Below are positions 1 to 64,000 of a stretch of DNA of 64,000 nt, in pieces. The position numbers and the translations under genes were made by a program. Every line of letters starts with the position of its first letter. Position 1 is the first letter of the stretch. The stretch is taken from positions 48,425 through 112,424 of the IMG/VR virus record IMGVR_UViG_3300042691_027855; one strand, 5' to 3'. The notes beneath the pieces were generated by a model. It made no database searches and was not told the DNA's origin. It saw only the letters and a list, made by a program, of their open reading frames with translations. Source of the stretch: a virus.

Positions 1-71
1 GACGGAGCCAGGAAAGTCATTCCGGCAACGGCGGCCAAACCAAACAAACCCTTCAGTTTCGAAACAAGCAT
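1..71 (-). CDS. Secreted hypothetical protein, N-terminal fragment
   Basis: An ATG at 69-71 opens a reading frame that runs off the left edge of the window. The 23 visible residues form a basic start (Lys-5 and Lys-7) followed by a Gly/Ala/Phe-rich hydrophobic stretch, which is a typical bacterial signal-peptide or membrane-anchor layout. No strong Shine-Dalgarno sequence is visible upstream. The gene lies just beyond the terminator of the tRNA array, so it probably has its own promoter. Function unknown; too little is visible to assign a family. Confidence 0.5.
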   Translation of the reverse strand, partial: MLVSKLKGLFGLAAVAGMTFLAP

Positions 72-386
72 TTAATTAGATAGAAATCAACATCCACCTC
101 GCAAAGTGTGGGTCCGTGTTTCAACGGCACTTGTGGGTGGCTCTAGGAGTTTAAGGAATGACTGCATTCCCGAGTTGCTCCCCGCAGTGTATCGTGGGGC
201 CGACCTCATAAATCGGTGTTAAAAGCAACGCCGCTATTATAACGGAAAAAGGGAGGCGTAAACCTCCCCGTGCGCTCAGAGTGCGTTGCTCAAACGGCAA
301 CAGCAGTCCTGCGGAATGAAACGATGTTGTTGAGATTTATTCTCACTTCACCCTGCACGGTCGATAACCAGTTTACCCCCGTAAAA
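72..386. other. Intergenic stretch between tRNA array and next gene
   Basis: No coding frame that I trust and no tRNA cloverleaf. The only clear element is the terminator hairpin near 246-268. The part between that hairpin and the ATG at 69-71 must hold the promoter of the leftmost gene, but no good -35/-10 pair is obvious. Confidence 0.5.
246..268 (-). terminator. Rho-independent terminator of the tRNA array
   Basis: Read on the minus strand, GGGAGG and CCTCCC flank a short loop and are followed by TTTTT. The position, about 120 nt past the last tRNA-like element and before the next gene, fits termination of the tRNA transcript. Confidence 0.75.
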
Positions 387-468
387 TGGAGGTAAGGCGA
401 TTCGAACGCCTGTGTCGCACAGAGCGCCCCAGTTTATAGTCTTGTGAGAGGACTTTGCCCCGAAGGAC
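387..468 (-). pseudogene. Degenerate tRNA-like element
   Basis: The 3' half looks like a tRNA: a 5-bp T stem with a TTCGAAT loop, an acceptor-like 3' strand ending TACCTCC plus A, and a hairpin that could be a long variable arm. No matching 5' acceptor strand (GGAGGTA) or convincing anticodon stem is found upstream. I read it as a decayed or truncated tRNA rather than a working gene. Confidence 0.35.
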
Positions 469-470
469 AA

Positions 471-542
471 TGGGCGATACTGGACTTGAACCAGTGACTT
501 CTTCCGTGTCAAGGAAGTACTCTACCGCTGAGTTAATCGCCC
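471..542 (-). tRNA. tRNA-Val(GAC)
   Basis: Acceptor GGGCGAT pairs with ATCGCCC. The anticodon loop TTGACAC lies between CTTCC and GGAAG. Discriminator A, CCA not encoded. It abuts the tRNA-Ser gene. Confidence 0.93.
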
Positions 543-634
543 TGGCGGAAGGGGAGGGATTTGAACCCTCGGAGCCGGTTTCCCGACTCGGCAGTTTAGC
601 AAACTGCTGCCTTAAACCACTCGGCCACCCTTCC
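543..634 (-). tRNA. tRNA-Ser(GCT)
   Basis: Class II tRNA with a long variable arm. Anticodon loop TTGCTAA between GCAGT and ACTGC; acceptor GGAAGGG/CCCTTCC, discriminator G, CCA encoded. No spacer separates it from tRNA-Val. Confidence 0.93.
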
Positions 635-654
635 AAATTTGCTCTCGCGAGCAA

Positions 655-728
655 CGCCTCCTGTAGGATTCGAACCCACAACCCTCTGATCCGAAGTCAG
701 ATGCTCTAGTCCGTTGAGCTAAGAAGGC
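655..728 (-). tRNA. tRNA-Arg(TCG)
   Basis: Anticodon loop CTTCGGA between TCTGA and TCAGA. Acceptor GCCTTCT pairs with AGGAGGC with one G-U pair. Discriminator G. Confidence 0.92.
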
Positions 729-732
729 AAAG

Positions 733-804
733 TAAGAGATGGTGGATTTGAACCACCGACAACAGGGGTATGAGTCCTGCGCTCTACCACTGAGCTAATC
801 TCTC
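733..804 (-). tRNA. tRNA-Met(CAT), elongator type
   Basis: Anticodon loop CTCATAC. Acceptor GAGAGAT with ATCTCTT (terminal G-U). It lacks the initiator features of the second CAT tRNA at 3141-3217. A CAT anticodon can also belong to an Ile tRNA whose C34 is modified to lysidine, which sequence alone cannot exclude. Confidence 0.85.
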
Positions 805-822
805 AAATTCCCTTTCGGGAAA

Positions 823-903
823 TGCCCCCAGTCGGACTTGAACCGACAAACCTTTCGGCGGCTGATTTTGAATCAGCTGTGTTTACCATTTCACCACAAG
901 GGC
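823..903 (-). tRNA. tRNA-Leu(CAA)
   Basis: Class II tRNA with a GAAA-capped variable arm. Anticodon loop TTCAAAA between GCTGA and TCAGC; acceptor GCCCTTG/TGGGGGC; discriminator A. Confidence 0.92.
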
Positions 904-907
904 AAGG

Positions 908-979
908 CACCCTCGGCAGGATTTGAACCTGCGGCTAACCGCTTAGAAGGCGGATGCTCTTCCACTGAGCTACGAGGGC
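908..979 (-). tRNA. tRNA-Arg(TCT)
   Basis: Anticodon loop TTCTAAG after stem CCGCC. Acceptor GCCCTCG pairs with CGAGGGT (terminal G-U). Discriminator G. Confidence 0.92.
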
Positions 980-982
980 AAA

Positions 983-1056
983 CGCTCTCTGTAGGATTCG
1001 AACCTACGACCTTCTGATCCGTAGTCAGACGCTCTAATCCGCTGAGCTAAGAGAGC
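983..1056 (-). tRNA. tRNA-Arg(ACG)
   Basis: Anticodon loop CTACGGA between TCTGA and TCAGA; acceptor GCTCTCT/AGAGAGC. It is the only A34 anticodon of the array and would need A-to-I editing by a host TadA for full CGN decoding (family knowledge). Confidence 0.93.
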
Positions 1057-1057
1057 A

Positions 1058-1131
1058 TGGCACCGAAACAAGGGCTTGAACCTTGGATAACAGTTTTGGA
1101 GACTGTCGTGTTACCACTACACTATTTCGGC
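1058..1131 (-). tRNA. tRNA-Trp(CCA)
   Basis: Anticodon loop CTCCAAA between ACAGT and ACTGT; acceptor GCCGAAA/TTTCGGT; discriminator G; the 3' CCA is encoded. Confidence 0.93.
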
Positions 1132-1151
1132 AAAGTTGCCCGTCAGGGCAA

Positions 1152-1225
1152 TGTCCGTGAGAGGACTCGAACCTCCAACAACTACCACCTCAAAGTAGCG
1201 CGTCTGCCAATTGCGCCACACGGAC
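1152..1225 (-). tRNA. tRNA with Leu anticodon (GAG) but short variable loop
   Basis: Acceptor GTCCGTG/CACGGAC, anticodon loop TTGAGGT between CTACT and GGTAG, T stem GGAGG/CCTCT. The D arm resembles Leu tRNAs, but the variable region is only about 5 nt (TTGTT), so this is a class I body carrying a Leu anticodon. Bacterial Leu tRNAs are normally class II. Charging identity is therefore uncertain. Confidence 0.85.
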
Positions 1226-1227
1226 AT

Positions 1228-1302
1228 TGGTTCTGGAGCTAGGACTCGAACCCAGGAATGGCGGGACCAAAACCCGCTGCCTTACCACTTGGCTACTCCA
1301 GA
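1228..1302 (-). tRNA. tRNA-Gln(TTG)
   Basis: Anticodon loop TTTTGGT between GCGGG and CCCGC; acceptor TCTGGAG/CTCCAGA; discriminator A and encoded CCA. Confidence 0.93.
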
Positions 1303-1321
1303 TTACTTGGCACGAGGCCAA

Positions 1322-1393
1322 AGTTTCGGGTCGGAATCGAACCGACGCATGAAGATTTTGCAGACCTTCGCCTTACCACTTGGCTACCGAAAC
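1322..1393 (-). tRNA. tRNA-Cys(GCA)
   Basis: Anticodon loop CTGCAAA between AAGGT and ATCTT; acceptor GTTTCGG/CCGAAAC; discriminator T (U73), the usual Cys identity base. Confidence 0.93.
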
Positions 1394-1395
1394 GG

Positions 1396-1468
1396 GGTGG
1401 TCGATGAGATTTGAACTCACATGAACCAGATCCACAATCTGGCGCATTAACCATTATGCTACGACCAC
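1396..1468 (-). tRNA. tRNA-His(GTG)
   Basis: Anticodon loop TTGTGGA between CCAGA and TCTGG; acceptor GTGGTCG/CGACCAC; discriminator C73, the His identity base. Confidence 0.93.
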
Positions 1469-1470
1469 AG

Positions 1471-1555
1471 CGGAGAGGGTGGGATTCGAACCCACGGAGG
1501 CTTTCACCTCGCTAGTTTTCAAGACTAGAGCCATCAACCACTCGACCACCTCTCC
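1471..1555 (-). tRNA. tRNA-Ser(TGA)
   Basis: Class II tRNA with a long variable arm; anticodon loop CTTGAAA between CTAGT and ACTAG; acceptor GGAGAGG/CCTCTCC; discriminator G. Confidence 0.93.
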
Positions 1556-1559
1556 AAGG

Positions 1560-1631
1560 AGCGGATGAAGGGATTTGAACCCTCGACTTTCTCCTTGGCA
1601 AGGAGATGCTCTACCGCTGAGCTACATCCGC
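1560..1631 (-). tRNA. tRNA-Gly(GCC)
   Basis: Anticodon loop TTGCCAA between TCTCC and GGAGA; acceptor GCGGATG with CATCCGC; discriminator U73. Confidence 0.93.
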
Positions 1632-1651
1632 GAACGTTCCCGAAGGAACGA

Positions 1652-1724
1652 TGGAGAATAGGAGACTCGAACTCCTGACATCCTGCTTGCAAAGCAGGCG
1701 CTCTACCAACTGAGCTAATTCCCC
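1652..1724 (-). tRNA. tRNA-Ala(TGC)
   Basis: Anticodon loop TTTGCAA between CCTGC and GCAGG; acceptor GGGGAAT/ATTCTCC. A C(UUCG)G hairpin at 1636-1649 lies directly downstream. Confidence 0.93.
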
Positions 1725-1863
1725 AAGCAGGGCGAGAGTGTTCACCTACGATCACCTTAACAGTGCGTCTACGGTGTGACTTAGGGGACTCTTCATTTAA
1801 TGCAACATTCCTCGTTGCACCCTCTTTGGCCTCCTTCCTGGCTATCTGCCAGACGAGTACCAA
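1725..1863. other. Spacer in tRNA array without recognisable gene
   Basis: No T-loop or anticodon-arm pattern. An open minus-strand frame crosses it but starts inside tRNA-Thr and runs on into tRNA-Ala with no stop, so I do not call it coding. Confidence 0.45.
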
Positions 1864-1935
1864 AGCCATCACTGAGGTTTGAACTCAGGACCTCCATCTT
1901 ACCAAGATGGCGCACTACCACTGTGCTATGACGGC
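1864..1935 (-). tRNA. tRNA-Thr(GGT)
   Basis: Anticodon loop TTGGTAA between CCATC and GATGG; acceptor GCCGTCA/TGATGGC; discriminator U. Confidence 0.93.
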
Positions 1936-1940
1936 GAAAG

Positions 1941-2022
1941 TGGGAAAGACTGGATTTGAACCAGTGAAGGCAGAGCCAAAGGTTTTACAGACCTCCTCCT
2001 TTAACCACTCGGACACTTTCCC
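1941..2022 (-). tRNA. tRNA-Tyr(GTA)
   Basis: Class II tRNA; anticodon loop CTGTAAA between GAGGT and ACCTT; acceptor GGGAAAG/CTTTCCC; discriminator A. Confidence 0.93.
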
Positions 2023-2277
2023 AAAATCCCCTTGCGGGGGGATTTGACGGTCTCTGCAGAGTAGATTGTCAGTTCAACACCTTCAATCACCGTCGTTTGC
2101 CCAGTTACCAGCTGGGCGGTGTAGCATTCAGTAACCCGGAAATGCCAGAGGGGACCACTCGTATCAGGTCATTAGCCTCCCTTATGCCTCAGGAGTTTGG
2201 CGCACGGCATAACTCTCCGTACCGGAGTTGCACTTTTTGGTCAAGGTAGCAAATATCTCCTTGTTGCCCGAAGGCAA
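2023..2277. other. Spacer in tRNA array, possible decayed small gene
   Basis: No tRNA found. On the minus strand a good ribosome site (AAGGGAGG) precedes an ATG at 2170-2172, but that frame stops after two codons. The +1 frame from there stays open for more than 40 codons with protein-like composition and then runs into tRNA-Tyr. This may be a frameshifted remnant or chance. Confidence 0.3.
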
Positions 2278-2351
<74 letters not shown>

Positions 2352-3067
2352 TGATGGCCCCATTTAACACGTGAAACGCTTCAAGAACGCACAGAGGTGG
2401 GGGCTCGTGGCTTCCAGCAGGGCTCGCATATTGGCCGGTAAGAGTGTTTCATCCAGCAGCACCAACGGCAAGACAGCCCTCAAGAAAGCACCACACATTA
2501 ACGACTGTATGAGTGGCCGTGTCGGGAACTTAACGACGTATTCCATACGACTCCGGTGTCTAGAACGGAGGGTGCTTCGTTCTCCCTAGGGCGATCAAAG
2601 AACGCGGGACGGTGATTGCAGACCGCAGCCCGATGCTATGCCCGGACATTTCCGGACCACGCAGAGCGGGAACGAGGCAGGTGTCTCTACGTTGTACGTT
2701 CCACAAGTGTCACCAACTCTGTCGTACGTTCCACAAGTGTCACCGACAGTTCAACTCCTTTTACTTTCCTTACCTCGGCAGGGTGCCGCTACCTCCCTTG
2801 TTGCGGCGTGTGTGTACGTTTCGTACATCTGGGTACGTTACTAGACCCAGGATACTGCTTACTGTACCCGCATCAAGTCGTGAGTGTCGTTAACGCTTGA
2901 GCATGGAATGGGAGTTCACCCATTCATAACCTATTTGGGAGCCTGAACTATGACTCTTACAGACCGTTTGGCATTTTTCTCGCTCCCAGACTACGCAAAC
3001 TGCCAAATGGCATCCGGGCACAAGCCTACTCCCCCCTCGTCTAGTAGGCATCGCATGGACGAGGGAA
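2352..3067. other. 716-nt gap inside the tRNA array
   Basis: I find no tRNA and no convincing coding frame here. The one distinct feature is a pair of 21-bp direct repeats at 2694-2714 and 2724-2744. Several short frames exist on both strands but none has a ribosome site and protein-like composition together. Confidence 0.45.
2694..2744. repeat. 21-bp direct repeat, period 30
   Basis: The sequence starting gtacgttccacaagtg and ending tcacc occurs at 2694-2714 and again at 2724-2744. Further GTACGTT words follow near 2815-2840. Role unknown; it could be a protein-binding array or a duplication scar. Confidence 0.75.
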
Positions 3068-3139
3068 CTGGCCCGGCAGGGATCGAACCTGCGACAACTT
3101 GATTAACAGTCAAGCGTTCTACCGCTGAACTACAGGCCA
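3068..3139 (-). tRNA. tRNA-Asn(GTT)
   Basis: Anticodon loop CTGTTAA between CTTGA and TCAAG; acceptor TGGCCTG/CGGGCCA; discriminator G. Confidence 0.92.
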
Positions 3140-3140
3140 T

Positions 3141-3217
3141 TGGTGGCGGAGGCAGGATTCGAACCTGCGACCTCCAGGTTATGAGCCTGGCGAGCTACCG
3201 GACTGCTCTACTCCACG
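3141..3217 (-). tRNA. Initiator-type tRNA-Met(CAT)
   Basis: Anticodon loop CTCATAA between CCAGG and CCTGG. The D arm (AGAGCAG...GTAGCTCG) matches bacterial initiators, and the first acceptor position is an unpaired C1xC72, the feature that marks initiators for formylation. CCA is encoded. The anticodon stem lacks the full three G-C pairs of E. coli fMet. Confidence 0.88.
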
Positions 3218-3327
3218 ATGAAGCCCCTGGTAGAAGTAACCGTTGCCAGCTGGACGCACTTACTCCTGATTTTTACAACGTTAAAGACCCCAGAGGTAGC
3301 GGCCTGCGGTTGTGCCCCGAAGGGCAA

Positions 3328-3401
3328 TGGGAACTGACGGATTTGAACCATCGACACCACGGGCTTCAACCGTGTGCTCTACCAATCTGAGCTAAGTCCC
3401 C
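3328..3401 (-). tRNA. tRNA-Phe(GAA)
   Basis: Anticodon loop TTGAAGC between CACGG and CCGTG; acceptor GGGGACT/AGTTCCC; discriminator A. A C(UUCG)G hairpin lies at 3313-3326. Confidence 0.93.
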
Positions 3402-3405
3402 GAGG

Positions 3406-3477
3406 TGGAACCGACAAGACTTGAACTTGTGACCGCTCGGTTATCAGCCGAGTGCTCTACCACTGAGCTACGGTTCC
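3406..3477 (-). tRNA. tRNA-Ile(GAT)
   Basis: Anticodon loop CTGATAA between CTCGG and CCGAG; acceptor GGAACCG/CGGTTCC; discriminator A. Confidence 0.93.
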
Positions 3478-3508
3478 GTAGGTTAACTCCCTCCCTGGGA
3501 GTTACCAA

Positions 3509-3580
3509 CGACCCTAACGGGATTTGAACCCGTGATACCACCGTGACAAGGTAGCGTGATCACCACTTCACTATAGGGTC
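3509..3580 (-). tRNA. tRNA-Asp(GTC)
   Basis: Anticodon loop TTGTCAC between CTACC and GGTGG; acceptor GACCCTA/TAGGGTC; discriminator G. Confidence 0.93.
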
Positions 3581-3602
3581 AAGACGAGGTTTGTAACCTC
3601 TA

Positions 3603-3674
3603 TGGGTCGTCTGAGATTCGAACTCAGGGCCAATCGGTTAAAAGCCGAGTGCTCTACCGCTGAGCTAACGACCC
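3603..3674 (-). tRNA. tRNA-Lys(TTT)
   Basis: Anticodon loop CTTTTAA between CTCGG and CCGAT; acceptor GGGTCGT/ACGACCC; discriminator A. Confidence 0.93.
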
Positions 3675-3732
3675 GTGGACTCTTGGCTGGGGCGATGCGT
3701 CCGTCATTAACCAGCTGTTCACTGATTACCAA

Positions 3733-3886
3733 GAGGCGGGCGTCCCTAGTCCCCGCGATTTGCCAGAACTGATGAAGTGACCGTCCGACCGAAGTCATTA
3801 CCCACCTCTCATTGAGGCGGGCGTCCCTAGTCCCCGCAATTTGACAGAACTGATGAAGTGACCGTCCGACCGAAGTCATTACCCAC
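3733..3886. repeat. Tandem duplication, two ~73-bp copies, 81-bp period
   Basis: Copies at 3733-3805 and 3814-3886 differ at only about two bases. Each can fold: GCGGG pairs with CCCGC, and TGAC pairs with GTCA. The repeat sits between tRNA-Lys and tRNA-Glu and is not tRNA-like. It may be a structured spacer, a small RNA or a recent slippage duplication. Confidence 0.85.
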
Positions 3887-3966
3887 TTCCCGTTTCGAGT
3901 GCGTTTTAGCTCTTAAACTACGCTACTGAAGTAGCGGTGGGTCTGACACCACACGTTTCACTCTAA

Positions 3967-4038
3967 TAGTCCCAACGGGGTTCGAACCCGTGCTACAACC
4001 TTGAAAGGGTTGTGACCTAACCGCTAGTCGATAGGACC
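3967..4038 (-). tRNA. tRNA-Glu(TTC)
   Basis: First tRNA of the array in transcription order. Anticodon loop CTTTCAA between CAACC and GGTTG; acceptor GGTCCTA/TGGGACT; discriminator A. Confidence 0.92.
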
Positions 4039-4123
4039 ATTAAACTTGAAAGGCTGGACTAGACAACGCCGAAGCGGGGCCGCATTTAATCCCAGTCGTA
4101 TGGAACCTTTCTAACTTAAAATA

Positions 4124-4188
4124 CCTTTGGCTCAGTTCATGCCGTGCGATTTACCCTGGACCGCATATCCAGGCACCAAAGGTTTTTT
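4124..4188 (+). terminator. Long hairpin with T6 tail in the tRNA leader
   Basis: CCTTTGG (4124-4130) pairs with CCAAAGG (4176-4182), enclosing a nested CCTGG/CCAGG hairpin, followed by TTTTTT on the plus strand. On the minus strand the same stem is followed by TATTTT, so it may act in both directions. It lies between the tandem promoters and the first tRNA, where it could act as an attenuator or block antisense transcription. Confidence 0.5.
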
Positions 4189-4255
4189 GGTAATTTCTAT
4201 TGAGTTTTCAAGTTTCGTGTGACCTTGGAGAAGAACCTCTTTCAACCACCCTTTT

Positions 4256-4285
4256 ATCATAGCGCCTTTTGCGCCAGAAGTAAAG
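4256..4285 (-). promoter_or_regulatory. Tandem promoter 1 of the tRNA array
   Basis: Minus strand: CTTTAC -35-like box, 18-nt spacer containing GGCGCAAAAGGCGC, TATGAT -10 box. It is nearest to the tRNAs and has the weakest -10 of the three copies. Confidence 0.6.
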
Positions 4286-4419
4286 GGGTGGAAACCGCCC
4301 AGAGAGGGCGGGAAACCGTCCCAGTGACTGAGGCGTCGGCAGCGCCGACCCGGTCACGCAAGGAGGTGGGTTTTTCACTTTTCAAGGTTCGGGGCGAGGC
4401 TTTCCTCAACCACCCTTTA

Positions 4420-4449
4420 ACTATAGCGCCTTTTGCGCCAGAAGTAAAG
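4420..4449 (-). promoter_or_regulatory. Tandem promoter 2 of the tRNA array
   Basis: CTTTAC, 18-nt spacer identical to copy 1, TATAGT. A CCGCCC/GGGCGG hairpin lies just upstream, so each promoter unit starts behind a terminator-like stem. Confidence 0.65.
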
Positions 4450-4568
4450 GGGTGGAAACCGCCCAGAGAGGGCGGTAACCCGGTGGTTGTGTCCGGGTCC
4501 ACACAAGAGAATCCCCGGACCGGTGACCCGCCAGCCGTAAAGCCGACGGAGCACCCAACCACCCTTTA

Positions 4569-4598
4569 ACTATAACCCGTTTTGGGGCTCGAGTAAAG
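4569..4598 (-). promoter_or_regulatory. Tandem promoter 3 of the tRNA array
   Basis: CTTTAC, 18-nt spacer with CCC/GGG inverted repeat, TATAGT. It lies directly downstream of the small membrane gene at 4624-4752. Confidence 0.6.
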
Positions 4599-4623
4599 GG
4601 GGCAAACCGGCTTTTTCAGGCGG

Positions 4624-4752
4624 TTAACCGCCCTTTCGTCGCTCTTGCTCGTAAATATACTGCAGTCCGAGCATTGGAACAACAATTACACCAAATCCGC
4701 AGAGTCCGAGCCAAATGGGACTGTCGGCAAGTGTGCGTACGAGGTGAAGCAT
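4624..4752 (-). CDS. Small single-pass membrane protein, 42 aa
   Basis: The ATG (4750-4752) overlaps the TAA of the upstream gene by one base, indicating translational coupling. Residues about 13-34 form one hydrophobic segment (Trp-14, Gly, Val, Pro, Leu rich), and the C-terminus is charged (Glu-Gln-Glu-Arg-Arg-Lys). A GGCGGTTAACCGCC palindrome covers the stop and may help end transcription. No family recognised. Confidence 0.6.
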   Translation of the reverse strand: MLHLVRTLADSPIWLGLCGFGVIVVPMLGLQYIYEQERRKGG

Positions 4753-5009
4753 TAGGCTCCCTGAAAGTATTCAAGAGTTGGCCACTTATCCTCGATCCAT
4801 GTTATGGTTTTCACGATATCTGCGCGAGCTTTCATCTTTGTGGGTGCGATTCCGTTGTGCATGTGCGTGGAGTATGGACCGGATCCATCCTCCCAGATAA
4901 GACACCAGTGCCACTCTTGTTTTCCTTCGCACCACCACACCTCTGCCGAGCAGTTTCGACTGTCAAGGCGAACGGTGGTCAAATGTCTGTTTCCAGAACC
5001 GGTAATCAC
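4752..5009 (-). CDS. Hypothetical protein, 85 aa
   Basis: Soluble Trp-rich protein with GTG start (5007-5009), 6 nt after the stop of the AbrB-like gene. It has Cys/Trp clusters (around residues 20-37) and a His pair near the middle, but no metal motif with regular spacing. It is part of a five-gene early operon driven from 5594-5621. Family unknown; the start is uncertain because the ribosome site is weak. Confidence 0.6.
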   Translation of the reverse strand: MITGSGNRHLTTVRLDSRNCSAEVWWCEGKQEWHWCLIWEDGSGPYSTHMHNGIAPTKMKARADIVKTITWIEDKWPTLEYFQGA

Positions 5010-5015
5010 AGATCG

Positions 5016-5231
5016 TCAATCCGATACTTCGACTGAAGTAGCAGGTCGAGCTCCGTCTTCAACCTTTCGGAAGACGATTTGCTTGTGAACGGCATAAATT
5101 TCGAGAGTGTCTCCTTCACCCCAGCCGAGGGCATCAAGGAGCTCGTCAGGAAACGGAAAAACGAGGTTACCTTCGTCATCTTCTTCAAGGGTGATCGTGA
5201 ATGAGTCGGGATCTGTGTCAAACCCAGGCAT
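5016..5231 (-). CDS. AbrB/MazE-like DNA-binding protein, 71 aa
   Basis: Residues about 15-55 carry the pattern of a SpoVT-AbrB swapped-hairpin domain: an acidic strand, then FPFPDELLDALGWGEGDTLE, then a basic strand. Such domains bind DNA as dimers and occur in transition-state regulators and antitoxins, and similar proteins are common in cyanophages (family knowledge). No toxin gene is recognisable next to it, so a regulatory role is more likely than an addiction module. ATG start with AGAGAA upstream. Confidence 0.65.
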   Translation of the reverse strand: MPGFDTDPDSFTITLEEDDEGNLVFPFPDELLDALGWGEGDTLEIYAVHKQIVFRKVEDGARPATSVEVSD

Positions 5232-5373
5232 TGTTCTCTGAAATGATGATTGTTTTCGTAGGGTTCACAATGAGAATGTCGTTTCGCATTGTGTGCATCC
5301 TTTCTCGATTTCTCGACGAAGTTGGAAGCTCTTGAAGTAGAAGTTTAGTTCCATCGGAATCAACCTCATACAT
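5218..5373 (-). CDS. Hypothetical protein, 51 aa
   Basis: I chose the ATG at 5371-5373 because AGGGAT lies about 11 nt upstream; a GTG at 5412 would extend it to 64 aa. It overlaps the upstream stop by 8 nt and the downstream start by 14 nt, a coupling pattern seen throughout this operon. The sequence is polar with a short hydrophobic C-terminal strand (ILIV...TIII). Function unknown. Confidence 0.5.
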   Translation of the reverse strand: MYEVDSDGTKLLLQELPTSSRNRERMHTMRNDILIVNPTKTIIISENNAWV

Positions 5374-5569
5374 TTGCAAGATCCCTGGGGGGAACGAACG
5401 CGGCGGAATCACTTGGGACCTCGGTAATCGTTAGCCATTTGGACTCCAAATCCTCGCCGTTTTCGTGAAGGGAACGAACTGCTCGTCCGATGGTGCAGAA
5501 CACTTTTCCCCTCTCCCCCCAGGCGCACCCGGTCCAGAATTTTCCGGACACGTTTTCAACCAGGAACAT
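5366..5569 (-). CDS. Hypothetical protein, 67 aa
   Basis: First gene after the promoter at 5594-5621. Small soluble protein with two Cys and two Trp in the N-terminal half and an acidic middle. No motif that I recognise. Its start lies about 25 nt after the -10 box. Confidence 0.55.
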   Translation of the reverse strand: MFLVENVSGKFWTGCAWGERGKVFCTIGRAVRSLHENGEDLESKWLTITEVPSDSAAFVPPRDLANV

Positions 5570-5593
5570 TTCGAGTTAAGTCGCACTGAGCTC

Positions 5594-5621
5594 AGTATAG
5601 GGGCCGAGCTGGCGGGTAAAC
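5594..5621 (-). promoter_or_regulatory. Early-type promoter
   Basis: GTTTAC, 16-nt spacer, TATACT. It is squeezed between the Dps-like gene stop (5622) and the operon 5569-4624. Confidence 0.75.
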
Positions 5622-6059
5622 TCAGTGACCTGCGAAAGCTTGGAGTAGATACAAATCGCTCAGAATTGATTCTGCCATCGCCTGCATGTGACTACCGATT
5701 CCAACGAGTCGGGGGTCTTGACTGTTTTCTTCGCAGAATTTGTAAAAAATACCAACGGCGCTATTAAGAGCCATGAGGTAATCAAGATTAAGCTCCACCA
5801 GAGACTGCGCATCGAAAAACTCCATCGAGATTCCTGGACCTGTAAACAGACTGAAATCCGGATCAAACCCGCATGCGCGAAGGGTTTCAACAAGGCCGTC
5901 CATCAGTTCTCCGAGATCGTTATAGATTCTCTCGAAAAGAAGGTGGGCCTCATAGAAGTTCGGACCCCGTACATTCCAATGCGAAAGACGGGCAACGATT
6001 GTGGCGTCGTTCAGGTATTTTACCGATTTGTTGGAGTAGACCGTAAATTCTTCGTTCAT
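5622..6059 (-). CDS. Dps/ferritin-like protein, 145 aa
   Basis: The protein keeps the full Dps ferroxidase spacing: HWN at residues 27-29, a second His 12 residues later (NFYEAH), then Asp 15 further on (LGELMD) and Glu 4 later (GLVE). Dps proteins form 12-mers that oxidise Fe(II) with peroxide and often coat DNA. Predicted four-helix fold with about the usual family length. The ATG at 6057-6059 was chosen because GAGGAA precedes it; an upstream start would overlap the zinc-finger gene. A GGGTAAAA block lies 56 nt upstream. Confidence 0.8.
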   Translation of the reverse strand: MNEEFTVYSNKSVKYLNDATIVARLSHWNVRGPNFYEAHLLFERIYNDLGELMDGLVETLRACGFDPDFSLFTGPGISMEFFDAQSLVELNLDYLMALNSAVGIFYKFCEENSQDPRLVGIGSHMQAMAESILSDLYLLQAFAGH

Positions 6060-6078
6060 GATAGGGTTCCTCACTTGT

Positions 6079-6261
6079 TTATGATCGGTGGCTATGTTCA
6101 GGGTCATGATCAGGTTTTACCCTTTTCCGACACTCTTTGACATGCTCTGCCAACTCTTTCAGGTCACAAATTAAAGAACCACTTTCTTCGTTGCATCCAA
6201 TCACGAGGCCGCAAAGCGGGCAGCGAAACTTGGATTTTATGTAATTATCTTCGAGTTTCAT
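6079..6261 (-). CDS. Small zinc-finger-like protein, 60 aa
   Basis: Carries CPLC (residues 14-17), Cys at 23 and 32, and later HVKEC, giving Cys and His pairs that could bind one zinc ion. ATG at 6259-6261 is preceded by AGGAAA. The C-terminus is His- and Asp-rich. Probably a nucleic-acid or protein-binding finger; the partner is unknown. It directly precedes the Dps-like gene. Confidence 0.65.
   Translation of the reverse strand: MKLEDNYIKSKFRCPLCGLVIGCNEESGSLICDLKELAEHVKECRKRVKPDHDPEHSHRS
6115..6122 (-). promoter_or_regulatory. GGGTAAAA block, 56 nt before dps-like start
   Basis: Lies inside the zinc-finger gene; the least certain member of the set because it falls in coding sequence. Confidence 0.35.
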
Positions 6262-6262
6262 T

Positions 6263-6535
6263 TTATTTCCTGTACACTTGTCGAGAATGGGCGTAAAGCT
6301 CCACCGAAACTGAATCCCCGTGCTGATGAACGGCCAGGTATTCTCGGTTCGGGTCATAATTTGCCAGTGTTTCCGTCAACTTCTCAGCGAATACGTCCTC
6401 GGTGTCCTTTTGAGGCAGAGAACGAAGAAACTTGAAAACTTCTTCCCAAGTCAAAAAGTTGCAGGCTTCCGAGTCATAGAAGTGGCATCCTCTTTGACCG
6501 ATATGTTTTTGAAAACTACGCGAGAGGTGATTCAT
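6263..6535 (-). CDS. Hypothetical protein, 90 aa
   Basis: Soluble protein of mixed charge with a helical acidic core (residues about 30-70) and a His-rich stretch. I chose the ATG at 6533-6535; a GTG at 6562 would add nine residues. The stop lies 1 nt before the zinc-finger start. No domain recognised. Confidence 0.5.
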   Translation of the reverse strand: MNHLSRSFQKHIGQRGCHFYDSEACNFLTWEEVFKFLRSLPQKDTEDVFAEKLTETLANYDPNREYLAVHQHGDSVSVELYAHSRQVYRK

Positions 6536-6698
6536 CTTGATACCGCATTGGAACAAGAGCACCTCTTACCCTTCTCTTCAAAACTGGCCGAGAATCGCTG
6601 ATCATTTTCGCAGTGCGATACGACGCATCCTTGCCATTCAACTCCGAAGAGCCTTCACATGGGTGCGTTTCATCGTATTTTGACGACGTATCGCTCAT
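6516..6698 (-). CDS. Hypothetical protein, 60 aa
   Basis: ATG at 6696-6698, preceded by GAGGT, begins 8 nt after the stop of the 202-aa gene. The product is hydrophilic with an Arg/Lys patch around residues 39-45 and overlaps the next start. No recognisable family. Confidence 0.45.
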   Translation of the reverse strand: MSDTSSKYDETHPCEGSSELNGKDASYRTAKMISDSRPVLKRRVRGALVPMRYQDESPLA

Positions 6699-6705
6699 AG
6701 GAACC

Positions 6706-7314
6706 TCAATAGGAAATCTGCCAGTTGCCGTCTTTCTTTTCGGAGATTGTGAAAGAGAACTGCTTCGCCTTCTCGCCCGGTGCGGCGTCGTAGAAGATAC
6801 CGCTGAAGGATTTGCCGTCGTCCGCCATCAGATAGTTGTTGGCTTCGTTCGGGGGATTACCTTCGCTGTCGGTAACGTCGGTTACGCCATCCAAGTACAC
6901 GCTTGCGATAACTTTCTTCAAGAAAGTTTCCATCTTGGCGCTTAAATCGCCCTCAGCAAACTCAAACTCGTTGAATTCTACGGGCTCGGGCTCAATCTGA
7001 AACTCAAGTTTGTCTGCTTGAACCTGCAGAACCGAATCCGGATCAGGCCACTGGGAAGGATCCACACTCAGCAAAGCATCAACAACCTCGCAGTATTCGT
7101 CGTAGGTTGCTTCAGGGCCAAGATCGATACGGTCGATCAACTCGAGCATCGAGATACGGCCATCTGCGAAATCGTGCCGCAGAGTCTGCAGGTAAGAACG
7201 TGGGAATTCCGAGAAGTTTCCCCCTGTTGTCTCCCACAGGAGATCAGTTACACGTTTCGCGCTTTCGGAGAACGACTGGTCCGCCCCGAACTTCGGATTT
7301 CGATCGAACGCCAT
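6706..7314 (-). CDS. Paralogue of the 44276-44959 protein, 202 aa
   Basis: Acidic soluble protein. It aligns end to end with the protein at 44276-44959: shared LLWE, LRHDFADG versus LRHDYSDG, VDPSQWP versus VDPSDWP, then a C-terminal beta region with a GIFYDAAPG-like turn. The ATG at 7312-7314 is favoured over a TTG 12 nt earlier. A GGGTAAAA block lies 25 nt upstream, so it looks like a late gene. The copy at 44 kb is among tail genes, which suggests a virion or tail-assembly role; biochemical function unknown. Confidence 0.7.
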   Translation of the reverse strand: MAFDRNPKFGADQSFSESAKRVTDLLWETTGGNFSEFPRSYLQTLRHDFADGRISMLELIDRIDLGPEATYDEYCEVVDALLSVDPSQWPDPDSVLQVQADKLEFQIEPEPVEFNEFEFAEGDLSAKMETFLKKVIASVYLDGVTDVTDSEGNPPNEANNYLMADDGKSFSGIFYDAAPGEKAKQFSFTISEKKDGNWQISY

Positions 7315-7338
7315 GGGAAGAGGCAATACTTTCCCTTA

Positions 7339-7346
7339 TTTTACCC
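7339..7346 (-). promoter_or_regulatory. GGGTAAAA block before 202-aa gene
   Basis: Minus-strand GGGTAAAATAAGGG, 25 nt from the ATG at 7312-7314. Confidence 0.55.
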
Positions 7347-7364
7347 TATGCCGCCGAAAGTAAA

Positions 7365-7595
7365 CTACATTTCCGGATCTTGCAATCGCGGGTTCCTTCT
7401 TCCGCCGCTGAAATCAATCGACTTGAGCCGGATGCCGAGATCGTAATAATGATCGAAGATATCAACCATTCGTCGAGCTTTGATCACATCGGTGACACCG
7501 TCTCTACGGACAACGATGTAACAATCGTTGGTTAGATTTTTAGGGTCGATGTCACTCAGAAGGACATCTTGTGCGATAACTCGAATCTTTTCCAA
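7365..7595 (-). CDS. Hypothetical protein, 76 aa
   Basis: Basic protein with a DCYIVVRRDGVTDVIKARR core that looks like a beta hairpin followed by a helix. The frame is open well into the upstream gene; TTG at 7593-7595, 4 nt past the upstream stop, is the start that avoids overlap, though its ribosome site is poor. Likely a small tail or head accessory protein by position only. Confidence 0.5.
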   Translation of the reverse strand: MEKIRVIAQDVLLSDIDPKNLTNDCYIVVRRDGVTDVIKARRMVDIFDHYYDLGIRLKSIDFSGGRRNPRLQDPEM

Positions 7596-7599
7596 GGGA

Positions 7600-9297
7600 T
7601 TAACGGCTGATTTCTTCCCAGTCCATACTGGCGTAAACAAGCTGGCTGGCGTTTGCTCCGGCAACCGCAACCGATAGCGTGTACGGAGTTCCCGTCAAAC
7701 CGTCGCGCTCAAGCTGGAAGGCAAACAGAGCCTCTTTCAGAATGTCGATTGAAGGTGAGCCCTGGTTTGAGGCGGATGTGTAACCCTGGGCAAGAACTCT
7801 GCCATCCGTGATTCCCGTACCTGTTAGATTATATTCCACGGAAGAACTATCTCCGGCACTCACCCAAGTCCCGCCTGCAACTGTTCCGCTTGCAACTACG
7901 CGCCAGCTGTAAACCTCGTTATTTCCGCTCCCTAGAATCGAGATCGCAGTGAGAATTGCGATTGCGTCCAGTCGAGAAGTTTTCAGTTGAAGAGACACAA
8001 CCGGGTAGAAAGTTCCTGCCACGGTTAAAGCTTTTGGCGCTGTAATCGACGTTCCGACACTCTGCTGAGATCCTCGCAGTTCGTAACCACCTTCTGAGAT
8101 TACCGTCGTGCAAATTTGCTTCAGAGTGCTTGCTGACGCTGTCACCCCTAAGTTAGCAATCTCGTAACGCATCGGCAAAGAAGCCGAGGTAATATAGGTG
8201 GAAGCAATCAGGTTAGCGTGTTGGAATTGGTGGCACAGGATGAATGTTCCGTCAATCACGAAACCGAGGCGAACTGTTCCGACACCCAGCCATTCCATGT
8301 CGAGGAATAGAATCTGCGCCTTTGTTGGGTCCAGGGTCAACCCTGAAGGACCTGTTCCGTTCAACGGGTCAACGTTCCAGCCAGTGTCGCTCGGTCCGTA
8401 TACACCTCCGGCTTGACTGATTTTCGTTTCGACTAAGGAACCGGTGACGGAACTTCTTTCGACGAAACAAAGGCTGTTCGTCGTACCGCCTAGCTCAAGG
8501 TAGTAACCATTGGCAGAACCGTAGTAACCAACTCGTTGGCGGAGATTGGTCTTGGGTGCGTTGAACACAAATGTGTCCATCACTAGCAGAGACTTACCGG
8601 GTTGATATGAGAAAACTTTCGTGGTTTCTCGGATCACTTCGGCACCCGCCGCCGTGGTTACGCTCATATCGACCAAACCTTGGGCGGCGTTGAAAGATGT
8701 AGAACCGCCGGTTACAGTCGCGGTGCTCCAAAGATTGTTGTCTGCGTAACGATGGCTGGAGTCAAACAGCGTGTATGGGGCGGAAGTGCGCAGGCGTCCG
8801 AAAGCGTCCGTCGACATGTACGGAAATGCCGTAACAGTTGAAGTCGTCGTAACGTTCCCTGAAACAACCCAAGGAGAAGTTCCTTGGTTGGCGGTAACTG
8901 TGCCGCTGATTGGCAGAGGGTTACCAGCGTCGTTTTTAACTTCGACTTCACCAGTAATGGAAACCGCGCCGTTGATGTTCTGGGACGCAGGCCAGTTTGT
9001 GACTGCAACGTTTGATGCTGGTCCGCTACCTCCCCCGGAGTACAGATCGTACATCACAATCTGCAGCTCGTCAGCGGAATTGCAGAACGAAGTGTTTTGA
9101 CGAAGAGTTAGAGTGGTGGCAACTCCATCGTCTGTCAGAATGATCGTCGCTTCGTACTCCTCAGGGTCGAAGAAAGGAATATTTCTTGTTAGGTTCGTGA
9201 TGTGAGCGAATTGCTCAATTGTATAGACGCCAGGAATCTCGATGGTGCCTTCGCCTTCGTTTCCGGGAGTGAAGGTCCAACTCTGAAGAACGTACAT
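7600..9297 (-). CDS. Tail fibre/adhesin-like structural protein, 565 aa
   Basis: Thr/Ser/Gly-rich beta protein with few charges, typical of extended phage fibres. Residues about 100-160 hold short strand repeats (VAVTNWPASQ, VSITGEVEV, ISGTVTANQG), and the middle resembles a beta-sandwich fold. It is last in a run of structural genes that extends to 15355 and has its own GGGTAAAA block. Probable receptor-interacting or decoration protein; the exact part of the virion cannot be read from sequence. Confidence 0.7.
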   Translation of the reverse strand: MYVLQSWTFTPGNEGEGTIEIPGVYTIEQFAHITNLTRNIPFFDPEEYEATIILTDDGVATTLTLRQNTSFCNSADELQIVMYDLYSGGGSGPASNVAVTNWPASQNINGAVSITGEVEVKNDAGNPLPISGTVTANQGTSPWVVSGNVTTTSTVTAFPYMSTDAFGRLRTSAPYTLFDSSHRYADNNLWSTATVTGGSTSFNAAQGLVDMSVTTAAGAEVIRETTKVFSYQPGKSLLVMDTFVFNAPKTNLRQRVGYYGSANGYYLELGGTTNSLCFVERSSVTGSLVETKISQAGGVYGPSDTGWNVDPLNGTGPSGLTLDPTKAQILFLDMEWLGVGTVRLGFVIDGTFILCHQFQHANLIASTYITSASLPMRYEIANLGVTASASTLKQICTTVISEGGYELRGSQQSVGTSITAPKALTVAGTFYPVVSLQLKTSRLDAIAILTAISILGSGNNEVYSWRVVASGTVAGGTWVSAGDSSSVEYNLTGTGITDGRVLAQGYTSASNQGSPSIDILKEALFAFQLERDGLTGTPYTLSVAVAGANASQLVYASMDWEEISR

Positions 9298-9321
9298 GGG
9301 GAAGGCTTCATCAATGGTTGA

Positions 9322-9329
9322 TTTTACCC
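9322..9329 (-). promoter_or_regulatory. GGGTAAAA block before 565-aa gene
   Basis: Lies 25 nt upstream of the ATG at 9297. Confidence 0.6.
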
Positions 9330-9342
9330 TCGAAGTGCTTCT

Positions 9343-10287
9343 TTACCACGAATAAATCAGCACTAGGCCGGGGCCACCGTTACCGCCCCCACCGCCCCCA
9401 GTCCCGGTAGTACCACCCGCACCACCTCCGCCCCCACCGGAGCCGGGGCCACCATCTCCTCCCTTTCCGCCAGGGTTATTTCCAGTCCCCGTGCCTCCTC
9501 CGCTTCCGCCTGTCGAAAGTAAAGGTTTTTTAAGTTGAACACCGGGAGATCCTTCGCGGGGTGGGGAGACATTTCCTGCACCTCCGGAAAGGGTTTGAAA
9601 AAGGTTTAGAACACCGGATTGAGATGCTGGAGCCGCAATACTCCCCCCATTGCCAGTTCCTCCGCCGCCACCCGCACCACCGGAAAGAAGTAGTCCGGTT
9701 AGTGGGTATGAAATGGATGCTCCTGCACCGTTATTAACTGCACCACCAGCACCGCCACCTTGTCCGGCGTAAGCAACGAAAGTACCTAATCCGGCTAGTA
9801 GAGCACCAGCGACTGTTGCAACAGCACCTGCGTTACCAGCGTTACCAACAACCGTAGCCGAAGCCGCAGTTGTACCTGCAGCACCTGCGTTGGCAAAACA
9901 AACGGTGTAAATAGCTGCTGTGGATTGAGCAATTGAAACGTAAGAAGGTATGCCAGAAGTTCCAAGGAGACCGACAGTGGTTGAAGAAGCAGCGCCGTTA
10001 CCGCCAATACCTGCTGAGACGTACAGGATGTCTGGCAATAAAGGAGCCGGGATTTCTACTGTGGTAATGCCACCGCTACCACCGCCGCCACCGCCACCGC
10101 GAGCGTTGGTAGTTGCGCTGGGAAAGCCGCTACCACCACCCGCACCACCGCCGATGCAGACGATGCGAACCATGGCAATACCTGCCGGTTTCTCCCAGGG
10201 GACCCACTGTGTGTTGGCGTTTGCAAAACCTGGGAATACGCTGACAAAACCGTTTTGCGGCTTTGGAACGTCAAATACGTCAAGCAT
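9343..10287 (-). CDS. Glycine-rich fibre-tip/adhesin protein, 314 aa
   Basis: After about 45 ordinary residues the protein becomes runs of Gly with Ala, Ser and Asn (several GGGGGG stretches), ending in a hydrophobic GLVLIYSW tail. Gly-rich domains of this sort form polyglycine-II-like helical packs at fibre tips and bind host receptors in T-even phages (family knowledge). The ATG overlaps the upstream TGA in TGATG. Low-complexity coding makes it a likely site of slippage and host-range change. Confidence 0.7.
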   Translation of the reverse strand: MLDVFDVPKPQNGFVSVFPGFANANTQWVPWEKPAGIAMVRIVCIGGGAGGGSGFPSATTNARGGGGGGGSGGITTVEIPAPLLPDILYVSAGIGGNGAASSTTVGLLGTSGIPSYVSIAQSTAAIYTVCFANAGAAGTTAASATVVGNAGNAGAVATVAGALLAGLGTFVAYAGQGGGAGGAVNNGAGASISYPLTGLLLSGGAGGGGGTGNGGSIAAPASQSGVLNLFQTLSGGAGNVSPPREGSPGVQLKKPLLSTGGSGGGTGTGNNPGGKGGDGGPGSGGGGGGAGGTTGTGGGGGGNGGPGLVLIYSW

Positions 10288-10739
10288 CAGTAGTCACCTC
10301 CAATCGCCAATCCCTGCCAGTTGGAGTTGGTGTTTTGAGCAACGGATTGCGCCACGAGTAGGAACCTGTTAGCTGGAATTGCAAAGTTAAACGGAATCTC
10401 GATTTGGTAGGGCGCAGTTGTTACTGCCGAGACAGTTTGCGCTGCAGCCTGAACTATCGCAAGCAAGTCGGTGTTGGCTGTTGTTGTGGCACCAGTATTG
10501 ACAGTGGATGAGTACACTTGCAGTGTAGTGGCAACAGAGCTAATAACACTTGTAGTTGAAACGAATGAAAAGCGGAATTTTTGTATGTAAGAGCCGTTTA
10601 CGCCAGATGTAAATGCTACGAAACAGTTGGTCCCTACTGTACCAGGGGCCGTGGTATTCAGGTTTACGGCTGTAGTCAAGATGTCGGCATGACTGACGTT
10701 TGGGGTTAACGTCCAGATTGGTGAAGTGTTTGCTGCCAT
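10287..10739 (-). CDS. Virion-associated beta protein, 150 aa
   Basis: Thr/Val/Ala/Asn-rich, almost free of Lys and acidic residues, with alternating hydrophobic strands consistent with a jelly-roll or immunoglobulin-like head or fibre module. It lies between two fibre genes and is coupled to the Gly-rich gene by TGATG. A small fibre or fibre-cap subunit is the most likely role. Confidence 0.6.
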   Translation of the reverse strand: MAANTSPIWTLTPNVSHADILTTAVNLNTTAPGTVGTNCFVAFTSGVNGSYIQKFRFSFVSTTSVISSVATTLQVYSSTVNTGATTTANTDLLAIVQAAAQTVSAVTTAPYQIEIPFNFAIPANRFLLVAQSVAQNTNSNWQGLAIGGDY

Positions 10740-10760
10740 TTTAGTAAGTGTATGTGAAAA

Positions 10761-11252
10761 TTAGGGCATTGCTGCGCCATATTGAACTGCAAGCACTTGG
10801 CCGTAGTTACTCTTGAGCACAGTTTCGGGTGCGATCATTGTCGCAGTGACGGTCCCTGTGTCACCGGTTGTGACAACGGTTCCGGTAACATTCGGGAGAG
10901 TCAGAGTTCGATCAGCGGATAGGGTTGCGGTTGTTAGCGATACATCGAAAGAACCTGTTCCTCCTGCTCTACCTTGGATAATGATCCCATCTTGCGTTGC
11001 CGCTTGACGGAAAGTTTGGCCTGTCGTGTTTGTGAAGGTGTTGGCACCGGTGAATGCGTTGTTGTTCGCTGCGACAACGTCACCACTCCCCCCTGCTCCA
11101 ACTTCAACTATACTTTGAGCCCCCGAAACGTCTTTCTTCAGAAAGAGTTTTCCGTCGTAGGTGTTAATCGCAAGCTCACCTAGGGCCAGCTGCGAAGTAG
11201 TGGGAGCTGACCCTTGAACGGCTGAGCGCCGTAATTTAATTGTCTGTGCCAT
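10761..11252 (-). CDS. Short tail fibre, 163 aa
   Basis: The N-terminus (IKLRRSAVQGSAP, then QLALGELAINTYDGKLFLK) is a virion-attachment module common in marine phage fibres. It is shared in weaker form with the next gene. The remainder holds Thr/Asn-rich repeats (TFTNTTGQTF, LTLPNVTGTVVTTGDT) of trimeric fibre type. AAGGGA precedes the ATG. Confidence 0.7.
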   Translation of the reverse strand: MAQTIKLRRSAVQGSAPTTSQLALGELAINTYDGKLFLKKDVSGAQSIVEVGAGGSGDVVAANNNAFTGANTFTNTTGQTFRQAATQDGIIIQGRAGGTGSFDVSLTTATLSADRTLTLPNVTGTVVTTGDTGTVTATMIAPETVLKSNYGQVLAVQYGAAMP

Positions 11253-11300
11253 GTGGCTATCCCTTAATTGCTATATAGCAGGATGGATGAAGAAGTAAAT

Positions 11301-14069
11301 TCAGTATGTGCCGCCGTCAATCGTGTTGGTCCAAGTCGGAACGTTTGAGGAGTTAACCGACAAGATTTGACCGACGCTATTGGTGGCATCCCATGAGCCA
11401 GCGGCTGTAACACCAACTGCGCTCGTACCGTTCCCGTAAACAACTCCGTTAGTCGTTAGGGTCGTTGTACCGGTGCCACCGTTTCCAACCGCAACAGTTC
11501 CACTAACGTTTGCCGCCGTTCCCGTAATGTTCGAGTCGGTGAATGCAACCGTCTTGGTTGCCGTCCCGTTATAGAACTTGATCGCTCCGGAGTTGTTCCA
11601 GAAGTCCCCGTTCGCAGGAGCTGATGGGTCTGCAACACCAGTTCCAAGGTTAACGCTCGCGGTAGAAGCTGAAGCATTCACCAGGGTGATCTTGCCAGTC
11701 ATCGTGCCGCCACTTCTTGCCAGCGCAGCGTTGGCTAGATCGTAGGAGGTCTTGACTGAGTTCGGTGAAGCAGCAGTTGTTGTCGAAGTTGAGGCAACTG
11801 AATCGGTAATCTGCAGAATACCTGCGACCGAAGTTGTGCCACCCCGTACATCTGCCGAAACAGTTCCCGTTACGCGACCGTAGGCATCAATCGTTTGGGA
11901 CTGAACAAAGTTGATTCCAGCAGTTCCCGACGTGTTAGTTTGAGAAACTGTTGCAAGGTCAACTTGGTCCGAACCGTTGATGACAGTGCGGCCTGCGGCA
12001 ACGTTGACGTCAAGGGTGTTGCCTGTTTTGGTAAGACCGTTTCCAGCTGTAATTTGACCCGCACCCGAGAACTGAGTGAACGAGATTGAGTCTCCGGTAA
12101 AGGTTGTGTAACCCGCTCCCGAAATTCCCATCCGAATCGGAGAGTTCTGAGTTTGAACGAATCCGTTTCCGCCGTTAGTTGTACCCGACGTTACAAAGAT
12201 GAAGTCACCAGGCGCGATTTCCCCGGTTGGTGCGTTGTCGAAATCAGTAGCACGTGTCCAGACACCGTTTGCGCCGGTACCGATCGTAGTAATCGTGTAA
12301 ACGCCGTTGTACGCAGCAGTTGTGTGATCTTTGACAAGGATTCTCAGTCCTGTTGCGGCGAATGTTCCAGAACCGTCTAGGCTGTTCGGCGTTCCAGTTA
12401 GTGTTGCCCCAACACCAGGGTTACCATTAACACCGATGCTCAGACCAGTTCCGTTAGTGAGAACGGCGTTCACACCGCCATAAGTGGCCGAAACTTTAAC
12501 TTGATTACTTGCCGGAACAGCCGTGACGTAATAAGTCGTGTTGGCGGTAAGACCGGTTCCTGTTACAGTGTTACCGGTGCGAAGCTGCGAGTTAACCAGA
12601 AGACCGTGATCGGCACTGAAGGTGATTGTATCTGTGCCCGTGATCGTGGTGATTGTGAGCGCAGTACCACCCGACACATAGGTGTAAGAAACTGCCGTGG
12701 TAGTGGCGTAATCTGCGGCAGCATGAACGTTTAGGCTTTGGGCAATGGCGTCAGCGTACTGCTTTGTGACAGCATCGTTGGCAGCAATAGGTGCGCCAAC
12801 CAGGGTGATTCTGGCACCGTTGACATCAACTACACCAGTGCCGTTGGGAACAAGGTTGACGTTCGTGTTAGTTCCACCTGCGGTGAATGTTAGAGCGCCA
12901 GTGCCGGTGATTGAACCGGTGGTTGTTCCAGTACCGCCCCGGTTGACGGCAATCGTTCCCGCGTTCCACGTACCTGAAGTAATCGTACCAACGGTAGCGA
13001 GACTGGAAAGTGCTGTTACACCCGTGTCAACCAGTGTACCGGAAGTGGGAAGCGTAACGTTGGTGTTACCTGTAACAGTCAGTGTCGTTGTGAAAGCGCC
13101 GGAAGTTGTTAGGTTCCCGCCCAGCGTAATCGTTCTTGCGCCGTTGTTGACGCCGGTTCCGCCGTAAGTCGGGCTGACAACTGAGCCGTTCCAGGTGCCG
13201 GAGGTAATGGTTCCAACGGTTGCCAGACTGGAAAGGGATGTAACAGCGGTGTTAACTAGCGTACCCGTGGTAGGCAGAGTTACGTTGGTCGCACCAGTTG
13301 TCGTAAGAGTTAAGGCGTTTGCGCCAGAAGTAGAGAAGTTTCCAGCGATGTCAATGTTGCCACCCAGACTTAGAGTTCTGTTGGCATTCTCGACATCAAT
13401 TGTCAGAGCGCGAGCGGCGGTCAGGGCGACAGAAGAAGTTGCACCGATTGAAACGTCGAACGCGGCGCTGGTGTCGCGAAGCGCCAGAGCTCCAAGACCG
13501 GTAATAGTTTGCAAACCGGCGATCGTGGTTGCTGTGCCGCCAAGCGATACGGCTGTTGAACCCAGAGTTACTGAGCTGTTGACAAGTTTGCTGTTGGGGA
13601 TTGAGTTGTTTGCGATCGACAGCGAAACAGTAACGTTGCTGCCTGAAGGTTGAGTCGCAGTGGAAGACAGAATCGTTCCGTCACCCGTGATCGAGAAAGT
13701 ATTACCTGTCGCAAAAGTGAAGCTTCCTGAGTTGCCGGTGACTGTGAAGGTGGAAGCAACGGCGCTAACCGCAGTGCGCACATAAGCTGTCGAAGCAGCA
13801 TTTGTGCTGTTATCCGACTGCAGTTGAGTGGGAACAGTAATTGTTGCCCCGGTGAAGTTTTTGGTGCCTGTGATTGTTGCGTTCGCACTCAGTGAAATGA
13901 AAGCACCAGCACCACCGATGGCAATGATCGAGGTCGCGTTACCCTCTGAGTTTCCTGAACCGTAGTACAGGATTGCATCATTTTCGTTAAACGCTAATTC
14001 AGCGTTAGCGAGGGTCGAGGGGGCACCTGAAGAGCCTGCTCGCCGTTTGATTCTGATAGTGTTGGCCAT
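11301..14069 (-). CDS. Long tail fibre protein, 922 aa
   Basis: N-terminal module (IRIKRRAGSSGAPSTLANAE) of the same type as its neighbour, followed by many degenerate repeats such as VTNVTLPTTGTLVNT and LATVGTITSGTWN that recur at least twice each. There is a middle domain (about residues 440-640) with DHTTAAYNGVYTITTIG-like strands and a C-terminal TNGVVYGNGTSAVGVT tip. This is a repetitive trimeric beta fibre. The repeats make it recombination-prone. Confidence 0.8.
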   Translation of the reverse strand: MANTIRIKRRAGSSGAPSTLANAELAFNENDAILYYGSGNSEGNATSIIAIGGAGAFISLSANATITGTKNFTGATITVPTQLQSDNSTNAASTAYVRTAVSAVASTFTVTGNSGSFTFATGNTFSITGDGTILSSTATQPSGSNVTVSLSIANNSIPNSKLVNSSVTLGSTAVSLGGTATTIAGLQTITGLGALALRDTSAAFDVSIGATSSVALTAARALTIDVENANRTLSLGGNIDIAGNFSTSGANALTLTTTGATNVTLPTTGTLVNTAVTSLSSLATVGTITSGTWNGSVVSPTYGGTGVNNGARTITLGGNLTTSGAFTTTLTVTGNTNVTLPTSGTLVDTGVTALSSLATVGTITSGTWNAGTIAVNRGGTGTTTGSITGTGALTFTAGGTNTNVNLVPNGTGVVDVNGARITLVGAPIAANDAVTKQYADAIAQSLNVHAAADYATTTAVSYTYVSGGTALTITTITGTDTITFSADHGLLVNSQLRTGNTVTGTGLTANTTYYVTAVPASNQVKVSATYGGVNAVLTNGTGLSIGVNGNPGVGATLTGTPNSLDGSGTFAATGLRILVKDHTTAAYNGVYTITTIGTGANGVWTRATDFDNAPTGEIAPGDFIFVTSGTTNGGNGFVQTQNSPIRMGISGAGYTTFTGDSISFTQFSGAGQITAGNGLTKTGNTLDVNVAAGRTVINGSDQVDLATVSQTNTSGTAGINFVQSQTIDAYGRVTGTVSADVRGGTTSVAGILQITDSVASTSTTTAASPNSVKTSYDLANAALARSGGTMTGKITLVNASASTASVNLGTGVADPSAPANGDFWNNSGAIKFYNGTATKTVAFTDSNITGTAANVSGTVAVGNGGTGTTTLTTNGVVYGNGTSAVGVTAAGSWDATNSVGQILSVNSSNVPTWTNTIDGGTY

Positions 14070-15355
14070 TAATAGGTTCCCCCATTGGTTATGTCAAGAA
14101 GAGTGGTGTCGGTTTTCCAGAATGTGGTTGCAGGGTCGTACACAAGTGTACTTTGATTCGTTAAGCCGGTAGTGTCGACATCCGGTAAGTTGTTGATGGG
14201 AACGCCACCGCCACCCGCCGCGATGTAATCTTGAACCCACTGGATCGTAACAAAAGCTAACGGGTCAGCCGGAATTGCGTAACCAGCGAGGATTGGTCCT
14301 TCAAAAGTTCCACCCTGCGTTGTAACCATTTCCTGGGGGTACGGTACAACGGAAATCCACTGACCCCCGTTAACGTCAACATACCACATATTCAGGTTGC
14401 TGGTTTCGGCGTCGTACCAAAAATCCCCGGGAGAGGGGTTCGGTGGCGGCGAAGAACTGATGGTTGTTCTTGTGCATCCGGAGGGATTTGAAGACACTTC
14501 GGTCAGCATGATCCAAGCGTCCGGGGCACCGGAATTATCTCGAAGGTACAAAACGTTTTGAATCGTGTTGTACCAAAGAGCACCGTTCACAGGATTGGCT
14601 GGTTCAGTAGCACTGATAAGAACTGGGGGAGGAGCCCTTCCCGGTTCGGGAGTAATTGCAATCCACACACCACCTTGTGGGCCTAGAGTCCAAATCTTAA
14701 GCAGGTCGCTTACGGTGTCGAACCAAAGGTAGCCAACCAAAGGATTAGCCGGTGGAGTGGCACTTACGAAAACAGGACTTTCCTCCTCAGGGGTCCCTTG
14801 AGAAATGAGGATCCAGCTCGATGTGCCAAACGGGGCCTCTTTCCAGACTTTTAACTCGTTTGTATTATCGTTGAACCATAGTGCACCTTGTTGCGGATCG
14901 GGCGGAGGTGAAACGCTAACCGTAACTAAGTCGCAACAAGACGTTGAAGAGGAGGCAGCATTTTCCCAGGTGTTGCCTCCGGGGGTGCTGACGCGAACCT
15001 TCAATACCCCTTCAAGGAGGTCAAACCACAGGAAACCTGGCTCCGCATTCTGAGGTGCAGAAGAACTGATCAGAACCGGCGGCTCTGGCGTAGGGATTGA
15101 TGACGTGATGTCAATCCAACGGGGTGCTATTTCCCCATTCAAAAATCCCCAAATCTTCAGAGTTTCGTCAAGTGTGTCGTACCACAATGCCCCCTGTAAA
15201 GGGTTCTTGGGTGCGGCGGCACTAAAATATACGGGTGCTGAGGAAGATGTCGGAACGTTGACAGCAAGCCACTGAGTCCCCGTCCACTTCCAGGATCTTC
15301 CGTTAAACGTATATACTTGGCCGAGAGTGGGATTTGATGGAAAATTGTATGCCAT
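14069..15355 (-). CDS. Repeat-module tail protein, 428 aa
   Basis: Contains six copies of a ~50-residue module: V-x-S-x-x-x-P-x-N-P-x-x-G-x-LW(Y/F)D, then about eight residues, LKIW or similar, a short linker and W-I. A related half-module (NGRSWKWTGTQW) opens the protein. Trp-containing repeats of this kind occur in carbohydrate-binding phage tail proteins. Its TAA overlaps the ATG of the long fibre gene (TAATG). Likely a fibre connector or binding protein. Confidence 0.7.
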   Translation of the reverse strand: MAYNFPSNPTLGQVYTFNGRSWKWTGTQWLAVNVPTSSSAPVYFSAAAPKNPLQGALWYDTLDETLKIWGFLNGEIAPRWIDITSSIPTPEPPVLISSSAPQNAEPGFLWFDLLEGVLKVRVSTPGGNTWENAASSSTSCCDLVTVSVSPPPDPQQGALWFNDNTNELKVWKEAPFGTSSWILISQGTPEEESPVFVSATPPANPLVGYLWFDTVSDLLKIWTLGPQGGVWIAITPEPGRAPPPVLISATEPANPVNGALWYNTIQNVLYLRDNSGAPDAWIMLTEVSSNPSGCTRTTISSSPPPNPSPGDFWYDAETSNLNMWYVDVNGGQWISVVPYPQEMVTTQGGTFEGPILAGYAIPADPLAFVTIQWVQDYIAAGGGGVPINNLPDVDTTGLTNQSTLVYDPATTFWKTDTTLLDITNGGTY

Positions 15356-15385
15356 TAACCGGTGGGCTCAGCACTCTTTTCAAGG

Positions 15386-15393
15386 TTTTACCC
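15386..15393 (-). promoter_or_regulatory. GGGTAAAA block before the 7.4-15.4 kb fibre block
   Basis: 31 nt upstream of the first fibre gene of the block, and directly after the terminator at 15417-15441. Confidence 0.6.
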
Positions 15394-15416
15394 CACCCAA
15401 AATGTTCGCATACAAG

Positions 15417-15441
15417 AAAAGGGAGGTTTCCCTCCCTAAAA
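15417..15441 (-). terminator. Terminator after the small-gene cluster
   Basis: Minus strand AGGGAGG, GAAA-type loop, CCTCCCT followed by TTTCTT. Separates the small genes at 15444-15691 from the fibre block. Confidence 0.75.
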
Positions 15442-15443
15442 GT

Positions 15444-15542
15444 TCAAACGATGCCCGAAGGTTTGTTAGAAGCGTATTGCTTTTCAATGCGGTCTTTTGC
15501 TTTGATCTTAGCAAACAACCAAACCAAGAATGCGGGTTTCAT
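15444..15542 (-). CDS. Small protein with hydrophobic N-terminus, 32 aa
   Basis: The ATG (15540-15542) overlaps the TGA of the upstream gene as ATGA, and AAAGGAG sits about 8 nt upstream, so translation is well supported. Residues 3-11 (PAFLVWLFA) are hydrophobic, the rest is Lys-rich. It may be a membrane-associated microprotein; no family is known to me. Confidence 0.6.
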   Translation of the reverse strand: MKPAFLVWLFAKIKAKDRIEKQYASNKPSGIV

Positions 15543-15691
15543 AGCTGGCACTCCTTTACTCCACGGTACTTGAGGCCACGGTATGTAAACCAGCGACTGG
15601 CGTCGCAGTGGACGCGATTCCACCAAACCTGAAAGTTGGATTGATGGGTTTTAGTGTCATACTTGACACCGCGATAAGTAGCGATTGACAT
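15539..15691 (-). CDS. DUF4278-like small protein, 50 aa
   Basis: The pattern ATYRGVKY near the N-terminus and FTYRGLKYRGV near the C-terminus matches the YRGxxY signature of the DUF4278 family, which is abundant in cyanobacteria and their phages; its role is unknown. The length is normal for the family. ATGA overlap with the downstream microprotein gene. Confidence 0.65.
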   Translation of the reverse strand: MSIATYRGVKYDTKTHQSNFQVWWNRVHCDASRWFTYRGLKYRGVKECQL

Positions 15692-15747
15692 TGGATTCAC
15701 TCTATAAAGAAACAGAGTGCGTTCCTTCGGCGAAAAGCCTACTTCCG

Positions 15748-15769
15748 TTTGCTATTTGCAAATAACAAA
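15748..15769. promoter_or_regulatory. 22-bp imperfect palindrome, operator candidate
   Basis: TTTGCTATTT and AAATAACAAA around a central GC give a near-perfect 11-bp inverted repeat, about 57 nt upstream of the DUF4278-like gene and 21 nt past the stop of the 32-aa membrane peptide. It is the best dimer-binding site that I see outside promoters. Confidence 0.5.
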
Positions 15770-15782
15770 TGAACGTGAGTTG

Positions 15783-15790
15783 TTTTACCC
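15783..15790 (-). promoter_or_regulatory. GGGTAAAA block before DUF4278-like gene
   Basis: Directly at the stop of the 32-aa peptide gene; about 92 nt upstream of the ATG at 15691, the longest spacing of the set. Confidence 0.4.
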
Positions 15791-15889
15791 TTAAAGTAGG
15801 ATAATGAGAAGAGGAATCGCCAGGGCGGCAATTCCCAACAGAAAGCCTCCGATCTCAAGAATCAGAGGCATCAGACTGTACGGTTGCAT
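15791..15889 (-). CDS. Hydrophobic microprotein, 32 aa
   Basis: ATG at 15887-15889 lies inside the end of the upstream gene (35-nt overlap). Residues 8-32 are one uninterrupted hydrophobic helix (Leu/Ile/Gly/Ala), like the single-span subunits of photosynthetic complexes, but I cannot match it to a named Psb or Pet subunit. Translation is inferred from composition and position only. Confidence 0.4.
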   Translation of the reverse strand: MQPYSLMPLILEIGGFLLGIAALAIPLLIILL

Positions 15890-16025
15890 TTTTGCGAAGG
15901 GTGATTTCCCGCTTCGCCACGTTGCCGCTCGCAGTTGCCATTACGATGGCAACCGAAACGAAGCCAACGAGGCCAATCACAGCGAGAGCGAGGTCGGTAC
16001 CAGTGAAGATGGCCCAGGTTTCCAT
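15855..16025 (-). CDS. Single-span membrane protein, 56 aa
   Basis: First gene after the promoter at 16048-16077, with the ATG at 16023-16025. Residues 11-33 form a transmembrane helix (DLALAVIGLVGFVSVAIVMA), followed by a short basic and Ser-rich tail on one side. Size and layout resemble small thylakoid or inner-membrane proteins. Family not recognised. Confidence 0.6.
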   Translation of the reverse strand: METWAIFTGTDLALAVIGLVGFVSVAIVMATASGNVAKREITLRKNATVQSDASDS

Positions 16026-16047
16026 GTGTCGTTTTCTAACTGAGTTT

Positions 16048-16077
16048 ATTATAGCCCGCCTTGCCGGCGGAGTAAAG
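16048..16077 (-). promoter_or_regulatory. Early-type promoter with hairpin spacer
   Basis: CTTTAC, then a spacer holding the perfect inverted repeat CCGCC-GGCAA-GGCGG, then TATAAT. Palindromes CGGTTAACCG and ACGGTTTACCGT lie just upstream. Confidence 0.7.
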
Positions 16078-16123
16078 GGCGGTTAACCGGTCTAGCAGGT
16101 ACGGTAAACCGTCCAAACTGTGT

Positions 16124-16690
16124 TCAATACTGTGTGTTGAAGAAGAAAGTTTGAAATAGTCTTCCGTTATGCAGATTATTGCCAAAATAATCGACAGAAG
16201 CATGGAATAGACTACCCGGATACAGTACCAGCCTGTTGTAAATGTTTCCCACTCTATCAACAACTTCCCATTTTGTGTAATCTCTTGCATCTTCACCATG
16301 GTCCACTTTGTCAATTGAAAATCTTTCTCGAGATGCCTTATGCATATACAAGGCAGTACCTCCACTAACAGGGGCATCTGGAGTTAGATAACAAACACCC
16401 GCCCACATATTATGGTAATCTGAATGTATCCAAGTTCTGTCATTTGCCGTGCAGAGTTGAAATGCACCTGTATACCCATCACCGTTCGAGTCAAGTAACC
16501 AATCAGTCACCTCGCCACCAGCTTGTGACACTAGAGAACTGATAACACTTTTAACACTATCGTTTAAAAAAGATTTTGTCCGAAACCCTGGATAATTTCC
16601 TCTAACAGAAAATTCTTGCGATAACGCAAAACTTCTCACCTCATCAGGGTTGTTGTAAAAATCGTCCACAATAATCAGATTAACTTTCAT
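16124..16690 (-). CDS. 2OG-Fe(II) oxygenase-like protein, 188 aa
   Basis: Shows the iron-binding facial triad of the cupin-type 2-oxoglutarate oxygenases: WIHSD (H-x-D) near residue 90 and a distal His in LYPGSLFHAS, followed by GRLFQTFFF with the Arg expected to bind 2-oxoglutarate. The N-terminus (VDDFYNNPDEVRSFAL) is typical of the phage DUF6445-type branch. The ATG overlaps the upstream TGA (ATGA). AT-rich compared with its surroundings. Substrate unknown; coupling to the glycosyltransferase suggests a shared modification pathway. Confidence 0.7.
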   Translation of the reverse strand: MKVNLIIVDDFYNNPDEVRSFALSQEFSVRGNYPGFRTKSFLNDSVKSVISSLVSQAGGEVTDWLLDSNGDGYTGAFQLCTANDRTWIHSDYHNMWAGVCYLTPDAPVSGGTALYMHKASRERFSIDKVDHGEDARDYTKWEVVDRVGNIYNRLVLYPGSLFHASVDYFGNNLHNGRLFQTFFFNTQY

Positions 16691-17439
16691 TTCAACATTG
16701 CCCCCGTTTTTGAACAATACTTGGTGTCAGGGTTAATGTACTTAAACCCTTCCCAACCAGGCTCATTTTCTGCAACTCTTTTGCCATGAAAATACTCGCC
16801 TATGTGATTTACCATTATGCCCCCTTCGGACGTTTTTAACAACCCTGCCCCAATCTTATACTTGTCCAGTAAATACTTTGCAATTACATATTCCGAGGGG
16901 TTAAATCCTGTTTCTTCGAAGATGGGTTCTTTAGCGATCCATGCCGGATATACGGACATTAACATCCAGAAGTACGGAGTTGCTTTCTCATACCGGAAAT
17001 TCTTGAAAAGTGAATCATCTTCTTTTGGCCCAACCTCCTCAGTCTCATGCGGATACCAATTATTTCTCTTCAGCTGAATTTGAGAAAGTGTGTTATCTTG
17101 TTGAAGAAGTTGAATCAAATCTAACACTTTCAACTGCGGGATCAGTTCCACATCGTCTTCTTGATGTAAAATATAATCATAATCTCTTTCTTTTACGATG
17201 TCAAAAAGCTGTTTCCAAGTTTTAGTGATTCCCAGATTTTCCTCATGGAGAATAATCTCATTGTACCCGTGGGAAAATACAAACTCTTTCAAAAACTCAT
17301 CATTTCTCCCTGACGGATAGTCATCTATAAAAAGATGATGTACATCTACCCCACTGAAATCAAACTTTCTATTGGCTTCAAAAGTTTTTTGCAGAAACTC
17401 TAGTCTGTTGGTGGAAAAAATTACATGAAGTAGTTTCAT
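16687..17439 (-). CDS. Family 2-like glycosyltransferase, 250 aa
   Basis: GT-A architecture: N-terminal beta strand KLLHVIFSTNR, NLGITKTWKQLF (acceptor-loop pattern of GT2), and an ILHQEDDVEL motif where Glu-Asp-Asp would hold the metal and nucleotide sugar. The ATG at 17437-17439 aligns the first strand; upstream codons are probably untranslated. The region is visibly more AT-rich than psbA or the fibre genes, a sign of separate origin. It may add sugars to virion proteins or host surface. Confidence 0.7.
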   Translation of the reverse strand: MKLLHVIFSTNRLEFLQKTFEANRKFDFSGVDVHHLFIDDYPSGRNDEFLKEFVFSHGYNEIILHEENLGITKTWKQLFDIVKERDYDYILHQEDDVELIPQLKVLDLIQLLQQDNTLSQIQLKRNNWYPHETEEVGPKEDDSLFKNFRYEKATPYFWMLMSVYPAWIAKEPIFEETGFNPSEYVIAKYLLDKYKIGAGLLKTSEGGIMVNHIGEYFHGKRVAENEPGWEGFKYINPDTKYCSKTGAMLK

Positions 17440-17456
17440 TGACTTTTTTCTGCTAG

Positions 17457-17485
17457 TGGAAAAAGAAAGGGGTCCGAAGACCCCC
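17457..17485 (-). terminator. Terminator of psbA
   Basis: Minus strand GGGGTC-TTCG-GACCCC followed by TTTCTTTTTC. A stable C(UUCG)G-type stem 21 nt past the psbA stop. Confidence 0.9.
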
Positions 17486-17505
17486 ACGATTTAATCGTGT
17501 TTGTT

Positions 17506-18591
17506 TCAACCGATCGAGGGAGCTGTTAGAGCGACTGGAGTCAGCTCGGCGGAAGCCAAATCAAGCGGGAAATTATGAGCATTGCGCTCGTGCATCACTT
17601 CCATTCCAAGGCCAGCGCGGTTTAGAATGTCAGCCCAAGTTGGAATAACACGGTTCTGGCTATCAACCAAGGATTGGTTGAAGTTGAAGCCGTTCAGGTT
17701 GAAGGCCATGGTCGAGACGCCTAGCGCCGTGAACCATATTCCGACCACAGGCCAAGCAGCAAGAAAGAAATGAAGAGAACGGCTATTATTGAAGGATGCA
17801 TACTGGAAGATCAAACGACCGAAGTAGCCATGGGCTGCAACAATGTTATAGGTTTCTTCTTCTTGTCCGAACTTGTAACCGTAGTTCTGAGAAATATCCT
17901 CAGTCGTTTCACGAATCAGGCTGGAAGTCACCAGCGAACCGTGCATAGCACTGAACAAAGAACCACCAAAAACACCGGCAACACCCAGCATGTGGAAAGG
18001 GTGCATCAGAATGTTGTGCTCAGCTTGGAAAACGAGCATGTAGTTGAAGGTTCCGCTGATTCCGAGTGGCATACCATCGGAGAATGAACCTTGTCCGAAA
18101 GGATAAACCAGGAAAACGGCGGTTGCTGCTGCTACCGGAGCAGAGTAAGCAACAAAAATCCAAGGACGCATACCCAGGCGGTAGCTAAGCTCCCATTCAC
18201 GGCCCATGTAGCAAAAAACGCCGAGAAGGAAGTGGAAGACAACCAGTTGGTATGGGCCTCCGTTGTACAACCATTCATCCAAGGAAGCAGCTTCCCAGAT
18301 AGGGTAGAAGTGCAGGCCAATAGCGTTACTGGACGGCACAACAGCGCCAGAAATGATGTTGTTCCCATACAGGAGAGAACCAGCGACTGGTTCACGAATT
18401 CCGTCGATATCGACAGGAGGAGCGGCGACGAACGCGACAATAAAGCAAATAGTTGCGGCAAGCAACGTCGGGATCATCAGTGTACCAAACCAACCTACGT
18501 AGAGGCGGTTATTGGTTGAAGTGACCCATTGGCAGAAAGACTCCCAGGAATCAGCGAGGGGAGAACGACGAGTTAAAACAGAAGCGGTCAT
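17506..18591 (-). CDS. psbA: Photosystem II D1 protein
   Basis: Full-length D1 (361 aa), the reaction-centre subunit that turns over fastest under light. All key residues are present: the five-helix core, YSAPVAAA around the redox Tyr, [10 protein letters not shown] and later His ligands for the non-haem iron, and the C-terminal [21 protein letters not shown], which supplies Mn-cluster ligands and the processing site. The residue equivalent to position 130 is Glu (CYMGREWEL), so it is the high-light D1:2 type. Phage copies keep photosynthetic electron flow running during infection. It has its own promoter and terminator, so it is a monocistronic unit. Confidence 0.98.
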
Positions 18592-18650
18592 TAGTCATGA
18601 TAAGTACGTTTGCATTTTAAGTACTCAGCGGAACTACCGCCTACATGACC

Positions 18651-18678
18651 ATTATACCCTTTGTAAAGTTTTGTAAAC
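18651..18678 (-). promoter_or_regulatory. psbA promoter
   Basis: GTTTAC, 16-nt spacer, perfect TATAAT, leaving a leader of about 55 nt. A second TTTAC word lies inside the spacer. Confidence 0.8.
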
Positions 18679-18687
18679 TTTTATACC

Positions 18688-19239
18688 TCAACCACCCCTC
18701 GTCAGTTTGTTTGCCTCACGCTCCAGCTTGCGCTGCTCAGGCGTCATGGCAGCGTTGCTCTCTCGCTTGGCGGCGGCGAAGTACTTGTCGGATGCCTTCA
18801 ATGCGGCTCTCTCAGCTTTGTCCAGTGCCATGCTTGCGTTGAGTCGGCGCCGCAGAGACTCAGGGCTCTTGTCACCTTTCGTTGCCGCATTGACGAGAGC
18901 AAGCTCACCCTTGGCGACTTTGACCGCCTTTTCCGTTTTTGCCCACTCTTTCTTCAAGTCCTTGGACGAGGCGCGAGGTTTGGCTCCTTTCATCTTCTGA
19001 ACCACCGCCTTCGCGTTAGAGTCGGTGGCTGCTCTCGGCCTACTTGCGGGTTTCTCAGCAGGTCCACCCTCGGTGCCTTTCCGGCACTTTCCCCGAGTTC
19101 CGTAAGCTGAACCGTCAGGGCGCACGCAGCGAGTGAAATCGTAGAGGTCGCCCTCAGCGAAATCCGCTGCTTGAGTTTGAGCTGCGAGTTGAGCAAATTG
19201 CTCAAGCGCCTCCTCAGAAAAAGAACCGTACATGGTCAA
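18688..19239 (-). CDS. Cys-motif basic protein with shared N-terminal element, 183 aa
   Basis: Residues 5-18 (GSFSEEALEQFAQL) match the short GFSxExLxEV element of other proteins in this block. Next comes YDFTRCVRPDGSAYGTRGKC plus RKGTE (residues 33-56), a Cys-Arg-Lys motif repeated in the protein at 22283-23176. The C-terminal two-thirds is a long Lys/Ala/Glu helix region. Known only as a recurring cyanophage motif; a virion-packaged or DNA-binding protein is plausible from its charge. Confidence 0.6.
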   Translation of the reverse strand: MTMYGSFSEEALEQFAQLAAQTQAADFAEGDLYDFTRCVRPDGSAYGTRGKCRKGTEGGPAEKPASRPRAATDSNAKAVVQKMKGAKPRASSKDLKKEWAKTEKAVKVAKGELALVNAATKGDKSPESLRRRLNASMALDKAERAALKASDKYFAAAKRESNAAMTPEQRKLEREANKLTRGG

Positions 19240-19256
19240 ACTGTTTCGATACCAAT

Positions 19257-19469
19257 TTATACCCTGCCTTCAACGGAATGAATCCACTTTTTGAGCTCTA
19301 GTGTGTATTTTCGCAGGACTTCCGCCTGGGTGAGATGCCACGAATTGCCTGTTTGGAGGTAAAGGCGCATGTGCTCGTCGACAGCGTTCAAACACTGCTT
19401 AATCACAGGGTTCCACGGTTCACGAACCGGTGTGTTCCAGGTTCGCTTATTCTCACCAGTGCTCTTCAT
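19257..19469 (-). CDS. Hypothetical helical protein, 70 aa
   Basis: Mostly helical with a basic C-terminal half (HLTQAEVLRKYTLELKKWIH). The ATG overlaps the end of the DUF1003 gene by 17 nt. No family assigned; similar short helical proteins are common in cyanophages. Confidence 0.5.
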   Translation of the reverse strand: MKSTGENKRTWNTPVREPWNPVIKQCLNAVDEHMRLYLQTGNSWHLTQAEVLRKYTLELKKWIHSVEGRV

Positions 19470-19839
19470 CGTTTGCGTCCAAACGTTTGGCTATTCTCTC
19501 AAGCTCCGACGCGATTCCTTCTACCAACTCGCTTTCGCGCACATCAAGCATATAGTGGTCAATATCACGAGTTCGGTCAAGTTCGCCTTGCCGATTGTTC
19601 GCCATCAGAATGATCGGCCCAAGCAACGCGGCTTGAGACGAAAGCATCAAATTCAGCAAAATAAAAGGGTATGGGTCCGGTTTCACAGGGGTCCCAACAT
19701 TCACGCAAACCCACAGAACCATTGCTGCGGATTGGCCTAGAATGAAGTTCCAACTTCCGACCACATTGACAAATCTGTCTGCTAGTGTTTTCCGCTCGGG
19801 TGGTTTCGGTCGCATGACACGAATCCTCTCGATTGGCAC
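19453..19839 (-). CDS. DUF1003 family membrane protein, 128 aa
   Basis: Two transmembrane helices (residues about 29-47 and 58-80) separated by a short loop, with the family signature PYPFILLNLMLSSQAALLGP-ILM and a following NRQGELDR. GTG start at 19839 is supported by GAGGGGG 8 nt upstream. DUF1003 proteins are inner-membrane proteins of unknown biochemistry. Placed two genes from an L,D-transpeptidase, it could take part in envelope change or lysis. Confidence 0.75.
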   Translation of the reverse strand: MPIERIRVMRPKPPERKTLADRFVNVVGSWNFILGQSAAMVLWVCVNVGTPVKPDPYPFILLNLMLSSQAALLGPIILMANNRQGELDRTRDIDHYMLDVRESELVEGIASELERIAKRLDANDEEHW

Positions 19840-19868
19840 AACTACCCCCTCAGAGTTTCATATGCTAC

Positions 19869-19876
19869 TTTTACCC
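19869..19876 (-). promoter_or_regulatory. GGGTAAAA block before DUF1003 gene
   Basis: 30 nt upstream of the GTG start, overlapping the stop region of the 50-aa gene. Confidence 0.55.
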
Positions 19877-19877
19877 G

Positions 19878-20030
19878 TCAGTGGGCCATCAAAGCATAAA
19901 CTTCTTCAGTTGTTAGCCCGCCATTTTCAAGCACGTCTTGCAAGATTCGGTCCGCTTCATCTTCCGCCTCGTCAGTGCCCTTGCGAAGCAGCTCCTTCCG
20001 GCGAATCATCTCTTTCAGGTTGTCGCTCAT
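19878..20030 (-). CDS. Small acidic helical protein, 50 aa
   Basis: ATG at 20028-20030 overlaps the kinase-like gene stop as ATGA. The product is a charged amphipathic helix (KEMIRRKELLRKGTDEAEDE), then a helix-turn (LTTEEVYALMA). The coupling to the kinase-like gene hints at a joint function. Confidence 0.55.
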   Translation of the reverse strand: MSDNLKEMIRRKELLRKGTDEAEDEADRILQDVLENGGLTTEEVYALMAH

Positions 20031-20854
20031 TGTAACCTACCAAGTTCTTGAATGTACTCTTCCCCGAGACGGGTTCTTTTGTTCTTCGCCGCCTGGCTAT
20101 ATCCCTGAATTTCCTTGTACCTGCTAAGGTATCGATTTACCATGCTCACGTAAGGATCGCTTGCGAGTTCTGGATTTTTCCAGTCTACAAGACTTCCGAT
20201 TTTGGAAAGATCTTGCATGACGCGAGAAGGCTGTCGAGAGACTGGAACGCTCAAGCCGTAATCAACAAGTTGAACATTGTTGCCGCTCACGATGAACTGC
20301 AGAGCGTGAAGATCGCCGTGGGCGTAACCCAGCTTGTGCAGATCGCGAATCGCCGCCGACGCCTTTTTTGCCTGTGAAGCATTCATGACAGGCTCATTCT
20401 CTCCGCGAGAGTAACCCTCCCAGAGAGGTTTGCCTTTGGCTGCCGCCATCTCGATATGCTCGGCCGAATGGGAATATATCTTGGGTCCGTGACCCAGTTC
20501 ACCCATCTTCTTCGCCAGCTCAACCTCAAACTCCCCGAACTCCCCCTTCTTCCCATCTTTGCCAACCAGCAGTTGTTTCACAACTCGTTTGCCGTCCGGA
20601 CTGATTGAAACCTTTCCGTAGTTGCCTTCAGCGAGAGGTTTCCACTTGTCGTACCCTACTTTAGTCGAGGAATTTTCGAATGTTCGACGATTTCTGTCAT
20701 ATGCCTTCGACATTCTTGCCAGTAGTTCCGCCGTCTTTCCCACTTCTTTCGAAGACGAAAAAGCGACCCGACAACTGCGCTGAGACGCAATACATGTCGA
20801 GCCGCAGGATTTACCTCGGACACACCTTCTTTTACGTCGATTCCTTCCCACCAA
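20027..20854 (-). CDS. Protein-kinase-fold protein with Cys motif, 275 aa
   Basis: Residues about 10-30 hold CVRGKSCGSTC and SQRSC, a Cys-Gly motif seen in several cyanophage proteins. A kinase-like domain follows: glycine loop LAEGNYGKVSISPDG, the likely ATP-binding Lys in KRVVKQLL, a Glu-rich helix, catalytic loop YAHGDLHALQFIV (HGDLHxxQ, with Gln for the usual Asn) and metal-binding VDYG in place of DFG. The length fits a minimal kinase. It may phosphorylate host or phage proteins or, given the Asn-to-Gln change, be weakly active. Preceded by a GGGTAAAA block, so probably made late or packaged. Confidence 0.7.
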   Translation of the reverse strand: MVGRNRRKRRCVRGKSCGSTCIASQRSCRVAFSSSKEVGKTAELLARMSKAYDRNRRTFENSSTKVGYDKWKPLAEGNYGKVSISPDGKRVVKQLLVGKDGKKGEFGEFEVELAKKMGELGHGPKIYSHSAEHIEMAAAKGKPLWEGYSRGENEPVMNASQAKKASAAIRDLHKLGYAHGDLHALQFIVSGNNVQLVDYGLSVPVSRQPSRVMQDLSKIGSLVDWKNPELASDPYVSMVNRYLSRYKEIQGYSQAAKNKRTRLGEEYIQELGRLQ

Positions 20855-20872
20855 GATTTAGCGTCTGACTGG

Positions 20873-20880
20873 TTTTACCC
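20873..20880 (-). promoter_or_regulatory. GGGTAAAA block before kinase-like gene
   Basis: 19 nt upstream of the ATG at 20854, at the stop of the L,D-transpeptidase gene. Confidence 0.55.
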
Positions 20881-20882
20881 GG

Positions 20883-21395
20883 TCAGCTTTCCTGGTAGAC
20901 GGACACAAACACCGTGCCCTGCTTTACCAGGGGCAACAGTTTGTGCAGGAGATCCTCATTATACATTCGAACGCAACCGTATGTTGGAACCAGACGTTGC
21001 TTCGGGAGCCAAGCCCCAGGCCAGCCATTGGCTGAACCGCCTCCGTGGATCATAATTCCCGCCCGACCGAACTTGGCCTCCTGGCGCTCCAACTCAACAA
21101 GATCGAATGAAACCCAGCCGTACGCCATCAGAGTGCGATCGTAAGGTGGATTCGCACCTTCTTTGGCGTAGTCGTTGTACACGGTTCCGATCTGGTAGAG
21201 ACCCGGCGGTGTATCCGTGTTGGTATATTTATACTCGTAGTCGCTGCCTTGGCCGCGAGCCAGGCAATTCACGTCCCACAGCTTTCTGCCACCGTAGGCG
21301 TAGGCAGTCGCTTTTTCTGTAATGTCGTTAACAATGATGTGCGTGTCGCCTTCTTTGAAGCCGAAATCTTGAGGTTTTCTGTTTGGGCCGATCAT
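20883..21395 (-). CDS. L,D-transpeptidase (YkuD-type), 170 aa
   Basis: The catalytic signature is complete: IMIHGGG with the conserved His, then about 20 residues later VPTYGCVRM with the active Cys followed by the Arg (pattern S/T-x-G-C-x-R). YkuD enzymes cross-link or edit peptidoglycan stem peptides. In a phage it may remodel the wall at entry or resist superinfection. The ATG at 21395 is the only in-frame Met start; an earlier TTG would lie within the terminator of the upstream gene. Confidence 0.85.
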   Translation of the reverse strand: MIGPNRKPQDFGFKEGDTHIIVNDITEKATAYAYGGRKLWDVNCLARGQGSDYEYKYTNTDTPPGLYQIGTVYNDYAKEGANPPYDRTLMAYGWVSFDLVELERQEAKFGRAGIMIHGGGSANGWPGAWLPKQRLVPTYGCVRMYNEDLLHKLLPLVKQGTVFVSVYQES

Positions 21396-21399
21396 AATC

Positions 21400-21420
21400 A
21401 AAAGAGGGGCCAAAGCCCCC
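21400..21420 (-). terminator. Terminator after 70-aa coiled-coil gene
   Basis: Minus strand GGGGC-TTTG-GCCCC then TCTTTT. It lies only 5 nt upstream of the transpeptidase ATG. Confidence 0.65.
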
Positions 21421-21429
21421 CTGCGAAAG

Positions 21430-21642
21430 TTACTTCAGAAAAGGAATTTTTCCGATCATTTTAGTTAGTGGTTGAAGCGCCTTTAGCAGAGCTTCAATTC
21501 TGTTCAAAGTCAGAAGCAGAAGATCGAGTTTTTTCTCCAGGGAGTCAACCCTTTTCGTAATTGGCTCAAGGCCTTGTTCGAGTTCGCCTCGAATGAACGA
21601 TCCGGGGTCGCCAGCGGCTCCGAAGATTTGATCGATTTTCAT
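21430..21642 (-). CDS. Coiled-coil protein, 70 aa
   Basis: Residues about 18-60 have Leu/Ile at heptad positions (ELEQGLEPITKRVDSLEKKL and the following LLLLTLNRIEALLKAL), predicting a coiled coil, with a short hydrophobic end. Own early-type promoter at 21694-21721 and own terminator make it a monocistronic unit, unusual in this packed region. Function unknown; a lysis-linked or oligomerisation role is only a guess. Confidence 0.6.
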   Translation of the reverse strand: MKIDQIFGAAGDPGSFIRGELEQGLEPITKRVDSLEKKLDLLLLTLNRIEALLKALQPLTKMIGKIPFLK

Positions 21643-21693
21643 GATTCCTCTGACACTTGGATTTCAAGGTGAGACGGAGTTTCCTCCGCCGTG

Positions 21694-21721
21694 ATTATAC
21701 CCCGGACTTCCTTCCGTAAAC
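21694..21721 (-). promoter_or_regulatory. Early-type promoter before 70-aa gene
   Basis: GTTTAC, 16-nt spacer, TATAAT. Confidence 0.75.
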
Positions 21722-21960
21722 TACTTCGGCTGCGGAATACACTTCGGTTTCTTCAGCTTCTGCTGTTGAGCCTGGAGCTGTGGATCCGGTTGCGAAGCCT
21801 GCACCACCTTGGGTTGTGGGGGCTGTGGGGGTTGCGGTGGTGGCTTCGGTTGCGGTGGTGGCTTCGGCGGGCAAGGCTCTGCTGCGGGCTGCCCCGGCTC
21901 CGCGTAGAGCATCGCTGAAACGGCTTCAAGCGCCTCTTGAGAGAATCCAGAAATGTTCAT
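21721..21960 (-). CDS. Proline-rich protein with shared N-terminal element, 79 aa
   Basis: N-terminus MNISGFSQEALEAVSAMLYA carries the shared element; residues about 29-55 are almost only Pro, Lys and Gln in a PPQP pattern, which should form an extended polyproline helix. Its stop is immediately followed by the -35 box of the next promoter. The 5' end overlaps the upstream gene by 4 nt. Function unknown. Confidence 0.6.
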   Translation of the reverse strand: MNISGFSQEALEAVSAMLYAEPGQPAAEPCPPKPPPQPKPPPQPPQPPQPKVVQASQPDPQLQAQQQKLKKPKCIPQPK

Positions 21961-22283
21961 CCGAGCATTCTCATCCCTTGGACTTCCTTACTACTTCCGC
22001 CTTGCGGGTTTCCCGGACCCTTCGGATACGACGCAGGGGAGAGCATTTCGCTATCAATATTTTCTTTGAGTTTTCCTTGGTCGCCGGGCTGTTTTCCGCG
22101 TCGGGAATCAATATCTGAGTTCAAGTTGGTGTTGCGTTTGAACCACGGATCCGTTTCGTAGTTCTGCTTGTTTACAGGGCCACCCTTCCCGGTCTTGAAC
22201 TGTTTCTCCCAGTCCGGGTCAGCAAACTCAAGCATCGACGTCACTTCTGAGAGTGATTCCGGAGAGAAGCCAGGGATATCCAT
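21957..22283 (-). CDS. Hydrophilic protein with shared N-terminal element, 108 aa
   Basis: Starts MDIPGFSPESLSEVTSMLEF, clearly related to the N-terminus of the next gene, then a Lys/Asn/Gly/Asp-rich region without predicted fold. The disordered charged body behind a conserved 20-residue head is the pattern of packaged internal proteins. Confidence 0.6.
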   Translation of the reverse strand: MDIPGFSPESLSEVTSMLEFADPDWEKQFKTGKGGPVNKQNYETDPWFKRNTNLNSDIDSRRGKQPGDQGKLKENIDSEMLSPASYPKGPGNPQGGSSKEVQGMRMLG

Positions 22284-23176
22284 CAGTCGTTACCATATTT
22301 GTCTTTGATGAATTGCTCTTGAGTTTTGATTCTTTCGTCGTACATTTTCAGAACTCTGCCGATCATTTCTTCACCCGAACGGCTTCCAAACTGCTTCTTG
22401 TAGTCTTCGGCTTCTTTCTTAAGGTCGGCGAGACCGTCGATAGCCATGTTACGAGGGGAGGTTCCAATCAACTGACCACCTGGCCGCCTCACATCTTCTT
22501 CAGCTCGCCTCTTCGGCATTTCTTTCACAAGGCTTCGAACTGTATCGGTGCTTCCTCCGCCTAGTTTCTTACGTGTGTCGCCAACCAAAGCAATAAAGTC
22601 GGTGTCTTTCGGGACGCCACGGCGAATCATCTCCTCGATACGTTTCTTGTCCGACTTGAATTTTGAGTCAGACATGACTTCAGCAGCAATCTTCTCGCTC
22701 TTGGTCATTTTTGGTTTGCCTACTGTGTGACTCTTCCCTGAGCTGTCCAGGATCTTCTCGCCTTCCGGAAGTAGGTCGGCTAGCTGGTTAATGGCACTCT
22801 TCTCCTCTGCGCTGACTTCAGTCCCTTTGCGACACTTTCCTCCTGTGCCGTAACGGGAGCCGTTAGGACGCTCACATGTTGTGAAGTCGTAGGTGCCATC
22901 GAGCATCGCGGAAACTTCTTGAGCCACGTCTTCAGAGTAGCCCATTGATACCAGGCGCTCGGCATGATTGGAGGACTTACCTTTCGACTTCCCTGCCATT
23001 GAGAGGGCGATTGCAATTGCTTGGTCTTGCGATTTCACCACCTTGCCCTCCTTTCCGCCTTTACCTCGGCCACTGTGCAACGGTTTCGGGTCGTGATGTT
23101 TCCACCGGTGCATCACCTGCCCCACCTCATCTTTGTGGGCTGACATAGGATGACCTTTGGGCAATTCTTCTGACAT
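22283..23176 (-). CDS. Multidomain basic protein with shared element, 297 aa
   Basis: Residues 1-65 resemble the DUF6496 module (VGQVMHRWKHH, Gly/Lys-rich stretch, SQDQAIAIALSMAGKS). Then comes the shared element (SMGYSEDVAQEVSAMLDG, about residues 90-107), the Cys motif YDFTTCERPNGSRYGTGGKC plus RKGTE, and a long Lys/Glu helical C-terminal region. The TGA overlaps the next ATG. A GGGTAAAA block is 23 nt upstream, so likely a late structural or packaged protein. Confidence 0.65.
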   Translation of the reverse strand: MSEELPKGHPMSAHKDEVGQVMHRWKHHDPKPLHSGRGKGGKEGKVVKSQDQAIAIALSMAGKSKGKSSNHAERLVSMGYSEDVAQEVSAMLDGTYDFTTCERPNGSRYGTGGKCRKGTEVSAEEKSAINQLADLLPEGEKILDSSGKSHTVGKPKMTKSEKIAAEVMSDSKFKSDKKRIEEMIRRGVPKDTDFIALVGDTRKKLGGGSTDTVRSLVKEMPKRRAEEDVRRPGGQLIGTSPRNMAIDGLADLKKEAEDYKKQFGSRSGEEMIGRVLKMYDERIKTQEQFIKDKYGND

Positions 23177-23178
23177 GG

Positions 23179-23397
23179 CTATTGATCTAGATCACCTATT
23201 TTACCCTCAATTTGCTGCACATAGTCTCGCAACTGAGTTACCTGGTGTGCTAATTTCGCCATGATTGAAAGCGCCTCGGTCAGAAACTCCTCAATTTCCT
23301 CTCGAGAGAGTTCGTGTAGCCTTCGTCTGATCGAAAGCACACGAAACTCCGTCTCAAGGGGAAACGGCTTAACCTCAAAGTTCTTCTCGGAGTCCAT
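23179..23397 (-). CDS. NblA-like small helical protein, 72 aa
   Basis: Residues about 14-55 read LETEFRVLSIRRRLHELSREEIEEFL plus a second helix, closely matching the NblA layout: LEQQF-like first helix, LSREExxEFL hinge, then an MAK-type second helix. NblA triggers phycobilisome breakdown and is carried by several cyanophages (family knowledge). This protein is slightly longer than the usual ~60 aa. The ATG at 23395-23397 lies within the end of the sigma-factor gene. LSREE motifs also occur elsewhere, so the call needs a profile test. Confidence 0.55.
   Translation of the reverse strand: MDSEKNFEVKPFPLETEFRVLSIRRRLHELSREEIEEFLTEALSIMAKLAHQVTQLRDYVQQIEGKIGDLDQ
23199..23206 (-). promoter_or_regulatory. 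GGGTAAAA block before 297-aa gene
   Basis: 23 nt upstream of the ATG at 23176, just inside the NblA-like gene end. Confidence 0.55.
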
Positions 23398-24052
23398 GTG
23401 CAATCGCCTGGAGTTCAAAGAATTTTTCTGCGGCGTACTCTTTCTCCTCGTCACTCATGGGCTCACCCTCGACGTACTTTAGCAGCATCACCATCTCAGC
23501 GTCCGTCAAAGCGCGGATCTCGTGAATGAGGTTTGGGCTTAACAACGTTGCTTTGTGCTCTTCAAAGTTGTAGACGAACTCGGGAGTGCTCCAGTCCTCG
23601 GGCGAGCTATCGTAAGACACGTGGTAATTGTTCTCGGACATCTCGCAGTTGAGAACTCTGCTCTCGTCAAGGCCCAAAATCTCGGCAATTTCCTTGTAGG
23701 TCTTGCCCTCTTTCACGAGGTCGGACACTTTGTTCCGATAATTGGCAATCCAGCGCGGTGTCCGTACCATGCGAGAGTAATCTCGAAGGGCGTGTTGAAT
23801 GTAACCCCTCGCAGTGTTCCATGCGTAAGTGCTATACTTAACATCCATATCGGAGCGGTAACGGGTTGCGGCAACGCACAACGCGAATTTTGCCACCGAC
23901 TCAAGATCTTCCCGCGTAAGTGAACCCGTGTGACCCCCCGTTAAACACTTTGCGCCGTAGGCGAGTCTGCCTGCGATCCAAGTGTGTTCCGACACAAGTT
24001 TCTGCTGCTCGGGCGTCAGTCTTGGGTATTTTTTGTTGCGACGACGTGTCAT
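23375..24052 (-). CDS. Sigma-70-family factor A, 225 aa
   Basis: Region 2-like segment at residues about 55-110 (LESVAKFALCVAATRYRSDM, then KYSTYAWNTARGYIQHALRD), which is the core-binding and -10 recognition helix pattern. This is followed by a helix-turn-helix of region 3/4 type (GKTYKEIAEILGLDESRV). The ATG at 24050-24052 is 1 nt past the nrdA stop. It could be a middle or late sigma of gp55 type. The basic N-terminus (TRRRNKKYPR) fits DNA binding. Confidence 0.75.
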   Translation of the reverse strand: MTRRRNKKYPRLTPEQQKLVSEHTWIAGRLAYGAKCLTGGHTGSLTREDLESVAKFALCVAATRYRSDMDVKYSTYAWNTARGYIQHALRDYSRMVRTPRWIANYRNKVSDLVKEGKTYKEIAEILGLDESRVLNCEMSENNYHVSYDSSPEDWSTPEFVYNFEEHKATLLSPNLIHEIRALTDAEMVMLLKYVEGEPMSDEEKEYAAEKFFELQAIAHGLREEL

Positions 24053-24053
24053 C

Positions 24054-25982
24054 TTAGGCTTCGCAGGAAGTGCATTCAGCATAGTTTGTTGTCCCAGTTT
24101 CTTGAGGAATTTCGGCTTTTTCGGTGTGAGCCATGAAGTCAGTATAGCCGCCAATGTGCTTCTTGTATAGCCAAAGCTGGGGAACTGTCTGCCATTCAGG
24201 GTTCCAATATCCTCTATCTTGAGCCTCTTGTTTTGAGATTTCCTCGAAAATAATGTTTCTCTTCTGAAGTTCGTCTTTCAGTTTGACGCACCACGGGCAA
24301 CCTTCTTTTGTAACCACCAGCGCTGGCACCACCTTTTTATTCGTTAGCAAAGAACTTGACTTTAGGTAGTACAGGGATTTCAGTCCCATTTTCCAGGCAG
24401 AAAGGTGAAGGCGAGTGATATATGCGGCGTCAGATTCCGGGTCTACAAACAGATTCAAACTTTGCCCTTGGCAGATAAACGGTTGACGATCAGCTGCTTG
24501 CTTCACCAGTTCAAACTGGTCAATTTCTCGAGCTGTTTTGAAGATTTCTTTCTCCTCGTCACTCAGAACGGTAAGGTCCTGAACACTCCCCTTTGCTGTC
24601 AGAATCTGCTCCCAAATCCCTTCGCTGACTCCGCGTTCACAAAGAAGCTTTTCTAGAACAGGGTTCTTTCGAACGTAAGTTCCTTTGGCTTGTTTCGCAA
24701 CAAAATAGTTTGAATCGATTGGCTCAATACCTTGGCTAAACGCTCCACTAATAACACTATTGGTCCGAGTAGGAGCAACAGCAATAAGATGAGTATGGCG
24801 TCTACCGGACCCCACGCACCATTCGGGCTCCCCAAACTTCTGTGCCAGTTCTCGTGAGGCAACTTCAGCTCGCTCTCGAATCCACTTATGCGTTTCGATG
24901 TTGAGTTCACGAGCGCCAGGCGAGCTGAAAGGTAATCCACGTTTCTGGTACAGTGTGTGAAGGCCCATTGTGCCAAGACCTAGTGCCCGGCTTTTCTCAG
25001 CGAAGCGAACGGAGCGACCGAGTCCAACTTTGTCTTTTGCCTTGCGAATGAATTCCGAAACGACTGCATCGAGGAGATGAATCGCGAGTTCGGGGACCGT
25101 ACGTCCAGTAGTAGGAGATTTCCAATCACTAAACTCGTCGTACCGACTAAGATTGAGGCTGCTGAGGACGCAGACGAACGAATGATACTCATCGGTGTGA
25201 AGGAAGATTTCTGAGCAAAGATTTGAGGTTTTCACGGAGAGGCCACGCTCAGTGTAGCACTCCGGGTTTTGCCGATTAGCGTTGTCAATGAAAACCAAGT
25301 AGGGAGAACCAGAGATCAGTCTTGTTTTCAGAACTTCTCCGAAGAGTTCTTGTTTCTCATTGTCACCGGCGATCATCGATTCAACCCACTCATCCGTGAT
25401 TGTTAAGGCCACGTTTGAGTCGATAAACTTTCGAGGATCTCCCTTCGTGTGATCCTTAGATCGAAGCAGTTCGGGAACGTCGGGGTGATCAATCGGGAGG
25501 TAGATTGCGAATGATCCTCGACGAACTCCGCCCTGCGATACAACTCGAGCGCAGAGGTCGTACTGCTGACACCAAGGAACCACACCCGTTGACCTTCCTC
25601 CCCCGCTGATGGGGGCACCCGCAGGACGAACATCGCCCATGTAGACACCGACACCACCCCCGTTCTTGGATAGTTGGGCAACCTCTTTCAAATGGCTGTA
25701 AATTGAGGAGACTGAGTCACTCAGGTGTACTGAATAGCACGAGATGGGTAACGCCCTCGTTGTACCGAAGTTTGCAGCGACCGGTGAGGCCAACCCTAGC
25801 CATCCATTCCACAAACAAGTAAACAAATCCTCCTCCAGGGAGGGGTCCACGTTTATGCTTGCTGCTGCTTTAGCTACCCTCTCAAACATTCGCCTAGGGG
25901 TTTCCCCTGGCAACAGGTACCCAGAAGACAAGGTGTGCGTCCCTTCCTCAGAGAGCCAATCCGGGGCAATTAAATCAATCAT
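24054..25982 (-). CDS. nrdA: Ribonucleotide reductase alpha subunit with internal glutaredoxin
   Basis: Class I catalytic subunit, 642 aa. Active-site signatures: substrate-side Cys in LPISCYS, NLCSEI (N-x-C-x-E with the thiyl Cys), CVLSSLNL with the partner Cys, and the LYYLK tyrosine pair for radical transfer. After about residue 545 a complete glutaredoxin is inserted (TKEGCPWCVKL, then QTVPQLW with the cis-Pro, then GGYTDF). It ends in the mobile tail CTSCEA, the Cys pair that shuttles electrons. The alpha body is short, lacking an N-terminal ATP-cone. The enzyme makes dNDPs for phage DNA; the fused domain should recharge the tail in cis. Confidence 0.92.
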   Translation of the reverse strand: MIDLIAPDWLSEEGTHTLSSGYLLPGETPRRMFERVAKAAASINVDPSLEEDLFTCLWNGWLGLASPVAANFGTTRALPISCYSVHLSDSVSSIYSHLKEVAQLSKNGGGVGVYMGDVRPAGAPISGGGRSTGVVPWCQQYDLCARVVSQGGVRRGSFAIYLPIDHPDVPELLRSKDHTKGDPRKFIDSNVALTITDEWVESMIAGDNEKQELFGEVLKTRLISGSPYLVFIDNANRQNPECYTERGLSVKTSNLCSEIFLHTDEYHSFVCVLSSLNLSRYDEFSDWKSPTTGRTVPELAIHLLDAVVSEFIRKAKDKVGLGRSVRFAEKSRALGLGTMGLHTLYQKRGLPFSSPGARELNIETHKWIRERAEVASRELAQKFGEPEWCVGSGRRHTHLIAVAPTRTNSVISGAFSQGIEPIDSNYFVAKQAKGTYVRKNPVLEKLLCERGVSEGIWEQILTAKGSVQDLTVLSDEEKEIFKTAREIDQFELVKQAADRQPFICQGQSLNLFVDPESDAAYITRLHLSAWKMGLKSLYYLKSSSLLTNKKVVPALVVTKEGCPWCVKLKDELQKRNIIFEEISKQEAQDRGYWNPEWQTVPQLWLYKKHIGGYTDFMAHTEKAEIPQETGTTNYAECTSCEA

Positions 25983-26006
25983 TGAGTTTTTCGCGGTGTT
26001 TGTGTT

Positions 26007-26987
26007 TCACACAAGAGTGAGATCCAAGGTTCGTAAATTCACTCCACTAAAGTCTTGAGTGGGCTTGGAAACATAGTTGCTTCCATCTTTGGCTTGGGCG
26101 AAGAAGTCGGTACTTGTTGCTCCCGCCATAATAGGGTGGAACCACGATTTAATGCGGTCTGCCGCATCGTTGTCGACGTGAAATAAAGGAACGGAAGCCC
26201 CGAGTTCCGTCAACCTCTCGTTAGCTCTCCAACGAAGGTATTGTTTTGCGTCGTGCAGGGTGATCGTGCCTAGAGTGCGACCTTTGAATATTTGGTCTAG
26301 GAAGGCTTCTTCATTTCTCAACACGGCTTTAAATCCCTGCGAGATCATTCCGGCTTCGTCAGGTGTAAGCGGATCCTCCTTAACTAGCTGCCGGAAGAGT
26401 TCGATTCCCGTGTTGGAGTGCTGCTGCTCGTCAAGAGCCGACCAAGAAATAATTTGAGCGATTCCCTTGAAACGCCCAGTAAGGTTAAGGGATAGCAGAA
26501 CAGCAAAAGAACTGAATAGAGAAACACCCTCCCCAGCACCGCTGAACACAGCAAGAGACTCTTTAACTCCTCGACTTTCGAGGAAGTAGCCGATCTTTTG
26601 TTGGGCGATTGGGTCACCCAGGAATGCTTCAAATTCATCTAGTCCCAGTGTGTCGGAGAGAAGGTTGTAAGCCTCGGCGTGAACAATCTCAGAGAGGGAG
26701 AAAGCACGGGCAACCGCAACGATTTCGTGTTTCGGGAACCAGTTCGGAATGTTCGCCCAGTAGTCACTCACATGGGTTTCAAGTTGAGTGAAACCTCTCA
26801 GAATTCCGCCAATGATTTCTTTCTCGTCTTGTGACGCATTTTGCCAATCACGAATGTCGCTCTCGAGGGAAACCTCCTGAGGGCGCCATTGAGACGATTG
26901 AGCCTTGTGGTAGGCTTCGAAAAACTCAGGGAATTCAAATTTCCCGTTCACTTTGTAGGGTTGCCGGTACTCGCGGATACTTGTCAT
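26007..26987 (-). CDS. nrdB: Ribonucleotide reductase beta subunit
   Basis: 326-aa radical-generating partner of NrdA. Di-iron ligands are visible: EIVHAEAY gives E-x-x-H plus the radical Tyr four residues after His; GEGVSLF gives the third Glu; DEQQH gives the second E-x-x-H. The first carboxylate appears as Glu (QLETHV) rather than the Asp of E. coli, seen in some subclasses. It ends 24 nt before nrdA. Its start lies within the upstream gene, so the three are cotranscribed from 27576-27604. Confidence 0.95.
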   Translation of the reverse strand: MTSIREYRQPYKVNGKFEFPEFFEAYHKAQSSQWRPQEVSLESDIRDWQNASQDEKEIIGGILRGFTQLETHVSDYWANIPNWFPKHEIVAVARAFSLSEIVHAEAYNLLSDTLGLDEFEAFLGDPIAQQKIGYFLESRGVKESLAVFSGAGEGVSLFSSFAVLLSLNLTGRFKGIAQIISWSALDEQQHSNTGIELFRQLVKEDPLTPDEAGMISQGFKAVLRNEEAFLDQIFKGRTLGTITLHDAKQYLRWRANERLTELGASVPLFHVDNDAADRIKSWFHPIMAGATSTDFFAQAKDGSNYVSKPTQDFSGVNLRTLDLTLV

Positions 26988-27552
26988 TCTTACGTTTCAG
27001 GCGTTTTTCTTCTCGCTCGGCGAGATACTGTTTTCGGACGGGTTCGTGTTTGGTCTCGTCCCACCAATCTGGTTTCTCGCTGTAGCGCCACTCGGCGTAG
27101 CCTTTGTAGCCGTTGATGTAGTTGCGGTACGCAGTTACAGGGTCACCCGGAATCTTGAACTCATCGGGCATAGCTTGAACGAACTCGGTGTGGTCCCGGG
27201 AGTAATCTTTGTTGTGATTGGTGTACACCAGAGTTCTGATTTGGTTTAGTCCGTGTAGAGTTCCGTGGTATTTGTCATAACGCTGCCAATACTCGTCGGC
27301 CATGCCAAAAGCATGTTCAAGCAACCAATGAACGTTCGCGGGACTTTCGTAGAGCCATTTTGCACAAGGATGATGAGCAAATCCTTTGGTGCCATAATTG
27401 GTCCCGTCTGGTTTCTGGATGTAAACGTTATGCGTGTTAAATGCCCACGGAGTCAGCAGTTGCAAACTTTCCGTTGGCATTTTACACACTAGCTTATCAG
27501 GAAGGTCTCTGGCAGCACGGCAAGGATCGTTGTTTACAGCGAAAATGTTCAC
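26935..27552 (-). CDS. Pyr_excise-like putative DNA glycosylase, 205 aa
   Basis: Begins MNIFAVNNDPCRAARDLPDK and continues VKMPTESLQLL-like, the opening pattern of phage proteins related to pyrimidine-dimer DNA glycosylases (PF03013 type): a short hydrophobic start, a Pro, then a K-x-x-x-E-x-x-Q-L helix. A KPDGTNYGTKG stretch in the middle resembles the RPDGSxYGTxGK motif elsewhere in this genome. The gene overlaps nrdB by 53 nt and is first in the nrd operon. A repair role under high light is plausible but unproven. Confidence 0.5.
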   Translation of the reverse strand: MNIFAVNNDPCRAARDLPDKLVCKMPTESLQLLTPWAFNTHNVYIQKPDGTNYGTKGFAHHPCAKWLYESPANVHWLLEHAFGMADEYWQRYDKYHGTLHGLNQIRTLVYTNHNKDYSRDHTEFVQAMPDEFKIPGDPVTAYRNYINGYKGYAEWRYSEKPDWWDETKHEPVRKQYLAEREEKRLKRKNDKYPRVPATLQSEREI

Positions 27553-27575
27553 AAGGGTTTGGAACAGGTGAGTTT

Positions 27576-27604
27576 AGTATAGGCTCGAAAACCGGGCGGT
27601 AAAC
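27576..27604 (-). promoter_or_regulatory. Promoter of the nrd operon
   Basis: GTTTAC, 17-nt spacer, TATACT, 24 nt upstream of the first start. Confidence 0.8.
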
Positions 27605-27605
27605 C

Positions 27606-27809
27606 TTAGCTTTCCATTTGTGCGTAGCGATACAGTCGCTCGGTTTCTTTCTGCCGCATCTCCAGGAATGCGTTCTGCATGCGCTCAAGTTCCTTTTGTT
27701 GTTTCTTCTGTTGTCTCTCCGCCATCGTGCCGATTATCATGAACAGGCTGAGATTGCCAAGGAGGGTTCCCACTGCCGAAGCCACGGTAAGACTGATAAT
27801 CAGAGACAT
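27606..27809 (-). CDS. Membrane-anchored coiled-coil protein, about 67 aa
   Basis: A hydrophobic segment is followed by a highly charged helix (AERQQKKQQKELERMQNAFL). The frame opens at GTG 27875, but that start overlaps the neighbouring gene heavily; I give the ATG at 27807-27809, which still overlaps by 125 nt. A GTG start would make an 89-aa protein with a longer membrane helix. Confidence 0.4.
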   Translation of the reverse strand: MSLIISLTVASAVGTLLGNLSLFMIIGTMAERQQKKQQKELERMQNAFLEMRQKETERLYRYAQMES

Positions 27810-27999
27810 AACGACCAAGAGAGAAATTGTTAACCATGCGAATATCCGAGTTCGGGAAGCACCAACATTCACCACCCTCGTTCAAAAAGACCATCCACAG
27901 AAGATCGTGCTCCTGTGAATAGTCGATAACAGCGTGAGCCCACCCTCTTCCTCTCGGAGTTTCCAGGGGCAACGGTGGGTTCAACTGCGTAAGGCTCAT
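27685..27999 (-). CDS. Phage protein with W/F-x-FPN-x-x-IR core, 104 aa
   Basis: Residues 8-60 form a compact beta domain (LPLETPRGRGWAHAVIDYSQ, later GECWCFPNSDIRMVNN) that I recognise as a recurrent unannotated cyanophage protein type. The Gly/Asn/His-rich tail beyond residue 65 overlaps another gene and may be poorly conserved. The ATG overlaps the upstream TGA (ATGA). Confidence 0.6.
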   Translation of the reverse strand: MSLTQLNPPLPLETPRGRGWAHAVIDYSQEHDLLWMVFLNEGGECWCFPNSDIRMVNNFSLGRYVSDYQSYRGFGSGNPPWQSQPVHDNRHDGGETTEETTKGT

Positions 28000-28139
28000 G
28001 AACCTTGGCCCCGATACCGGCGTTTTCTTCCTCGGTTCGGAGTTGCAGCAAGATTCGTATTGCGAGAACGGCCCTGCGCCGTTTTCTTTTCAACCCGAAC
28101 AACCACTTTCTGACCGGTCGGGGACTTCATTTTTGCCAT
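27996..28139 (-). CDS. Small basic protein, 47 aa
   Basis: Very basic (KVVVRVEKKTAQGRSRNTN, then NRGRKRRYRGQG), with no hydrophobic core, so a nucleic-acid-binding peptide is likely. Start ATG at 28137-28139 lies inside the end of the upstream gene; the stop forms ATGA with the next start. The other frame covering this region is not supported by coupling. Confidence 0.55.
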   Translation of the reverse strand: MAKMKSPTGQKVVVRVEKKTAQGRSRNTNLAATPNRGRKRRYRGQGS

Positions 28140-28341
28140 CTTGTTCTTGTATGTAGTTTAGTAAACAGGTTTCAAATTCGGCTTGAAACTCTTGCCTGAG
28201 CTCTTCTGTCTCGGAAAAGTAGGCCAACCAGAGTCCGCACTCGGAGCCTTCTGGAGCGGAAAGATCGAACCCTTCTTCAGTTTCTTCAACTGTGAGATCT
28301 TTGAGCGATTCGGGGGTTGGCCACCACATTTGTGTCACCAA
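28090..28341 (-). CDS. Acidic hypothetical protein, 83 aa
   Basis: Acidic soluble protein (many Glu), Trp-rich start and a helical EELRQEFQAEFETCLLNYIQ segment. It overlaps the hli stop by 7 nt and so belongs to the hli transcription unit. Family not recognised. Confidence 0.55.
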   Translation of the reverse strand: MVTQMWWPTPESLKDLTVEETEEGFDLSAPEGSECGLWLAYFSETEELRQEFQAEFETCLLNYIQEQDGKNEVPDRSESGCSG

Positions 28342-28532
28342 ATTCCGGGAATGATTTGGCCGGTTAGGGCATAGGCACCAAGAGCAGCGATGACACCAAG
28401 CATTGCGAGGCGTCCATTCAGTTTTTCTGCGCGTTCGTTGTGAGGAACGCCGTAAGGATGGTCAACCATGGTAATTGGAGGTTCTTTTGCGAAGATGTTT
28501 TGCTGTCCCAGCTCGTTGGAAGTGACTGTCAT
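28335..28532 (-). CDS. hli: High-light-inducible protein
   Basis: Single-helix chlorophyll-binding protein of the LHC/CAB superfamily, 65 aa. The signature ERAEKLNGRLAMLGVIAALG (residues 33-52) contains the ExxNGRxAM chlorophyll-binding motif, followed by a short hydrophobic end. Hli proteins dissipate excess light energy and protect photosystem assembly in the thylakoid; phage copies are common beside psbA. First gene after the promoter at 28557-28585. Confidence 0.95.
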   Translation of the reverse strand: MTVTSNELGQQNIFAKEPPITMVDHPYGVPHNERAEKLNGRLAMLGVIAALGAYALTGQIIPGIW

Positions 28533-28556
28533 TAGTTTAGCGCGTAGGACACCACC

Positions 28557-28585
28557 AGTATAGGGGGCTCGTTACAAAAGTAAAC
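28557..28585 (-). promoter_or_regulatory. hli promoter
   Basis: GTTTAC, 17-nt spacer, TATACT, about 25 nt before the ATG at 28532. Confidence 0.8.
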
Positions 28586-28586
28586 G

Positions 28587-28736
28587 TCAAGCCTCATCTT
28601 TGTTCTTCTGCTCTTTCTTTTCGAGTTTTCGCAGGCGACGGTGTTCCAGCCACTTATGAAAGAATGCCAGCTCACCGAATGAGAAAAGCTCGGGATTCTT
28701 GAGAGCTTCTTTAGCCAGTTTCTTTTTACTTGTCAT
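28587..28736 (-). CDS. Small charged helical protein, 49 aa
   Basis: ATG at 28734-28736 overlaps the speD stop as ATGA. Helix with a central aromatic patch (PELFSFGELAFFHKWLEH) between two Lys/Arg/Glu-rich ends. No family assigned. Confidence 0.6.
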   Translation of the reverse strand: MTSKKKLAKEALKNPELFSFGELAFFHKWLEHRRLRKLEKKEQKNKDEA

Positions 28737-29059
28737 CTGTTGATCTCCTGCATTGAAATTTCAATTGGTTGAAAGTAGTCAATCAAGACTTGCATTCCTT
28801 CTCGCGAATTCATGTCCCCGCAGGTGTATACGTCGATGGCGCAACACCCTCTCTCCGGGAAAGTGTGAATGCTGATGTGACTTTCTGCGAGAGCGTAAAC
28901 GATTGTTACGCCTTGAGGGAAAAACTGGTGAGAAAACCGGTTGAGAACGGTTGCGCCGCAAACTTCCACAGCTTTCTCAAAAGCCCGTTTGATTCCCTCA
29001 GAATCGTCAAGCAAGTTAAAAGCTATCCCGTAAAGGGATACAAGTACGTGATGTCCCAA
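28733..29059 (-). CDS. speD: S-adenosylmethionine decarboxylase
   Basis: Bacterial class 1 proenzyme, 108 aa. The self-cleavage site and active region are intact: LAESHISIHTFPERG, in which the Ser of ESHIS becomes the pyruvoyl group, then CAIDVYTCGD with the catalytic Cys. It makes decarboxylated SAM for spermidine synthesis and is a frequent cyanophage auxiliary gene. It is in a tight group with small genes at 28587-29424. Confidence 0.95.
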   Translation of the reverse strand: MGHHVLVSLYGIAFNLLDDSEGIKRAFEKAVEVCGATVLNRFSHQFFPQGVTIVYALAESHISIHTFPERGCCAIDVYTCGDMNSREGMQVLIDYFQPIEISMQEINR

Positions 29060-29073
29060 CCCTCATAAGCCTC

Positions 29074-29424
29074 CTACGAATCCGGAACTAGGATTTCTTT
29101 TGTTTTTTCACGAAGTTCGACAACAGTTGCTGAACCGATGTGGTGTCCCACGTACTTTCCCTGTTTCGTTAAATACACGTAAACAGGAAGGTCGATCGTG
29201 TAGTCGTTGTTAAGCGCATAGCGCTCAAGGCACTGGTACAAGCGGAGTTTCGTAAAGTCGTTGTCGTGGTTGATTACGTCATTCAGGTTAACTTCCTGAT
29301 AAGCAACTTCCGAAAAACCTTCGTACACTGCTCGATCATGTTTGCTCATGTGTTTGCAAACGTCGCAGTCCTCGTCGTAGACCTTCGTGACAATGAAAGT
29401 TTTACCCGTGGTTGAATTAGTCAT
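29074..29424 (-). CDS. Thioredoxin-fold protein, 116 aa
   Basis: YDEDCDVCKHMSKHD near residues 16-30 is a CxxC redox motif at the start of the first helix, and IDLPVYVYLTKQGK supplies the cis-Pro strand, so a thioredoxin-like fold is clear. The CDVC active site differs from classical CGPC. It could reduce RNR or other phage enzymes. Overlaps the next gene's stop by 8 nt. Confidence 0.75.
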   Translation of the reverse strand: MTNSTTGKTFIVTKVYDEDCDVCKHMSKHDRAVYEGFSEVAYQEVNLNDVINHDNDFTKLRLYQCLERYALNNDYTIDLPVYVYLTKQGKYVGHHIGSATVVELREKTKEILVPDS

Positions 29425-29548
29425 TTTTACTAACTAGTGAAGAAACGAACCACAAAAACGCAAACACACTCAGAAATGTGCTGTTCGTAATATACGCTGC
29501 AGACAAAGTAATCACACCACAAAGAGTATACAGTTGTTTGTTAGTCAC
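29417..29548 (-). CDS. Membrane microprotein, 43 aa
   Basis: GTG at 29546-29548 with a strong GGAGGAGG ribosome site. Two hydrophobic stretches (LYTLCGVITLSAAYI and FLSVFAFLWFVSSLV) suggest a hairpin of two membrane spans. It overlaps the upstream TGA. Holin-like size, but nothing else supports a lysis role. Confidence 0.6.
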   Translation of the reverse strand: MTNKQLYTLCGVITLSAAYITNSTFLSVFAFLWFVSSLVSKND

Positions 29549-29676
29549 TGATCCTCCTCCGGTGGTGGCAATCTTAGCAGAAAAGGCAATAAACGCACAA
29601 ATGCTACTTTTAGGCACAGTTCAATCGCTGCACCAAGGGCAATTAGTAGAGCGAAGGTGAGTAGAAAGTTAAGCAT
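29545..29676 (-). CDS. Membrane microprotein, 43 aa
   Basis: One long hydrophobic segment (FLLTFALLIALGAAIELCLK) followed by a Pro/Glu-rich tail PPPEEDQ. Paired with and coupled to the next 43-aa membrane gene. Function unknown. Confidence 0.55.
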   Translation of the reverse strand: MLNFLLTFALLIALGAAIELCLKVAFVRLLPFLLRLPPPEEDQ

Positions 29677-29977
29677 CGGCACCCTCCAGCTCGACGGCGC
29701 GGGCGCGGAGTGCCTCCTCGGCACGTTCTGCAAAATACTTGCCAACCCCGTCATGCGCGTGACCCCAATCGCGAGCTTCCATGGAGCTTTGAAATGGTCC
29801 TTGAAAGTAATAAAAGTTTGGAAGACTGCAGTCTTTTTGCCGTTGCACCCATGCTCCATCCCTGAATAGAAGAACATCTGGCGTATCTTCTTCCCACGGA
29901 GTTCCCCAAGAGACGAGGATTGCGTACCAGCCGTCAAGCACTGCATCGCCATTGTCTCTGTCCTGCCAATCAGTCAT
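29669..29977 (-). CDS. Hypothetical protein with VELEGADA tail, 102 aa
   Basis: Trp/Tyr-rich soluble domain (DGWYAILVSWGTPWEED, then FYYFQGPFQSSMEARDWG) ending in an Ala/Glu/Arg helix and VELEGADA. The C-terminal helix and its DNA resemble the 3' end of the upstream gene. ATG at 29975-29977 overlaps that gene's stop. Confidence 0.55.
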   Translation of the reverse strand: MTDWQDRDNGDAVLDGWYAILVSWGTPWEEDTPDVLLFRDGAWVQRQKDCSLPNFYYFQGPFQSSMEARDWGHAHDGVGKYFAERAEEALRARAVELEGADA

Positions 29978-30368
29978 TGCCACCCTCCAGCTCGGCGGCG
30001 ATGGCGAGGAGTTCACTCATAGCCTTTTGGTATCCCCACTGAGCCGCTGTCCAGTAAGACAGTGTGCTTCCTTTAATCTTTTCCCATTGATCAATTTTAA
30101 AAAAAGGAACATCAATCTGTTTGTTTTGATCAATGGCAGCAGCTCGCAGGGCGGCGGCAATCATCCCTTCGTCGTTAGGGGCCTCCTGTTCGGCAGACCA
30201 ATAGGCAGAGAAAGCTGCATCCAACACCGCCTGCGCTTGTGGCGTACGGCGAATACCTTCAACTTTGCAAATGAAATCTGTAGCACCCTCAATTAACTCT
30301 TCTCGGAGTAAGGGGTCAGCCAAAATAGCTTTGATGTCAACTCTGTTTTGCGTTAGAGGTTCAGTCAT
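29970..30368 (-). CDS. Hypothetical helical protein, 132 aa
   Basis: Mainly helical, Ala-rich, with a central VPFFKIDQWEKIKGSTLSYW segment and a C-terminal AIAAELEGGND matching the tail of the next gene. ATG at 30366-30368 was preferred to the first Met. No family recognised. Confidence 0.55.
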   Translation of the reverse strand: MTEPLTQNRVDIKAILADPLLREELIEGATDFICKVEGIRRTPQAQAVLDAAFSAYWSAEQEAPNDEGMIAAALRAAAIDQNKQIDVPFFKIDQWEKIKGSTLSYWTAAQWGYQKAMSELLAIAAELEGGND

Positions 30369-30589
30369 TGGCAATTTGTTTCGATAAATTGTTTAGCCAC
30401 GGGAACGTCAATTTTCAACATTTCCGAGGTTCGATTTGGGCGCCAAGCCTCATCCACAGCTTGGTTGATTGCAATTCGTTCAGAAACTCCTTGTTGTCGA
30501 AGCGAGCAGTACGTCTGCCCAAACACAAAGGGATCAATCGACCCGTGCTGAGCTAGTAAAAACGGGACGACAACCAGAAACTTTATCAC
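30365..30589 (-). CDS. Small exported or membrane-anchored protein, 74 aa
   Basis: GTG at 30587-30589 overlaps the sigma-factor TGA. The N-terminus is a signal-like IKFLVVVPFLLAQH, then a small soluble domain with one Cys and a final Cys two from the end. Could be periplasmic. Function unknown. Confidence 0.55.
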   Translation of the reverse strand: MIKFLVVVPFLLAQHGSIDPFVFGQTYCSLRQQGVSERIAINQAVDEAWRPNRTSEMLKIDVPVAKQFIETNCQ

Positions 30590-31176
30590 TGAATCAAAGC
30601 CTCCAGTTCCGGGTGCTTTTCGCGCACAATTCGAGTGAAACGTGAGATATGCGAGTTGATCGCTTGCTTCGACATTCCGAACTTCTGGGCAACCTCCCCC
30701 TGACGAAGTCCTTTCTCTCCAAGAAGGCCGTAACGGGCACAAACAATTTGCGCTCGTTTGCTGTCGAGAGAACCGCAACCGGACAGAACAATGTCACGAA
30801 TTCGGGCGGAAGCAATCTCGTCGCGAACTTCAAACTGATTGGGATCCTCAAGATTCTTCGCCCAATCCGACTGTTCAAGCGACAGGGGATACTTCGGATT
30901 TCGGTTTTCTTTGCGCGCTAGACCTTGAACAGCTCCACGAACTTGAGGGTAAATCCAGGTCATCGGCTTGCAACCTTTGTCAGCATCAAAGGTTTCGATT
31001 GCTTTAACAATTCCCAGCAAACCCTCTTGCACAAGATCCTCTCGGCTGTGCTTCGGGGCCATCCAGGCGTATTTGTTCACCAGTTTATGAACTAGCGGAG
31101 TGTATTGCTTAATCACTTGAGTGACAGCGCGGGCGTCGCCCTTGACAGCGTCGTAGAAGGTTTGGTCGTTACTCAT
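30586..31176 (-). CDS. Sigma-70-family factor B, 196 aa
   Basis: Clear sigma region 2: DAVKGDARAVTQVIKQY..HKLVNKYAW, SREDLVQEGLLGIVKAIETF (core-binding helices) and GCKPMTWIYPQVRGAVQGLA (-10 recognition). A region 4 helix-turn-helix (LRQGEVAQKFGMSKQAINSH) ends the protein. Region 3 is short. It has its own early promoter at 31197, which suits an early-made factor that redirects polymerase. Distinct in sequence from factor A. Confidence 0.9.
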   Translation of the reverse strand: MSNDQTFYDAVKGDARAVTQVIKQYTPLVHKLVNKYAWMAPKHSREDLVQEGLLGIVKAIETFDADKGCKPMTWIYPQVRGAVQGLARKENRNPKYPLSLEQSDWAKNLEDPNQFEVRDEIASARIRDIVLSGCGSLDSKRAQIVCARYGLLGEKGLRQGEVAQKFGMSKQAINSHISRFTRIVREKHPELEALIQ

Positions 31177-31196
31177 GGTTCTCATCAACTGTAATT

Positions 31197-31234
31197 AGTA
31201 TACCGCTTTTCGGCCAGTTTGCAAAGGGGGTAAA
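31197..31234 (-). promoter_or_regulatory. Promoter of sigma factor B
   Basis: TATACT with TTGCAA 16 nt upstream, and a further TTTACC that directly follows a CCGCCCC/GGGCGG hairpin, so a terminator-like stem feeds into the promoter. Confidence 0.7.
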
Positions 31235-31262
31235 CCGCCCAGACATGGGGCGGTTATCCGCC

Positions 31263-31493
31263 TCAGAGATCAAATTTCGTAAGAGCAGCTTCTGTCATGG
31301 CTTGCCGTTCCGCCCAGCCGACACCCCCGTCCTTCCCTTGGGAGGGATTTACGCATCGCTCAGCCTTTTCGGTAGGTAATCGCCTGCATACGAGAGCGTT
31401 GAGATCTTCGTCTTTTCCAGGTTTTCCTGTGGACCAGTAGAGTTGTCCTTGAACCCAGTGGGCTCCACAGACGGGGCAGTTTCGGTTAGACAT
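31263..31493 (-). CDS. Zinc-ribbon-like protein, 76 aa
   Basis: CPVCG at residues 6-10 and a second pair formed by VCRRL and ERCVN give a C-x2-C ... C ... C pattern typical of a small zinc ribbon, with Trp-rich loops between. About 145 nt of its 5' half overlaps the dCMP deaminase frame. ATG at 31493. Confidence 0.6.
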   Translation of the reverse strand: MSNRNCPVCGAHWVQGQLYWSTGKPGKDEDLNALVCRRLPTEKAERCVNPSQGKDGGVGWAERQAMTEAALTKFDL

Positions 31494-31951
31494 TGTAAGT
31501 CGGCCTCTGTATAGTAAAGGAGTTTCACGCCGGATTGATATAACATTTCATTCGCCAGCTTGAAACTTGCCCTCCACCTTTCAGGGGCATTCGCTGGGTT
31601 TGGACACACAACTCTTTTCACTCCCGCTTGAATAAGCGACGCAGCGCATTGGCTGCAGGGAGGGAAAGTAACGTAGGCGGTGCAGGACTGTGTTTTAGCA
31701 CCGTTTTTAGCAGCGTTCATGATAGCGTTCGCTTCGGCATGAACTGTAACTGCCAATTTGTAATCGCGATCTTCGTACAGTTCCAGAGAGTCTGACAAAG
31801 TGCTCGGAAAACCATTGTATCCCGAAGCGATCATGCGACGATCGGTAACTAGAACGCAACCAACTTTGGTGCCTGGATCTTTGCTCCAGAGGCGCACCTC
31901 TTCGGCGATTCGGAGGAATCTACGATCCCACTTTAATAGATGTGGGTTCAC
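31349..31951 (-). CDS. dCMP/deoxycytidylate deaminase-like protein
   Basis: Zinc deaminase motifs: VHAEANAI (H-A-E with catalytic Glu) and FPPCSQCA (P-C-x2-C). The start of the domain (LLKWDRRFLRIAEEVRLWSKDPGTKVG) is typical of phage dCMP deaminases, which feed dUMP to thymidylate synthase. I give the GTG at 31949-31951; an ATG at 31993 is the alternative. The last ~45 residues extend beyond the usual domain into the zinc-ribbon gene. Fits with thyX, nrdAB and mazG in the same window. Confidence 0.85.
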   Translation of the reverse strand: MNPHLLKWDRRFLRIAEEVRLWSKDPGTKVGCVLVTDRRMIASGYNGFPSTLSDSLELYEDRDYKLAVTVHAEANAIMNAAKNGAKTQSCTAYVTFPPCSQCAASLIQAGVKRVVCPNPANAPERWRASFKLANEMLYQSGVKLLYYTEADLQCLTETAPSVEPTGFKDNSTGPQENLEKTKISTLSYAGDYLPKRLSDA

Positions 31952-32180
31952 CAAGGAACTCGATGTAGTCTGAGAGGGCGGATGCAAACTCATTGAATAC
32001 GTGTTTTTTCGATGTAAAGTCCAGACCAAAATGGTCGGAAGAATCTACAAACCCGCTCCAGCAGGTTTCAAGCTCAGCAAGGCCAAACTCCACCTGGATG
32101 AAGGAGGTGGAAGTGCCGAGCTGGAGATTACCGATTGCGGCAATCATCATATCTTTGAAAGTGCACTTGGAAGCTTTCAT
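31920..32180 (-). CDS. Hypothetical protein, 86 aa
   Basis: Soluble mixed alpha/beta protein with three Cys and a Phe-rich middle (VEFGLAELETCWSGFVDSSD). It overlaps the MazG-like stop by 4 nt. No family recognised. Confidence 0.5.
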   Translation of the reverse strand: MKASKCTFKDMMIAAIGNLQLGTSTSFIQVEFGLAELETCWSGFVDSSDHFGLDFTSKKHVFNEFASALSDYIEFLGEPTSIKVGS

Positions 32181-32506
32181 CGGTCGTCACCAGAGCCAGC
32201 GATCACTCCACGCTCAGCACGAGAAGCAAGTTTGTCCAGGTTCATTTGCATGATTTCCTCCATAGTGTAGTCAAGTTCGTAAGCAAGAACCGCTACATAC
32301 CAGCAAACATCTGAGAGCTCGAGGGCGATCTTTTCCCGAGCGGGGTCAGTAAGAATTCCGTCCCCATCCCGGATAATCTTTTTCGCCTTTTCTGCAACCT
32401 CGCCCGCTTCACCGACCAGTCCGAGAGTCGGATAAATGAAATTTTGCCCTTGATTCGGGTAAATTGCCGTTGCAAGGGCGCTGCTTTGATAGTCGTTCGG
32501 GGTCAT
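32177..32506 (-). CDS. mazG: MazG-like nucleotide pyrophosphohydrolase
   Basis: 109 aa with the metal-binding pattern of the all-alpha NTP-PPase family: GLVGEAGEVAEKAKK (E-x-x-E) and LELSDVCWYVAVLAYEL (E-x-x-D). The protein hydrolyses NTPs or dNTPs, and cyanophage MazG has been tied to nucleotide recycling or ppGpp control. ATGA overlap with the homing endonuclease gene. Confidence 0.88.
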   Translation of the reverse strand: MTPNDYQSSALATAIYPNQGQNFIYPTLGLVGEAGEVAEKAKKIIRDGDGILTDPAREKIALELSDVCWYVAVLAYELDYTMEEIMQMNLDKLASRAERGVIAGSGDDR

Positions 32507-33165
32507 TTTCTTTTGTTAATCCAGTTAGGTCCAGGTTTTGTTTTGCTGCGTTTTGTTTCACCGGTCTCAGGGTTTACCCACCACCGGGTTCCTGAGGCGT
32601 TCCCTTCTTTACCGAACCAGTATCTTTCCTCAGTCGGTACACTGAGTTGGTACTCTCTCAGTTTGTCTCGGGTTTCTTGGGAGACTTCTCGCCCTAATGA
32701 CGCAAGACCGATTGAGGGTCTTCCGGTGCTCCAGCCCGTGGGACATTCGCGTGTGTAACGTTCTTCCCCAGTTATCGGGTTGTAAAACCAGCGCATGTGT
32801 GTTGCCGGGGCAAGTTCACCCGTTTTTCCGTACATGGGGTTGTTTTCACCTCTTGTTTGAAGAGACTTTTTTAATTTAGTTTCTTCAGTGTGCCCCACGC
32901 ACTCAAACTTTTTAGAGGTTTGATACGAACGGTTTGCGTACTGCGGATCAGTTGCAACCTGAAACACTCTTTGCCACTGTATTTCAGCAACGATTGCTGC
33001 CTGAGATGTTTTGTAGTACCCAAGAATAATCCGGGTATCAGGGTTAAAGGAGGAGTCCGTGAAAGACCCCAAGTACCCATCATGAAGATTGGAAGTGGAT
33101 CTCTTTCCGATGTAGTCCCTTCCCGTTTTAAGACTCTCGTACGAGAGGTAGACAATGTGCCACAT
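32503..33165 (-). CDS. Putative homing endonuclease with NUMOD3-like region, 220 aa
   Basis: The N-terminus (MWHIVYLSYESLKTGRDYIG, then KRSTSNLHDGYLGSF) resembles phage-borne homing nucleases near GIY-YIG. The middle GENNPMYGKTGELA is a NUMOD3-type DNA-binding repeat, and the Trp/Gly-rich C-terminus repeats GNASGTRWWVNPETGE. It has its own strong promoter with a very short leader. Not inside an intron as far as I see; probably a free-standing mobile gene. Confidence 0.7.
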   Translation of the reverse strand: MWHIVYLSYESLKTGRDYIGKRSTSNLHDGYLGSFTDSSFNPDTRIILGYYKTSQAAIVAEIQWQRVFQVATDPQYANRSYQTSKKFECVGHTEETKLKKSLQTRGENNPMYGKTGELAPATHMRWFYNPITGEERYTRECPTGWSTGRPSIGLASLGREVSQETRDKLREYQLSVPTEERYWFGKEGNASGTRWWVNPETGETKRSKTKPGPNWINKRK

Positions 33166-33185
33166 GGTGAGCAATTGAGCGATTT

Positions 33186-33213
33186 ATTATAGGGAGTGGT
33201 AACCCCGGTAAAC
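33186..33213 (-). promoter_or_regulatory. Promoter of the homing endonuclease gene
   Basis: GTTTAC, 16-nt spacer, TATAAT; the ATG is only 21 nt past the -10 box, so the leader is very short. Confidence 0.8.
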
Positions 33214-33726
33214 CTAGAAGCCGACATCCACCTCGCGAGCGCACCCTTGTTCAACAAGGTCGTCCCAGTCCATCAAAGCAGCGCCCAACGTAAATTTGAC
33301 GCTGGTTGGGGTTTTACCCGCAAAAGCTGCCACTTCAGTCAGGAGTTGATTGTAAAAGGCAATTTCCGATACGAACTCGTTCACCAAAAGCGTTGGAATG
33401 AAAACCATCGCTGACATTTCATGCCCTTCCACAATGAAATACATCGTGATCGATTCGTCCAACCGACTGAACGTAAGAGTGTGAACGATATCGTCTGTGT
33501 TCTTGCGAGTTTCAACCAGCAACTTGTTCCAGCTGGCTTCCTCTTTTCTTTGAAGAGTCTCAACGTTCTTTGCAACCCACTCTGGGCTGTACTCGTAACC
33601 GTAATCGTTCACAGCGTCGGCTACAACGGTGACACCGGTTAAATACACACCTAGAAGGTCGCTTTTGCCTTTCTTGACAACCAGATTTTTCAGGAATGTC
33701 TGCGGATCAGTGTACTTTTGAGCCAT
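33214..33726 (-). CDS. Hypothetical protein, possible ThyA-fold relative, 170 aa
   Basis: The C-terminal part (EIAFYNQLLTEVAAFAGKTP, then TSVKFTLGAALMDWDDLVEQ) recalls the end of the thymidylate synthase/dCMP-hydroxymethylase fold, but the catalytic Cys region is not visible, so an active ThyA is unlikely. The stop abuts the promoter at 33186-33213. The ATG at 33724-33726 was chosen because earlier residues lack protein character. Confidence 0.45.
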   Translation of the reverse strand: MAQKYTDPQTFLKNLVVKKGKSDLLGVYLTGVTVVADAVNDYGYEYSPEWVAKNVETLQRKEEASWNKLLVETRKNTDDIVHTLTFSRLDESITMYFIVEGHEMSAMVFIPTLLVNEFVSEIAFYNQLLTEVAAFAGKTPTSVKFTLGAALMDWDDLVEQGCAREVDVGF

Positions 33727-34126
33727 TGTTGTACTTCTTTTGGGAGGTTTGCGGTTGATCCTGGTAGACAATGTGCCCACCGTTTTCAACGGTCTTGGTG
33801 GGATCATGAGGTAGAACTTCGCGGGTATTATTGCCCACACGGTTCATTCGCATCTTTCCTTCTTGTCCGAACTCCGGGTGCGTACGAAGAAGATCTCGCG
33901 CATTTCGTTTCGACTCGATCGAGAAATCTCCGTAGTAGCGTTGAATGGCATCGTCCTCAGAGAAAGCCGGAATGTCCTGATCTTTTCTCGATTTGATTTT
34001 GCGCTCAAGGGATTTCTTCAGGTCGAACTCTCCAGCAGCGTTCTGATACTTTTGCGTTGGCGTTCCAGCACTGTTGAGAGGCGTTGGTGTATCGGGGGTG
34101 TTGCTGCTGAAGAATTCGCTGCTCAT
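33707..34126 (-). CDS. Hydrophilic hypothetical protein, 139 aa
   Basis: Ser/Thr/Pro-rich start, a Lys/Arg/Asp middle (LKKSLERKIKSRKDQDIPAF) and Asn/Gln-rich end; largely disordered by composition. Starts with ATGA overlap. Unknown. Confidence 0.5.
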   Translation of the reverse strand: MSSEFFSSNTPDTPTPLNSAGTPTQKYQNAAGEFDLKKSLERKIKSRKDQDIPAFSEDDAIQRYYGDFSIESKRNARDLLRTHPEFGQEGKMRMNRVGNNTREVLPHDPTKTVENGGHIVYQDQPQTSQKKYNNGSKVH

Positions 34127-34506
34127 GTCAAAGGAAGACGCAAGGAAGGTACGAAAACGTTTTCACCGACGCGACGAATTCCAATCACATATTTTGCGGT
34201 GAAATACTCCCCAGGCTGAGGAATCACGTAGCTGAATTTGATGATCTGCCACAGAGGGCAGAGGAAGAAAGAATGCTCGAGACTTTCCGTGCCTTTGGCA
34301 TACAGCTTGGCTAGCAGCCGAGGGGTATACTGCTCACAGAGACACTCAATCTCTTGAACAGTGCCAATCTTGTCGTAAAGGTTTGCGGGGTCGTCACAGC
34401 AGGTGAAGCCTTCTGATTCGAGCTGGGCTTTCAACCTTGCTTGTTTTTGACACTCATAAGAAAATGCGTCCACCGTGGTAGTCTCGAGAGAGTTAGTTAC
34501 ATTCAT
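34123..34506 (-). CDS. Hypothetical protein, 127 aa
   Basis: ATG at 34504-34506 with GAGGG 9 nt upstream, in a GAGGGTATAA context that may double as a -10 box. Cys-rich in the first half (YECQ, FTCCDD, EIECLCEQY, five Cys within 45 residues), which could bind metal, and a beta-rich second half. Family unknown. Confidence 0.5.
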   Translation of the reverse strand: MNVTNSLETTTVDAFSYECQKQARLKAQLESEGFTCCDDPANLYDKIGTVQEIECLCEQYTPRLLAKLYAKGTESLEHSFFLCPLWQIIKFSYVIPQPGEYFTAKYVIGIRRVGENVFVPSLRLPLT

Positions 34507-34516
34507 AGTTATACCC

Positions 34517-36502
34517 TCAGGAGATCGTTTCCAGGCGAACCAGCTTCTCACGAGCAACAGAGCGGAACTTTTCAGCGCGATCGGGTGAGTAGTGCTTGTT
34601 TTCCAGCCACTTGTCATAACAACGCTCTTCCGGATTGCTCAGACGAATTCGATCGAATTCCTCGATTTCCTCGATAAGTTCTTTGCCCTCCATCTGCAGT
34701 TCTTCGCTCGCGTGACGCATGTTTTCCCAGTTCTCGATCACGTAGTTCGCAGACCCACCGATCTTGAAGCCGTCTCGCATCACCAGTTTTTCCATCATGT
34801 CCTTGATAACTTCAGCGGTGGTTGAACTTCCCCCTGAGTTACGGCCGAACTGTTCGAAATACGTGACGGCTTTCTTGATCGATTCCCAACGAATCTCACG
34901 GAAACCTTGATAGTAGTGCGTCGATGGCCTACCTGCGAGTTCCCAGTGTTTCTTCATCCTGGTCATCATGTGAAGGCCCGACGGGTCAACTCCAAGGAAG
35001 TAGAAGTGGTCGAGGCATTCTTGTAGCATGTCCGGCGTGAGCTCAGGGATTTCCGTGTTTCCTGTCCGGAGCATCCACGCAAATGCCATCCCATTGACGA
35101 GCGCCTGTGTAACATCCGCTTTGAAGCGGATCCTCTGCCGAGTCGTCCAGTACCGGACCTCGACTTGGAGCCGGTTAATTGAAGGGTCACGAGTGTCGTT
35201 GATGACTTCCCAGAATCGGTCAGTTGCCAACCGCAAGCACCAAAGATAAAGCGCCTCTTGACTGACCCCGAGTTTGTCCGCAAGGTACGGGATATGTGCC
35301 CGTGGGCGGAGATCCGGTGAGCCCTCCGAAACGGTTCCCTCCAGAGTCTCTCGATTCTTTGCCACTTCGTACTCGCGGTAGGTCGAAATGATTTTGATTC
35401 GGTCGATAATGCCTGGATCAAGATCGTAGGCGAACTTGCTATTCCAGTCGTTTGAGTTAACCAGGATAACAGTCTTCGGCCAAATCTGCTCAGCGGCCTG
35501 AAACTTCTCTTCAACTTGGAACAAGCCATTGGTAATCAGGATTTTGGTTTCTTCGGCTGCGAGGAACTTTTTGAGCGACGTGAGACTTGTGTCGTCTTTG
35601 TAGGCAACGTCGCTGAGAGCTGCTGCTTTGAGACCGAATCGGTCCTCAGTTGATTTGAAGGTGTGGGTGACGAAACCACATCGCTGAAGAGCTGCTGTGA
35701 GCCCATTGAACAGGGTTGACTTACCAAGACCTGCGTCTTTCCCGACGATAACACCCGCCATACGAGCGGTGTGGTCCACTGGCTCTGTCCTCCCGGGAGG
35801 AAGGTGATTGGCTCTGCCGACACCAACTCTTCCGAGGATAAGTCGGAGCATTTCTTGCTCGGCTTCGGGGAAGATTGTGAAAACATCAGAAAAAGTGACC
35901 TTGTTAAGCGCAGGGTCAAACCAATCCCGGTCAGGAACCCAGATCCGAGGGTTAAGAACAGGTTGGCCACCCCAACGGCCAACTGGGTCAAAGGTGTGTC
36001 CATAGTCAAGTGTTTGGTGAATGTTCTTCGCTTGATTCACCCGCTTCATCTTCAGCAGGCGTTCAGTGAAGGAAGATAGATCGCTGTCACCCGCTTTCGG
36101 GCGAAACAAAGGTTCCCAGAACGTTCTTACTTCTGGTTCACAAGTGTCCGGGTGAAAGGCAGCTTCGATCAGCTCGAAGTGAGCATCGGTGCAGATGTCC
36201 TGCAGTGGTTCAAAGGAGTTTGGATACTTGATTCCCTTTATTTGCTCCGGTGGTTGCGGTCTTAGAATGCGGTGGTTAACGTGGTCGCCAGTTTCGGTGA
36301 GTTCCACTCGGAAACCCCGAGCCTCAAGAAGTGCGATCCCAGCGTTGTACAGCTCCGATACTTTCACGGGAGCTTTCTTGTCTTCCTCCTCTTTCTTTGC
36401 CGATGAGCCAAATGAGCGTGCTTTCTTCCTTTCTTTTCCTTTCCCTAGAATGTCAATTTCTTGTTTCGTGGTGCCAGCAGCTCCAGAAAAAGGGTCGGCC
36501 AT
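34517..36502 (-). CDS. Primase/helicase-like P-loop ATPase, 661 aa
   Basis: Walker A at about residues 254-263 (VGKDAGLGKST), downstream TKILITNG and VILVNSNDWNSKF (Walker B and sensor-like), then a C-terminal helical region. Layout and length fit SF3/D5-type phage replicative helicases fused to a primase-like N-terminal part (residues 60-200). Adjacent to a candidate ssDNA-binding protein, supporting a replication role. Confidence 0.7.
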   Translation of the reverse strand: MADPFSGAAGTTKQEIDILGKGKERKKARSFGSSAKKEEEDKKAPVKVSELYNAGIALLEARGFRVELTETGDHVNHRILRPQPPEQIKGIKYPNSFEPLQDICTDAHFELIEAAFHPDTCEPEVRTFWEPLFRPKAGDSDLSSFTERLLKMKRVNQAKNIHQTLDYGHTFDPVGRWGGQPVLNPRIWVPDRDWFDPALNKVTFSDVFTIFPEAEQEMLRLILGRVGVGRANHLPPGRTEPVDHTARMAGVIVGKDAGLGKSTLFNGLTAALQRCGFVTHTFKSTEDRFGLKAAALSDVAYKDDTSLTSLKKFLAAEETKILITNGLFQVEEKFQAAEQIWPKTVILVNSNDWNSKFAYDLDPGIIDRIKIISTYREYEVAKNRETLEGTVSEGSPDLRPRAHIPYLADKLGVSQEALYLWCLRLATDRFWEVINDTRDPSINRLQVEVRYWTTRQRIRFKADVTQALVNGMAFAWMLRTGNTEIPELTPDMLQECLDHFYFLGVDPSGLHMMTRMKKHWELAGRPSTHYYQGFREIRWESIKKAVTYFEQFGRNSGGSSTTAEVIKDMMEKLVMRDGFKIGGSANYVIENWENMRHASEELQMEGKELIEEIEEFDRIRLSNPEERCYDKWLENKHYSPDRAEKFRSVAREKLVRLETIS

Positions 36503-36531
36503 GTTTTAGTTTGGATAGTTGTTTCCGTTCG

Positions 36532-36560
36532 AGTATAGCAAAAAGCCCCAGCCGGTAAGG
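36532..36560 (-). promoter_or_regulatory. Promoter before the helicase gene
   Basis: TTACC-type -35, about 17-nt spacer, TATACT. The -35 lies inside the terminator stem of the upstream gene. Confidence 0.6.
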
Positions 36561-36567
36561 CCAGGGC
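36540..36567 (-). terminator. Terminator after the ssDNA-binding candidate gene
   Basis: Nine base pairs (GCCCTGGCC with GGCTGGGGC, two G-U), a TTAC loop, then TTTTT. It overlaps the promoter at 36532-36560. Confidence 0.8.
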
Positions 36568-36582
36568 AAAATGTCAAGGAGT

Positions 36583-37551
36583 TCAGAAGTCCAGATCGAA
36601 CGAATCAGGGTCTTCGGCGAACGCAGCAACCTTTAGGATGCACTTCGCAGTCGGGAATCCATTATACTCGCCATGTTCAATCACGCGGAGAGTAGCAGGA
36701 GAATCCGGGGCGATCAAAGGATCGGCAGCGAGAGTTTTCTTCAGAGCGTTGTTCGGGCGAACAATGCACCAGTCAACAACTTCGGTTTCGACGTCCATCC
36801 ATTCTCCATCAACTTCCGTGCGAACGGGAGCAGTGAAGGGCTCAGTTACCTGGGCCTGCAGGAAGTAATCGGTGCCGTACAGGCCGCCTTCCTTTTTGCG
36901 GTAAGTGGTGATCTTGTAGTCACCGATCGGCAGATTTGCCACCTTCACGAAGGGGCCAACCATCCGCTCGCCGGAGCCTTCACCACGCTTGGAAAGATCA
37001 GAGGCAAGCTGAACTTTCTCGGCGATTGCTTCCGGGTTTTCATCCAGGAGCAGGTCAAGAAGATCCGCGCTGATTTTGTCTTCGTAGTCAGCGGAACGAA
37101 CCGGAATCGGCAGAGTGTACAGAGTGCCGTCAAACGTTGTGGAAACGCTGAGGACAGGCTCGGTGAACTTGCCAATCTGTTCTTCCTTGAAGGCAAATTT
37201 GGTGCCTTTCGGGGCGGAAGGGGTAGTGATTTTACCGGGTTGAACGTCCAGGGAGATATCCTGGTCGCCCCAGCGAATCACAAGACCTTTTTCCTCAGTA
37301 GAGAAAACGGTCGGGGAGTAGAGGCGCTTGAAAACACCATTCGCGTCCGCACGGACGGTGAAAGTGCTTCCGGACTCGTCCAGATCTTCACCGGTCAGAG
37401 CCTTGAAGACCGCATTGAGAGCAACTCGCAGGCTCTCTGGAAGAGCGGAGTTCGGAATGTCGGTGTATGCCCGAGTGTAGGTTTTGCTTTCGAGTCGAGC
37501 GCGATTACGCTCGTCGAGATTGGGGCTGATTTTGAAAGTTTGAGTAGCCAT
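36583..37551 (-). CDS. Candidate ssDNA-binding protein with acidic LDF tail, 322 aa
   Basis: A beta-rich body with OB-like strand content and a C-terminal acidic tail ending AEDPDSFDLDF, which is the layout of single-strand DNA-binding proteins whose tail recruits partners. The same -LDF ending appears on the exonuclease at 47196 and the plus-strand gene at 48439. It is monocistronic with its own promoter and terminator, suiting an abundant product, and neighbours the helicase. No direct family match is claimed. Confidence 0.5.
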   Translation of the reverse strand: MATQTFKISPNLDERNRARLESKTYTRAYTDIPNSALPESLRVALNAVFKALTGEDLDESGSTFTVRADANGVFKRLYSPTVFSTEEKGLVIRWGDQDISLDVQPGKITTPSAPKGTKFAFKEEQIGKFTEPVLSVSTTFDGTLYTLPIPVRSADYEDKISADLLDLLLDENPEAIAEKVQLASDLSKRGEGSGERMVGPFVKVANLPIGDYKITTYRKKEGGLYGTDYFLQAQVTEPFTAPVRTEVDGEWMDVETEVVDWCIVRPNNALKKTLAADPLIAPDSPATLRVIEHGEYNGFPTAKCILKVAAFAEDPDSFDLDF

Positions 37552-37607
37552 TTTGTGTCTCGGTAAGAATGCGGTAGTCTGGCCTTGTTGCCAGCGCATT
37601 CAACCTT

Positions 37608-37635
37608 ACTATAGCGGCGACTCGAACAGGTAAAC
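37608..37635 (-). promoter_or_regulatory. Promoter of the ssDNA-binding candidate
   Basis: GTTTAC, 16-nt spacer, TATAGT. Confidence 0.75.
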
Positions 37636-37640
37636 TCCGC

Positions 37641-39077
37641 TCACTGAAAGGGGATAATTGGGAGTTTCAGGAGATTCCCCTGGGGTCGGTCAGTGGTTGT
37701 ATCCATAACTTCAATGACTGGTAAGGCACTCGGTGTAATACACCAGGCGTACTCTTCCCACTTCTCCAGTGTTGTAAGAGTTTTAGCTTTCTCAAGAAAA
37801 ACGAATCCACTCACGGGGTTCATCAAGTTCCCTCCGAATCCGTATGTTCGACTCGCTGTAACGCTGACGTCTACACCTCCGTCGGTTTGATTATAATCAA
37901 CCGTGTTGACAATCCAGTCTTCGATATCCTCTGGACCTTCTGCATCCAAGGCAGGGATATAGATAATGTCGTAGGGCTTGATACCAACAAGCGCAGGAAC
38001 AAGAAAGGTGTTGAAGCTTAGCTTCGCTGCTGCTTCCAGCTGCTGAATAATTTGCTTTCTTGGTCCAACTTTGTCAAGGGCCACGCTGATTCCGGGGTTT
38101 GTTGCTGCCAGAGCGGTTCCGCTAACCGCACCAACACCAGAAGCCTTTTCCTGCTGTTTATTCACAGGGGGTTTCCTACCTGCTTTCCCCTTGTCCCCTT
38201 TAGGAGTGCTCCTTTTCGCAGGAGTTGGCATTTGAGTCTGCTGAGGAGGTGCCCACTGGAATGAACGCTCCATTGTGTTAATCAGACTGGGACCGAGCAA
38301 ATAACCATAACGTTTTGTAGGGTCGGGGAACTCGTTATAACCTCTACTTTGACCATCGAGAACGGGAGCTTTTCCTTCCTCATGTTGGTAAGGGGTGAAT
38401 ATCACCAATTTTGAAGCCGTTTCGGTCTTACCTGTGACGGAAGTGTTTCCGCTGGTTGTAGCAGCTTCCGAGACAATGTTAGTCGAAAAGACGTAGTTTC
38501 CGTTTTCTTTGACGATGTTGTTGATCGAAGACACAAAGGTTTGGTCTCGGCCATACTGGTTTTGGATTCTATTGTCCTGTAGGTCTTTTCGAGCCGTGTC
38601 TGTGTAACGGACGATCTTTAATTTGTCTACGGCGAAGAGTCTTTCCGTGGTTTGAACCGCACCCAGCATCGTCATTGAGTTGTCCTCATTGTTTGCCACG
38701 CTTCGGGTGTTTGCGTTGATCAAACCGCTGAGCTCGGAGAGGAGGAACACTTTCAGCGCCATCGTGTTACCGTAACTGTAACCGTTGCCACCCCACATCC
38801 AAATGAAGGAGACTTTCTTCTTTCCCGCGTAACCGAAGGTTGTTACGATCTGTTCGTCAGCGTTTTCTCGAAGTAGTTTCTCATAGATCTTGTATGCCCC
38901 CGCTGTAGGCACCCACATCATCGAACCGCTCGGGTTGTCCGATTGCTGCGGCAATGTGCACTCGACCTTGTAAACCAGGGGGTCGCCTTTCGGGTAGTTT
39001 TCGTCACCGGCGTAAGAAGTTAGATTCACTTTCCCCCAGTACACTTCTACGCGAGGGATGATTAAGTTTCCTGCCAT
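37641..39077 (-). CDS. Tail/baseplate hub-like protein, 478 aa
   Basis: Beta-rich N-terminal domain, a Lys/Pro/Gly-rich linker near residues 290-315, and a C-terminal domain with VDYNQTDGGVDVSVTASRTYG, of the type seen in phage hub and baseplate proteins. It follows the tape-measure gene with a 3-nt gap, the position often occupied by ba­seplate components. Confidence 0.55.
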   Translation of the reverse strand: MAGNLIIPRVEVYWGKVNLTSYAGDENYPKGDPLVYKVECTLPQQSDNPSGSMMWVPTAGAYKIYEKLLRENADEQIVTTFGYAGKKKVSFIWMWGGNGYSYGNTMALKVFLLSELSGLINANTRSVANNEDNSMTMLGAVQTTERLFAVDKLKIVRYTDTARKDLQDNRIQNQYGRDQTFVSSINNIVKENGNYVFSTNIVSEAATTSGNTSVTGKTETASKLVIFTPYQHEEGKAPVLDGQSRGYNEFPDPTKRYGYLLGPSLINTMERSFQWAPPQQTQMPTPAKRSTPKGDKGKAGRKPPVNKQQEKASGVGAVSGTALAATNPGISVALDKVGPRKQIIQQLEAAAKLSFNTFLVPALVGIKPYDIIYIPALDAEGPEDIEDWIVNTVDYNQTDGGVDVSVTASRTYGFGGNLMNPVSGFVFLEKAKTLTTLEKWEEYAWCITPSALPVIEVMDTTTDRPQGNLLKLPIIPFQ

Positions 39078-39080
39078 AGT

Positions 39081-42000
39081 TTACACGTACATCGAAGAAG
39101 AGCGAGCTTGATTGATTGCGTTTGAAAGTTCCATCGCCACCAAGGCGGCAAGTTGCTCGGAGTTTTGGCCCGGCTGTTGATAAATCGTGATCGGTGCGTT
39201 CACGGACACCGCACCTCCCATTCCTTCGGAGGAATTCGAAGTTATCGAGGAAACTTTGACGTTGCCCAGTGTCGCCTTGCGCTCCCAATCCATCGCAGCT
39301 CTTTGTGATGAGAAGAACGCTGGCATTCCTGCGCCAAGGGCGTAAGCCACGTGAACGTGATTATAGTGCCCTTCCGTTGCGTAAGGCGGAACCTTTCTAC
39401 CATTCTTGATACTGAAGCCTAGTGGTGTGTAAATGAGCTCTCGCAGGTTCGCGCCGTAGGTTTGGGCCATGTGTGTGGCGAAGGACAACATTTGCGGAGT
39501 TGGAGAATACCCGTTCGAGTAATCTCTGGCCCGGTTAATTCCGTGGAAACCTCTGGACCCTGGTCGGTAACCGCTGGTGAGGCTTAATCCTTTCCCTCGT
39601 GCAACAGAATTGAAAGCGTCCACGCTTCCGGCTTGGCTTCCTCCAAGACTGCCAACAGAGCAACCTTCCCCCCAATTCTTCGTGGAGAAGTGAGACAGAG
39701 GCCACCCTTCGTTGCGCGGTCCGTTGTTATCACTCTTCGAGTCAGCCGGGACATCTGTATAGCTGTAACGACCGTTGTAAATTCTTCTGGTTCCGGGGGC
39801 TGGGGGCGGAAGGAGTTCCTTCCAATTACGTGTAGGCAGACCAACAGGGCGACCGGGGGCATTTGTAACGCTAACTCCCTTGATTCGAGCTGCCCCAGCG
39901 TTTAAAGCCGCCGCAATTTCGTCAGAAGCTTGAAGTATTTTCACACGGGAAGCCGACGACATAGACTCCCAATTCTGAGAAATAGTGCGTAAAGCCGAAA
40001 GTTGTTCTGACTTTGCTTTGCTAAGGTTCGACGCCGCTTTTTTCTCCTCCCCAGTTGAAGCTGCCTTTGCAACATTGTATGCGGCCTGGGCTTTGTTCAC
40101 GGCCTCAGTCTTGTTGTTTAGCGTAGATAGTTCCGAGCCTAGGGCGGACCATTCCCTTGCTTGCTGGGGAAGTATCTTTCCAAGTTTGAGCTGCTCCACG
40201 GCGTAGTTTTTAACTCCTGCCCCTCCCCCCAAAGCCCTGTTGAGTGCTTCAACTCCCCCTAATTTGGGACCAAACTCTCCATACTTTTCTTGAGATGCTT
40301 TCCCTGCAGCGTCTAGCTGTTTTAGTCCAGCCTGGAGTTGCATTTGTGCTGCCTGACGCTGATCTGCGGAAGGTTGCATCAAGAAATTTCCAACTTTGTC
40401 CCCTATAATCCCTCCAGCAATGCCCCCTACAGCAGCCCCAACCCCGGGAACGGGAATTAGAGCTTGGCCCAAAATCCCCCCTAAAACAGAACCGATTGTT
40501 GCCGCTGCGGCACCCCCGATTGCTTTTCCTGCGTCTTGTCCGGAAGCCATTCTAACTCCGGCGTCAAGAGCTCCGAACGCTAACGCTCCGCCAGGGACAA
40601 ATCTGCCCACTTTTCCCGCAGCTCCACCGATTCCCCCCAGGGCATTCGCCAAACCTCTGCCGGCCTTGAGGCCCGGACGTCCACCAAGACTGTACGCCAG
40701 CCCTAAAAGCCCTCCCCCAAATCCGGCTGCTCCGCGAATTCCGCGAGCTGCTCTTGCCCCTCCCGGAGTGATGAAAGCCCCTAAGCCTGCAGCCGCTCCA
40801 CCAGTACCCGCACCACCTTTCTTCGTTAAACCCATGAAAACTGCTTTTAACATGCCCCCCATGGATAGAAGGGCAACCGGCACTAAGCCGGAAATAAGCG
40901 CACTAATGAAGGCTGGGGCAGATAACAGGAGGAAGATCTTTGCAAGCCCATCTCCGAGCGGCGTCACCCCCTTCATGACATTCCCCTCGTTAAAGAGGAG
41001 TCTCATTATGATGTCGTTCAAGCCGTCGACTACCATTTTCATCCATTTGGAGCCATCGACAGAATCAAAACCTTTTTTGAAGTCCGCAAACATTTTATCG
41101 ATTGCGCTCCCCGTTTCTTTCCCCACGGTGGTGGGATCAAACAGATTAGCAAATGCTTTGAAAATTTCCCCTACCATGCGCCCGAACGCCTCGGGAACCG
41201 TCCGAGTTTTACCACGAAGGTCGGAGGCGAGGTTATCCAAAGTCAAGGAAAGTTTAGCAAACACGGTGTCCAACACTTTCATGGCACCGTTAACAGGCCC
41301 CATAAAGATTGAGCCCATCGCATTTAGCACACCGCTTACCGACTGGAGAACCGGGGCCAAAGAAACGGCGATTCTTTCTAGAGGTGTGTTGGCATTCGCC
41401 AGAATGTCGTCAAGTTTATCGATAAAGGCTTGCTCTTCAAGAAGGGCCTTTTCCTTTTGAGCCGCGTTCCAGCTCTCTCTAGGCCCCATCCTCTCAATTT
41501 GTTTCTTTCTCATGTCCGCCAGCCTCATTTCATAGGCTGACCCTTTTACTATTTTACCATTTATTTTGCCGAAATCCTCCATCGTCCTTTTCCCTTGCCC
41601 GGCAACTTCCATTGCCATGGAAAGAATTCCGACGCTAGGGTTTGTAAGAGTGTCTTGAACTGCCTGGAGACCTCCGGCAACTGACATTCTCATCTCTTCC
41701 AACATCATCGTTGGAGCAGCTACTTCAAGTGCTTTCTTAATGATTTGAACACGTTTTCCGATGTCGCTGGTCGCTTGGATGCCCCCGTCGATCGTTTTTA
41801 GCGCTTCAACAAGAACAGGGTTTCCTTCAAAGATAGCAAGTTGTCGGTTAATTGTGCCCGAAGTAATTGCCTGTGTGAATCCCATCGCCCCCATTCTTGC
41901 GTATTGGGGGGAAGGCATCAGCATGGCCATTTGCTCGTACAGCTTGGCTAATTCTGTACCTACTCCTTTTTTGCCCCCGAACGTTTTCTCGAGCTCTGCC

Positions 42001-42776
42001 TCAGATTGTGTCCCAAGATTGGTGATACCTCTGCTCTTTAACATGAGTGGGAGCAGGTTATCGGTCAGCTGACGGTTCAGAGTAGAAACCGTGGCAGTGC
42101 TAACGGGAGACTCTCGAACGATGTTCCCGATAACTTCCTCGTTGATTCTCGAGATTCTTTTTGTTTGTCTGTAGTCTCTTGTTTGTTCTTTCTCTGTTTT
42201 TCCTACGAATACTCCTTGTTTTTTCAGAGACCCGTAAAGGGAACCTCGAGCTTGCATGTCCTCGAGCTCGTCTTGCACCGCAGCTCTAAACTGTTTTGCG
42301 AAGAACCCGGCACCCTTCTGCAAAACACCGAGAGTTGAAGCTGCTCCTGCCCCCAAGGCATTAGAAACCCCTTGCCCCACTTGTATCAAAGCGTTCGCCT
42401 TAAGAATATCCCCTAAAACTTTTGCCTCACTTTGTGCAGCACGAATGCCATCCTTCATCCCTGCTCCAAAGTTATCCCCCACTTGTGAAGCATCACCTAG
42501 AGTCTTTCCGAGTAAACGAGCATCTTCACTAGCTGCTTTGATTCCATCGCGGAATTTGTTTAACCCTCGTGCCGCTTTCCGATCAAAAATATCCCCGATT
42601 GAGTCAAGATCTTTTGCGAAACTTCTAAGGTCTTTATTGAGCTCACGGAAACTTCGCCCCATCCCCCGGTTGATGGTCTTCTCAAACGCTGCGAATGTCC
42701 GATTCAGCTTCTTAAGCTGAGGGGTAATCTGATCATCAAACTTACCGATCAGCGTAAATGTCCTGTTGTCGGCCAT
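39081..42776 (-). CDS. Tape-measure protein with C-terminal peptidase-like domain
   Basis: 1231 aa. The first 250 residues and 850-970 are helical, the middle (about 610-800) has Gly/Ala-rich hydrophobic helices as in all tape measures. Near residue 1080 is a D,D-carboxypeptidase (M15/VanY-like) pattern: TSGYRPGSRGFHG...ARDY and EGHYNHVHVAYAL. This would let the injected protein open peptidoglycan. It sets tail length (by family rule roughly proportional to protein length, a long tail). Confidence 0.85.
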   Translation of the reverse strand: MADNRTFTLIGKFDDQITPQLKKLNRTFAAFEKTINRGMGRSFRELNKDLRSFAKDLDSIGDIFDRKAARGLNKFRDGIKAASEDARLLGKTLGDASQVGDNFGAGMKDGIRAAQSEAKVLGDILKANALIQVGQGVSNALGAGAASTLGVLQKGAGFFAKQFRAAVQDELEDMQARGSLYGSLKKQGVFVGKTEKEQTRDYRQTKRISRINEEVIGNIVRESPVSTATVSTLNRQLTDNLLPLMLKSRGITNLGTQSEAELEKTFGGKKGVGTELAKLYEQMAMLMPSPQYARMGAMGFTQAITSGTINRQLAIFEGNPVLVEALKTIDGGIQATSDIGKRVQIIKKALEVAAPTMMLEEMRMSVAGGLQAVQDTLTNPSVGILSMAMEVAGQGKRTMEDFGKINGKIVKGSAYEMRLADMRKKQIERMGPRESWNAAQKEKALLEEQAFIDKLDDILANANTPLERIAVSLAPVLQSVSGVLNAMGSIFMGPVNGAMKVLDTVFAKLSLTLDNLASDLRGKTRTVPEAFGRMVGEIFKAFANLFDPTTVGKETGSAIDKMFADFKKGFDSVDGSKWMKMVVDGLNDIIMRLLFNEGNVMKGVTPLGDGLAKIFLLLSAPAFISALISGLVPVALLSMGGMLKAVFMGLTKKGGAGTGGAAAGLGAFITPGGARAARGIRGAAGFGGGLLGLAYSLGGRPGLKAGRGLANALGGIGGAAGKVGRFVPGGALAFGALDAGVRMASGQDAGKAIGGAAAATIGSVLGGILGQALIPVPGVGAAVGGIAGGIIGDKVGNFLMQPSADQRQAAQMQLQAGLKQLDAAGKASQEKYGEFGPKLGGVEALNRALGGGAGVKNYAVEQLKLGKILPQQAREWSALGSELSTLNNKTEAVNKAQAAYNVAKAASTGEEKKAASNLSKAKSEQLSALRTISQNWESMSSASRVKILQASDEIAAALNAGAARIKGVSVTNAPGRPVGLPTRNWKELLPPPAPGTRRIYNGRYSYTDVPADSKSDNNGPRNEGWPLSHFSTKNWGEGCSVGSLGGSQAGSVDAFNSVARGKGLSLTSGYRPGSRGFHGINRARDYSNGYSPTPQMLSFATHMAQTYGANLRELIYTPLGFSIKNGRKVPPYATEGHYNHVHVAYALGAGMPAFFSSQRAAMDWERKATLGNVKVSSITSNSSEGMGGAVSVNAPITIYQQPGQNSEQLAALVAMELSNAINQARSSSMYV

Positions 42777-42799
42777 TCTTCGAAGTTATTCTTTCTTAC

Positions 42800-42807
42800 T
42801 TTTACCC
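42800..42807 (-). promoter_or_regulatory. GGGTAAAA block before tape-measure gene
   Basis: 24 nt upstream of the ATG at 42776. Confidence 0.6.
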
Positions 42808-42809
42808 GG

Positions 42810-43532
42810 CTATCTTCTTGCAGGGTTTGCTCTGGGGGCAGGTTTTGCCTTGGCCTGAGCTTGCGCCTCCAACGCCACCACATTCGCCCGTGCGTTCGCT
42901 GCGCTAATCCTGGCAAGAGAACTATTTGTGGCTTGTTGTGAAAACGGTGCCTGGTCAATACCGGAATCTACCTGAAACGCCGGAACCTCCACGAAAGAGA
43001 CGTCAACGTAAGCACGAGTTGAGTCACCCGTGAGGTCGCGCATCTTTTCCTTAACCTGAACACTCTTAAGCAGGAAATATGCCTGTTGGCCGTAACCCTT
43101 CTGGTTCGCCCACACTTGGTACACAGGGACGTTAACGAAACCGCCGGACAGCGAAGACTTGTACTTTAAGAGGTCCTCTAACGCTGAAACCTTGGCCTCG
43201 ACCGTCTTGTTTCGAGAGAAACCCTCGACGAGCGCATTGTTCAGGGTAAATTCACGCAACCCTTTGGTCCCAGAAATTGCTGGCGGGCTGTTTGTGCCGA
43301 AGATGTCGACGCGATTGACTGCGTTAGAAGTCGTCCAGGAGATTTCCTCCGGGGCGCAAATGAAGGTCCAACTTGTGGGTCCCAGGTTAACATTCGGGTT
43401 GAAAGCGGCTGGGTTAAAACTCAAGGAGTTTACCGCGTTCGGGTCAATATTTGTCAGAGTGACCTTCGTTACCGGATCGTATATCAACGAATCGGTTTTG
43501 AAGGAATTCGGGAAACTATCAGAATAGGCCAT
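42810..43532 (-). CDS. Tail-associated protein, 240 aa
   Basis: Beta-rich start with SWTFICAPEEISWTTSN, a pattern I associate with LysM-type baseplate or tail-tube initiator proteins, then an Ala/Lys/Pro-rich tail. It sits upstream of the tape measure by 33 nt, a place usual for tail assembly proteins. Role uncertain. Confidence 0.55.
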   Translation of the reverse strand: MAYSDSFPNSFKTDSLIYDPVTKVTLTNIDPNAVNSLSFNPAAFNPNVNLGPTSWTFICAPEEISWTTSNAVNRVDIFGTNSPPAISGTKGLREFTLNNALVEGFSRNKTVEAKVSALEDLLKYKSSLSGGFVNVPVYQVWANQKGYGQQAYFLLKSVQVKEKMRDLTGDSTRAYVDVSFVEVPAFQVDSGIDQAPFSQQATNSSLARISAANARANVVALEAQAQAKAKPAPRANPARR

Positions 43533-43535
43533 GAA

Positions 43536-44276
43536 TTACAAACCTCCCCCAACGAACATTGCAGTCCTCTTGACTACGTTGGCAGCCGAGTTTACCTCTC
43601 TGCTCGAATTTGTTCGGCTGGTGGTGGCGAGAGTTACCGGAACCGCAGGGTTGAAAATTGAAGAGTAGTTCTCAAAAGTCTGCGGACCCGAGTTTGCTGC
43701 GCGAATCGCAATCACCACGTCGGGGCCATTTGAACCCAGCGTGTAAGAACCGCCGCCATTGTAGTTTGCTTCCGGCTCATCCCCAGCACCGGGGAAAAAC
43801 CTCGTGGCATTGCTAGAGCTTAAGCCCGAACCAGGCGTGATTCCCCCGCCAATCAAGTTCGTAAGACCGTTGAGGCCTTGATTTACCAGGCCAGTCCCGA
43901 TCTCGGCCAGAACTTGACCAAGTGGCCCAGCACCTTTCAAACTGTTTTGAATCGACTGGTTGATCCCTTGCGCGAGCGCACCTGTAACAAAAGGTGTGAT
44001 CGTCGAGGCAAGAACGTTTGCTCCGGTGTTTAAATTAAGACCGGAAACACCAGCGACTTGCGCCCCAAGAAGAGAGTTGATACCAACGTTCACGAGGTTG
44101 CCGGCAGCATTCCCCACCAAAGCTGAACCCGCTTGTGCGAGGCTCTGGTTCGCAACGCCTGCCAGGAGTTGATTCGCGCTGGATATAACTCCGGAGCTCA
44201 CACTGGTTGTGACTAAGTTTGAAACAAGCTGCGGCGTAATGCCGACCATGTTCAGCGGACCGCCAGGATTAGCCAT
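43536..44276 (-). CDS. Tail structural protein, 246 aa
   Basis: Ala/Gly/Asn/Leu-rich repetitive helical N-terminal region (QSLAQAGSALVGNAAGNLVN type) resembling a membrane-penetrating or tail-tip pattern, then a Ser/Thr-rich C-terminus. The ATG at 44274-44276 overlaps the TAA of the upstream gene. Likely virion component by position. Confidence 0.5.
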   Translation of the reverse strand: MANPGGPLNMVGITPQLVSNLVTTSVSSGVISSANQLLAGVANQSLAQAGSALVGNAAGNLVNVGINSLLGAQVAGVSGLNLNTGANVLASTITPFVTGALAQGINQSIQNSLKGAGPLGQVLAEIGTGLVNQGLNGLTNLIGGGITPGSGLSSSNATRFFPGAGDEPEANYNGGGSYTLGSNGPDVVIAIRAANSGPQTFENYSSIFNPAVPVTLATTSRTNSSREVNSAANVVKRTAMFVGGGL

Positions 44277-44959
44277 TATTTCCACCCCCGAGTTCGCACT
44301 CTACGTGTGTAGTCCTTCTTCGTTTCGTCGTCTTCGTCTTTGTGCTCATTCGGAACCGGTGGCAGACGGTCAAGCGAGTCCGCCTTCATGCGGTATGTGC
44401 AAAGCCAGCCGCTCTCAGTGGGCGCAATTTCAAAGTTGAATTTGTGATCGCCGTGCATAAACGTGCCGGCAAATGTTCCGTCACTTTTCTGGAGGAATTT
44501 GTTCTCTTCTTTCGGAAAGTCGCCGGAATTGCTACGGATCTTTTCTACAGGTGAGCCAAACACGGACTCAATTACCCTCTGCAGCACCTGCTCACACTTT
44601 TCACCGCACCCTAGGCTATCTTCGATGAAGTCCTGAGTCTCGCACCCAGTAGTTGCGTCTTCGTCGTAGATTCGCAGAAGTTCTTCTGTGTTGACTGAAA
44701 CGATGTCGTCAACAAATGGCCAATCAGACGGGTCCACTTTGCCAAGAATCTCGACGGCCTCGTCCCACTCTTCGGGTTCCAGGCCATCGGCAAAGTCAAA
44801 CTTGTTGATCAGCGGCGCGAGAGAAACGGAACCGTCAGAATAATCGTGCCGAAGATAATTAGAGTAGTTATCAGAAATTCTTTCAGGCAAGCCCTCTGCC
44901 GCCTCCCACAAGAGACGCGCCATCGACAGGTACTTCGCCTGGTAGGCGGCATCAGACAT
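44276..44959 (-). CDS. Paralogue of the 6706-7314 protein, 227 aa
   Basis: Acidic; shares LLWE, YLRHDYSDG, PLI and VDPSDWP with the 202-aa protein, plus a 25-aa Asp/Lys/Arg-rich C-terminal extension with four Cys in the central part not present in its relative. Within the tail block and preceded by GGGTAAAA, hence probably late. Tail assembly chaperone or minor tail protein are options. Confidence 0.65.
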   Translation of the reverse strand: MSDAAYQAKYLSMARLLWEAAEGLPERISDNYSNYLRHDYSDGSVSLAPLINKFDFADGLEPEEWDEAVEILGKVDPSDWPFVDDIVSVNTEELLRIYDEDATTGCETQDFIEDSLGCGEKCEQVLQRVIESVFGSPVEKIRSNSGDFPKEENKFLQKSDGTFAGTFMHGDHKFNFEIAPTESGWLCTYRMKADSLDRLPPVPNEHKDEDDETKKDYTRRVRTRGWK

Positions 44960-44982
44960 CCTTATTCAGCTTAGCTGTTAAC

Positions 44983-44990
44983 TTTTACCC
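44983..44990 (-). promoter_or_regulatory. GGGTAAAA block before 227-aa gene
   Basis: 24 nt upstream of the ATG at 44959; also just before the stop of the exonuclease gene. Confidence 0.6.
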
Positions 44991-44993
44991 TGA

Positions 44994-45965
44994 TTAAAGC
45001 CTCACAGGGGGCTCAAGGCAGATCTTCGCAAACTGACGAATCGTTGATTCAAAGTGGTCAACGCGATCGTTCGGTTTCGGATCGTTCAAACACTCCACAA
45101 GTCGACTATACCACGGTGCCGTTTCCTCAACAGAATAATGAGGGTTCGGTTCGCAAAGATCAAAGAGACATTTAGGGCTGCCTGGAGGCAAATTGTCACC
45201 CAGATCACCGTGTTTGACTTTCCAGTCAGCGAGATTGCGAGGATGATCGAGTTCGTAACCCATGCGATGAAGAGTATGCTCAATAACGCCTTGGTTGCCG
45301 ACAAGTCTCTCCTGTATTTTCTCCTTTGGGAACGGTACTCGAGTGTTTGCGAAGTAGACTCCATGTTCTTCATCGACAAGTTGGCTCCAGTCACGATCTA
45401 AGGTCGAGAGGAAGATTTGCCGCTGAGTAACAACGCTGTCAGCGCCGCTATCCCGACTGAGGCGATAGATAGCGCCCGCAATGTCGTCCGCTTCGAAACC
45501 TTCCTGAGCGAAAATCGGGAAGTACTCATTACAATACGCCCATCCGATGTTGAAAACACGCCAGAAGTTGTCGGTTTTCTCGCCCCTGGTTCCCTTGTAA
45601 TGTGTAGGAATCTCAGAAAGGTTTTTACCTTGCGCCTCAGCATACTGTTCCCAAGCGGATTTCACGGTTGTTGATTCCCGCATGAACCGGTCTCGCCAAT
45701 AGTTCCCTGTATCAGAGAATCTGCTATCGGCCACAACCACGATGCGGTACGAGTGGCGAGGGAGCATATCCGGGCCACGATTTATTTTGAGCGCCCAGGC
45801 ACCTTTGAGGAGTTTGTCTTCAACCTCGGGCTTGAACGAGTTTTCAATCTTTTCCTCAAACCAGCGAAGAATGTCGTGAAGGTAGACGTGAAAATCTACC
45901 ACCACGACGGGAGCTGGATCGTTCCGAAATTGAAAGTTGGTTTCTAGTTTCGGTCTGTCAATCAT
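44994..45965 (-). CDS. 5'-3' exonuclease (FEN/RNase H type), 323 aa
   Basis: N-terminal strand with VVVVDFHVYLHD (first Asp), then FEADDIAGAIYRLSRD and STLDRDWSQLV (acidic metal site of PIN/FEN nucleases), and HGDLGDNLPPG, matching the G-D-x-x-D-N-x-P helix-hairpin motif. The family removes RNA primers and flaps. ATG at 45963-45965; earlier residues in the frame look non-coding. Confidence 0.8.
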   Translation of the reverse strand: MIDRPKLETNFQFRNDPAPVVVVDFHVYLHDILRWFEEKIENSFKPEVEDKLLKGAWALKINRGPDMLPRHSYRIVVVADSRFSDTGNYWRDRFMRESTTVKSAWEQYAEAQGKNLSEIPTHYKGTRGEKTDNFWRVFNIGWAYCNEYFPIFAQEGFEADDIAGAIYRLSRDSGADSVVTQRQIFLSTLDRDWSQLVDEEHGVYFANTRVPFPKEKIQERLVGNQGVIEHTLHRMGYELDHPRNLADWKVKHGDLGDNLPPGSPKCLFDLCEPNPHYSVEETAPWYSRLVECLNDPKPNDRVDHFESTIRQFAKICLEPPVRL

Positions 45966-46183
45966 CGAGGCATGGGTAAGTCGCACCAGTGCGTAGGCTG
46001 GTCTGCGTGATCTTGACCGGCAACGGGTTCCCACCCATCGCGGGCAGTGAATTCCCAGATGTCCGGCCAACCGTAATCGCCGTTGTCCTGGAGGAAACAA
46101 ACAACGTAATCGCCATCTTTCTTCGGCCAGTCTTCCAGAATGTGCCAATAGGCGTGAACGAGCTGTTTAGTCAACGTTGCCAT
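45962..46183 (-). CDS. DUF551-like small protein, 73 aa
   Basis: Trp-rich acidic protein ending PTHWCDLPMPR, where the THWxxLPxP pattern is the DUF551 hallmark, common in phages and of unknown role. Starts 1 nt after the ThyX stop and overlaps the exonuclease start by 4 nt. Confidence 0.6.
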   Translation of the reverse strand: MATLTKQLVHAYWHILEDWPKKDGDYVVCFLQDNGDYGWPDIWEFTARDGWEPVAGQDHADQPTHWCDLPMPR

Positions 46184-46184
46184 T

Positions 46185-46964
46185 TCAGAGTTTGCCCCGC
46201 AGGATAGCTTTCAAGGTTTCGATCTCAGCTTTGAGCTCTTGGTTTTCAATCTCTAGGGGAGAAGGCTCCCGATTGAAGTAGGCTCTGGAGACGGTGGGGA
46301 ATTGCGTTGAGAAGATGGGGCGAATTGCGCGGGCGAGTTCAACGTGCTCCCACTGAGCAACACCTTCGTCGTCACGTACCCCAACGTAATGCATCCAGCT
46401 GCGAACATTACCTGTGACGTACATACGAGTGTAACCACCCTGCGGAAGTACGAAGCGGGCGACTTCTTTCGCGATGTCACTTTTAAGGAGATCATTGTAG
46501 GCGAGGTCTGCAACTGTGTAAGCGGACTGCATTGTGTTCATCATCTCGTCAGTCAGCTTTGCGTCATCCGCAAAGATGCTGTTCTGCCGATTCCTGTGAT
46601 CCTGAACTCGCGCCTCTTCAGGGATGTAGTATAGGGAGCCGAATTCGCCAAGCAGATCTTTCAACTCTTCGTTCGAGCTGTAACGTAGCGAAAATTGCTG
46701 AAAGCAGAAAGACCGGTGACGAAGCATTTGCGTTGCGATTGCCAGCGGAGTGATCAACTCCACGCACATATAAGCCTGCTCAAACACCGAAACGTGGCCT
46801 TGCTTGATGCAATACTTCAGAAGACCTTCGAACTTTTCGTTCTCTTGATTCTTCGGGTTGCTGACACGAGCGATGTAGGCGATGTGCTCTTCAGCGTCGG
46901 GAGTTACCCAAACAAGGCGGGCGCGAGACGACCCTTCAATGAACCAGGGATTGCTGTTTTTCAT
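46185..46964 (-). CDS. thyX: FAD-dependent thymidylate synthase
   Basis: 259 aa. Contains the ThyX signature RHRSFCFQQFSLRYS (RHR-x7-S), the nucleotide and flavin site, and the helical core (VFEQAYMCVELITPLAIATQ). Converts dUMP to dTMP using methylene-THF and FAD. A 35-aa coiled-coil C-terminal extension (ENQELKAEIETLKAI) may aid tetramer formation. Works with the dCMP deaminase at 31.9 kb. Confidence 0.95.
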   Translation of the reverse strand: MKNSNPWFIEGSSRARLVWVTPDAEEHIAYIARVSNPKNQENEKFEGLLKYCIKQGHVSVFEQAYMCVELITPLAIATQMLRHRSFCFQQFSLRYSSNEELKDLLGEFGSLYYIPEEARVQDHRNRQNSIFADDAKLTDEMMNTMQSAYTVADLAYNDLLKSDIAKEVARFVLPQGGYTRMYVTGNVRSWMHYVGVRDDEGVAQWEHVELARAIRPIFSTQFPTVSRAYFNREPSPLEIENQELKAEIETLKAILRGKL

Positions 46965-47143
46965 TCTTCTGAGACCTTCAGTACTGCGCCGTCAAGTAGA
47001 TACCCGTTGACTTGAAGGAAATTCTGAAAGAGCTCCACCATTTGAGGTAGAGTCGCGTCTGAAGAGATGGTCATCGAAATTTCAGTTTCGACTACATCGG
47101 AGGGGGGCTCGTATGTTAGACGATAACGCCCAAATTCGTACAT
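46961..47143 (-). CDS. Small protein, 60 aa
   Basis: ATG at 47141-47143 chosen because the promoter at 47168-47196 lies directly upstream; the longer frame would start inside it. Beta-strand start (YEFGRYRLTYEPPSD) and a short helix. ATGA overlap with thyX. Unknown. Confidence 0.55.
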   Translation of the reverse strand: MYEFGRYRLTYEPPSDVVETEISMTISSDATLPQMVELFQNFLQVNGYLLDGAVLKVSEE

Positions 47144-47167
47144 TGTTCCAGTGAGTTGGTCGGGAAT

Positions 47168-47196
47168 AGTATAGGGGGAGAGTGCCACGTGTAAAT
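47168..47196 (-). promoter_or_regulatory. Promoter of the thyX unit
   Basis: ATTTAC, 17-nt spacer, TATACT, at the stop of the DnaQ-like gene; probably drives 47143-44994. Confidence 0.75.
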
Positions 47197-47816
47197 CAGA
47201 AGTCGAGGTCAATATCCTCAGCGTTGAGTTCTTCCTTGCTCACCGATCCCGCCATCATCTCAATCACTTTGATGGTTGAGAGGCAGTCTGCGAAAGCGTC
47301 GTGAGCTGGCATTCCGGAAAGGGCGGGAAGGCGCTGCCATTTGAAACCTTCTTTCTTCGCGTTCCACTCGCCAACCCACTCGGAATACTGGTCCATCGCG
47401 CAGGATGCACCGGCAATCTTCGGTAGTTTTTGGTCGTACTTCTTGAAGAGAGACCACAGAAGTTTCACGTCGAAGTCACTGTTCCAGCAAACAACGTGCT
47501 TGCCCTCAAGAACGAAGGCGACCATCTTGGCAATTTGAGAGAAGATGGGCTGGTTTTGAACTTGTTCGTTGGTGATACCGTGAATCGCAATCACCTCGTC
47601 GTTCATCGGCTTGTTGGGTTTCACAAGCATCGAGAAGAGCGGGCGACCCTTAACGTCGGTAATCGCCAACTGGCAAATTTCGGTGTCGGGGTCTTTGCTT
47701 GGCAGGCCGGTGGTTTCCGTGTCAATTATGACCGTGGAAGCATCGGCGAGGCGTTCTTTGGCCCATTCGGTTGCGCTCTCCCGAAAACGGGCAAGTTCCT
47801 CAGTAGTCGGTTTCAT
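47196..47816 (-). CDS. DnaQ-like 3'-5' exonuclease with LDF tail, 206 aa
   Basis: DEDDh family: VIIDTETTGLP (D-x-E), AIHGITNEQV, CWNSDFDVKLL (second Asp) and PAHDAFADCL (H-x4-D). Proofreading or DNA-processing nuclease. It ends NAEDIDLDF, an acidic tail shared with two other proteins of the window. The first Met frame extends upstream, but the ATG at 47814-47816 is placed inside the upstream gene's stop region. Confidence 0.85.
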   Translation of the reverse strand: MKPTTEELARFRESATEWAKERLADASTVIIDTETTGLPSKDPDTEICQLAITDVKGRPLFSMLVKPNKPMNDEVIAIHGITNEQVQNQPIFSQIAKMVAFVLEGKHVVCWNSDFDVKLLWSLFKKYDQKLPKIAGASCAMDQYSEWVGEWNAKKEGFKWQRLPALSGMPAHDAFADCLSTIKVIEMMAGSVSKEELNAEDIDLDF

Positions 47817-48000
47817 CGTTAATTTCGTTGTAGTAGTCTTGGCCGATTCGCTCTCTCCACTCAATAATCTTGCTGAAAGCTTCAACCAGATCGGAGGCGA
47901 AACCGCTTACGTGCTCGATTCCGTCTGGCCCGTCGTAGAGTTCAAATCGAAAGAACTCTTTTCCGGTGTTGGTGAAGTGGTTGACAATCTCAATTTGCAT
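47800..48000 (-). CDS. Hypothetical protein, 66 aa
   Basis: Acidic, helical (SDLVEAFSKIIEWRERIGQD), with Phe/Tyr-rich start. Overlaps both neighbours by 11-17 nt. Unknown. Confidence 0.55.
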   Translation of the reverse strand: MQIEIVNHFTNTGKEFFRFELYDGPDGIEHVSGFASDLVEAFSKIIEWRERIGQDYYNEINDETDY

Positions 48001-48361
48001 TGTAACTTAGTGGCTTAATCCCGTAGTCGGTAGATCCGAACAGGTTTCGGTCGATGGATTTCCCCCCGAGGCGAGTGTAACAGTAGATTTCCCCGAAGAA
48101 TTTGACACGCTCGTTTTGCTCTGGCACGCGACCAATCTTCTTGAACTGACGGCGAAGAAACCACAGGTGGCTAACCAGAATCGACTCTCCGATTGGTAGG
48201 GGAGTAACGATCAAGCTGACAAGGAGAATGGTGTCAAGGTCTTGACGTTTTTCGTGACGGCGAAACTCTTTGACCCGTCCCGAGCATTCAACCTGCGTGC
48301 CTTCCAGCAGTCTTAGGTCGTCGCGTTGACGAATGACGGTGTTCACATCGACGGGTACCAC
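47990..48361 (-). CDS. Hypothetical protein, possible OB-fold, 123 aa
   Basis: Starts with GTG at 48361; AAGGAG is close upstream (spacing tight, so the next GTG at 48346 is possible). Strands ECSGRVKEFRRHEKRQDLDT, ILLVSLIVTPL and VKFFGEIYCYTR alternate with charged loops, like a nucleic-acid-binding OB domain, which would suit this replication block. Not a confident family match. Confidence 0.45.
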   Translation of the reverse strand: MVPVDVNTVIRQRDDLRLLEGTQVECSGRVKEFRRHEKRQDLDTILLVSLIVTPLPIGESILVSHLWFLRRQFKKIGRVPEQNERVKFFGEIYCYTRLGGKSIDRNLFGSTDYGIKPLSYNAN

Positions 48362-48371
48362 TCACTCCTTC

Positions 48372-48399
48372 ACTATAGCGGGAGCCGTGGTGGGTAAAG
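48372..48399 (-). promoter_or_regulatory. Divergent promoter region, minus-strand promoter
   Basis: CTTTAC, 16-nt spacer, TATAGT, directed at 48361. The plus-strand gene at 48439 starts 40 nt away. Confidence 0.7.
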
Positions 48400-48438
48400 T
48401 TATCGAGGGAAACTGCGGGATATTCCGCGAAATATGTC

Positions 48439-49191
48439 ATGACACTTGGAAAAACTACTTTCGATCTGAACAAAAGTCAGTACAACGAAAAGATTGGCCG
48501 AATCATTGGTAACCATCGCGCAGGCAGTCGTCTGTGTGGTGAGCCTGCCGAGTTCATTCTTCGCAGCTGCCGATTGACCGAGCAGTGGGGGAAACTGGGT
48601 CAGGATTCTGAGACTGCCGTTTATCTTCGCAACGTCGAGATTGCCGGTGGGCGAAAAGTGAAGATGCTCTCACTCGAAAGGGCTGGAACTCGCCAACCGA
48701 TTTCAAAGAGCAAGCTGGTGGAGGCGTTGTATCCGACCAAGAAGATCGCAACTGCGGCAACTGCGGAGGAAAAGCATTACAATGCCGTGAAGTCTGCGAT
48801 GCGTGGCGCCGTCAAAGATCAGTTGAAGAGATTTCGAGATCAGGTTGAGTTGCCCTGCGTCTGCTGTCTAACGGGCAAACAAATTCGTCGAGGAATGCGC
48901 ACAGACGTCGATCATACTGGGCTGTCCTTCAGCGAGATTGCCGATATTTTCATGACTGAAAATAAACTGAGGTACACGGACATTGCGTTGGTTGGCCCGC
49001 CGACTGCGAAGAAGTTTCGACTCGAGACGCTCTGGGAGTCCTGGAAAAAGTTCCATAATGAAAAAGCGAGGTACGCAATCGTCCTCGCCAGTGCTAACCG
49101 AAGTAAGGGTTGCGGTGAATATGAGACTCCGGAGAGTCTGTACGGGTCGTTCAAAAAATCCGACTCAGAGGAGTTGTCTCTCGACTTCTAG
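48439..49191 (+). CDS. DUF3223-like phage protein, 250 aa (only plus-strand gene)
   Basis: The only gene of the window on the plus strand. The centre reads VCCLTGKQIRRGMRTDVDH-TGLSF, the Cys-x2-C...D-H pattern of DUF3223, a phage family thought to be nuclease-like. It ends SEELSLDF, sharing the acidic LDF tail of two other DNA proteins. Convergent with the minus-strand gene ending at 49233. A divergent promoter must drive it; the candidate -10 is not obvious. Confidence 0.7.
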   Translation: MTLGKTTFDLNKSQYNEKIGRIIGNHRAGSRLCGEPAEFILRSCRLTEQWGKLGQDSETAVYLRNVEIAGGRKVKMLSLERAGTRQPISKSKLVEALYPTKKIATAATAEEKHYNAVKSAMRGAVKDQLKRFRDQVELPCVCCLTGKQIRRGMRTDVDHTGLSFSEIADIFMTENKLRYTDIALVGPPTAKKFRLETLWESWKKFHNEKARYAIVLASANRSKGCGEYETPESLYGSFKKSDSEELSLDF

Positions 49192-49232
49192 GGTGAGTCA
49201 GGCCATTCCAGGTATTAACTTTAAGACAAAAT

Positions 49233-49709
49233 TCAGGAAGAGTAAGGGGAGTTACCCAGAATTTCTGAAGGCCAAGACAGTTTGACTTCTTCAGGGGTTT
49301 GAGCTTCGCTTAATTCAGTGGTTTGAGTTATATCTCGAAGAATTTGTTTTTTGGTCGCTACCTCTGTCGTTGGTAAATTAACCTCCTGTAGTTTGAACAT
49401 TTCAATGTCAAGCTGCTCAAGAAGTGGCTTTCTCGCCATTCTTAGAAATCCTTTGTGAATCTCTTTCGCTTTGTCAAGGTTGACCGATACGTTCTGCGCT
49501 GAGCCGTTGGGCTCGGTAAAGTCATATTCCCAAGCGTCTCGAAAGGTTGCATCGGACGGAAATGCTTCAGCGTTAACGAACGCGAAAGGAACACCTTCAG
49601 GAACAGGAGCAGGACGCTCTTCTTCCGTAAAGGTGCCCTCTACGGCAGACACTATTGCCAAAGAGTTTGAATTGTAAGGGTATAGTGCGAATCTTTTTTC
49701 TGGGGTCAT
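49233..49709 (-). CDS. Tail-fibre assembly-like protein, 158 aa
   Basis: Residues 1-80 read like a fibre-associated protein (FALYPYNSNSLAIVSAV..EEERPAPVPEGVPFAFV) and the C-terminal half is a coiled helix (LLEQLDIEMFKLQEV). Position next to two collagen-like fibres suggests a chaperone or a fibre adaptor. The final TGA is 41 nt from the end of the convergent gene. Confidence 0.5.
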   Translation of the reverse strand: MTPEKRFALYPYNSNSLAIVSAVEGTFTEEERPAPVPEGVPFAFVNAEAFPSDATFRDAWEYDFTEPNGSAQNVSVNLDKAKEIHKGFLRMARKPLLEQLDIEMFKLQEVNLPTTEVATKKQILRDITQTTELSEAQTPEEVKLSWPSEILGNSPYSS

Positions 49710-49712
49710 GGT

Positions 49713-50345
49713 TTAAGTGAAGATAGCAAAGTAAAGATGATAAGGGTTGATTGGAGAACCATTATCGGACCGATAAGTTTGCAGATCCGCAAAATTGACA
49801 GTGGATAACTGGCTCACATTGATCACAGCGATTATCCCACTTGAGCTGCCTGTAACTATTGTTGTGTTTGCGTTTGACAAGGGGTTTGTGAAGTAAACTT
49901 GAGTACGCCCTGAGCCAAAATCAGTCGTGTATGATATGTTTAAGCCACCTGCTACTAGAGGGGGATTATAGATTGTGACGTCCTCGAAAATAAGGTTTCC
50001 GTATGCTTCTAAGTAACTCGGACCAGTTGCCCCCTGGGGACCCTGAGCTCCTTGTGGACCTGCAATTCCTTGGAATCCTTGCTCTCCTTGACCTCCTTGA
50101 GGACCTGCAATTCCTTGCTCTCCTTGAGGTCCTTGTGGACCCGCAATTCCTTGACCCCCTTGAGCTCCTTGTGGACCTGCAATTCCTTGCGCCCCTTGAG
50201 CTCCTTGTGGACCCGCAGGGCCGGGAGATGGATCCGAGGTAATGCTCGTGATTCTGCCGTCAGATGTTACGGTGAGGTTCGGATTAATGTAGTTTCCAGC
50301 TGTTACCCCTGTATCATCCAGGAGTTGAACTTTGTCGAGTGCCAT
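49713..50345 (-). CDS. Collagen-like tail fibre, 210 aa
   Basis: The start [19 protein letters not shown] is a short attachment module shared with the gene at 54432-55547. Residues about 40-105 are about 20 G-x-y triplets ([19 protein letters not shown]), predicting a collagen triple helix, followed by a beta C-terminal domain. Such fibres form trimers that bind hosts. Confidence 0.8.
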
Positions 50346-50371
50346 TGAAATTTCACACCTTCTTGTTGGTA

Positions 50372-50379
50372 TTTTACCC
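50372..50379 (-). promoter_or_regulatory. GGGTAAAA block before collagen-like fibre
   Basis: 27 nt upstream of the ATG at 50345. Confidence 0.6.
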
Positions 50380-50505
50380 CTAAGGTTAAGTCTTGATTTC
50401 TAAGTCTTGAGATAAATCTCAGGGTCGTGGAGGGGGTGTTTGAGTTGAGTTCGGGGGTTGTTCTCCAGGGGGGAAATCATCACATCCCCTAAACCGTAGT
50501 ACTGG

Positions 50506-50544
50506 TTATCCCAGTAAAACCCGTTGAACTTTGTCGAGTGCCAT
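50506..50544 (-). pseudogene. Truncated copy of a fibre-gene start
   Basis: Plus-strand bases 50523-50544 (gttgaactttgtcgagtg and the ccat that follows) are identical over 22 nt to 50324-50345, the start of the collagen-like fibre gene. Read on the minus strand it gives MALDKVQ, then diverges and hits TAA after 12 residues. A remnant of a duplicated or replaced fibre gene. Confidence 0.6.
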
Positions 50545-50550
50545 AGGACT

Positions 50551-51333
50551 TTATAAGATGGGGGTAGGGACAATCTCGACCGTTTTGAACTGCAACTGGA
50601 AAGCCACAGAGCTGGCCCCCGTGTTTACCACTCTAAAGAAAGTTAGGTACCCCCCGCAATAAACCGTTGGCAAGGGTGCGAAGTCGATTGTCTCTTCTGC
50701 CGTGGTCGTTACAACTTCGGCATAGAAACCGGTTCCGCTTAAAGGAGGAATTCCACCAGGGGATGTTCTCGTATCAGCGGTTCTTGCTGTTGAGTCCCCG
50801 TAAACGCGAATCCACATAGGCAAGTCCGAAGAAATTGCCACCAAGAGGAATAAACCGCCCAACGCAAGTTCGAAGTCTTGCACCCCTCCCGGAGGAAGTA
50901 CGCTTGTTGTGAAGTCCGTGAGCGTATATTCTGACCCTACCCCGGGAGGCCCAACAGGTCCCGTAGGTCCTTCCGGCCCCGGAGAACCAGTTGGTCCGGG
51001 TTCACCAGGAGTCCCATCATTTCCAGGAGTGCCAGTTGGCCCCGGCGAACCTGTAGGCCCCGGTGAACCAGGAGTCCCAGGAGTACCCGGAGTGCCAGTT
51101 GGCCCCGGCGAACCTGTAGGCCCAGGTGAACCAGGAGTCCCGGGAGTTCCCGGCGTTCCAGAAGGTCCTGGCGGTCCCGGTGGTCCTACAGGCCCAACCG
51201 GTCCAGGTCCGCTTGAAAGCAACTCCCAAGTGTCAAATTGCTCGTTATACTGATATTGATCTACACCTACGATGGGGGGATCAGGGTAGATCTGTCCGTT
51301 GTAAGCAGGCGACGGGAAAATTAGAGTTGGCAT
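50551..51333 (-). CDS. Collagen-like tail fibre, 260 aa
   Basis: Residues about 40-130 are a long run of G-x-y triplets dominated by GPT, GSP and GTP, with Pro often in the Y position. Flanked by a short N-terminal attachment segment and a ~130-aa C-terminal beta domain with the [14 protein letters not shown] turn. Collagen-like trimeric fibre; the Pro-rich Y positions make it a plausible prolyl-hydroxylase target. Confidence 0.8.
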
Positions 51334-51361
51334 ACAACAAACTTAAACCCTTTATAGGAGG

Positions 51362-51369
51362 TTTTACCC
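51362..51369 (-). promoter_or_regulatory. GGGTAAAA block before second collagen-like fibre
   Basis: 29 nt upstream of the ATG at 51333. Confidence 0.6.
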
Positions 51370-51375
51370 CTGCGG

Positions 51376-52170
51376 TCAAACCAGCGTGATGCCCCATTTT
51401 GAAGCAAGCCATGACTGCACAGAATCGCGGTCGGTGGGGCTTAGAACGGAGGGAAAGACAATGTACTCCCCAATCAAGCCAGGCCAGCCGCGATTGAGGC
51501 TGGAGTTTCCGCGATCATTGCCGATTTCAAAGCCACCGGTTGTGTTGAATGCGGTGCCAGATGAGTTGTTGATACGCATGATCGCAGGGTTGTCGATCGA
51601 AGGCGAGGTAAACAATCCCCCTGAGAACCTGTTGCTGGTGCCACCATTGACAAATAGCTGATTGAAACCTGTGCCCGACTCATCAAGAGATGAAGAGAAT
51701 GCCAGCATGTACCAGGCGTTGTTGTATGAGGTAAAAAGACCGGCATAGTTACCTGCAGTGCCACCAAAACTAGCATCAACAACAACGTACACTTCGCCGA
51801 TTGTTGTAGAAGTGCTGCTGCTGTTGTACATGAAGTTGGCATGAGATGGACTTGCGCCCCAATCTAAACACTTATTGCCATTGATACCTGTTACATATTG
51901 AGGGGTTGTGCCGCCAACTGATAATGTCCAGCCATTGCTGCCCTTGTCTGTAACCGAAGTGATCGCAGTTCCCGAAGTGGTAACAGTCGATTCATCGGCA
52001 AAGTCGTACCAGAGAACGGGGGACAATGCTGGAATTGGGTCCGTGGGAGCAACCGGCCAAATCCCTGCTCTTTGCGCAATACTTTGCTCGTTTTGAAACC
52101 ACAGCCCCGATGCGGCGCTGCCTGTCGGCGTGCGCTGGACGCCCATCAATCCGCCGTTGAAACCAAGCAT
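51376..52170 (-). CDS. Concanavalin-like (LamG-type) receptor-binding protein, 264 aa
   Basis: The C-terminal two-thirds has the strand pattern of lectin-like domains: SPVLWYDFADEST near the start and GLIGEYIVFPSVLSPTDRDS plus SWLASKWGI at the end. Such folds bind carbohydrates at fibre tips. Its ATG overlaps the upstream stop by one base. Confidence 0.65.
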   Translation of the reverse strand: MLGFNGGLMGVQRTPTGSAASGLWFQNEQSIAQRAGIWPVAPTDPIPALSPVLWYDFADESTVTTSGTAITSVTDKGSNGWTLSVGGTTPQYVTGINGNKCLDWGASPSHANFMYNSSSTSTTIGEVYVVVDASFGGTAGNYAGLFTSYNNAWYMLAFSSSLDESGTGFNQLFVNGGTSNRFSGGLFTSPSIDNPAIMRINNSSGTAFNTTGGFEIGNDRGNSSLNRGWPGLIGEYIVFPSVLSPTDRDSVQSWLASKWGITLV

Positions 52171-52538
52171 CAGCTGATCTCCTCGTAGCTGATAACAAGT
52201 TCCAGAGCACTATCGGAGCTGGCTTGCGCGCGAAGGCTTTGCCCTTCCTCCAGGTAAATGTATGCCTCTCGCGTCACCAACACCTGCGTGGCGTCAACTG
52301 GAACAGCAATCGTGCTGGCGACATTGAAACCGTTGGCTCCGTCGTAAAGCTCCAGGCTGATGTCGGCTGTCGCGGCTCCATCAATGTTAGCACAATAGAC
52401 AGAGTTAACCTTCAACAATTTGCCACTACTGGCGGCATTGCTGAGTGCTGCAGCCATGGTCGTAGTGACTGCGTAACCGGTTGATTTCCCGAAAACGGAT
52501 GTTAAAGTTGTTGAACTTTTGATGTTGGGAGCTGCCAT
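52170..52538 (-). CDS. Small virion beta protein, 122 aa
   Basis: Ala/Thr/Ser-rich jelly-roll-like sequence (VNSVYCANIDGAATADISLE, TREAYIYLEEGQSLRA) very like the 58412-58747 protein in layout. Probably a fibre or decoration subunit. Confidence 0.55.
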   Translation of the reverse strand: MAAPNIKSSTTLTSVFGKSTGYAVTTTMAAALSNAASSGKLLKVNSVYCANIDGAATADISLELYDGANGFNVASTIAVPVDATQVLVTREAYIYLEEGQSLRAQASSDSALELVISYEEIS

Positions 52539-52564
52539 GGCTGGAAATTAGAGAGAAGTTAAAC

Positions 52565-53026
52565 TCAGGACCAGTAAAGATAGTCGGTGAATTCTTGCTG
52601 AGGTGCGGCGGAGGGTGAAGCTGACGCGTACTCGTAGAAGTAATTGTTTAACGGCCAGATTTGTCCCGTAGTTGGAAGGGTCGGCCAGTTGCAAGTGGGT
52701 GCGTTTGGCAGATTCAAGTTTAGTGTGTTCGTCGCAACGAAAGTTTTAACCGACACCTGACTTGTTTGATTAACCAGGGGCGTCAGAGACGTGAACCCCG
52801 GCAGCAGGTTGAGTAAACCTTGAGCGGGCCAAGTGCGAACGGATACTTGGCTCGTCTGGTTAAGTATGGGCGTGAAAGACGTGAAGCCCGGAAGTAGATC
52901 AAGTAACCCTTGGGCAGACCAATACCTTGGCAACAATTCCCCTTGGCTGCCATCACTCACCTCTGTAAACGAAGTGGAGCTAACAAGTCCGTAGATAAAG
53001 TCGTCACCAATCGGAAAAGTTGCCAT
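52565..53026 (-). CDS. Fibre-associated protein with internal repeat, 153 aa
   Basis: Starts MATFPIGDDFIY, identical to the next gene. An internal tandem repeat of ~32 residues (QGLLDLLPGFTSFTPI, then QGLLNLLPGFTSLTPL) occupies the middle, and a DYLYWS tail closes it, like the DYLYPVSTN ending of its neighbour. A duplicated gene pair. Confidence 0.6.
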   Translation of the reverse strand: MATFPIGDDFIYGLVSSTSFTEVSDGSQGELLPRYWSAQGLLDLLPGFTSFTPILNQTSQVSVRTWPAQGLLNLLPGFTSLTPLVNQTSQVSVKTFVATNTLNLNLPNAPTCNWPTLPTTGQIWPLNNYFYEYASASPSAAPQQEFTDYLYWS

Positions 53027-53035
53027 CTTACGTCA

Positions 53036-53332
53036 TCAATTAGTCGACACTGGGTAAAGGTAATCAACAAACTCAGTGCTTTCGGAGACTGTAGGAGCCC
53101 CGTTTGCAAGGTTAGCGTATGACCCGAAGAACAACCCTTGCGGCCAAACTTGACCCTGGTTTGGTAAAGTTGGGCAATCCTCCGAGGGAAATAAGTCGAG
53201 GCTGATTCGGTTGTTACTAATCACTAACAATTTTGGCGATAAAACCGGCTGGCTACCATCAGTTTCCTCTGTGAAGGAGGCAGAGTTGACAAGATCGTAA
53301 ATAAAATCGTCGCCAATCGGAAAGGTGGCCAT
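53036..53332 (-). CDS. Fibre-associated protein, 98 aa
   Basis: Tandem paralogue of the upstream-in-coordinate 153-aa gene: identical first 12 residues, same SFTEE-DGSQ, GQ-WP and DYLY segments, but without the internal repeat. Unknown fold. Confidence 0.6.
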   Translation of the reverse strand: MATFPIGDDFIYDLVNSASFTEETDGSQPVLSPKLLVISNNRISLDLFPSEDCPTLPNQGQVWPQGLFFGSYANLANGAPTVSESTEFVDYLYPVSTN

Positions 53333-53334
53333 CG

Positions 53335-54369
53335 TCAGACCACGCGAGCCAGGAATGTCGGACTCGCACCGGTTGTGACCGTAGGATTATTCGCACAGTA
53401 CAGAATTTCCCACTCTTCAACGCCGGGGTCAACGACAAACCGGTCTTCAAAGTTCAGAGTGTTATTCGCGTAGTGCATGTAGACACCGAAATCCGTCGCC
53501 AGGGGGGAAGAAGAGAACGGGGTCCAAGGTAGATCGGAGCAGATCGGAACGTAATTTTGAGAGTAAGCGGGGTTCGCGCCGGGTGATCCTACCGGGATGA
53601 CGATTTTGGAGCCCGCTGGGGCAAAGTTACCGGTTCCAGCATTGTCTACTTTACCGCAGCCGTAGTAAGTGTAGGATGGAGTCCTGAGACCGTTGAAAGT
53701 ACCATTGCCAAATGGGACGCTTGAGTAGCCCGTTAAGGCCTGCCCGTACGGGTAGGCACGACGAATGTTCGACTGGAGGCAGAAACTTGTGGCACCTGCG
53801 TTCTGCCCTACACCGCAGACAGTTGCGTAAAGGCCCGGAATCATGCCTAGATCCAGATCCAACCAAGGGTAAAGAGTCTCCGCAGGGTTGTGAAAAGTGA
53901 AGGGGTAACTTATGTTGAAACCTTGCTGAAATACGAACCAACTCTGATTGCTGTTAACCGTGGATGTGTAGCGATAAATGTTAAAGGTAGTGGTGTTACT
54001 GTACTGGTCAATACCCGGCGTACCGATGGTTGTGGCACCCCAGTCCTGATAAGCCTGAATATCCGGGGGCTGAAGATAGTAGTCCAGGAATTGTGTCCCT
54101 GTGAAGGTGTTCGTAGCGGTATCCCAACCCGTTCCGATTGAAACTCCGATTCGCTGATTTTCAATAGTGAACAAGTAGTAGGTGGTTCCAAACGTTTTCG
54201 TGGGATCGTAAACGCACTCAAACACACCGTATGCGCGGGCTCCGGACGTAAAAGAGTCGTACCAACCCGTCATCAAACCCGCGTCAATGAGGGCTTGCTC
54301 CAGTTGATCAATGACGTCGGTCTGGCTGAAGCCAACTGTCAGCGAGTAAATTTGTTTTGTTACGGCCAT
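53335..54369 (-). CDS. Tail structural protein, 344 aa
   Basis: Starts MAVTKQIYSLTVGFSQTDVI, with a helical DQLEQALIDAGLMTGWYD segment, then beta-rich Tyr/Thr/Asn-rich sequence. Two nucleotides before the MATFPIGDD pair. Likely a fibre or receptor-binding protein of the same assembly. Family not named. Confidence 0.6.
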   Translation of the reverse strand: MAVTKQIYSLTVGFSQTDVIDQLEQALIDAGLMTGWYDSFTSGARAYGVFECVYDPTKTFGTTYYLFTIENQRIGVSIGTGWDTATNTFTGTQFLDYYLQPPDIQAYQDWGATTIGTPGIDQYSNTTTFNIYRYTSTVNSNQSWFVFQQGFNISYPFTFHNPAETLYPWLDLDLGMIPGLYATVCGVGQNAGATSFCLQSNIRRAYPYGQALTGYSSVPFGNGTFNGLRTPSYTYYGCGKVDNAGTGNFAPAGSKIVIPVGSPGANPAYSQNYVPICSDLPWTPFSSSPLATDFGVYMHYANNTLNFEDRFVVDPGVEEWEILYCANNPTVTTGASPTFLARVV

Positions 54370-54412
54370 AATCTGAACAGAACAAGGGTCTAAGAGTGGG
54401 TCTGATATACGG

Positions 54413-54420
54413 TTTTACCC
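54413..54420 (-). promoter_or_regulatory. GGGTAAAA block before 344-aa gene
   Basis: 44 nt upstream of the ATG at 54369. Confidence 0.55.
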
Positions 54421-54431
54421 TCTCGGGTCAA

Positions 54432-55547
54432 TCAAATACTTTTGTCTGGCTCAAGAAGCGGGCGACCGTCTTCGTCGTGCCCGTAGGTGTACATAACTTC
54501 GTCTTGGCGCTCGGCAACTACCAACCAACTGACAGTTTCAACGCATGCGGGATCTTTCGCTTGAATGGTTAAGACTCCGTCAACGACCGAACCCTTGCAA
54601 AGTTCCCAGCCATCGACGCTTGTGACCCAAACTTGCGGATTTCTGCAGAGTTCCTCCCAAGTGCCAGGAATCAAGCCGTATTCCTCGTCGAGAGTGATTG
54701 CGGCAGTTCCAGCCACCAGCTGAACCGTCCCCCTGTAAATCAGGTCGGCTCGCGGTGCCTCAACCGATGTGTGAACGAGGTACTTATTCTCGTCCAGGGG
54801 GTGATTGATTCGGAAATTCTTTGCGCCGTTTACATTGAGGCTACCCGCCGCAACGTTAAGATCACAACCTCCGGACGGTGCCGCACTATTAACTGCCGCG
54901 TAATATCGTCCGGTGGCTGGGTCTCTACCTAAACTCAAAGCGGGGAAAATATTGCCGAAATCGTTATAGAGGTAAAAACCAATGTTTCGATCCGTTGCCG
55001 CAGTCTCAAGAAACAAACCCCACGCGCCATCCAAGCCGCCGTTTACACGAACGTCCCCCCTGTCTCCCCAAATTGTGAAACCGTCCCCGTTTGTGACAGT
55101 AAAAGCCCCTTGGGCGGCGCGGAAGTTTGTTAAAACATCCGTAAGAAAAGATCCTGTACCCGCGTCTCGCCCGACGACAAGATAAGAGGAATTAGCACCT
55201 GAGTTGTTATTCAGGTTGAAGTTGATATTTCTGTTTGCTGCTGAGGTGTTAGTGTTGTACAATCCCACCATGCCGTCGCTGCCGCCAGCACTCAAAATGT
55301 CGCCGTCTCCGGCACCCACGCCAGGAAGATCGATCGACCCCAAGGTTGAAGCAGCTGTGAGCCTACCATCCGCGCCAACCGTGAATGACGGATTCGTGTA
55401 CGTTCCGGCAGTGACACCTGTGGCGGCTGGGGAACCGTTCGTGGCGCTGGTGATTCTACCGTCCGAACTGATTGTGATGTCGGAGGTAGTGTAACTTCCA
55501 GCTACTACGCCGGTGTCATCTAAGAGTTCAACTTTACTAATTGCCAT
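54432..55547 (-). CDS. Tail fibre protein, 371 aa
   Basis: N-terminal module MAISKVELLDDTGVVAGSYT (related to the collagen-like fibre at 49713), a repeated ITSATNG/LTAASTL strand pattern, a Asn-rich central beta-solenoid-like region (AANRNINFNLNNNSG) and a globular C-terminal domain with four Cys (ELCRNPQVWVTS, DGWELCKGS). Confidence 0.7.
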   Translation of the reverse strand: MAISKVELLDDTGVVAGSYTTSDITISSDGRITSATNGSPAATGVTAGTYTNPSFTVGADGRLTAASTLGSIDLPGVGAGDGDILSAGGSDGMVGLYNTNTSAANRNINFNLNNNSGANSSYLVVGRDAGTGSFLTDVLTNFRAAQGAFTVTNGDGFTIWGDRGDVRVNGGLDGAWGLFLETAATDRNIGFYLYNDFGNIFPALSLGRDPATGRYYAAVNSAAPSGGCDLNVAAGSLNVNGAKNFRINHPLDENKYLVHTSVEAPRADLIYRGTVQLVAGTAAITLDEEYGLIPGTWEELCRNPQVWVTSVDGWELCKGSVVDGVLTIQAKDPACVETVSWLVVAERQDEVMYTYGHDEDGRPLLEPDKSI

Positions 55548-55615
55548 TGTGATTCTTTAGCGATAACAGCCCGTGAAGTTGAGGCGAACCAACTTCTCCA
55601 GTTCAACTGAGGCAA

Positions 55616-55623
55616 TTTTACCC
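55616..55623 (-). promoter_or_regulatory. GGGTAAAA block before 371-aa fibre gene
   Basis: 69 nt upstream of the ATG at 55547, at the stop of the hydroxylase gene. Confidence 0.5.
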
Positions 55624-55626
55624 CAT

Positions 55627-56229
55627 TTACGAAGCCGGGTAGACGTAGTACCATGTAACAGCGACTCTTTTGAATCCGGATGTTACAACTTGGCCTCGGT
55701 GAGGAAAACACCAACTCGAAGGGAAGATCAGTGCATGGCCCGGTTTCGGCTTGTAAACTTCGTCGATGAATTCGGTTCCTCCACCTTCAAAGTCGGAGGT
55801 GAGGTAAAGAACAACAGAAATCGTTCGAAAAAAAGTGTTCTGCGCCCGGTCCCAATTCTGATCGTAATGGAATTTGTATTCCTGGCCAGGCCCGTACTCA
55901 AGAATTTGAATGCCTTCGCGGTGGGATCGAGTTCCTGCAGCGCCAGGGGCGAGAGTATAGCTGACGAGCGAAGGGTGGATTCCCCCGAGGCGGTCTCGGT
56001 ATTCAAGCAGAGCAGTATTTATAGCTTTCCCGACTAAGTCGGTGATCGCAGTTTCTTCCACCAAAGTGAATCCTTCACTCGAGCGAAGAGAAGTGTCCAC
56101 TCGAAAACTTTCACCTGAGAAAACAGTGTTCTTTAAGCGTAAATTCTCTTTACGGTCACAAAATTGATTGACAACGCGCAACTCTTCTTTGCTCAGGGTT
56201 GGAACAACCTGAATAAGTGGGTTTTTCAT
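55627..56229 (-). CDS. Prolyl-4-hydroxylase-like 2OG-Fe(II) oxygenase, 200 aa
   Basis: Iron triad and co-substrate Arg/Lys: EYKFHYDQNW (H-x-D), SWCFPHRGQVV (distal His) and SGFKRVAVTWYYV (Lys/Arg). The strand ISVVLYLTSDFEGGGTEFID and PKPGHALIFPS loop match the P4Hc family. Full length. It sits in the fibre block, near two collagen-like fibres and a third collagen-linker protein, so hydroxylation of fibre prolines is a plausible role (inference). Confidence 0.85.
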   Translation of the reverse strand: MKNPLIQVVPTLSKEELRVVNQFCDRKENLRLKNTVFSGESFRVDTSLRSSEGFTLVEETAITDLVGKAINTALLEYRDRLGGIHPSLVSYTLAPGAAGTRSHREGIQILEYGPGQEYKFHYDQNWDRAQNTFFRTISVVLYLTSDFEGGGTEFIDEVYKPKPGHALIFPSSWCFPHRGQVVTSGFKRVAVTWYYVYPAS

Positions 56230-56255
56230 AAGAGGTGTTTTGATCGTATGTTAGG

Positions 56256-56699
56256 TCAGGAAAGGCCGAGGATTGTCTTGAGGTCGTCGGGAGTAAGGCC
56301 CAGTTTTTCCAGCTTCTCGTGTGGGCTCAAAGTGGTTTCGACGAGAGGTTTGATCTCCGCGTCAACGAGAACCCACCCGTCATCCCAAGTTAATTCTTTT
56401 CCAGGGGGAACTTCGGGTGGAACTTTCTTTGTGTAGCCCCTTGGAGCTTCGGACGGATCAAAGTTTTCGAGACGTTGCGTTGGATCGGAGGTGCGGTAAT
56501 AAACCCCCCTTTTGTCTTTCACAACTTTCCAAGAATCTTCCTGAAAAACGGGAATGCGGCCCGAAGAAAAGCTGGGCGGTTCTTCTTCAGTTGCGTAAGC
56601 GGGAATCAGCCATACGCCTGGAGGGTCCAGGGGGGAGGAATCTGCGATTCCCTCCTCCAAGAAGTGTTTGTAGACTGGGTGATAGTGATAGATTTTCAT
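56256..56699 (-). CDS. Tail-fibre assembly-like protein, 147 aa
   Basis: The layout matches phage fibre chaperones: IYHYHPVYKHFLEEGIADSS near the start, PPGVWLIPAYATEEEPP in the first half, a Trp/Tyr-rich middle with DSWKVVKDKRGVYYR, and a short C-terminal helix. Such proteins help fold the adjacent long fibre. It lies next to the tail-collar gene. Confidence 0.65.
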   Translation of the reverse strand: MKIYHYHPVYKHFLEEGIADSSPLDPPGVWLIPAYATEEEPPSFSSGRIPVFQEDSWKVVKDKRGVYYRTSDPTQRLENFDPSEAPRGYTKKVPPEVPPGKELTWDDGWVLVDAEIKPLVETTLSPHEKLEKLGLTPDDLKTILGLS

Positions 56700-56707
56700 G
56701 GTTATTA

Positions 56708-58408
56708 TCAGAACTTGATGCAGGGGAGAAGTGCAACGTTGCGAGGACGAGTTTCAGTTCCACCGGTAGCATTTATTGCTTGTGAAGTGTTATACGTCTG
56801 CACCGAGTTAGCGCCGCCACCAGCTCGTCCAGTGGATCCGAAGTCGAAACCGTAGGCATATGTGGTATCGTGAGTGTGACTCTCAAAGTCATCCAGCTGA
56901 GAACTACCAAAAACTCGGCCTGGGTCAACTCCACGACCGGCGTCCCAACCTCGAATGAATTCGCCTCTCAAGTCCGGAAGATTGAATGTTGTGCTCCCGT
57001 CCCCATTACCGTAAGTGGTTCCGATAACAGCGAACAAATTACTATAGGTGGTTCGTGAGACAGCCGCTCCGTTACACACAACGTAGCCAATAGGTGCTGT
57101 AGAGGCTGACGACCAAATAACGGTTCCGGTAACTGAACCTCCACCACCGCTGCCACTACCGCTTATGCACATAATGTACGCAAGGGCGTAGTAAGGCGGA
57201 AGGTTTTTGTTGGTTCCAGATTCCCCTGAATCGCCTGTAGTTACAGTACGCTGTAGATTTGCTGCTCTTGAACCTACGCCAATAGTTATTTCAGCGCCAC
57301 TTCCTTGGTCGTCAACAACAAACCTCGCAAAAGACGTTCCAGCCGGGGTAACCGGGTGGTCGTGATTTACGACTACTGCATCTTTAGACCCTCCGATGTC
57401 TGTCGGACTGTAATTACTGCCAGCACCGACAATGAATCTGTCCCGCAAGTCCGGTGTTCCGTTTGTACCGTCGCACAGTTGCCAACCGCCCGGAATGTTT
57501 GAGATCGCCCCGGACCACATGGAAATCAGACCGGTGGGAACGCCCGCAATAGCAACGGTGTTTCCAACAAATCCGACGAAATAATCTCCGGTTGGCGGAG
57601 CAGTCGAGAAGGTTACTTGGCTCAGCGCAGAGTTCCACGAAAATGCTGCCGTGGATTGAACAGCGCCACCGATAAACAAAACTAAATCGTCTGCGGTTAC
57701 GTTGGTGGGCAGCGTTGTTCCGCCCAGGTACGTCAGAGTGAAAGTAACTGTTGAGCCGTTGAAACCACCACTAATGTTATCAAGACGTTCAAGACCACCC
57801 GCGCCAGTTGGCCCTGTGGGACCGGTTGGTCCGGCGGCTACTTGACTCGCAACCCAACCCACAAAGTAATCTCCTGCAGGTGGCGCACTTGTGAACGTAA
57901 CCTGGCTCAGACCAGCGTTCCATGTGAAAGCCGTCCCTGCAAGTTGAATTGCACCGCCAATAAACAGAACTAAATCTTGCTGCAGAACTGTGACAGGAAG
58001 GTTTACTCCAGCAGATGTCAGAGTGAAAGTAGTTTGAGTTCCGTTAAACGAGATACTGTCAATATATTTTGCGTTAAGTGCGCCTGATCCCCCGCCGGAC
58101 CCTGGAGGTCCAACTGGGCCAGGTGTACCAGGAGTACCAGGCGTTCCCGATGGACCGGAGGGACCAGGCGGCCCGGAAGCTCCTGTGCCTCCTGTTGGCC
58201 CCGGTGCTCCCGGAGGGCCTGGCGGTCCTGCCGGGGGAACAAGTTGCCAGCTTCGCACACCCGCCGCCGTACTAACTAACCCGTAGCCATCAACTGGCGG
58301 AACTCCAAGGTTGGGCTCTGTGTCGGCCAAACCAAGAATTTCGTAACGAGTAGCGTTCGCTAAAGTTGGGGGAACGGGAATTACCCTTCCATCGAAAAAT
58401 CCTGCCAT
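56708..58408 (-). CDS. Tail-collar fibre with collagen-like segment, 566 aa
   Basis: N-terminal domain, then about 15 G-x-y triplets ([19 protein letters not shown]), a repeated pair of ~100-aa domains ([20 protein letters not shown] and [20 protein letters not shown]) and two tail-collar domains ([36 protein letters not shown] with [13 protein letters not shown]). Chimeric fibre that docks receptor tips at the collar. Confidence 0.8.
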
Positions 58409-58411
58409 GGC

Positions 58412-58747
58412 TTAGATCAGCGTTTCAAGGACACTTAAAGTAAATTTGATGTTTGTGGTTGTTCCGACGATCGAGAGAGTGTCCCCGGTCTGAAGAACAA
58501 GTTTGCCAGCGGTTCCGCCCGACGCAATCAAAACTTCCTGGGAGGGAATCGCATAGTTGAAAACTATGGGATGCACAGTTGAGTTCCGAACAAGCCTCAT
58601 CGAGAAGTTTTGAGCGGCGGGGTCTGTGTTAACAGCTTGCGCTGTCAGAACAATCGCGTTGTAACCAGTGGGCGCGGTGTAAACGTTCACTGCCGAAGTA
58701 GGAACATCGACGGGAATCGTCTTAAAGACTGTTAATGGAAGTGCCAT
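58412..58747 (-). CDS. Small virion beta protein, 111 aa
   Basis: Jelly-roll-like, Thr/Val/Ala-rich (NVYTAPTGYNAIVLTAQAVN, ASGGTAGKLVLQTGDTLSIV), resembling the 52170-52538 protein. Tight spacing to both neighbours (about 4 nt). Confidence 0.55.
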   Translation of the reverse strand: MALPLTVFKTIPVDVPTSAVNVYTAPTGYNAIVLTAQAVNTDPAAQNFSMRLVRNSTVHPIVFNYAIPSQEVLIASGGTAGKLVLQTGDTLSIVGTTTNIKFTLSVLETLI

Positions 58748-58751
58748 GTTA

Positions 58752-60995
58752 TCAGGAGAGGGCGAGGATGTAAGGAATCACGATGGCCAGGATCGACTTT
58801 CTAAACGCTTGGCCAGAGATTGTTCCAGTGTTTTGGTTAATTACTAGGTCTTCGCCAACGCGGAAGTCACCAAGTTGGTCCGTGCTAGTAATGGCAACGC
58901 GACCGCCGTTGATTTGAATGACTTCGTTAGCTTGGATGGCAGTTCCACCTGTAAAGGGAATAGCAGTGTTGATGTCGGTTCCGCTACCCACGTATTCCAT
59001 ACAGTGGGAGTTCGCAATGATCCGGCTAACACGCCAGAAGTTTACGGTGTCGCCAACTGAAGGTGTGTACGGGAGGTTTTCTTGAATCGCGATCGAAACC
59101 GTATCCGTAATGCTGTCGTAAGGTTCTGTGACTCCGGCAACGGTGTAATACACAGGGTTTTTCACTGCCGTTGCAGTTGCTCCGACACCGCCTCCCCCGG
59201 TAATCGTGACGACAATCGTGTCTGAAGCTGTGTAGTTCTGACCAGAAGAAGCAACCTCGATATCAATCAGTTGGTTGTTCTTAATTACCGCGATACCTTG
59301 GGCCTGAATTGCATTCGGACCCGTTCCAATCGACACAGTGACAGTCGGGGTGCTTGTAAAACCACTGCCCGGATTCGTAATCTCGAAACCAGACACATTA
59401 TAGTAAAGCTCACCAACCGTAATCACCTGCCCCACGTAAGGAATCTGATTCGTTGTCAGGTTTTCTAGGCTGAACACACTGTTGTTAACTGTCGCGGCAC
59501 TCGCCAGCTCACCGGATTGCTCCAGTGGTCCCGTGCCATCTGCGTACATTGCGTAGTTTCCAAAGTCAGAGTTACTGTTGGTAACGCTAACTGTTCCACC
59601 GGTTTCTGCCAACACGGACTTATCCGCGCAGATCGTGAACATACTCACGACTTGGCAGTAACCTTTGTTGTAAACTTTGACGCCTAAGCCATCAGGATTG
59701 TACTGAGTGAAGCTGTCGAGAACCATGCTTCGCAGGCCGCCCGCTTTGCTACCGTCAACGTTGAGGCCAATGCTGTTGGTAACGAAGTTTGTGCAGTTCT
59801 GAACGTAAGGGCTCTGTGTGATATACAACGGCGAGCCAGGTGTGTTGATATCAGGCGCACCGGGCTTGAAGGACATAATCCCGTACCCTTGGATTTGTTC
59901 CAGCGGGTTCAAGGGGTTCGGGATCTTGTTTACTTCCCCTAAGAAGGAAAAGTTCTGAACATAACAACCGTTAAGAACGTGGAACAGATCGTTGTTCGGG
60001 TTCAGAAGGGTGATGGTCGTGTCGCGTAGGTCTGCTCCAACAATCGAGACGTCCGTGTAAGGGAACACCAGAGGGTTTTGCTCTTCGTAGTTACCCGCAG
60101 AAACCCGAATTTGAGTACCTACCTCAGCCAGTGCCAAGGCGCTCTTGATTGTTCTCTTCGCTGTTTGCGGACTCGTTCCGTCATTCCCGTCATTCCCGTT
60201 CACGTCAACCCACAGGGTATTTGAGATCGGTGTGATTCCCCTCCACCGAACACCGTCAAATACTTTCAATCCAGGGGCATTCGGGTTGTAGGTGTCTAGC
60301 CACTGCTCTCCAACCGAATTTCCACCCGTGCCGCTGCTTTCGATAACACCGGCAGGCGGAACCGGGAACACGGTGTAACTTCCCGGCGTAACCAGACTGA
60401 CTGAGGTAACCGAAGTTCCAGACACAGTCTGAACTTGAAGAACCGCAGGAATGCCAGTGCCACCCGAAAGGGTTAGAATATTTCCTACGAAGTAGTTCGT
60501 CCCACCAAAACTTACAGCGGCGGAGGTAACTCCTCCAGTCAAATTGAATGTTGCCCCAGAGCCTGAGCCCCCGGAGACAATTACAGGAGAAACAGGGAAG
60601 ACTGAGTAGTTGCCTGCGTTCAGAAGGGTGACGGAAGTGATTTCACCTGCGGAAACCCCTGTAACCTCAAGCGTAGCGGCAGTACCCGATCCCCCAATAA
60701 CGGTAAGAACATCGTTAACGGCGTAAGTTGTTCCTCCGTCCTCAACAGAAACTGCTGTAACAGCTCCCACCAGAAGAAATTGCGCCCCAGAGCCGGAAAT
60801 ACCCGAGTTCGGAGCTTCCGGGCCAACTGAAGTGGGACCTACTTTGAACAGGTTGTTCGCAGAATCCGAGAAGAACAGCCCCGGCTCAAACTCGTTGATG
60901 TTGACGGCGGGCTGACCTTCCAGCAGAAAGGCAGCGTCTGGCCTCTGTCGGAAAGCTTTTGAACGTAGTAATTGAATTGGGATCGAATTGGCCAT
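58752..60995 (-). CDS. Beta-helix tail spike/fibre, 747 aa
   Basis: N-terminal attachment module (IQLLRSKAFRQRPDAAFLLE), followed by two-fold repeats of a ~50-aa motif (SVEDGGTTYAVNDVLTVIGG and AVSFGGTNYFVGNILTLSGG), then a right-handed beta-helix (VDVNGNDGNDGTSPQTAKRT, DVSIVGADLRDTTITLLNP, with pectate-lyase-like strand turns). Possible polysaccharide-binding or cleaving spike; catalytic residues not identified. Confidence 0.7.
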   Translation of the reverse strand: MANSIPIQLLRSKAFRQRPDAAFLLEGQPAVNINEFEPGLFFSDSANNLFKVGPTSVGPEAPNSGISGSGAQFLLVGAVTAVSVEDGGTTYAVNDVLTVIGGSGTAATLEVTGVSAGEITSVTLLNAGNYSVFPVSPVIVSGGSGSGATFNLTGGVTSAAVSFGGTNYFVGNILTLSGGTGIPAVLQVQTVSGTSVTSVSLVTPGSYTVFPVPPAGVIESSGTGGNSVGEQWLDTYNPNAPGLKVFDGVRWRGITPISNTLWVDVNGNDGNDGTSPQTAKRTIKSALALAEVGTQIRVSAGNYEEQNPLVFPYTDVSIVGADLRDTTITLLNPNNDLFHVLNGCYVQNFSFLGEVNKIPNPLNPLEQIQGYGIMSFKPGAPDINTPGSPLYITQSPYVQNCTNFVTNSIGLNVDGSKAGGLRSMVLDSFTQYNPDGLGVKVYNKGYCQVVSMFTICADKSVLAETGGTVSVTNSNSDFGNYAMYADGTGPLEQSGELASAATVNNSVFSLENLTTNQIPYVGQVITVGELYYNVSGFEITNPGSGFTSTPTVTVSIGTGPNAIQAQGIAVIKNNQLIDIEVASSGQNYTASDTIVVTITGGGGVGATATAVKNPVYYTVAGVTEPYDSITDTVSIAIQENLPYTPSVGDTVNFWRVSRIIANSHCMEYVGSGTDINTAIPFTGGTAIQANEVIQINGGRVAITSTDQLGDFRVGEDLVINQNTGTISGQAFRKSILAIVIPYILALS

Positions 60996-61046
60996 TACTT
61001 ATGCTGACTAAGTTTCGAAAGGGAAGTTGTTTAGAAATATAGTAAG

Positions 61047-61054
61047 TTTTACCC
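61047..61054 (-). promoter_or_regulatory. GGGTAAAA block before spike gene
   Basis: 52 nt upstream of the ATG at 60995, at the stop of the 128-aa gene. Confidence 0.5.
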
Positions 61055-61056
61055 TG

Positions 61057-61443
61057 TCAGTCCTGGCTCAGAGTGCCTGTCGCGCTATTCACATCGAAAC
61101 CATTCCCAAGAATTAGAAGTCCTTGGGCTGTCTTCACATAGTACGGAATCGTGTTGGTTCCTGTGCCAATTTGCAGATTGTTTCCTTCTACCACTCCAAT
61201 GCCGTTGCCGATGTCCAGATGCCCAGAGTAACTGGCAAGGTTGGACGTCTCAGCTGAGGGGTAAACCGTAGGAGAACCAGTTACTTGGAGTTTTCCATCA
61301 GAGGTGACAGACAATCCGCTTGTCGTCATAACTTTCATATCCCAGTAAGGACCCTTCACGATGTACTCCTCGGGTACGTTAGGGACTGTCGGCGAAGGGT
61401 TGGGAATAGGATCTGAGAAAGGAGGGGGAGTTGGTAAAGACAT
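61057..61443 (-). CDS. Small fibre-associated protein, 128 aa
   Basis: Pro-rich start (PTPPPFSDPIPNPSPTVPNV), then a beta region with SVTSDGKLQVTGS (a strand turn also seen in fibre proteins) and a short hydrophobic C-terminus. Role unknown; likely virion component. Confidence 0.5.
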   Translation of the reverse strand: MSLPTPPPFSDPIPNPSPTVPNVPEEYIVKGPYWDMKVMTTSGLSVTSDGKLQVTGSPTVYPSAETSNLASYSGHLDIGNGIGVVEGNNLQIGTGTNTIPYYVKTAQGLLILGNGFDVNSATGTLSQD

Positions 61444-61470
61444 TTGGGTCTCAAAACGGCCTATGCAAGG

Positions 61471-61478
61471 TTTTACCC
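61471..61478 (-). promoter_or_regulatory. GGGTAAAA block before 128-aa gene
   Basis: 28 nt upstream of the ATG at 61443. Confidence 0.55.
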
Positions 61479-61487
61479 TTTAATCAC

Positions 61488-63842
61488 TCACTGAGAAAGT
61501 TGTTGGTTCGCGGGATTGACCAGGGGGTTGACATCTTCGTAGAACCTTCCCGTCAAAGCCTGACGTTGCGGGCCAAACAGAACGATTTCCCCTCGGTTGC
61601 TTACTCCAGTGATCGTAACTTTACCGCCCCACAGAACAGTCGACTGATAGTCGGCGGAAAGTTTTCTGGACAACTCGTTATTCTGGAACTTGGGTAGGCC
61701 ACGGGAGTAGTTTAAGTATCCGGTGAAGGCCCAAGTATGAGTGTTGGCAATAATCGTTGAAGGACTGTTGAACTCGAGTGGCCAGCGCTCGGTAACCAGA
61801 GCGTACCCTTGGGCGGGGGTCAACGGAATGGACGTAATTGCCAGAGTTCTGTCGCCCCAGTACATTGGACCAAGATACGGAAGAATCTCCTCGTTCGAGT
61901 AACCCATGATCTCGAAGAAACGAAGAACGGCTTGCTTCGTGTTGCTCCAGATCGGGTCGTAAATTTCTGGGCTCGGTGTTTTGTTTGTTTCGCAAACAAT
62001 CACAGATGTGCCTGACGGCCAATTCTGATTCTCCGCAGAAGGGTTCGGGTAGTAACTGTTGGTTCGATTTAGGCGAATCGCTTTCAAGGTTGACCCGGAA
62101 ACGTCAATCACCTGCATGTACTCAAAATTGCCCCCTCCAACAAGTTGGATGATCGAAACTTCTTCCTCAGGGTTCGGAATAACCGAGGCATTTGCCACTG
62201 AAAACTGAACAACCGCAGGCCGATATCTTGTTGTGGCCCCGGCTGATAGAGAAGTCTGAATAACAGTTAGGCCGCCGCTAGTTTGAGTTGTAGATCCATT
62301 AGGAATGTCGCTTAGACAGATTCCTAGGCTCGGAGAACCATCATCTCCGTCAAAATAAGATTGAACACTGTAGGAAGGATAGGGGTAGGTTGACCCTCGG
62401 AAATAAGTGTCCGTCTCCGAGTACACATCTCCCTCGATGTACACATCTGGAGCATAACTTCCTTGGTAAGTGGTGGAGATTCGTTCCTGTCGCTCAGTAA
62501 CGCTCGTATCCACAAACGGTGAGCAAGATTCGGTGGGGGCAAGTTTCAACGGACCTGCGCTTGGTCGGAAGTTGTTCGCACTCCCGTAGTAAAGATTGTC
62601 CCAAATGTTATTTTCCGCCGTGTACCAGTTTCTCTCTTGGTAAGTCACAATCGTACCGGTGGAGTTATCAAACTCCTGCTTCCAGGGTCTGGCGTAGTCC
62701 GAAACGGTGGCGGTGAAGTAGTAGTTTACGTTCTCGTTGCTGTCCCCAATTACGTAGTTGAATTGCGGCGACTCCGCCAAAGCTGCGGTAAATACGTGGT
62801 CCACGGTGAAGATTCTTCCCCATCCCCCCAACACGCCTGGGTCGAATTGAACGTTGGGGCGGAGAGTTCCAGGGTTGATCGCTTGGTTGGTTTGGTTGAG
62901 GCGAAGAACTGAACCTACCTGGGGAGGAATAACGGTTGGATATGTGTTCGACACTTTGAAGCTATAGGCCCGGTCAAACTCCGGACGGGGATCAACAAAT
63001 CGACGAATATAGGGAACTTCCAGCTCAGTTACAGCCGCCGCCAAAGGAATGCTGCTGTCGGATGCTCTCAACCTCAGGGTTGAAGTGAGGCCGCACGATC
63101 CGGGGGTCGAAATTACTGTTGGTCCGCCGTCTGTTGCAAAGAAACCTCGATAAGTTTGCCCGTTGGTCGAGTTTCTTACCCAAACAGCACTTCCGGGGTT
63201 GAGTGAGTACGGCAGAAGATAGCAAGGAGAAAACTCCGAACTGAGCTCAATCAATTGAATGCCCGGATCCAGCACCGGGTCAATGGTGACCGAGACTACT
63301 TTCGCCCCAAGGGAGAGAATTTGTTTGTTCTGGTCCGACACAACTTGAGACTCTGTGAGCGCAAGAGGCCGTTGAATGCCTTCGAACAGGAAACCGGTTT
63401 GGTTGGCATCTGCACCACCGACAGTGTTGATTCCGAAGAACCCTTCGGATTTGATCGCAACTGACCCGAAGTTGCTCGTGCTGTTTGTAAGGGAGACGAA
63501 TCCTCCGTTCAAAGCCCACGTGCCCACTGCGCAACCAATCGTGTAAATCGACTGAAGTTGGCCGTATGCACCATCTCGAATTCTAAACCCGAAGTGACGG
63601 AAGTCCACCTCTGTGTTAACAATGCCAATACTTTCGTTGCTTTCCGTAACTTGATTTTGGTAGTAGTAACGAATGTTCTTAATCTGAGTTCTGTTGAGAA
63701 GGTCGAGTTGAGCCTCTACTGAAACTGCATCGATTGTTGAAGGACGCTCGTTCAGCGGAAGTGAAAGGTACGTTGCTCTTGCGAGAGACCACCACTTTTG
63801 TTCCGAAATGTTTGTGATCGGGTTGAGCAGAGTCGTGTAAAT
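61488..63842 (-). CDS. Large tail protein downstream of an in-frame TAA
   Basis: About 785 codons from the TAA at 63843-63845 to the stop at 61488. The first 78 codons after the TAA have no ATG, GTG or TTG; the first usual start is the GTG at 63606-63608 (706 aa). Yet those codons look coding (for example EQKWWSLARATYLSLPLNER). The body is beta-rich with Tyr/Asn loops and a GFFGINTVGGADANQTGFLF stretch, resembling a beta-helix tail spike or baseplate-wedge protein. It is best read as the second part of one gene broken by TAA. Confidence 0.6.
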   Translation of the reverse strand: MYTTLLNPITNISEQKWWSLARATYLSLPLNERPSTIDAVSVEAQLDLLNRTQIKNIRYYYQNQVTESNESIGIVNTEVDFRHFGFRIRDGAYGQLQSIYTIGCAVGTWALNGGFVSLTNSTSNFGSVAIKSEGFFGINTVGGADANQTGFLFEGIQRPLALTESQVVSDQNKQILSLGAKVVSVTIDPVLDPGIQLIELSSEFSPCYLLPYSLNPGSAVWVRNSTNGQTYRGFFATDGGPTVISTPGSCGLTSTLRLRASDSSIPLAAAVTELEVPYIRRFVDPRPEFDRAYSFKVSNTYPTVIPPQVGSVLRLNQTNQAINPGTLRPNVQFDPGVLGGWGRIFTVDHVFTAALAESPQFNYVIGDSNENVNYYFTATVSDYARPWKQEFDNSTGTIVTYQERNWYTAENNIWDNLYYGSANNFRPSAGPLKLAPTESCSPFVDTSVTERQERISTTYQGSYAPDVYIEGDVYSETDTYFRGSTYPYPSYSVQSYFDGDDGSPSLGICLSDIPNGSTTQTSGGLTVIQTSLSAGATTRYRPAVVQFSVANASVIPNPEEEVSIIQLVGGGNFEYMQVIDVSGSTLKAIRLNRTNSYYPNPSAENQNWPSGTSVIVCETNKTPSPEIYDPIWSNTKQAVLRFFEIMGYSNEEILPYLGPMYWGDRTLAITSIPLTPAQGYALVTERWPLEFNSPSTIIANTHTWAFTGYLNYSRGLPKFQNNELSRKLSADYQSTVLWGGKVTITGVSNRGEIVLFGPQRQALTGRFYEDVNPLVNPANQQLSQ

Positions 63843-64000
63843 TTAGTACGCCGCCGGATCGTTCTGCAATGAAACGCAAGTGCATTCGTTTGCGATGAGA
63901 GACCTGAATCCTTGAATCTGGTTACCAATTACCTCGCCCCAGCACATGCCGTAATCGGAACGAACGTTTACGCTGTTCGCGTAAGCTGAGGAGTTGCTGG
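63843..64000 (-). pseudogene. C-terminal part of gene cut by in-frame TAA (partial)
   Basis: Enters from the right window edge in the same frame as 61488-63842 and ends at TAA 63843-63845. The visible 51 residues (RSDYGMCWGEVIGNQIQGFR and so on) have the short strand/turn rhythm of a beta-helix, continuous in character with the frame beyond the stop. Its N-terminus is outside the window. Confidence 0.5.

Follow-up and report, generated by a model that had tools for sequence, protein, structure and literature searches.

Linked genes for a putative glycosyltransferase and a putative oxygenase behind psbA in a relative of Synechococcus phage S-CBWM1

A gene pair in the slot behind psbA

We analysed a window of 64,000 nucleotides, bases 48425-112424 of a record of 112,424 bases (IMGVR_UViG_3300042691_027855) from a virus of cyanobacteria. 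Among cultured phages, Synechococcus phage S-CBWM1 is its closest relative by DNA primase (57.9%). On the minus strand of the window, psbA (17506-18591; identified by profile as phrog_182, E 2.5e-197) is followed by two genes. The first (16690-17439, running from the ATG at 17439 to a stop codon that ends at 16687) codes for a putative glycosyltransferase of 250 amino acids with a predicted GT-A fold (hereafter GT), and the second (16124-16690, ATG at 16690) for a putative 2OG-Fe(II) oxygenase of the DUF6445 family, 188 amino acids long (hereafter OX). The stop of GT and the start of OX share the sequence ATGA at 16687-16690, a 4-nt overlap that recurs in 6 of the 35 relatives counted; another 15 overlap by 11 nt. 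A first-pass annotation of this DNA had described a glycosyltransferase and oxygenase pair adjoining psbA, translationally coupled and more AT-rich than its surroundings. The genes are indeed arranged in this way, and their overlap, which is what can be seen, fits the translational coupling that we infer from it. The difference in composition is also real: the stretch 16124-17439 has a GC content of 0.3875 (38.8%) against 51.0% in the rest (z -6.8), and it falls outside the range of the genome, as none of 60,054 segments of equal length lying clear of it was as AT-rich (mean 0.510, sd 0.018, minimum 0.456). Taken as ORFs with their longest starts, GT and OX have GC contents of 0.386 and 0.397, compared with a mean of 0.511 (sd 0.028, minimum 0.447) in 63 other ORFs, chosen mechanically and at least 100 amino acids long.

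The spacer between psbA and GT (17440-17505, minus strand) contains a terminator-like hairpin (GGGGTC-TTCG-GACCCC, then T-rich) and is unlike those in relatives without the pair. When sought in viral_contigs as an exact pattern, it was found in no contigs other than L320 and L321, which are the two relatives with the pair, and this search recovered no donor. Downstream of the pair lies a fibre-like gene of 428 amino acids (14069-15355, minus strand), which relatives also have. Two further ORFs of the window, of 275 (20027-20854) and 176 amino acids (20883-21413), had no PHROG match; the first presumably carries kinase-like motifs, and the second has what we take to be the look of an L,D-transpeptidase. 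Kinase-annotated genes are found downstream of psbA in S-CBWM1.

Six contigs that share the flanking genes of the window were compared, two with the pair (3300031857_000903 and 3300020570_000019) and four without it. In L150 (3300032213_002475), which is 97.7% identical to the window over psbA and the upstream sequence, 59 nt stand in place of window positions 16114-17505 (1,392 bases), and in L139 (3300049846_001206) psbA directly abuts the shared block. In the other two the slot is filled by an ORF matching the endonuclease family phrog_681: 229 amino acids in L136 (3300043448_000837, L136:4631-5320; 4.9e-7) and 211 in L138 (3300032221_000294, L138:4962-5597; 8.5e-11). These ORFs are 49% identical over 186 amino acids and reach in Pfam at most NUMOD3 at 0.028; a search of cultured phages at E 0.001 with that of L136 found nothing. 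The block coding for its last ~26 codons is still present in L150 and in the window, where it forms a remnant at 16036-16114 (minus strand). The psbA of L136 is itself split, at about 3019-3814, by a group I intron (Rfam RF00028, E 1.5e-16) holding a 207-aa HNH-like ORF (weak matches), while the psbA of the window is intact.

On the other side, the breakpoint appears to lie within psbA. The window and L150 differ at 6 positions in the first 1,026 nt of the gene and at 17 in the last 60, so that identity falls from 99.4% in what we regard as the resident part (17566-18591, minus strand) to 71.7% in the remainder (17506-17565, minus strand), and a breakpoint model gives a log-likelihood gain of 38.8. 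These last 60 nt were probably exchanged together with the cassette. The mismatch-free breakpoint interval, psbA nt 970-1026, includes the point where the psbA of S-CBWM1 carries its second group I intron; with the annotated last exon 69 nt long, this is nt 1017. Its position would fit an exchange begun at a homing site, a coincidence that is only suggestive because this region of psbA is also conserved.

Free-standing endonucleases beside psbA have precedent, F-CphI of cyanophage S-PM2 being a known case (PMC6083498), and both mobile gene cassettes and homing endonucleases were already described in cyanophages by Sullivan et al. 2010 (PMC3037559). The homing slot at psbA in S-PM2 and the intron-bearing psbA of S-CBWM1 recall the loci compared here, the common features being a free-standing endonuclease beside psbA and group I introns within that gene. 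They differ in that the slot of the window is occupied by GT and OX as cargo, the endonuclease-like ORF being reduced to its tail; moreover, the ORF of the slot matches phrog_681, and its likeness to F-CphI, like its activity, is putative. From these comparisons we conclude with high confidence that GT and OX jointly replaced the content of the psbA slot.

Families and folds of the two proteins

OX matched DUF6445 (PF20043) with 51.8 bits (cut-off 24; E 1.4e-13), and a scan of Pfam returned only this family and 2OG-FeII_Oxy_5. Residues H89, D91, H163 and R177 are invariant in 54 aligned sequences, and we take them to be the Fe/2OG ligands (HxD...H triad and 2OG-binding Arg). The AlphaFold model (pLDDT 92.9) was ranked by VIA closest to OGFOD1 (4nhx; Z 14.2, rmsd 2.6, 158 aligned), followed by PHD2 (Z 14.1), Pseudomonas putida P4H (Z 13.9) and SnoN, an epimerase of nogalamycin synthesis (Z 13.6), which amount to ties. 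The top Foldseek match was HygX, crystallised with hygromycin B. OX thus resembles, as modelled, Fe(II)/2OG oxygenases with a prolyl-hydroxylase-like fold, and we treat it as a putative member of that group. The DUF6445 domain also occurs at the C-terminus of a 621-aa TPR protein of S-SCSM2R (L230:3699-5561) annotated as CcmH/NrfG. In S-CREM1 (L236:1233-6723), eight annotated 2OG oxygenase genes and a JmjC gene stand in a row, and one of them matches OX. The open-access literature that we searched does not mention DUF6445.

GT scored 22.6 bits against Glycos_transf_2 (PF00535), just under the cut-off of 23.3, and a PF00535 search of the genome at E 0.001 does not list it. We did not assign it to GT25 (PF01755), against which it scored 11.4 bits (cut-off 24), nor to the galactofuranosyltransferases, for which a PDB profile match reached E 0.083 only. 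Residues E94, D95 and D96 are invariant in 44 aligned sequences. In VIA comparisons its AlphaFold model (pLDDT 94.9) ranked first with human LH3 (6tex; Z 15.4, rmsd 3.5, 196 aligned, LH3 residues 296-523, presumably the middle domain), then with GnT-I (1foa; Z 14.9, rmsd 3.6, 204 aligned), the mimivirus collagen glucosyltransferase R699 (9dyt; Z 14.8, rmsd 3.1, 182 aligned) and hyaluronan synthase (Z 14.5). LH3, GnT-I and R699 are ties, at 11-14% identity in the VIA rows, and the top Foldseek match was SpsA. The predicted structure therefore resembles a GT-A fold. Profile searches of the PDB gave no sequence match to LH3/PLOD or R699 up to E = 1, a result compatible with distant kinship. Searches by tblastn in 50,697 phage records returned no match with the GT of the window (E 1e-5) or with that of L308 (E 0.01). 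In genome_contigs, 64 pattern hits yielded no confirmed relative, a weak absence given that two short patterns were used, and on this weak ground we set aside a host origin of GT.

Linkage and history of the pair

We took as a linkage sample the best 80 of 221 confirmed GT loci, on 80 contigs, and counted genes within 200 bases as adjacent. OX adjoins GT in 74 of these best 80, in the order GT-OX in 48 and OX-GT in 26, so the two genes do not occur independently of each other in relatives. The six loci with no adjacent OX comprise L269, where OX lies 654 bases from GT; L293-L295, a single lineage with an identical partner, in which a PF13640 2OG oxygenase (7.9e-6) overlaps the stop of GT in place of OX; and L308 and L313, where no oxygenase was recognised near GT among the neighbours scanned. 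Conversely, L092 carries OX without GT. Two contigs have a natural GT-OX fusion in a single open frame (L006, 456 amino acids; L038, 442 amino acids), and since they are sisters in both trees the fusions may go back to one event. Among cultured phages, 36 records contain a match to OX, and in three of the seven whose surroundings we viewed (S-SSM7, Sf-FS3 and DSL-LC02) a GT-annotated gene lies within two genes of it; there is none in the other four. S-SSM7 and Sf-FS3 resemble the window in that a GT gene and the OX homologue overlap, some 3.5 kb upstream of psbA; they differ in that the partner is a GT25 (PF01755), that OX is 34.9% and 36.1% identical, and that the glycan cluster is larger.

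The linkage in both orders, the fusions, the PF13640 substitute and the overlap with GT25 genes all argue that GT and OX form a functional module, which we consider very probable; L308, L313, L269 and L092 weaken the case somewhat. The linkage in both orders, the fusion and the PF13640 substitute also lend strength to the earlier suggestion that the pair could build an unusual modification. Many lake phages keep the two genes together and two of them have them fused, which suggests that these phages hydroxylate something and then attach a sugar to it.

The GT-OX order is also found in contigs of 30-37% GC. Among the 43 AT-rich loci L004-L046, psbA lies upstream of the pair in 27, on the stretches fetched; three have only a weak match upstream (37-42%, probably psbD), and 13 have no psbA upstream on the fetched stretch, several of which end just before GT. 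In the GT tree the window stands beside L065 (96/88) inside a set of 18 rows (97/96), and in the OX tree inside a set of 26 rows (99/95), within which its position is weak; its sister rows differ between the two trees. Each gene nests in a clade of AT-rich phages. The first-pass annotation had read the composition as a sign of a recent joint transfer. That the transfer was joint is borne out by this nesting, the empty site and the two-sided breakpoints, but the data do not show it to be recent: the best sampled homologues beyond the window's own lineage are 81% (GT) and 82% (OX) identical, and the GC3 of the two genes (0.396 and 0.324) is intermediate between that of the putative donor clade (0.200 and 0.187) and the mean of the other window genes (0.528). 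Because of this intermediate GC3, the transfer looks either old enough for composition to have adjusted or derived from an unsampled donor. The end branches of the window measure 0.27 for GT and 0.30 for OX (medians 0.08 and 0.1). Among relatives the median dN/dS is 0.110 for GT (397 pairs) and 0.119 for OX (332 pairs), with three usable pairs per gene that include the window.

Possible reactions and acceptors

Our preferred reading, to which we give a probability of roughly 0.45, is that OX would hydroxylate an acceptor and GT would then put a sugar on the same acceptor, in the simplest case at the hydroxyl just formed; both the order of these reactions and the donor sugar are presumed. The acceptor would most likely be a virion protein, a tail fibre or a collagen-like fibre, as gene neighbourhoods and folds suggest. 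The module was most likely acquired as a unit, replacing the content of a psbA slot held in two relatives by endonuclease-like genes, whose part in the exchange is conjectural.

That the acceptor is a protein is supported by the structural ranks, which place OX with OGFOD1, PHD2 and P4H, and GT with LH3, GnT-I and R699 (ties). It is weakened by the presence of HygX, SnoN, hyaluronan synthase and SpsA among the close folds, as fold alone is no proof of function. LH3 offers one of the nearest analogies. Its single chain has the GT domains ahead of the hydroxylase, the order also found in the L006 and L038 fusions; LH3 and the mimivirus enzymes share with the pair a GT-A fold and, in the scheme proposed here, a 2OG hydroxylase acting on one acceptor. 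R699 has been assayed as a collagen glucosyltransferase (PMC9546862). The analogy differs in several respects: the pair has no sequence-level match to these proteins in the PDB and 11-14% identity in VIA, OX belongs to DUF6445, and the collagen-like triplets of the window contain Lys in 0 of 59, with Pro at X in 28 and at Y in 22. LH3-type chemistry is unlikely with repeats that carry hardly any Lys, and we dropped literal collagen-lysine modification as the leading reading.

Candidate virion acceptors are present in the window. They include, all on the minus strand, a possible acceptor in the 922-aa tail fibre gene (11301-14069), a collagen-like protein (50551-51333; Pfam Collagen 1.5e-14) with triplets free of Lys and a second collagen-like protein (49713-50345). 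A collagen-like domain match is also found at 56708-58408. Outside the window, the remaining 48 kb of this record, which may be incomplete, gave no further collagen match. We searched 12 records and found collagen-like domains in eight, seven of the ten that bear the pair and one (G009) of the two that lack it. The matches in 7/10 pair-bearing records and the median dN/dS of about 0.1 are in favour of the preferred reading. The correlation as such (7/10 versus 1/2 records) decides nothing, since the three records that bear the pair but gave no collagen match are fragments, 31-72 kb long, and since G008, by an estimate from gene spacing, probably ends before the homologous region.

A virion acceptor gains further support from a second group of relatives, in which the cassette consists of GT1, a ~250-aa protein, OX and GT. 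At 26 of 69 loci it stands next to neck genes, which it precedes at 25, and collagen-like fibres lie upstream in some, as with the long collagen-like tail fibre of L114. Against this, the cassette adjoins dCMP deaminase in 31 of the 69 (a total in which eight contigs are counted twice and L287 and L291 belong to the first group), and G009 has a collagen-like gene without the pair. No member of the psbA/psbD family was found in 11 records with this arrangement or related to it (G006, G007, G010 and G012-G019), which are possibly fragments.

The main rival is decoration of a glycan, in which GT would add a sugar to a surface or capsule-type glycan and OX would hydroxylate its sugar or lipid, altering the host surface, for example against superinfection. 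Hydroxylation of a sugar within a glycan is known from the Kdo hydroxylases. Some AT-rich pairs start an operon that fits glycan assembly and weakens the protein-acceptor reading: L035 and L044 share the gene order GT, OX, UDP-galactopyranose mutase, a GT2-like gene, a second DUF6445, a GT2/methyltransferase and a glutaredoxin-like ORF (the family assignments come from L035 alone, with the mutase confirmed for L044 too and glutaredoxin recognised by eye; L035 mutase PF03275, 6.9e-46). On L035:7319-11332 the mutase stands between two DUF6445/GT sets, and L024 has a PF13640 oxygenase in its place. The OX homologues of S-SSM7 and Sf-FS3 lie among fucosyltransferase genes, the slot behind psbA of S-CBWM1 holds HlyD and a cellulose-synthase-like GT2, and HygX and SnoN are among the close folds of OX. 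Iyer et al. 2021 considered several roles for cyanophage clusters of GTs and 2OG oxygenases, one being that they make or decorate outer polysaccharides (PMC7824862), which agrees with this rival. The likeness to those clusters lies in GTs standing alongside 2OG oxygenases in cyanophages (PMC7824862); here, in contrast, we have a two-gene module with a conserved overlap and a fusion, and a GT with no tblastn match in the 50,697 phage records (E 1e-5). The PF03275 search that detects the mutase of G003 and G004 (2 of 12 records searched) found none in the window's record, which may be incomplete, and no second DUF6445 was found there. Nor did PF00535 list any GT in that record, a weak absence because the same search misses the GT of the pair. 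The direct fusion of GT to OX and the placing of OX by VIA among protein hydroxylases tip the balance slightly towards a shared protein acceptor, and we regard glycan decoration as somewhat unlikely.

The remaining explanations are less probable still. A two-step hydroxylation and glycosylation of a non-virion protein of host or phage, for example a translation factor, would reprogramme the cell; it draws on the OX model ranking first with OGFOD1, PHD2 and P. putida P4H, the last also crystallised with EF-Tu (4iw3), and on a cassette that is not always near virion genes. No GT partner is known for hydroxylases of the OGFOD1, PHD2 and P4H type, and we consider this reading improbable. Hypermodification of DNA, with OX making a hydroxymethyl base and GT glucosylating it, would follow a logic of 2OG oxygenase and GT known from phage and trypanosome DNA, but it is very hard to credit for a DUF6445 protein that ranks with protein hydroxylases and for which Pfam lists DUF6445 and 2OG-FeII_Oxy_5 only. 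Least probable of all is that OX is a virion structural protein and GT an unrelated neighbour: we rejected the 'minor coat protein' label of phrog_1644, which OX matches at E 2.4e-37, because the presumed Fe/2OG residues are invariant in the 54 sequences, and the fusion and order-independent linkage with GT also speak against it.

Returning to hydroxylation and glycosylation of a virion protein, a broader version is possible, though doubtful: that phages possess a compact system of hydroxylation-primed protein O-glycosylation, comparable to LH3 but with no sequence similarity to it that can be detected, fused in some, with the oxygenase or the GT partner exchanged in others, and spreading as cargo via the endonuclease slot behind psbA. 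Our searches of the open-access literature found nothing on this GT family, its linkage to DUF6445 or a cargo swap at psbA, which does not imply absence from print. With a linked and sometimes fused GT as partner, the OX family gains a reaction that can be tested. The empty site next to psbA illustrates how cyanophages may exchange cargo: psbA would lend its tail as a homology arm, in a slot shared with endonuclease-like genes. If the broader version were true, genes that give the virion a new coat would be using a photosynthesis gene as their landing site.
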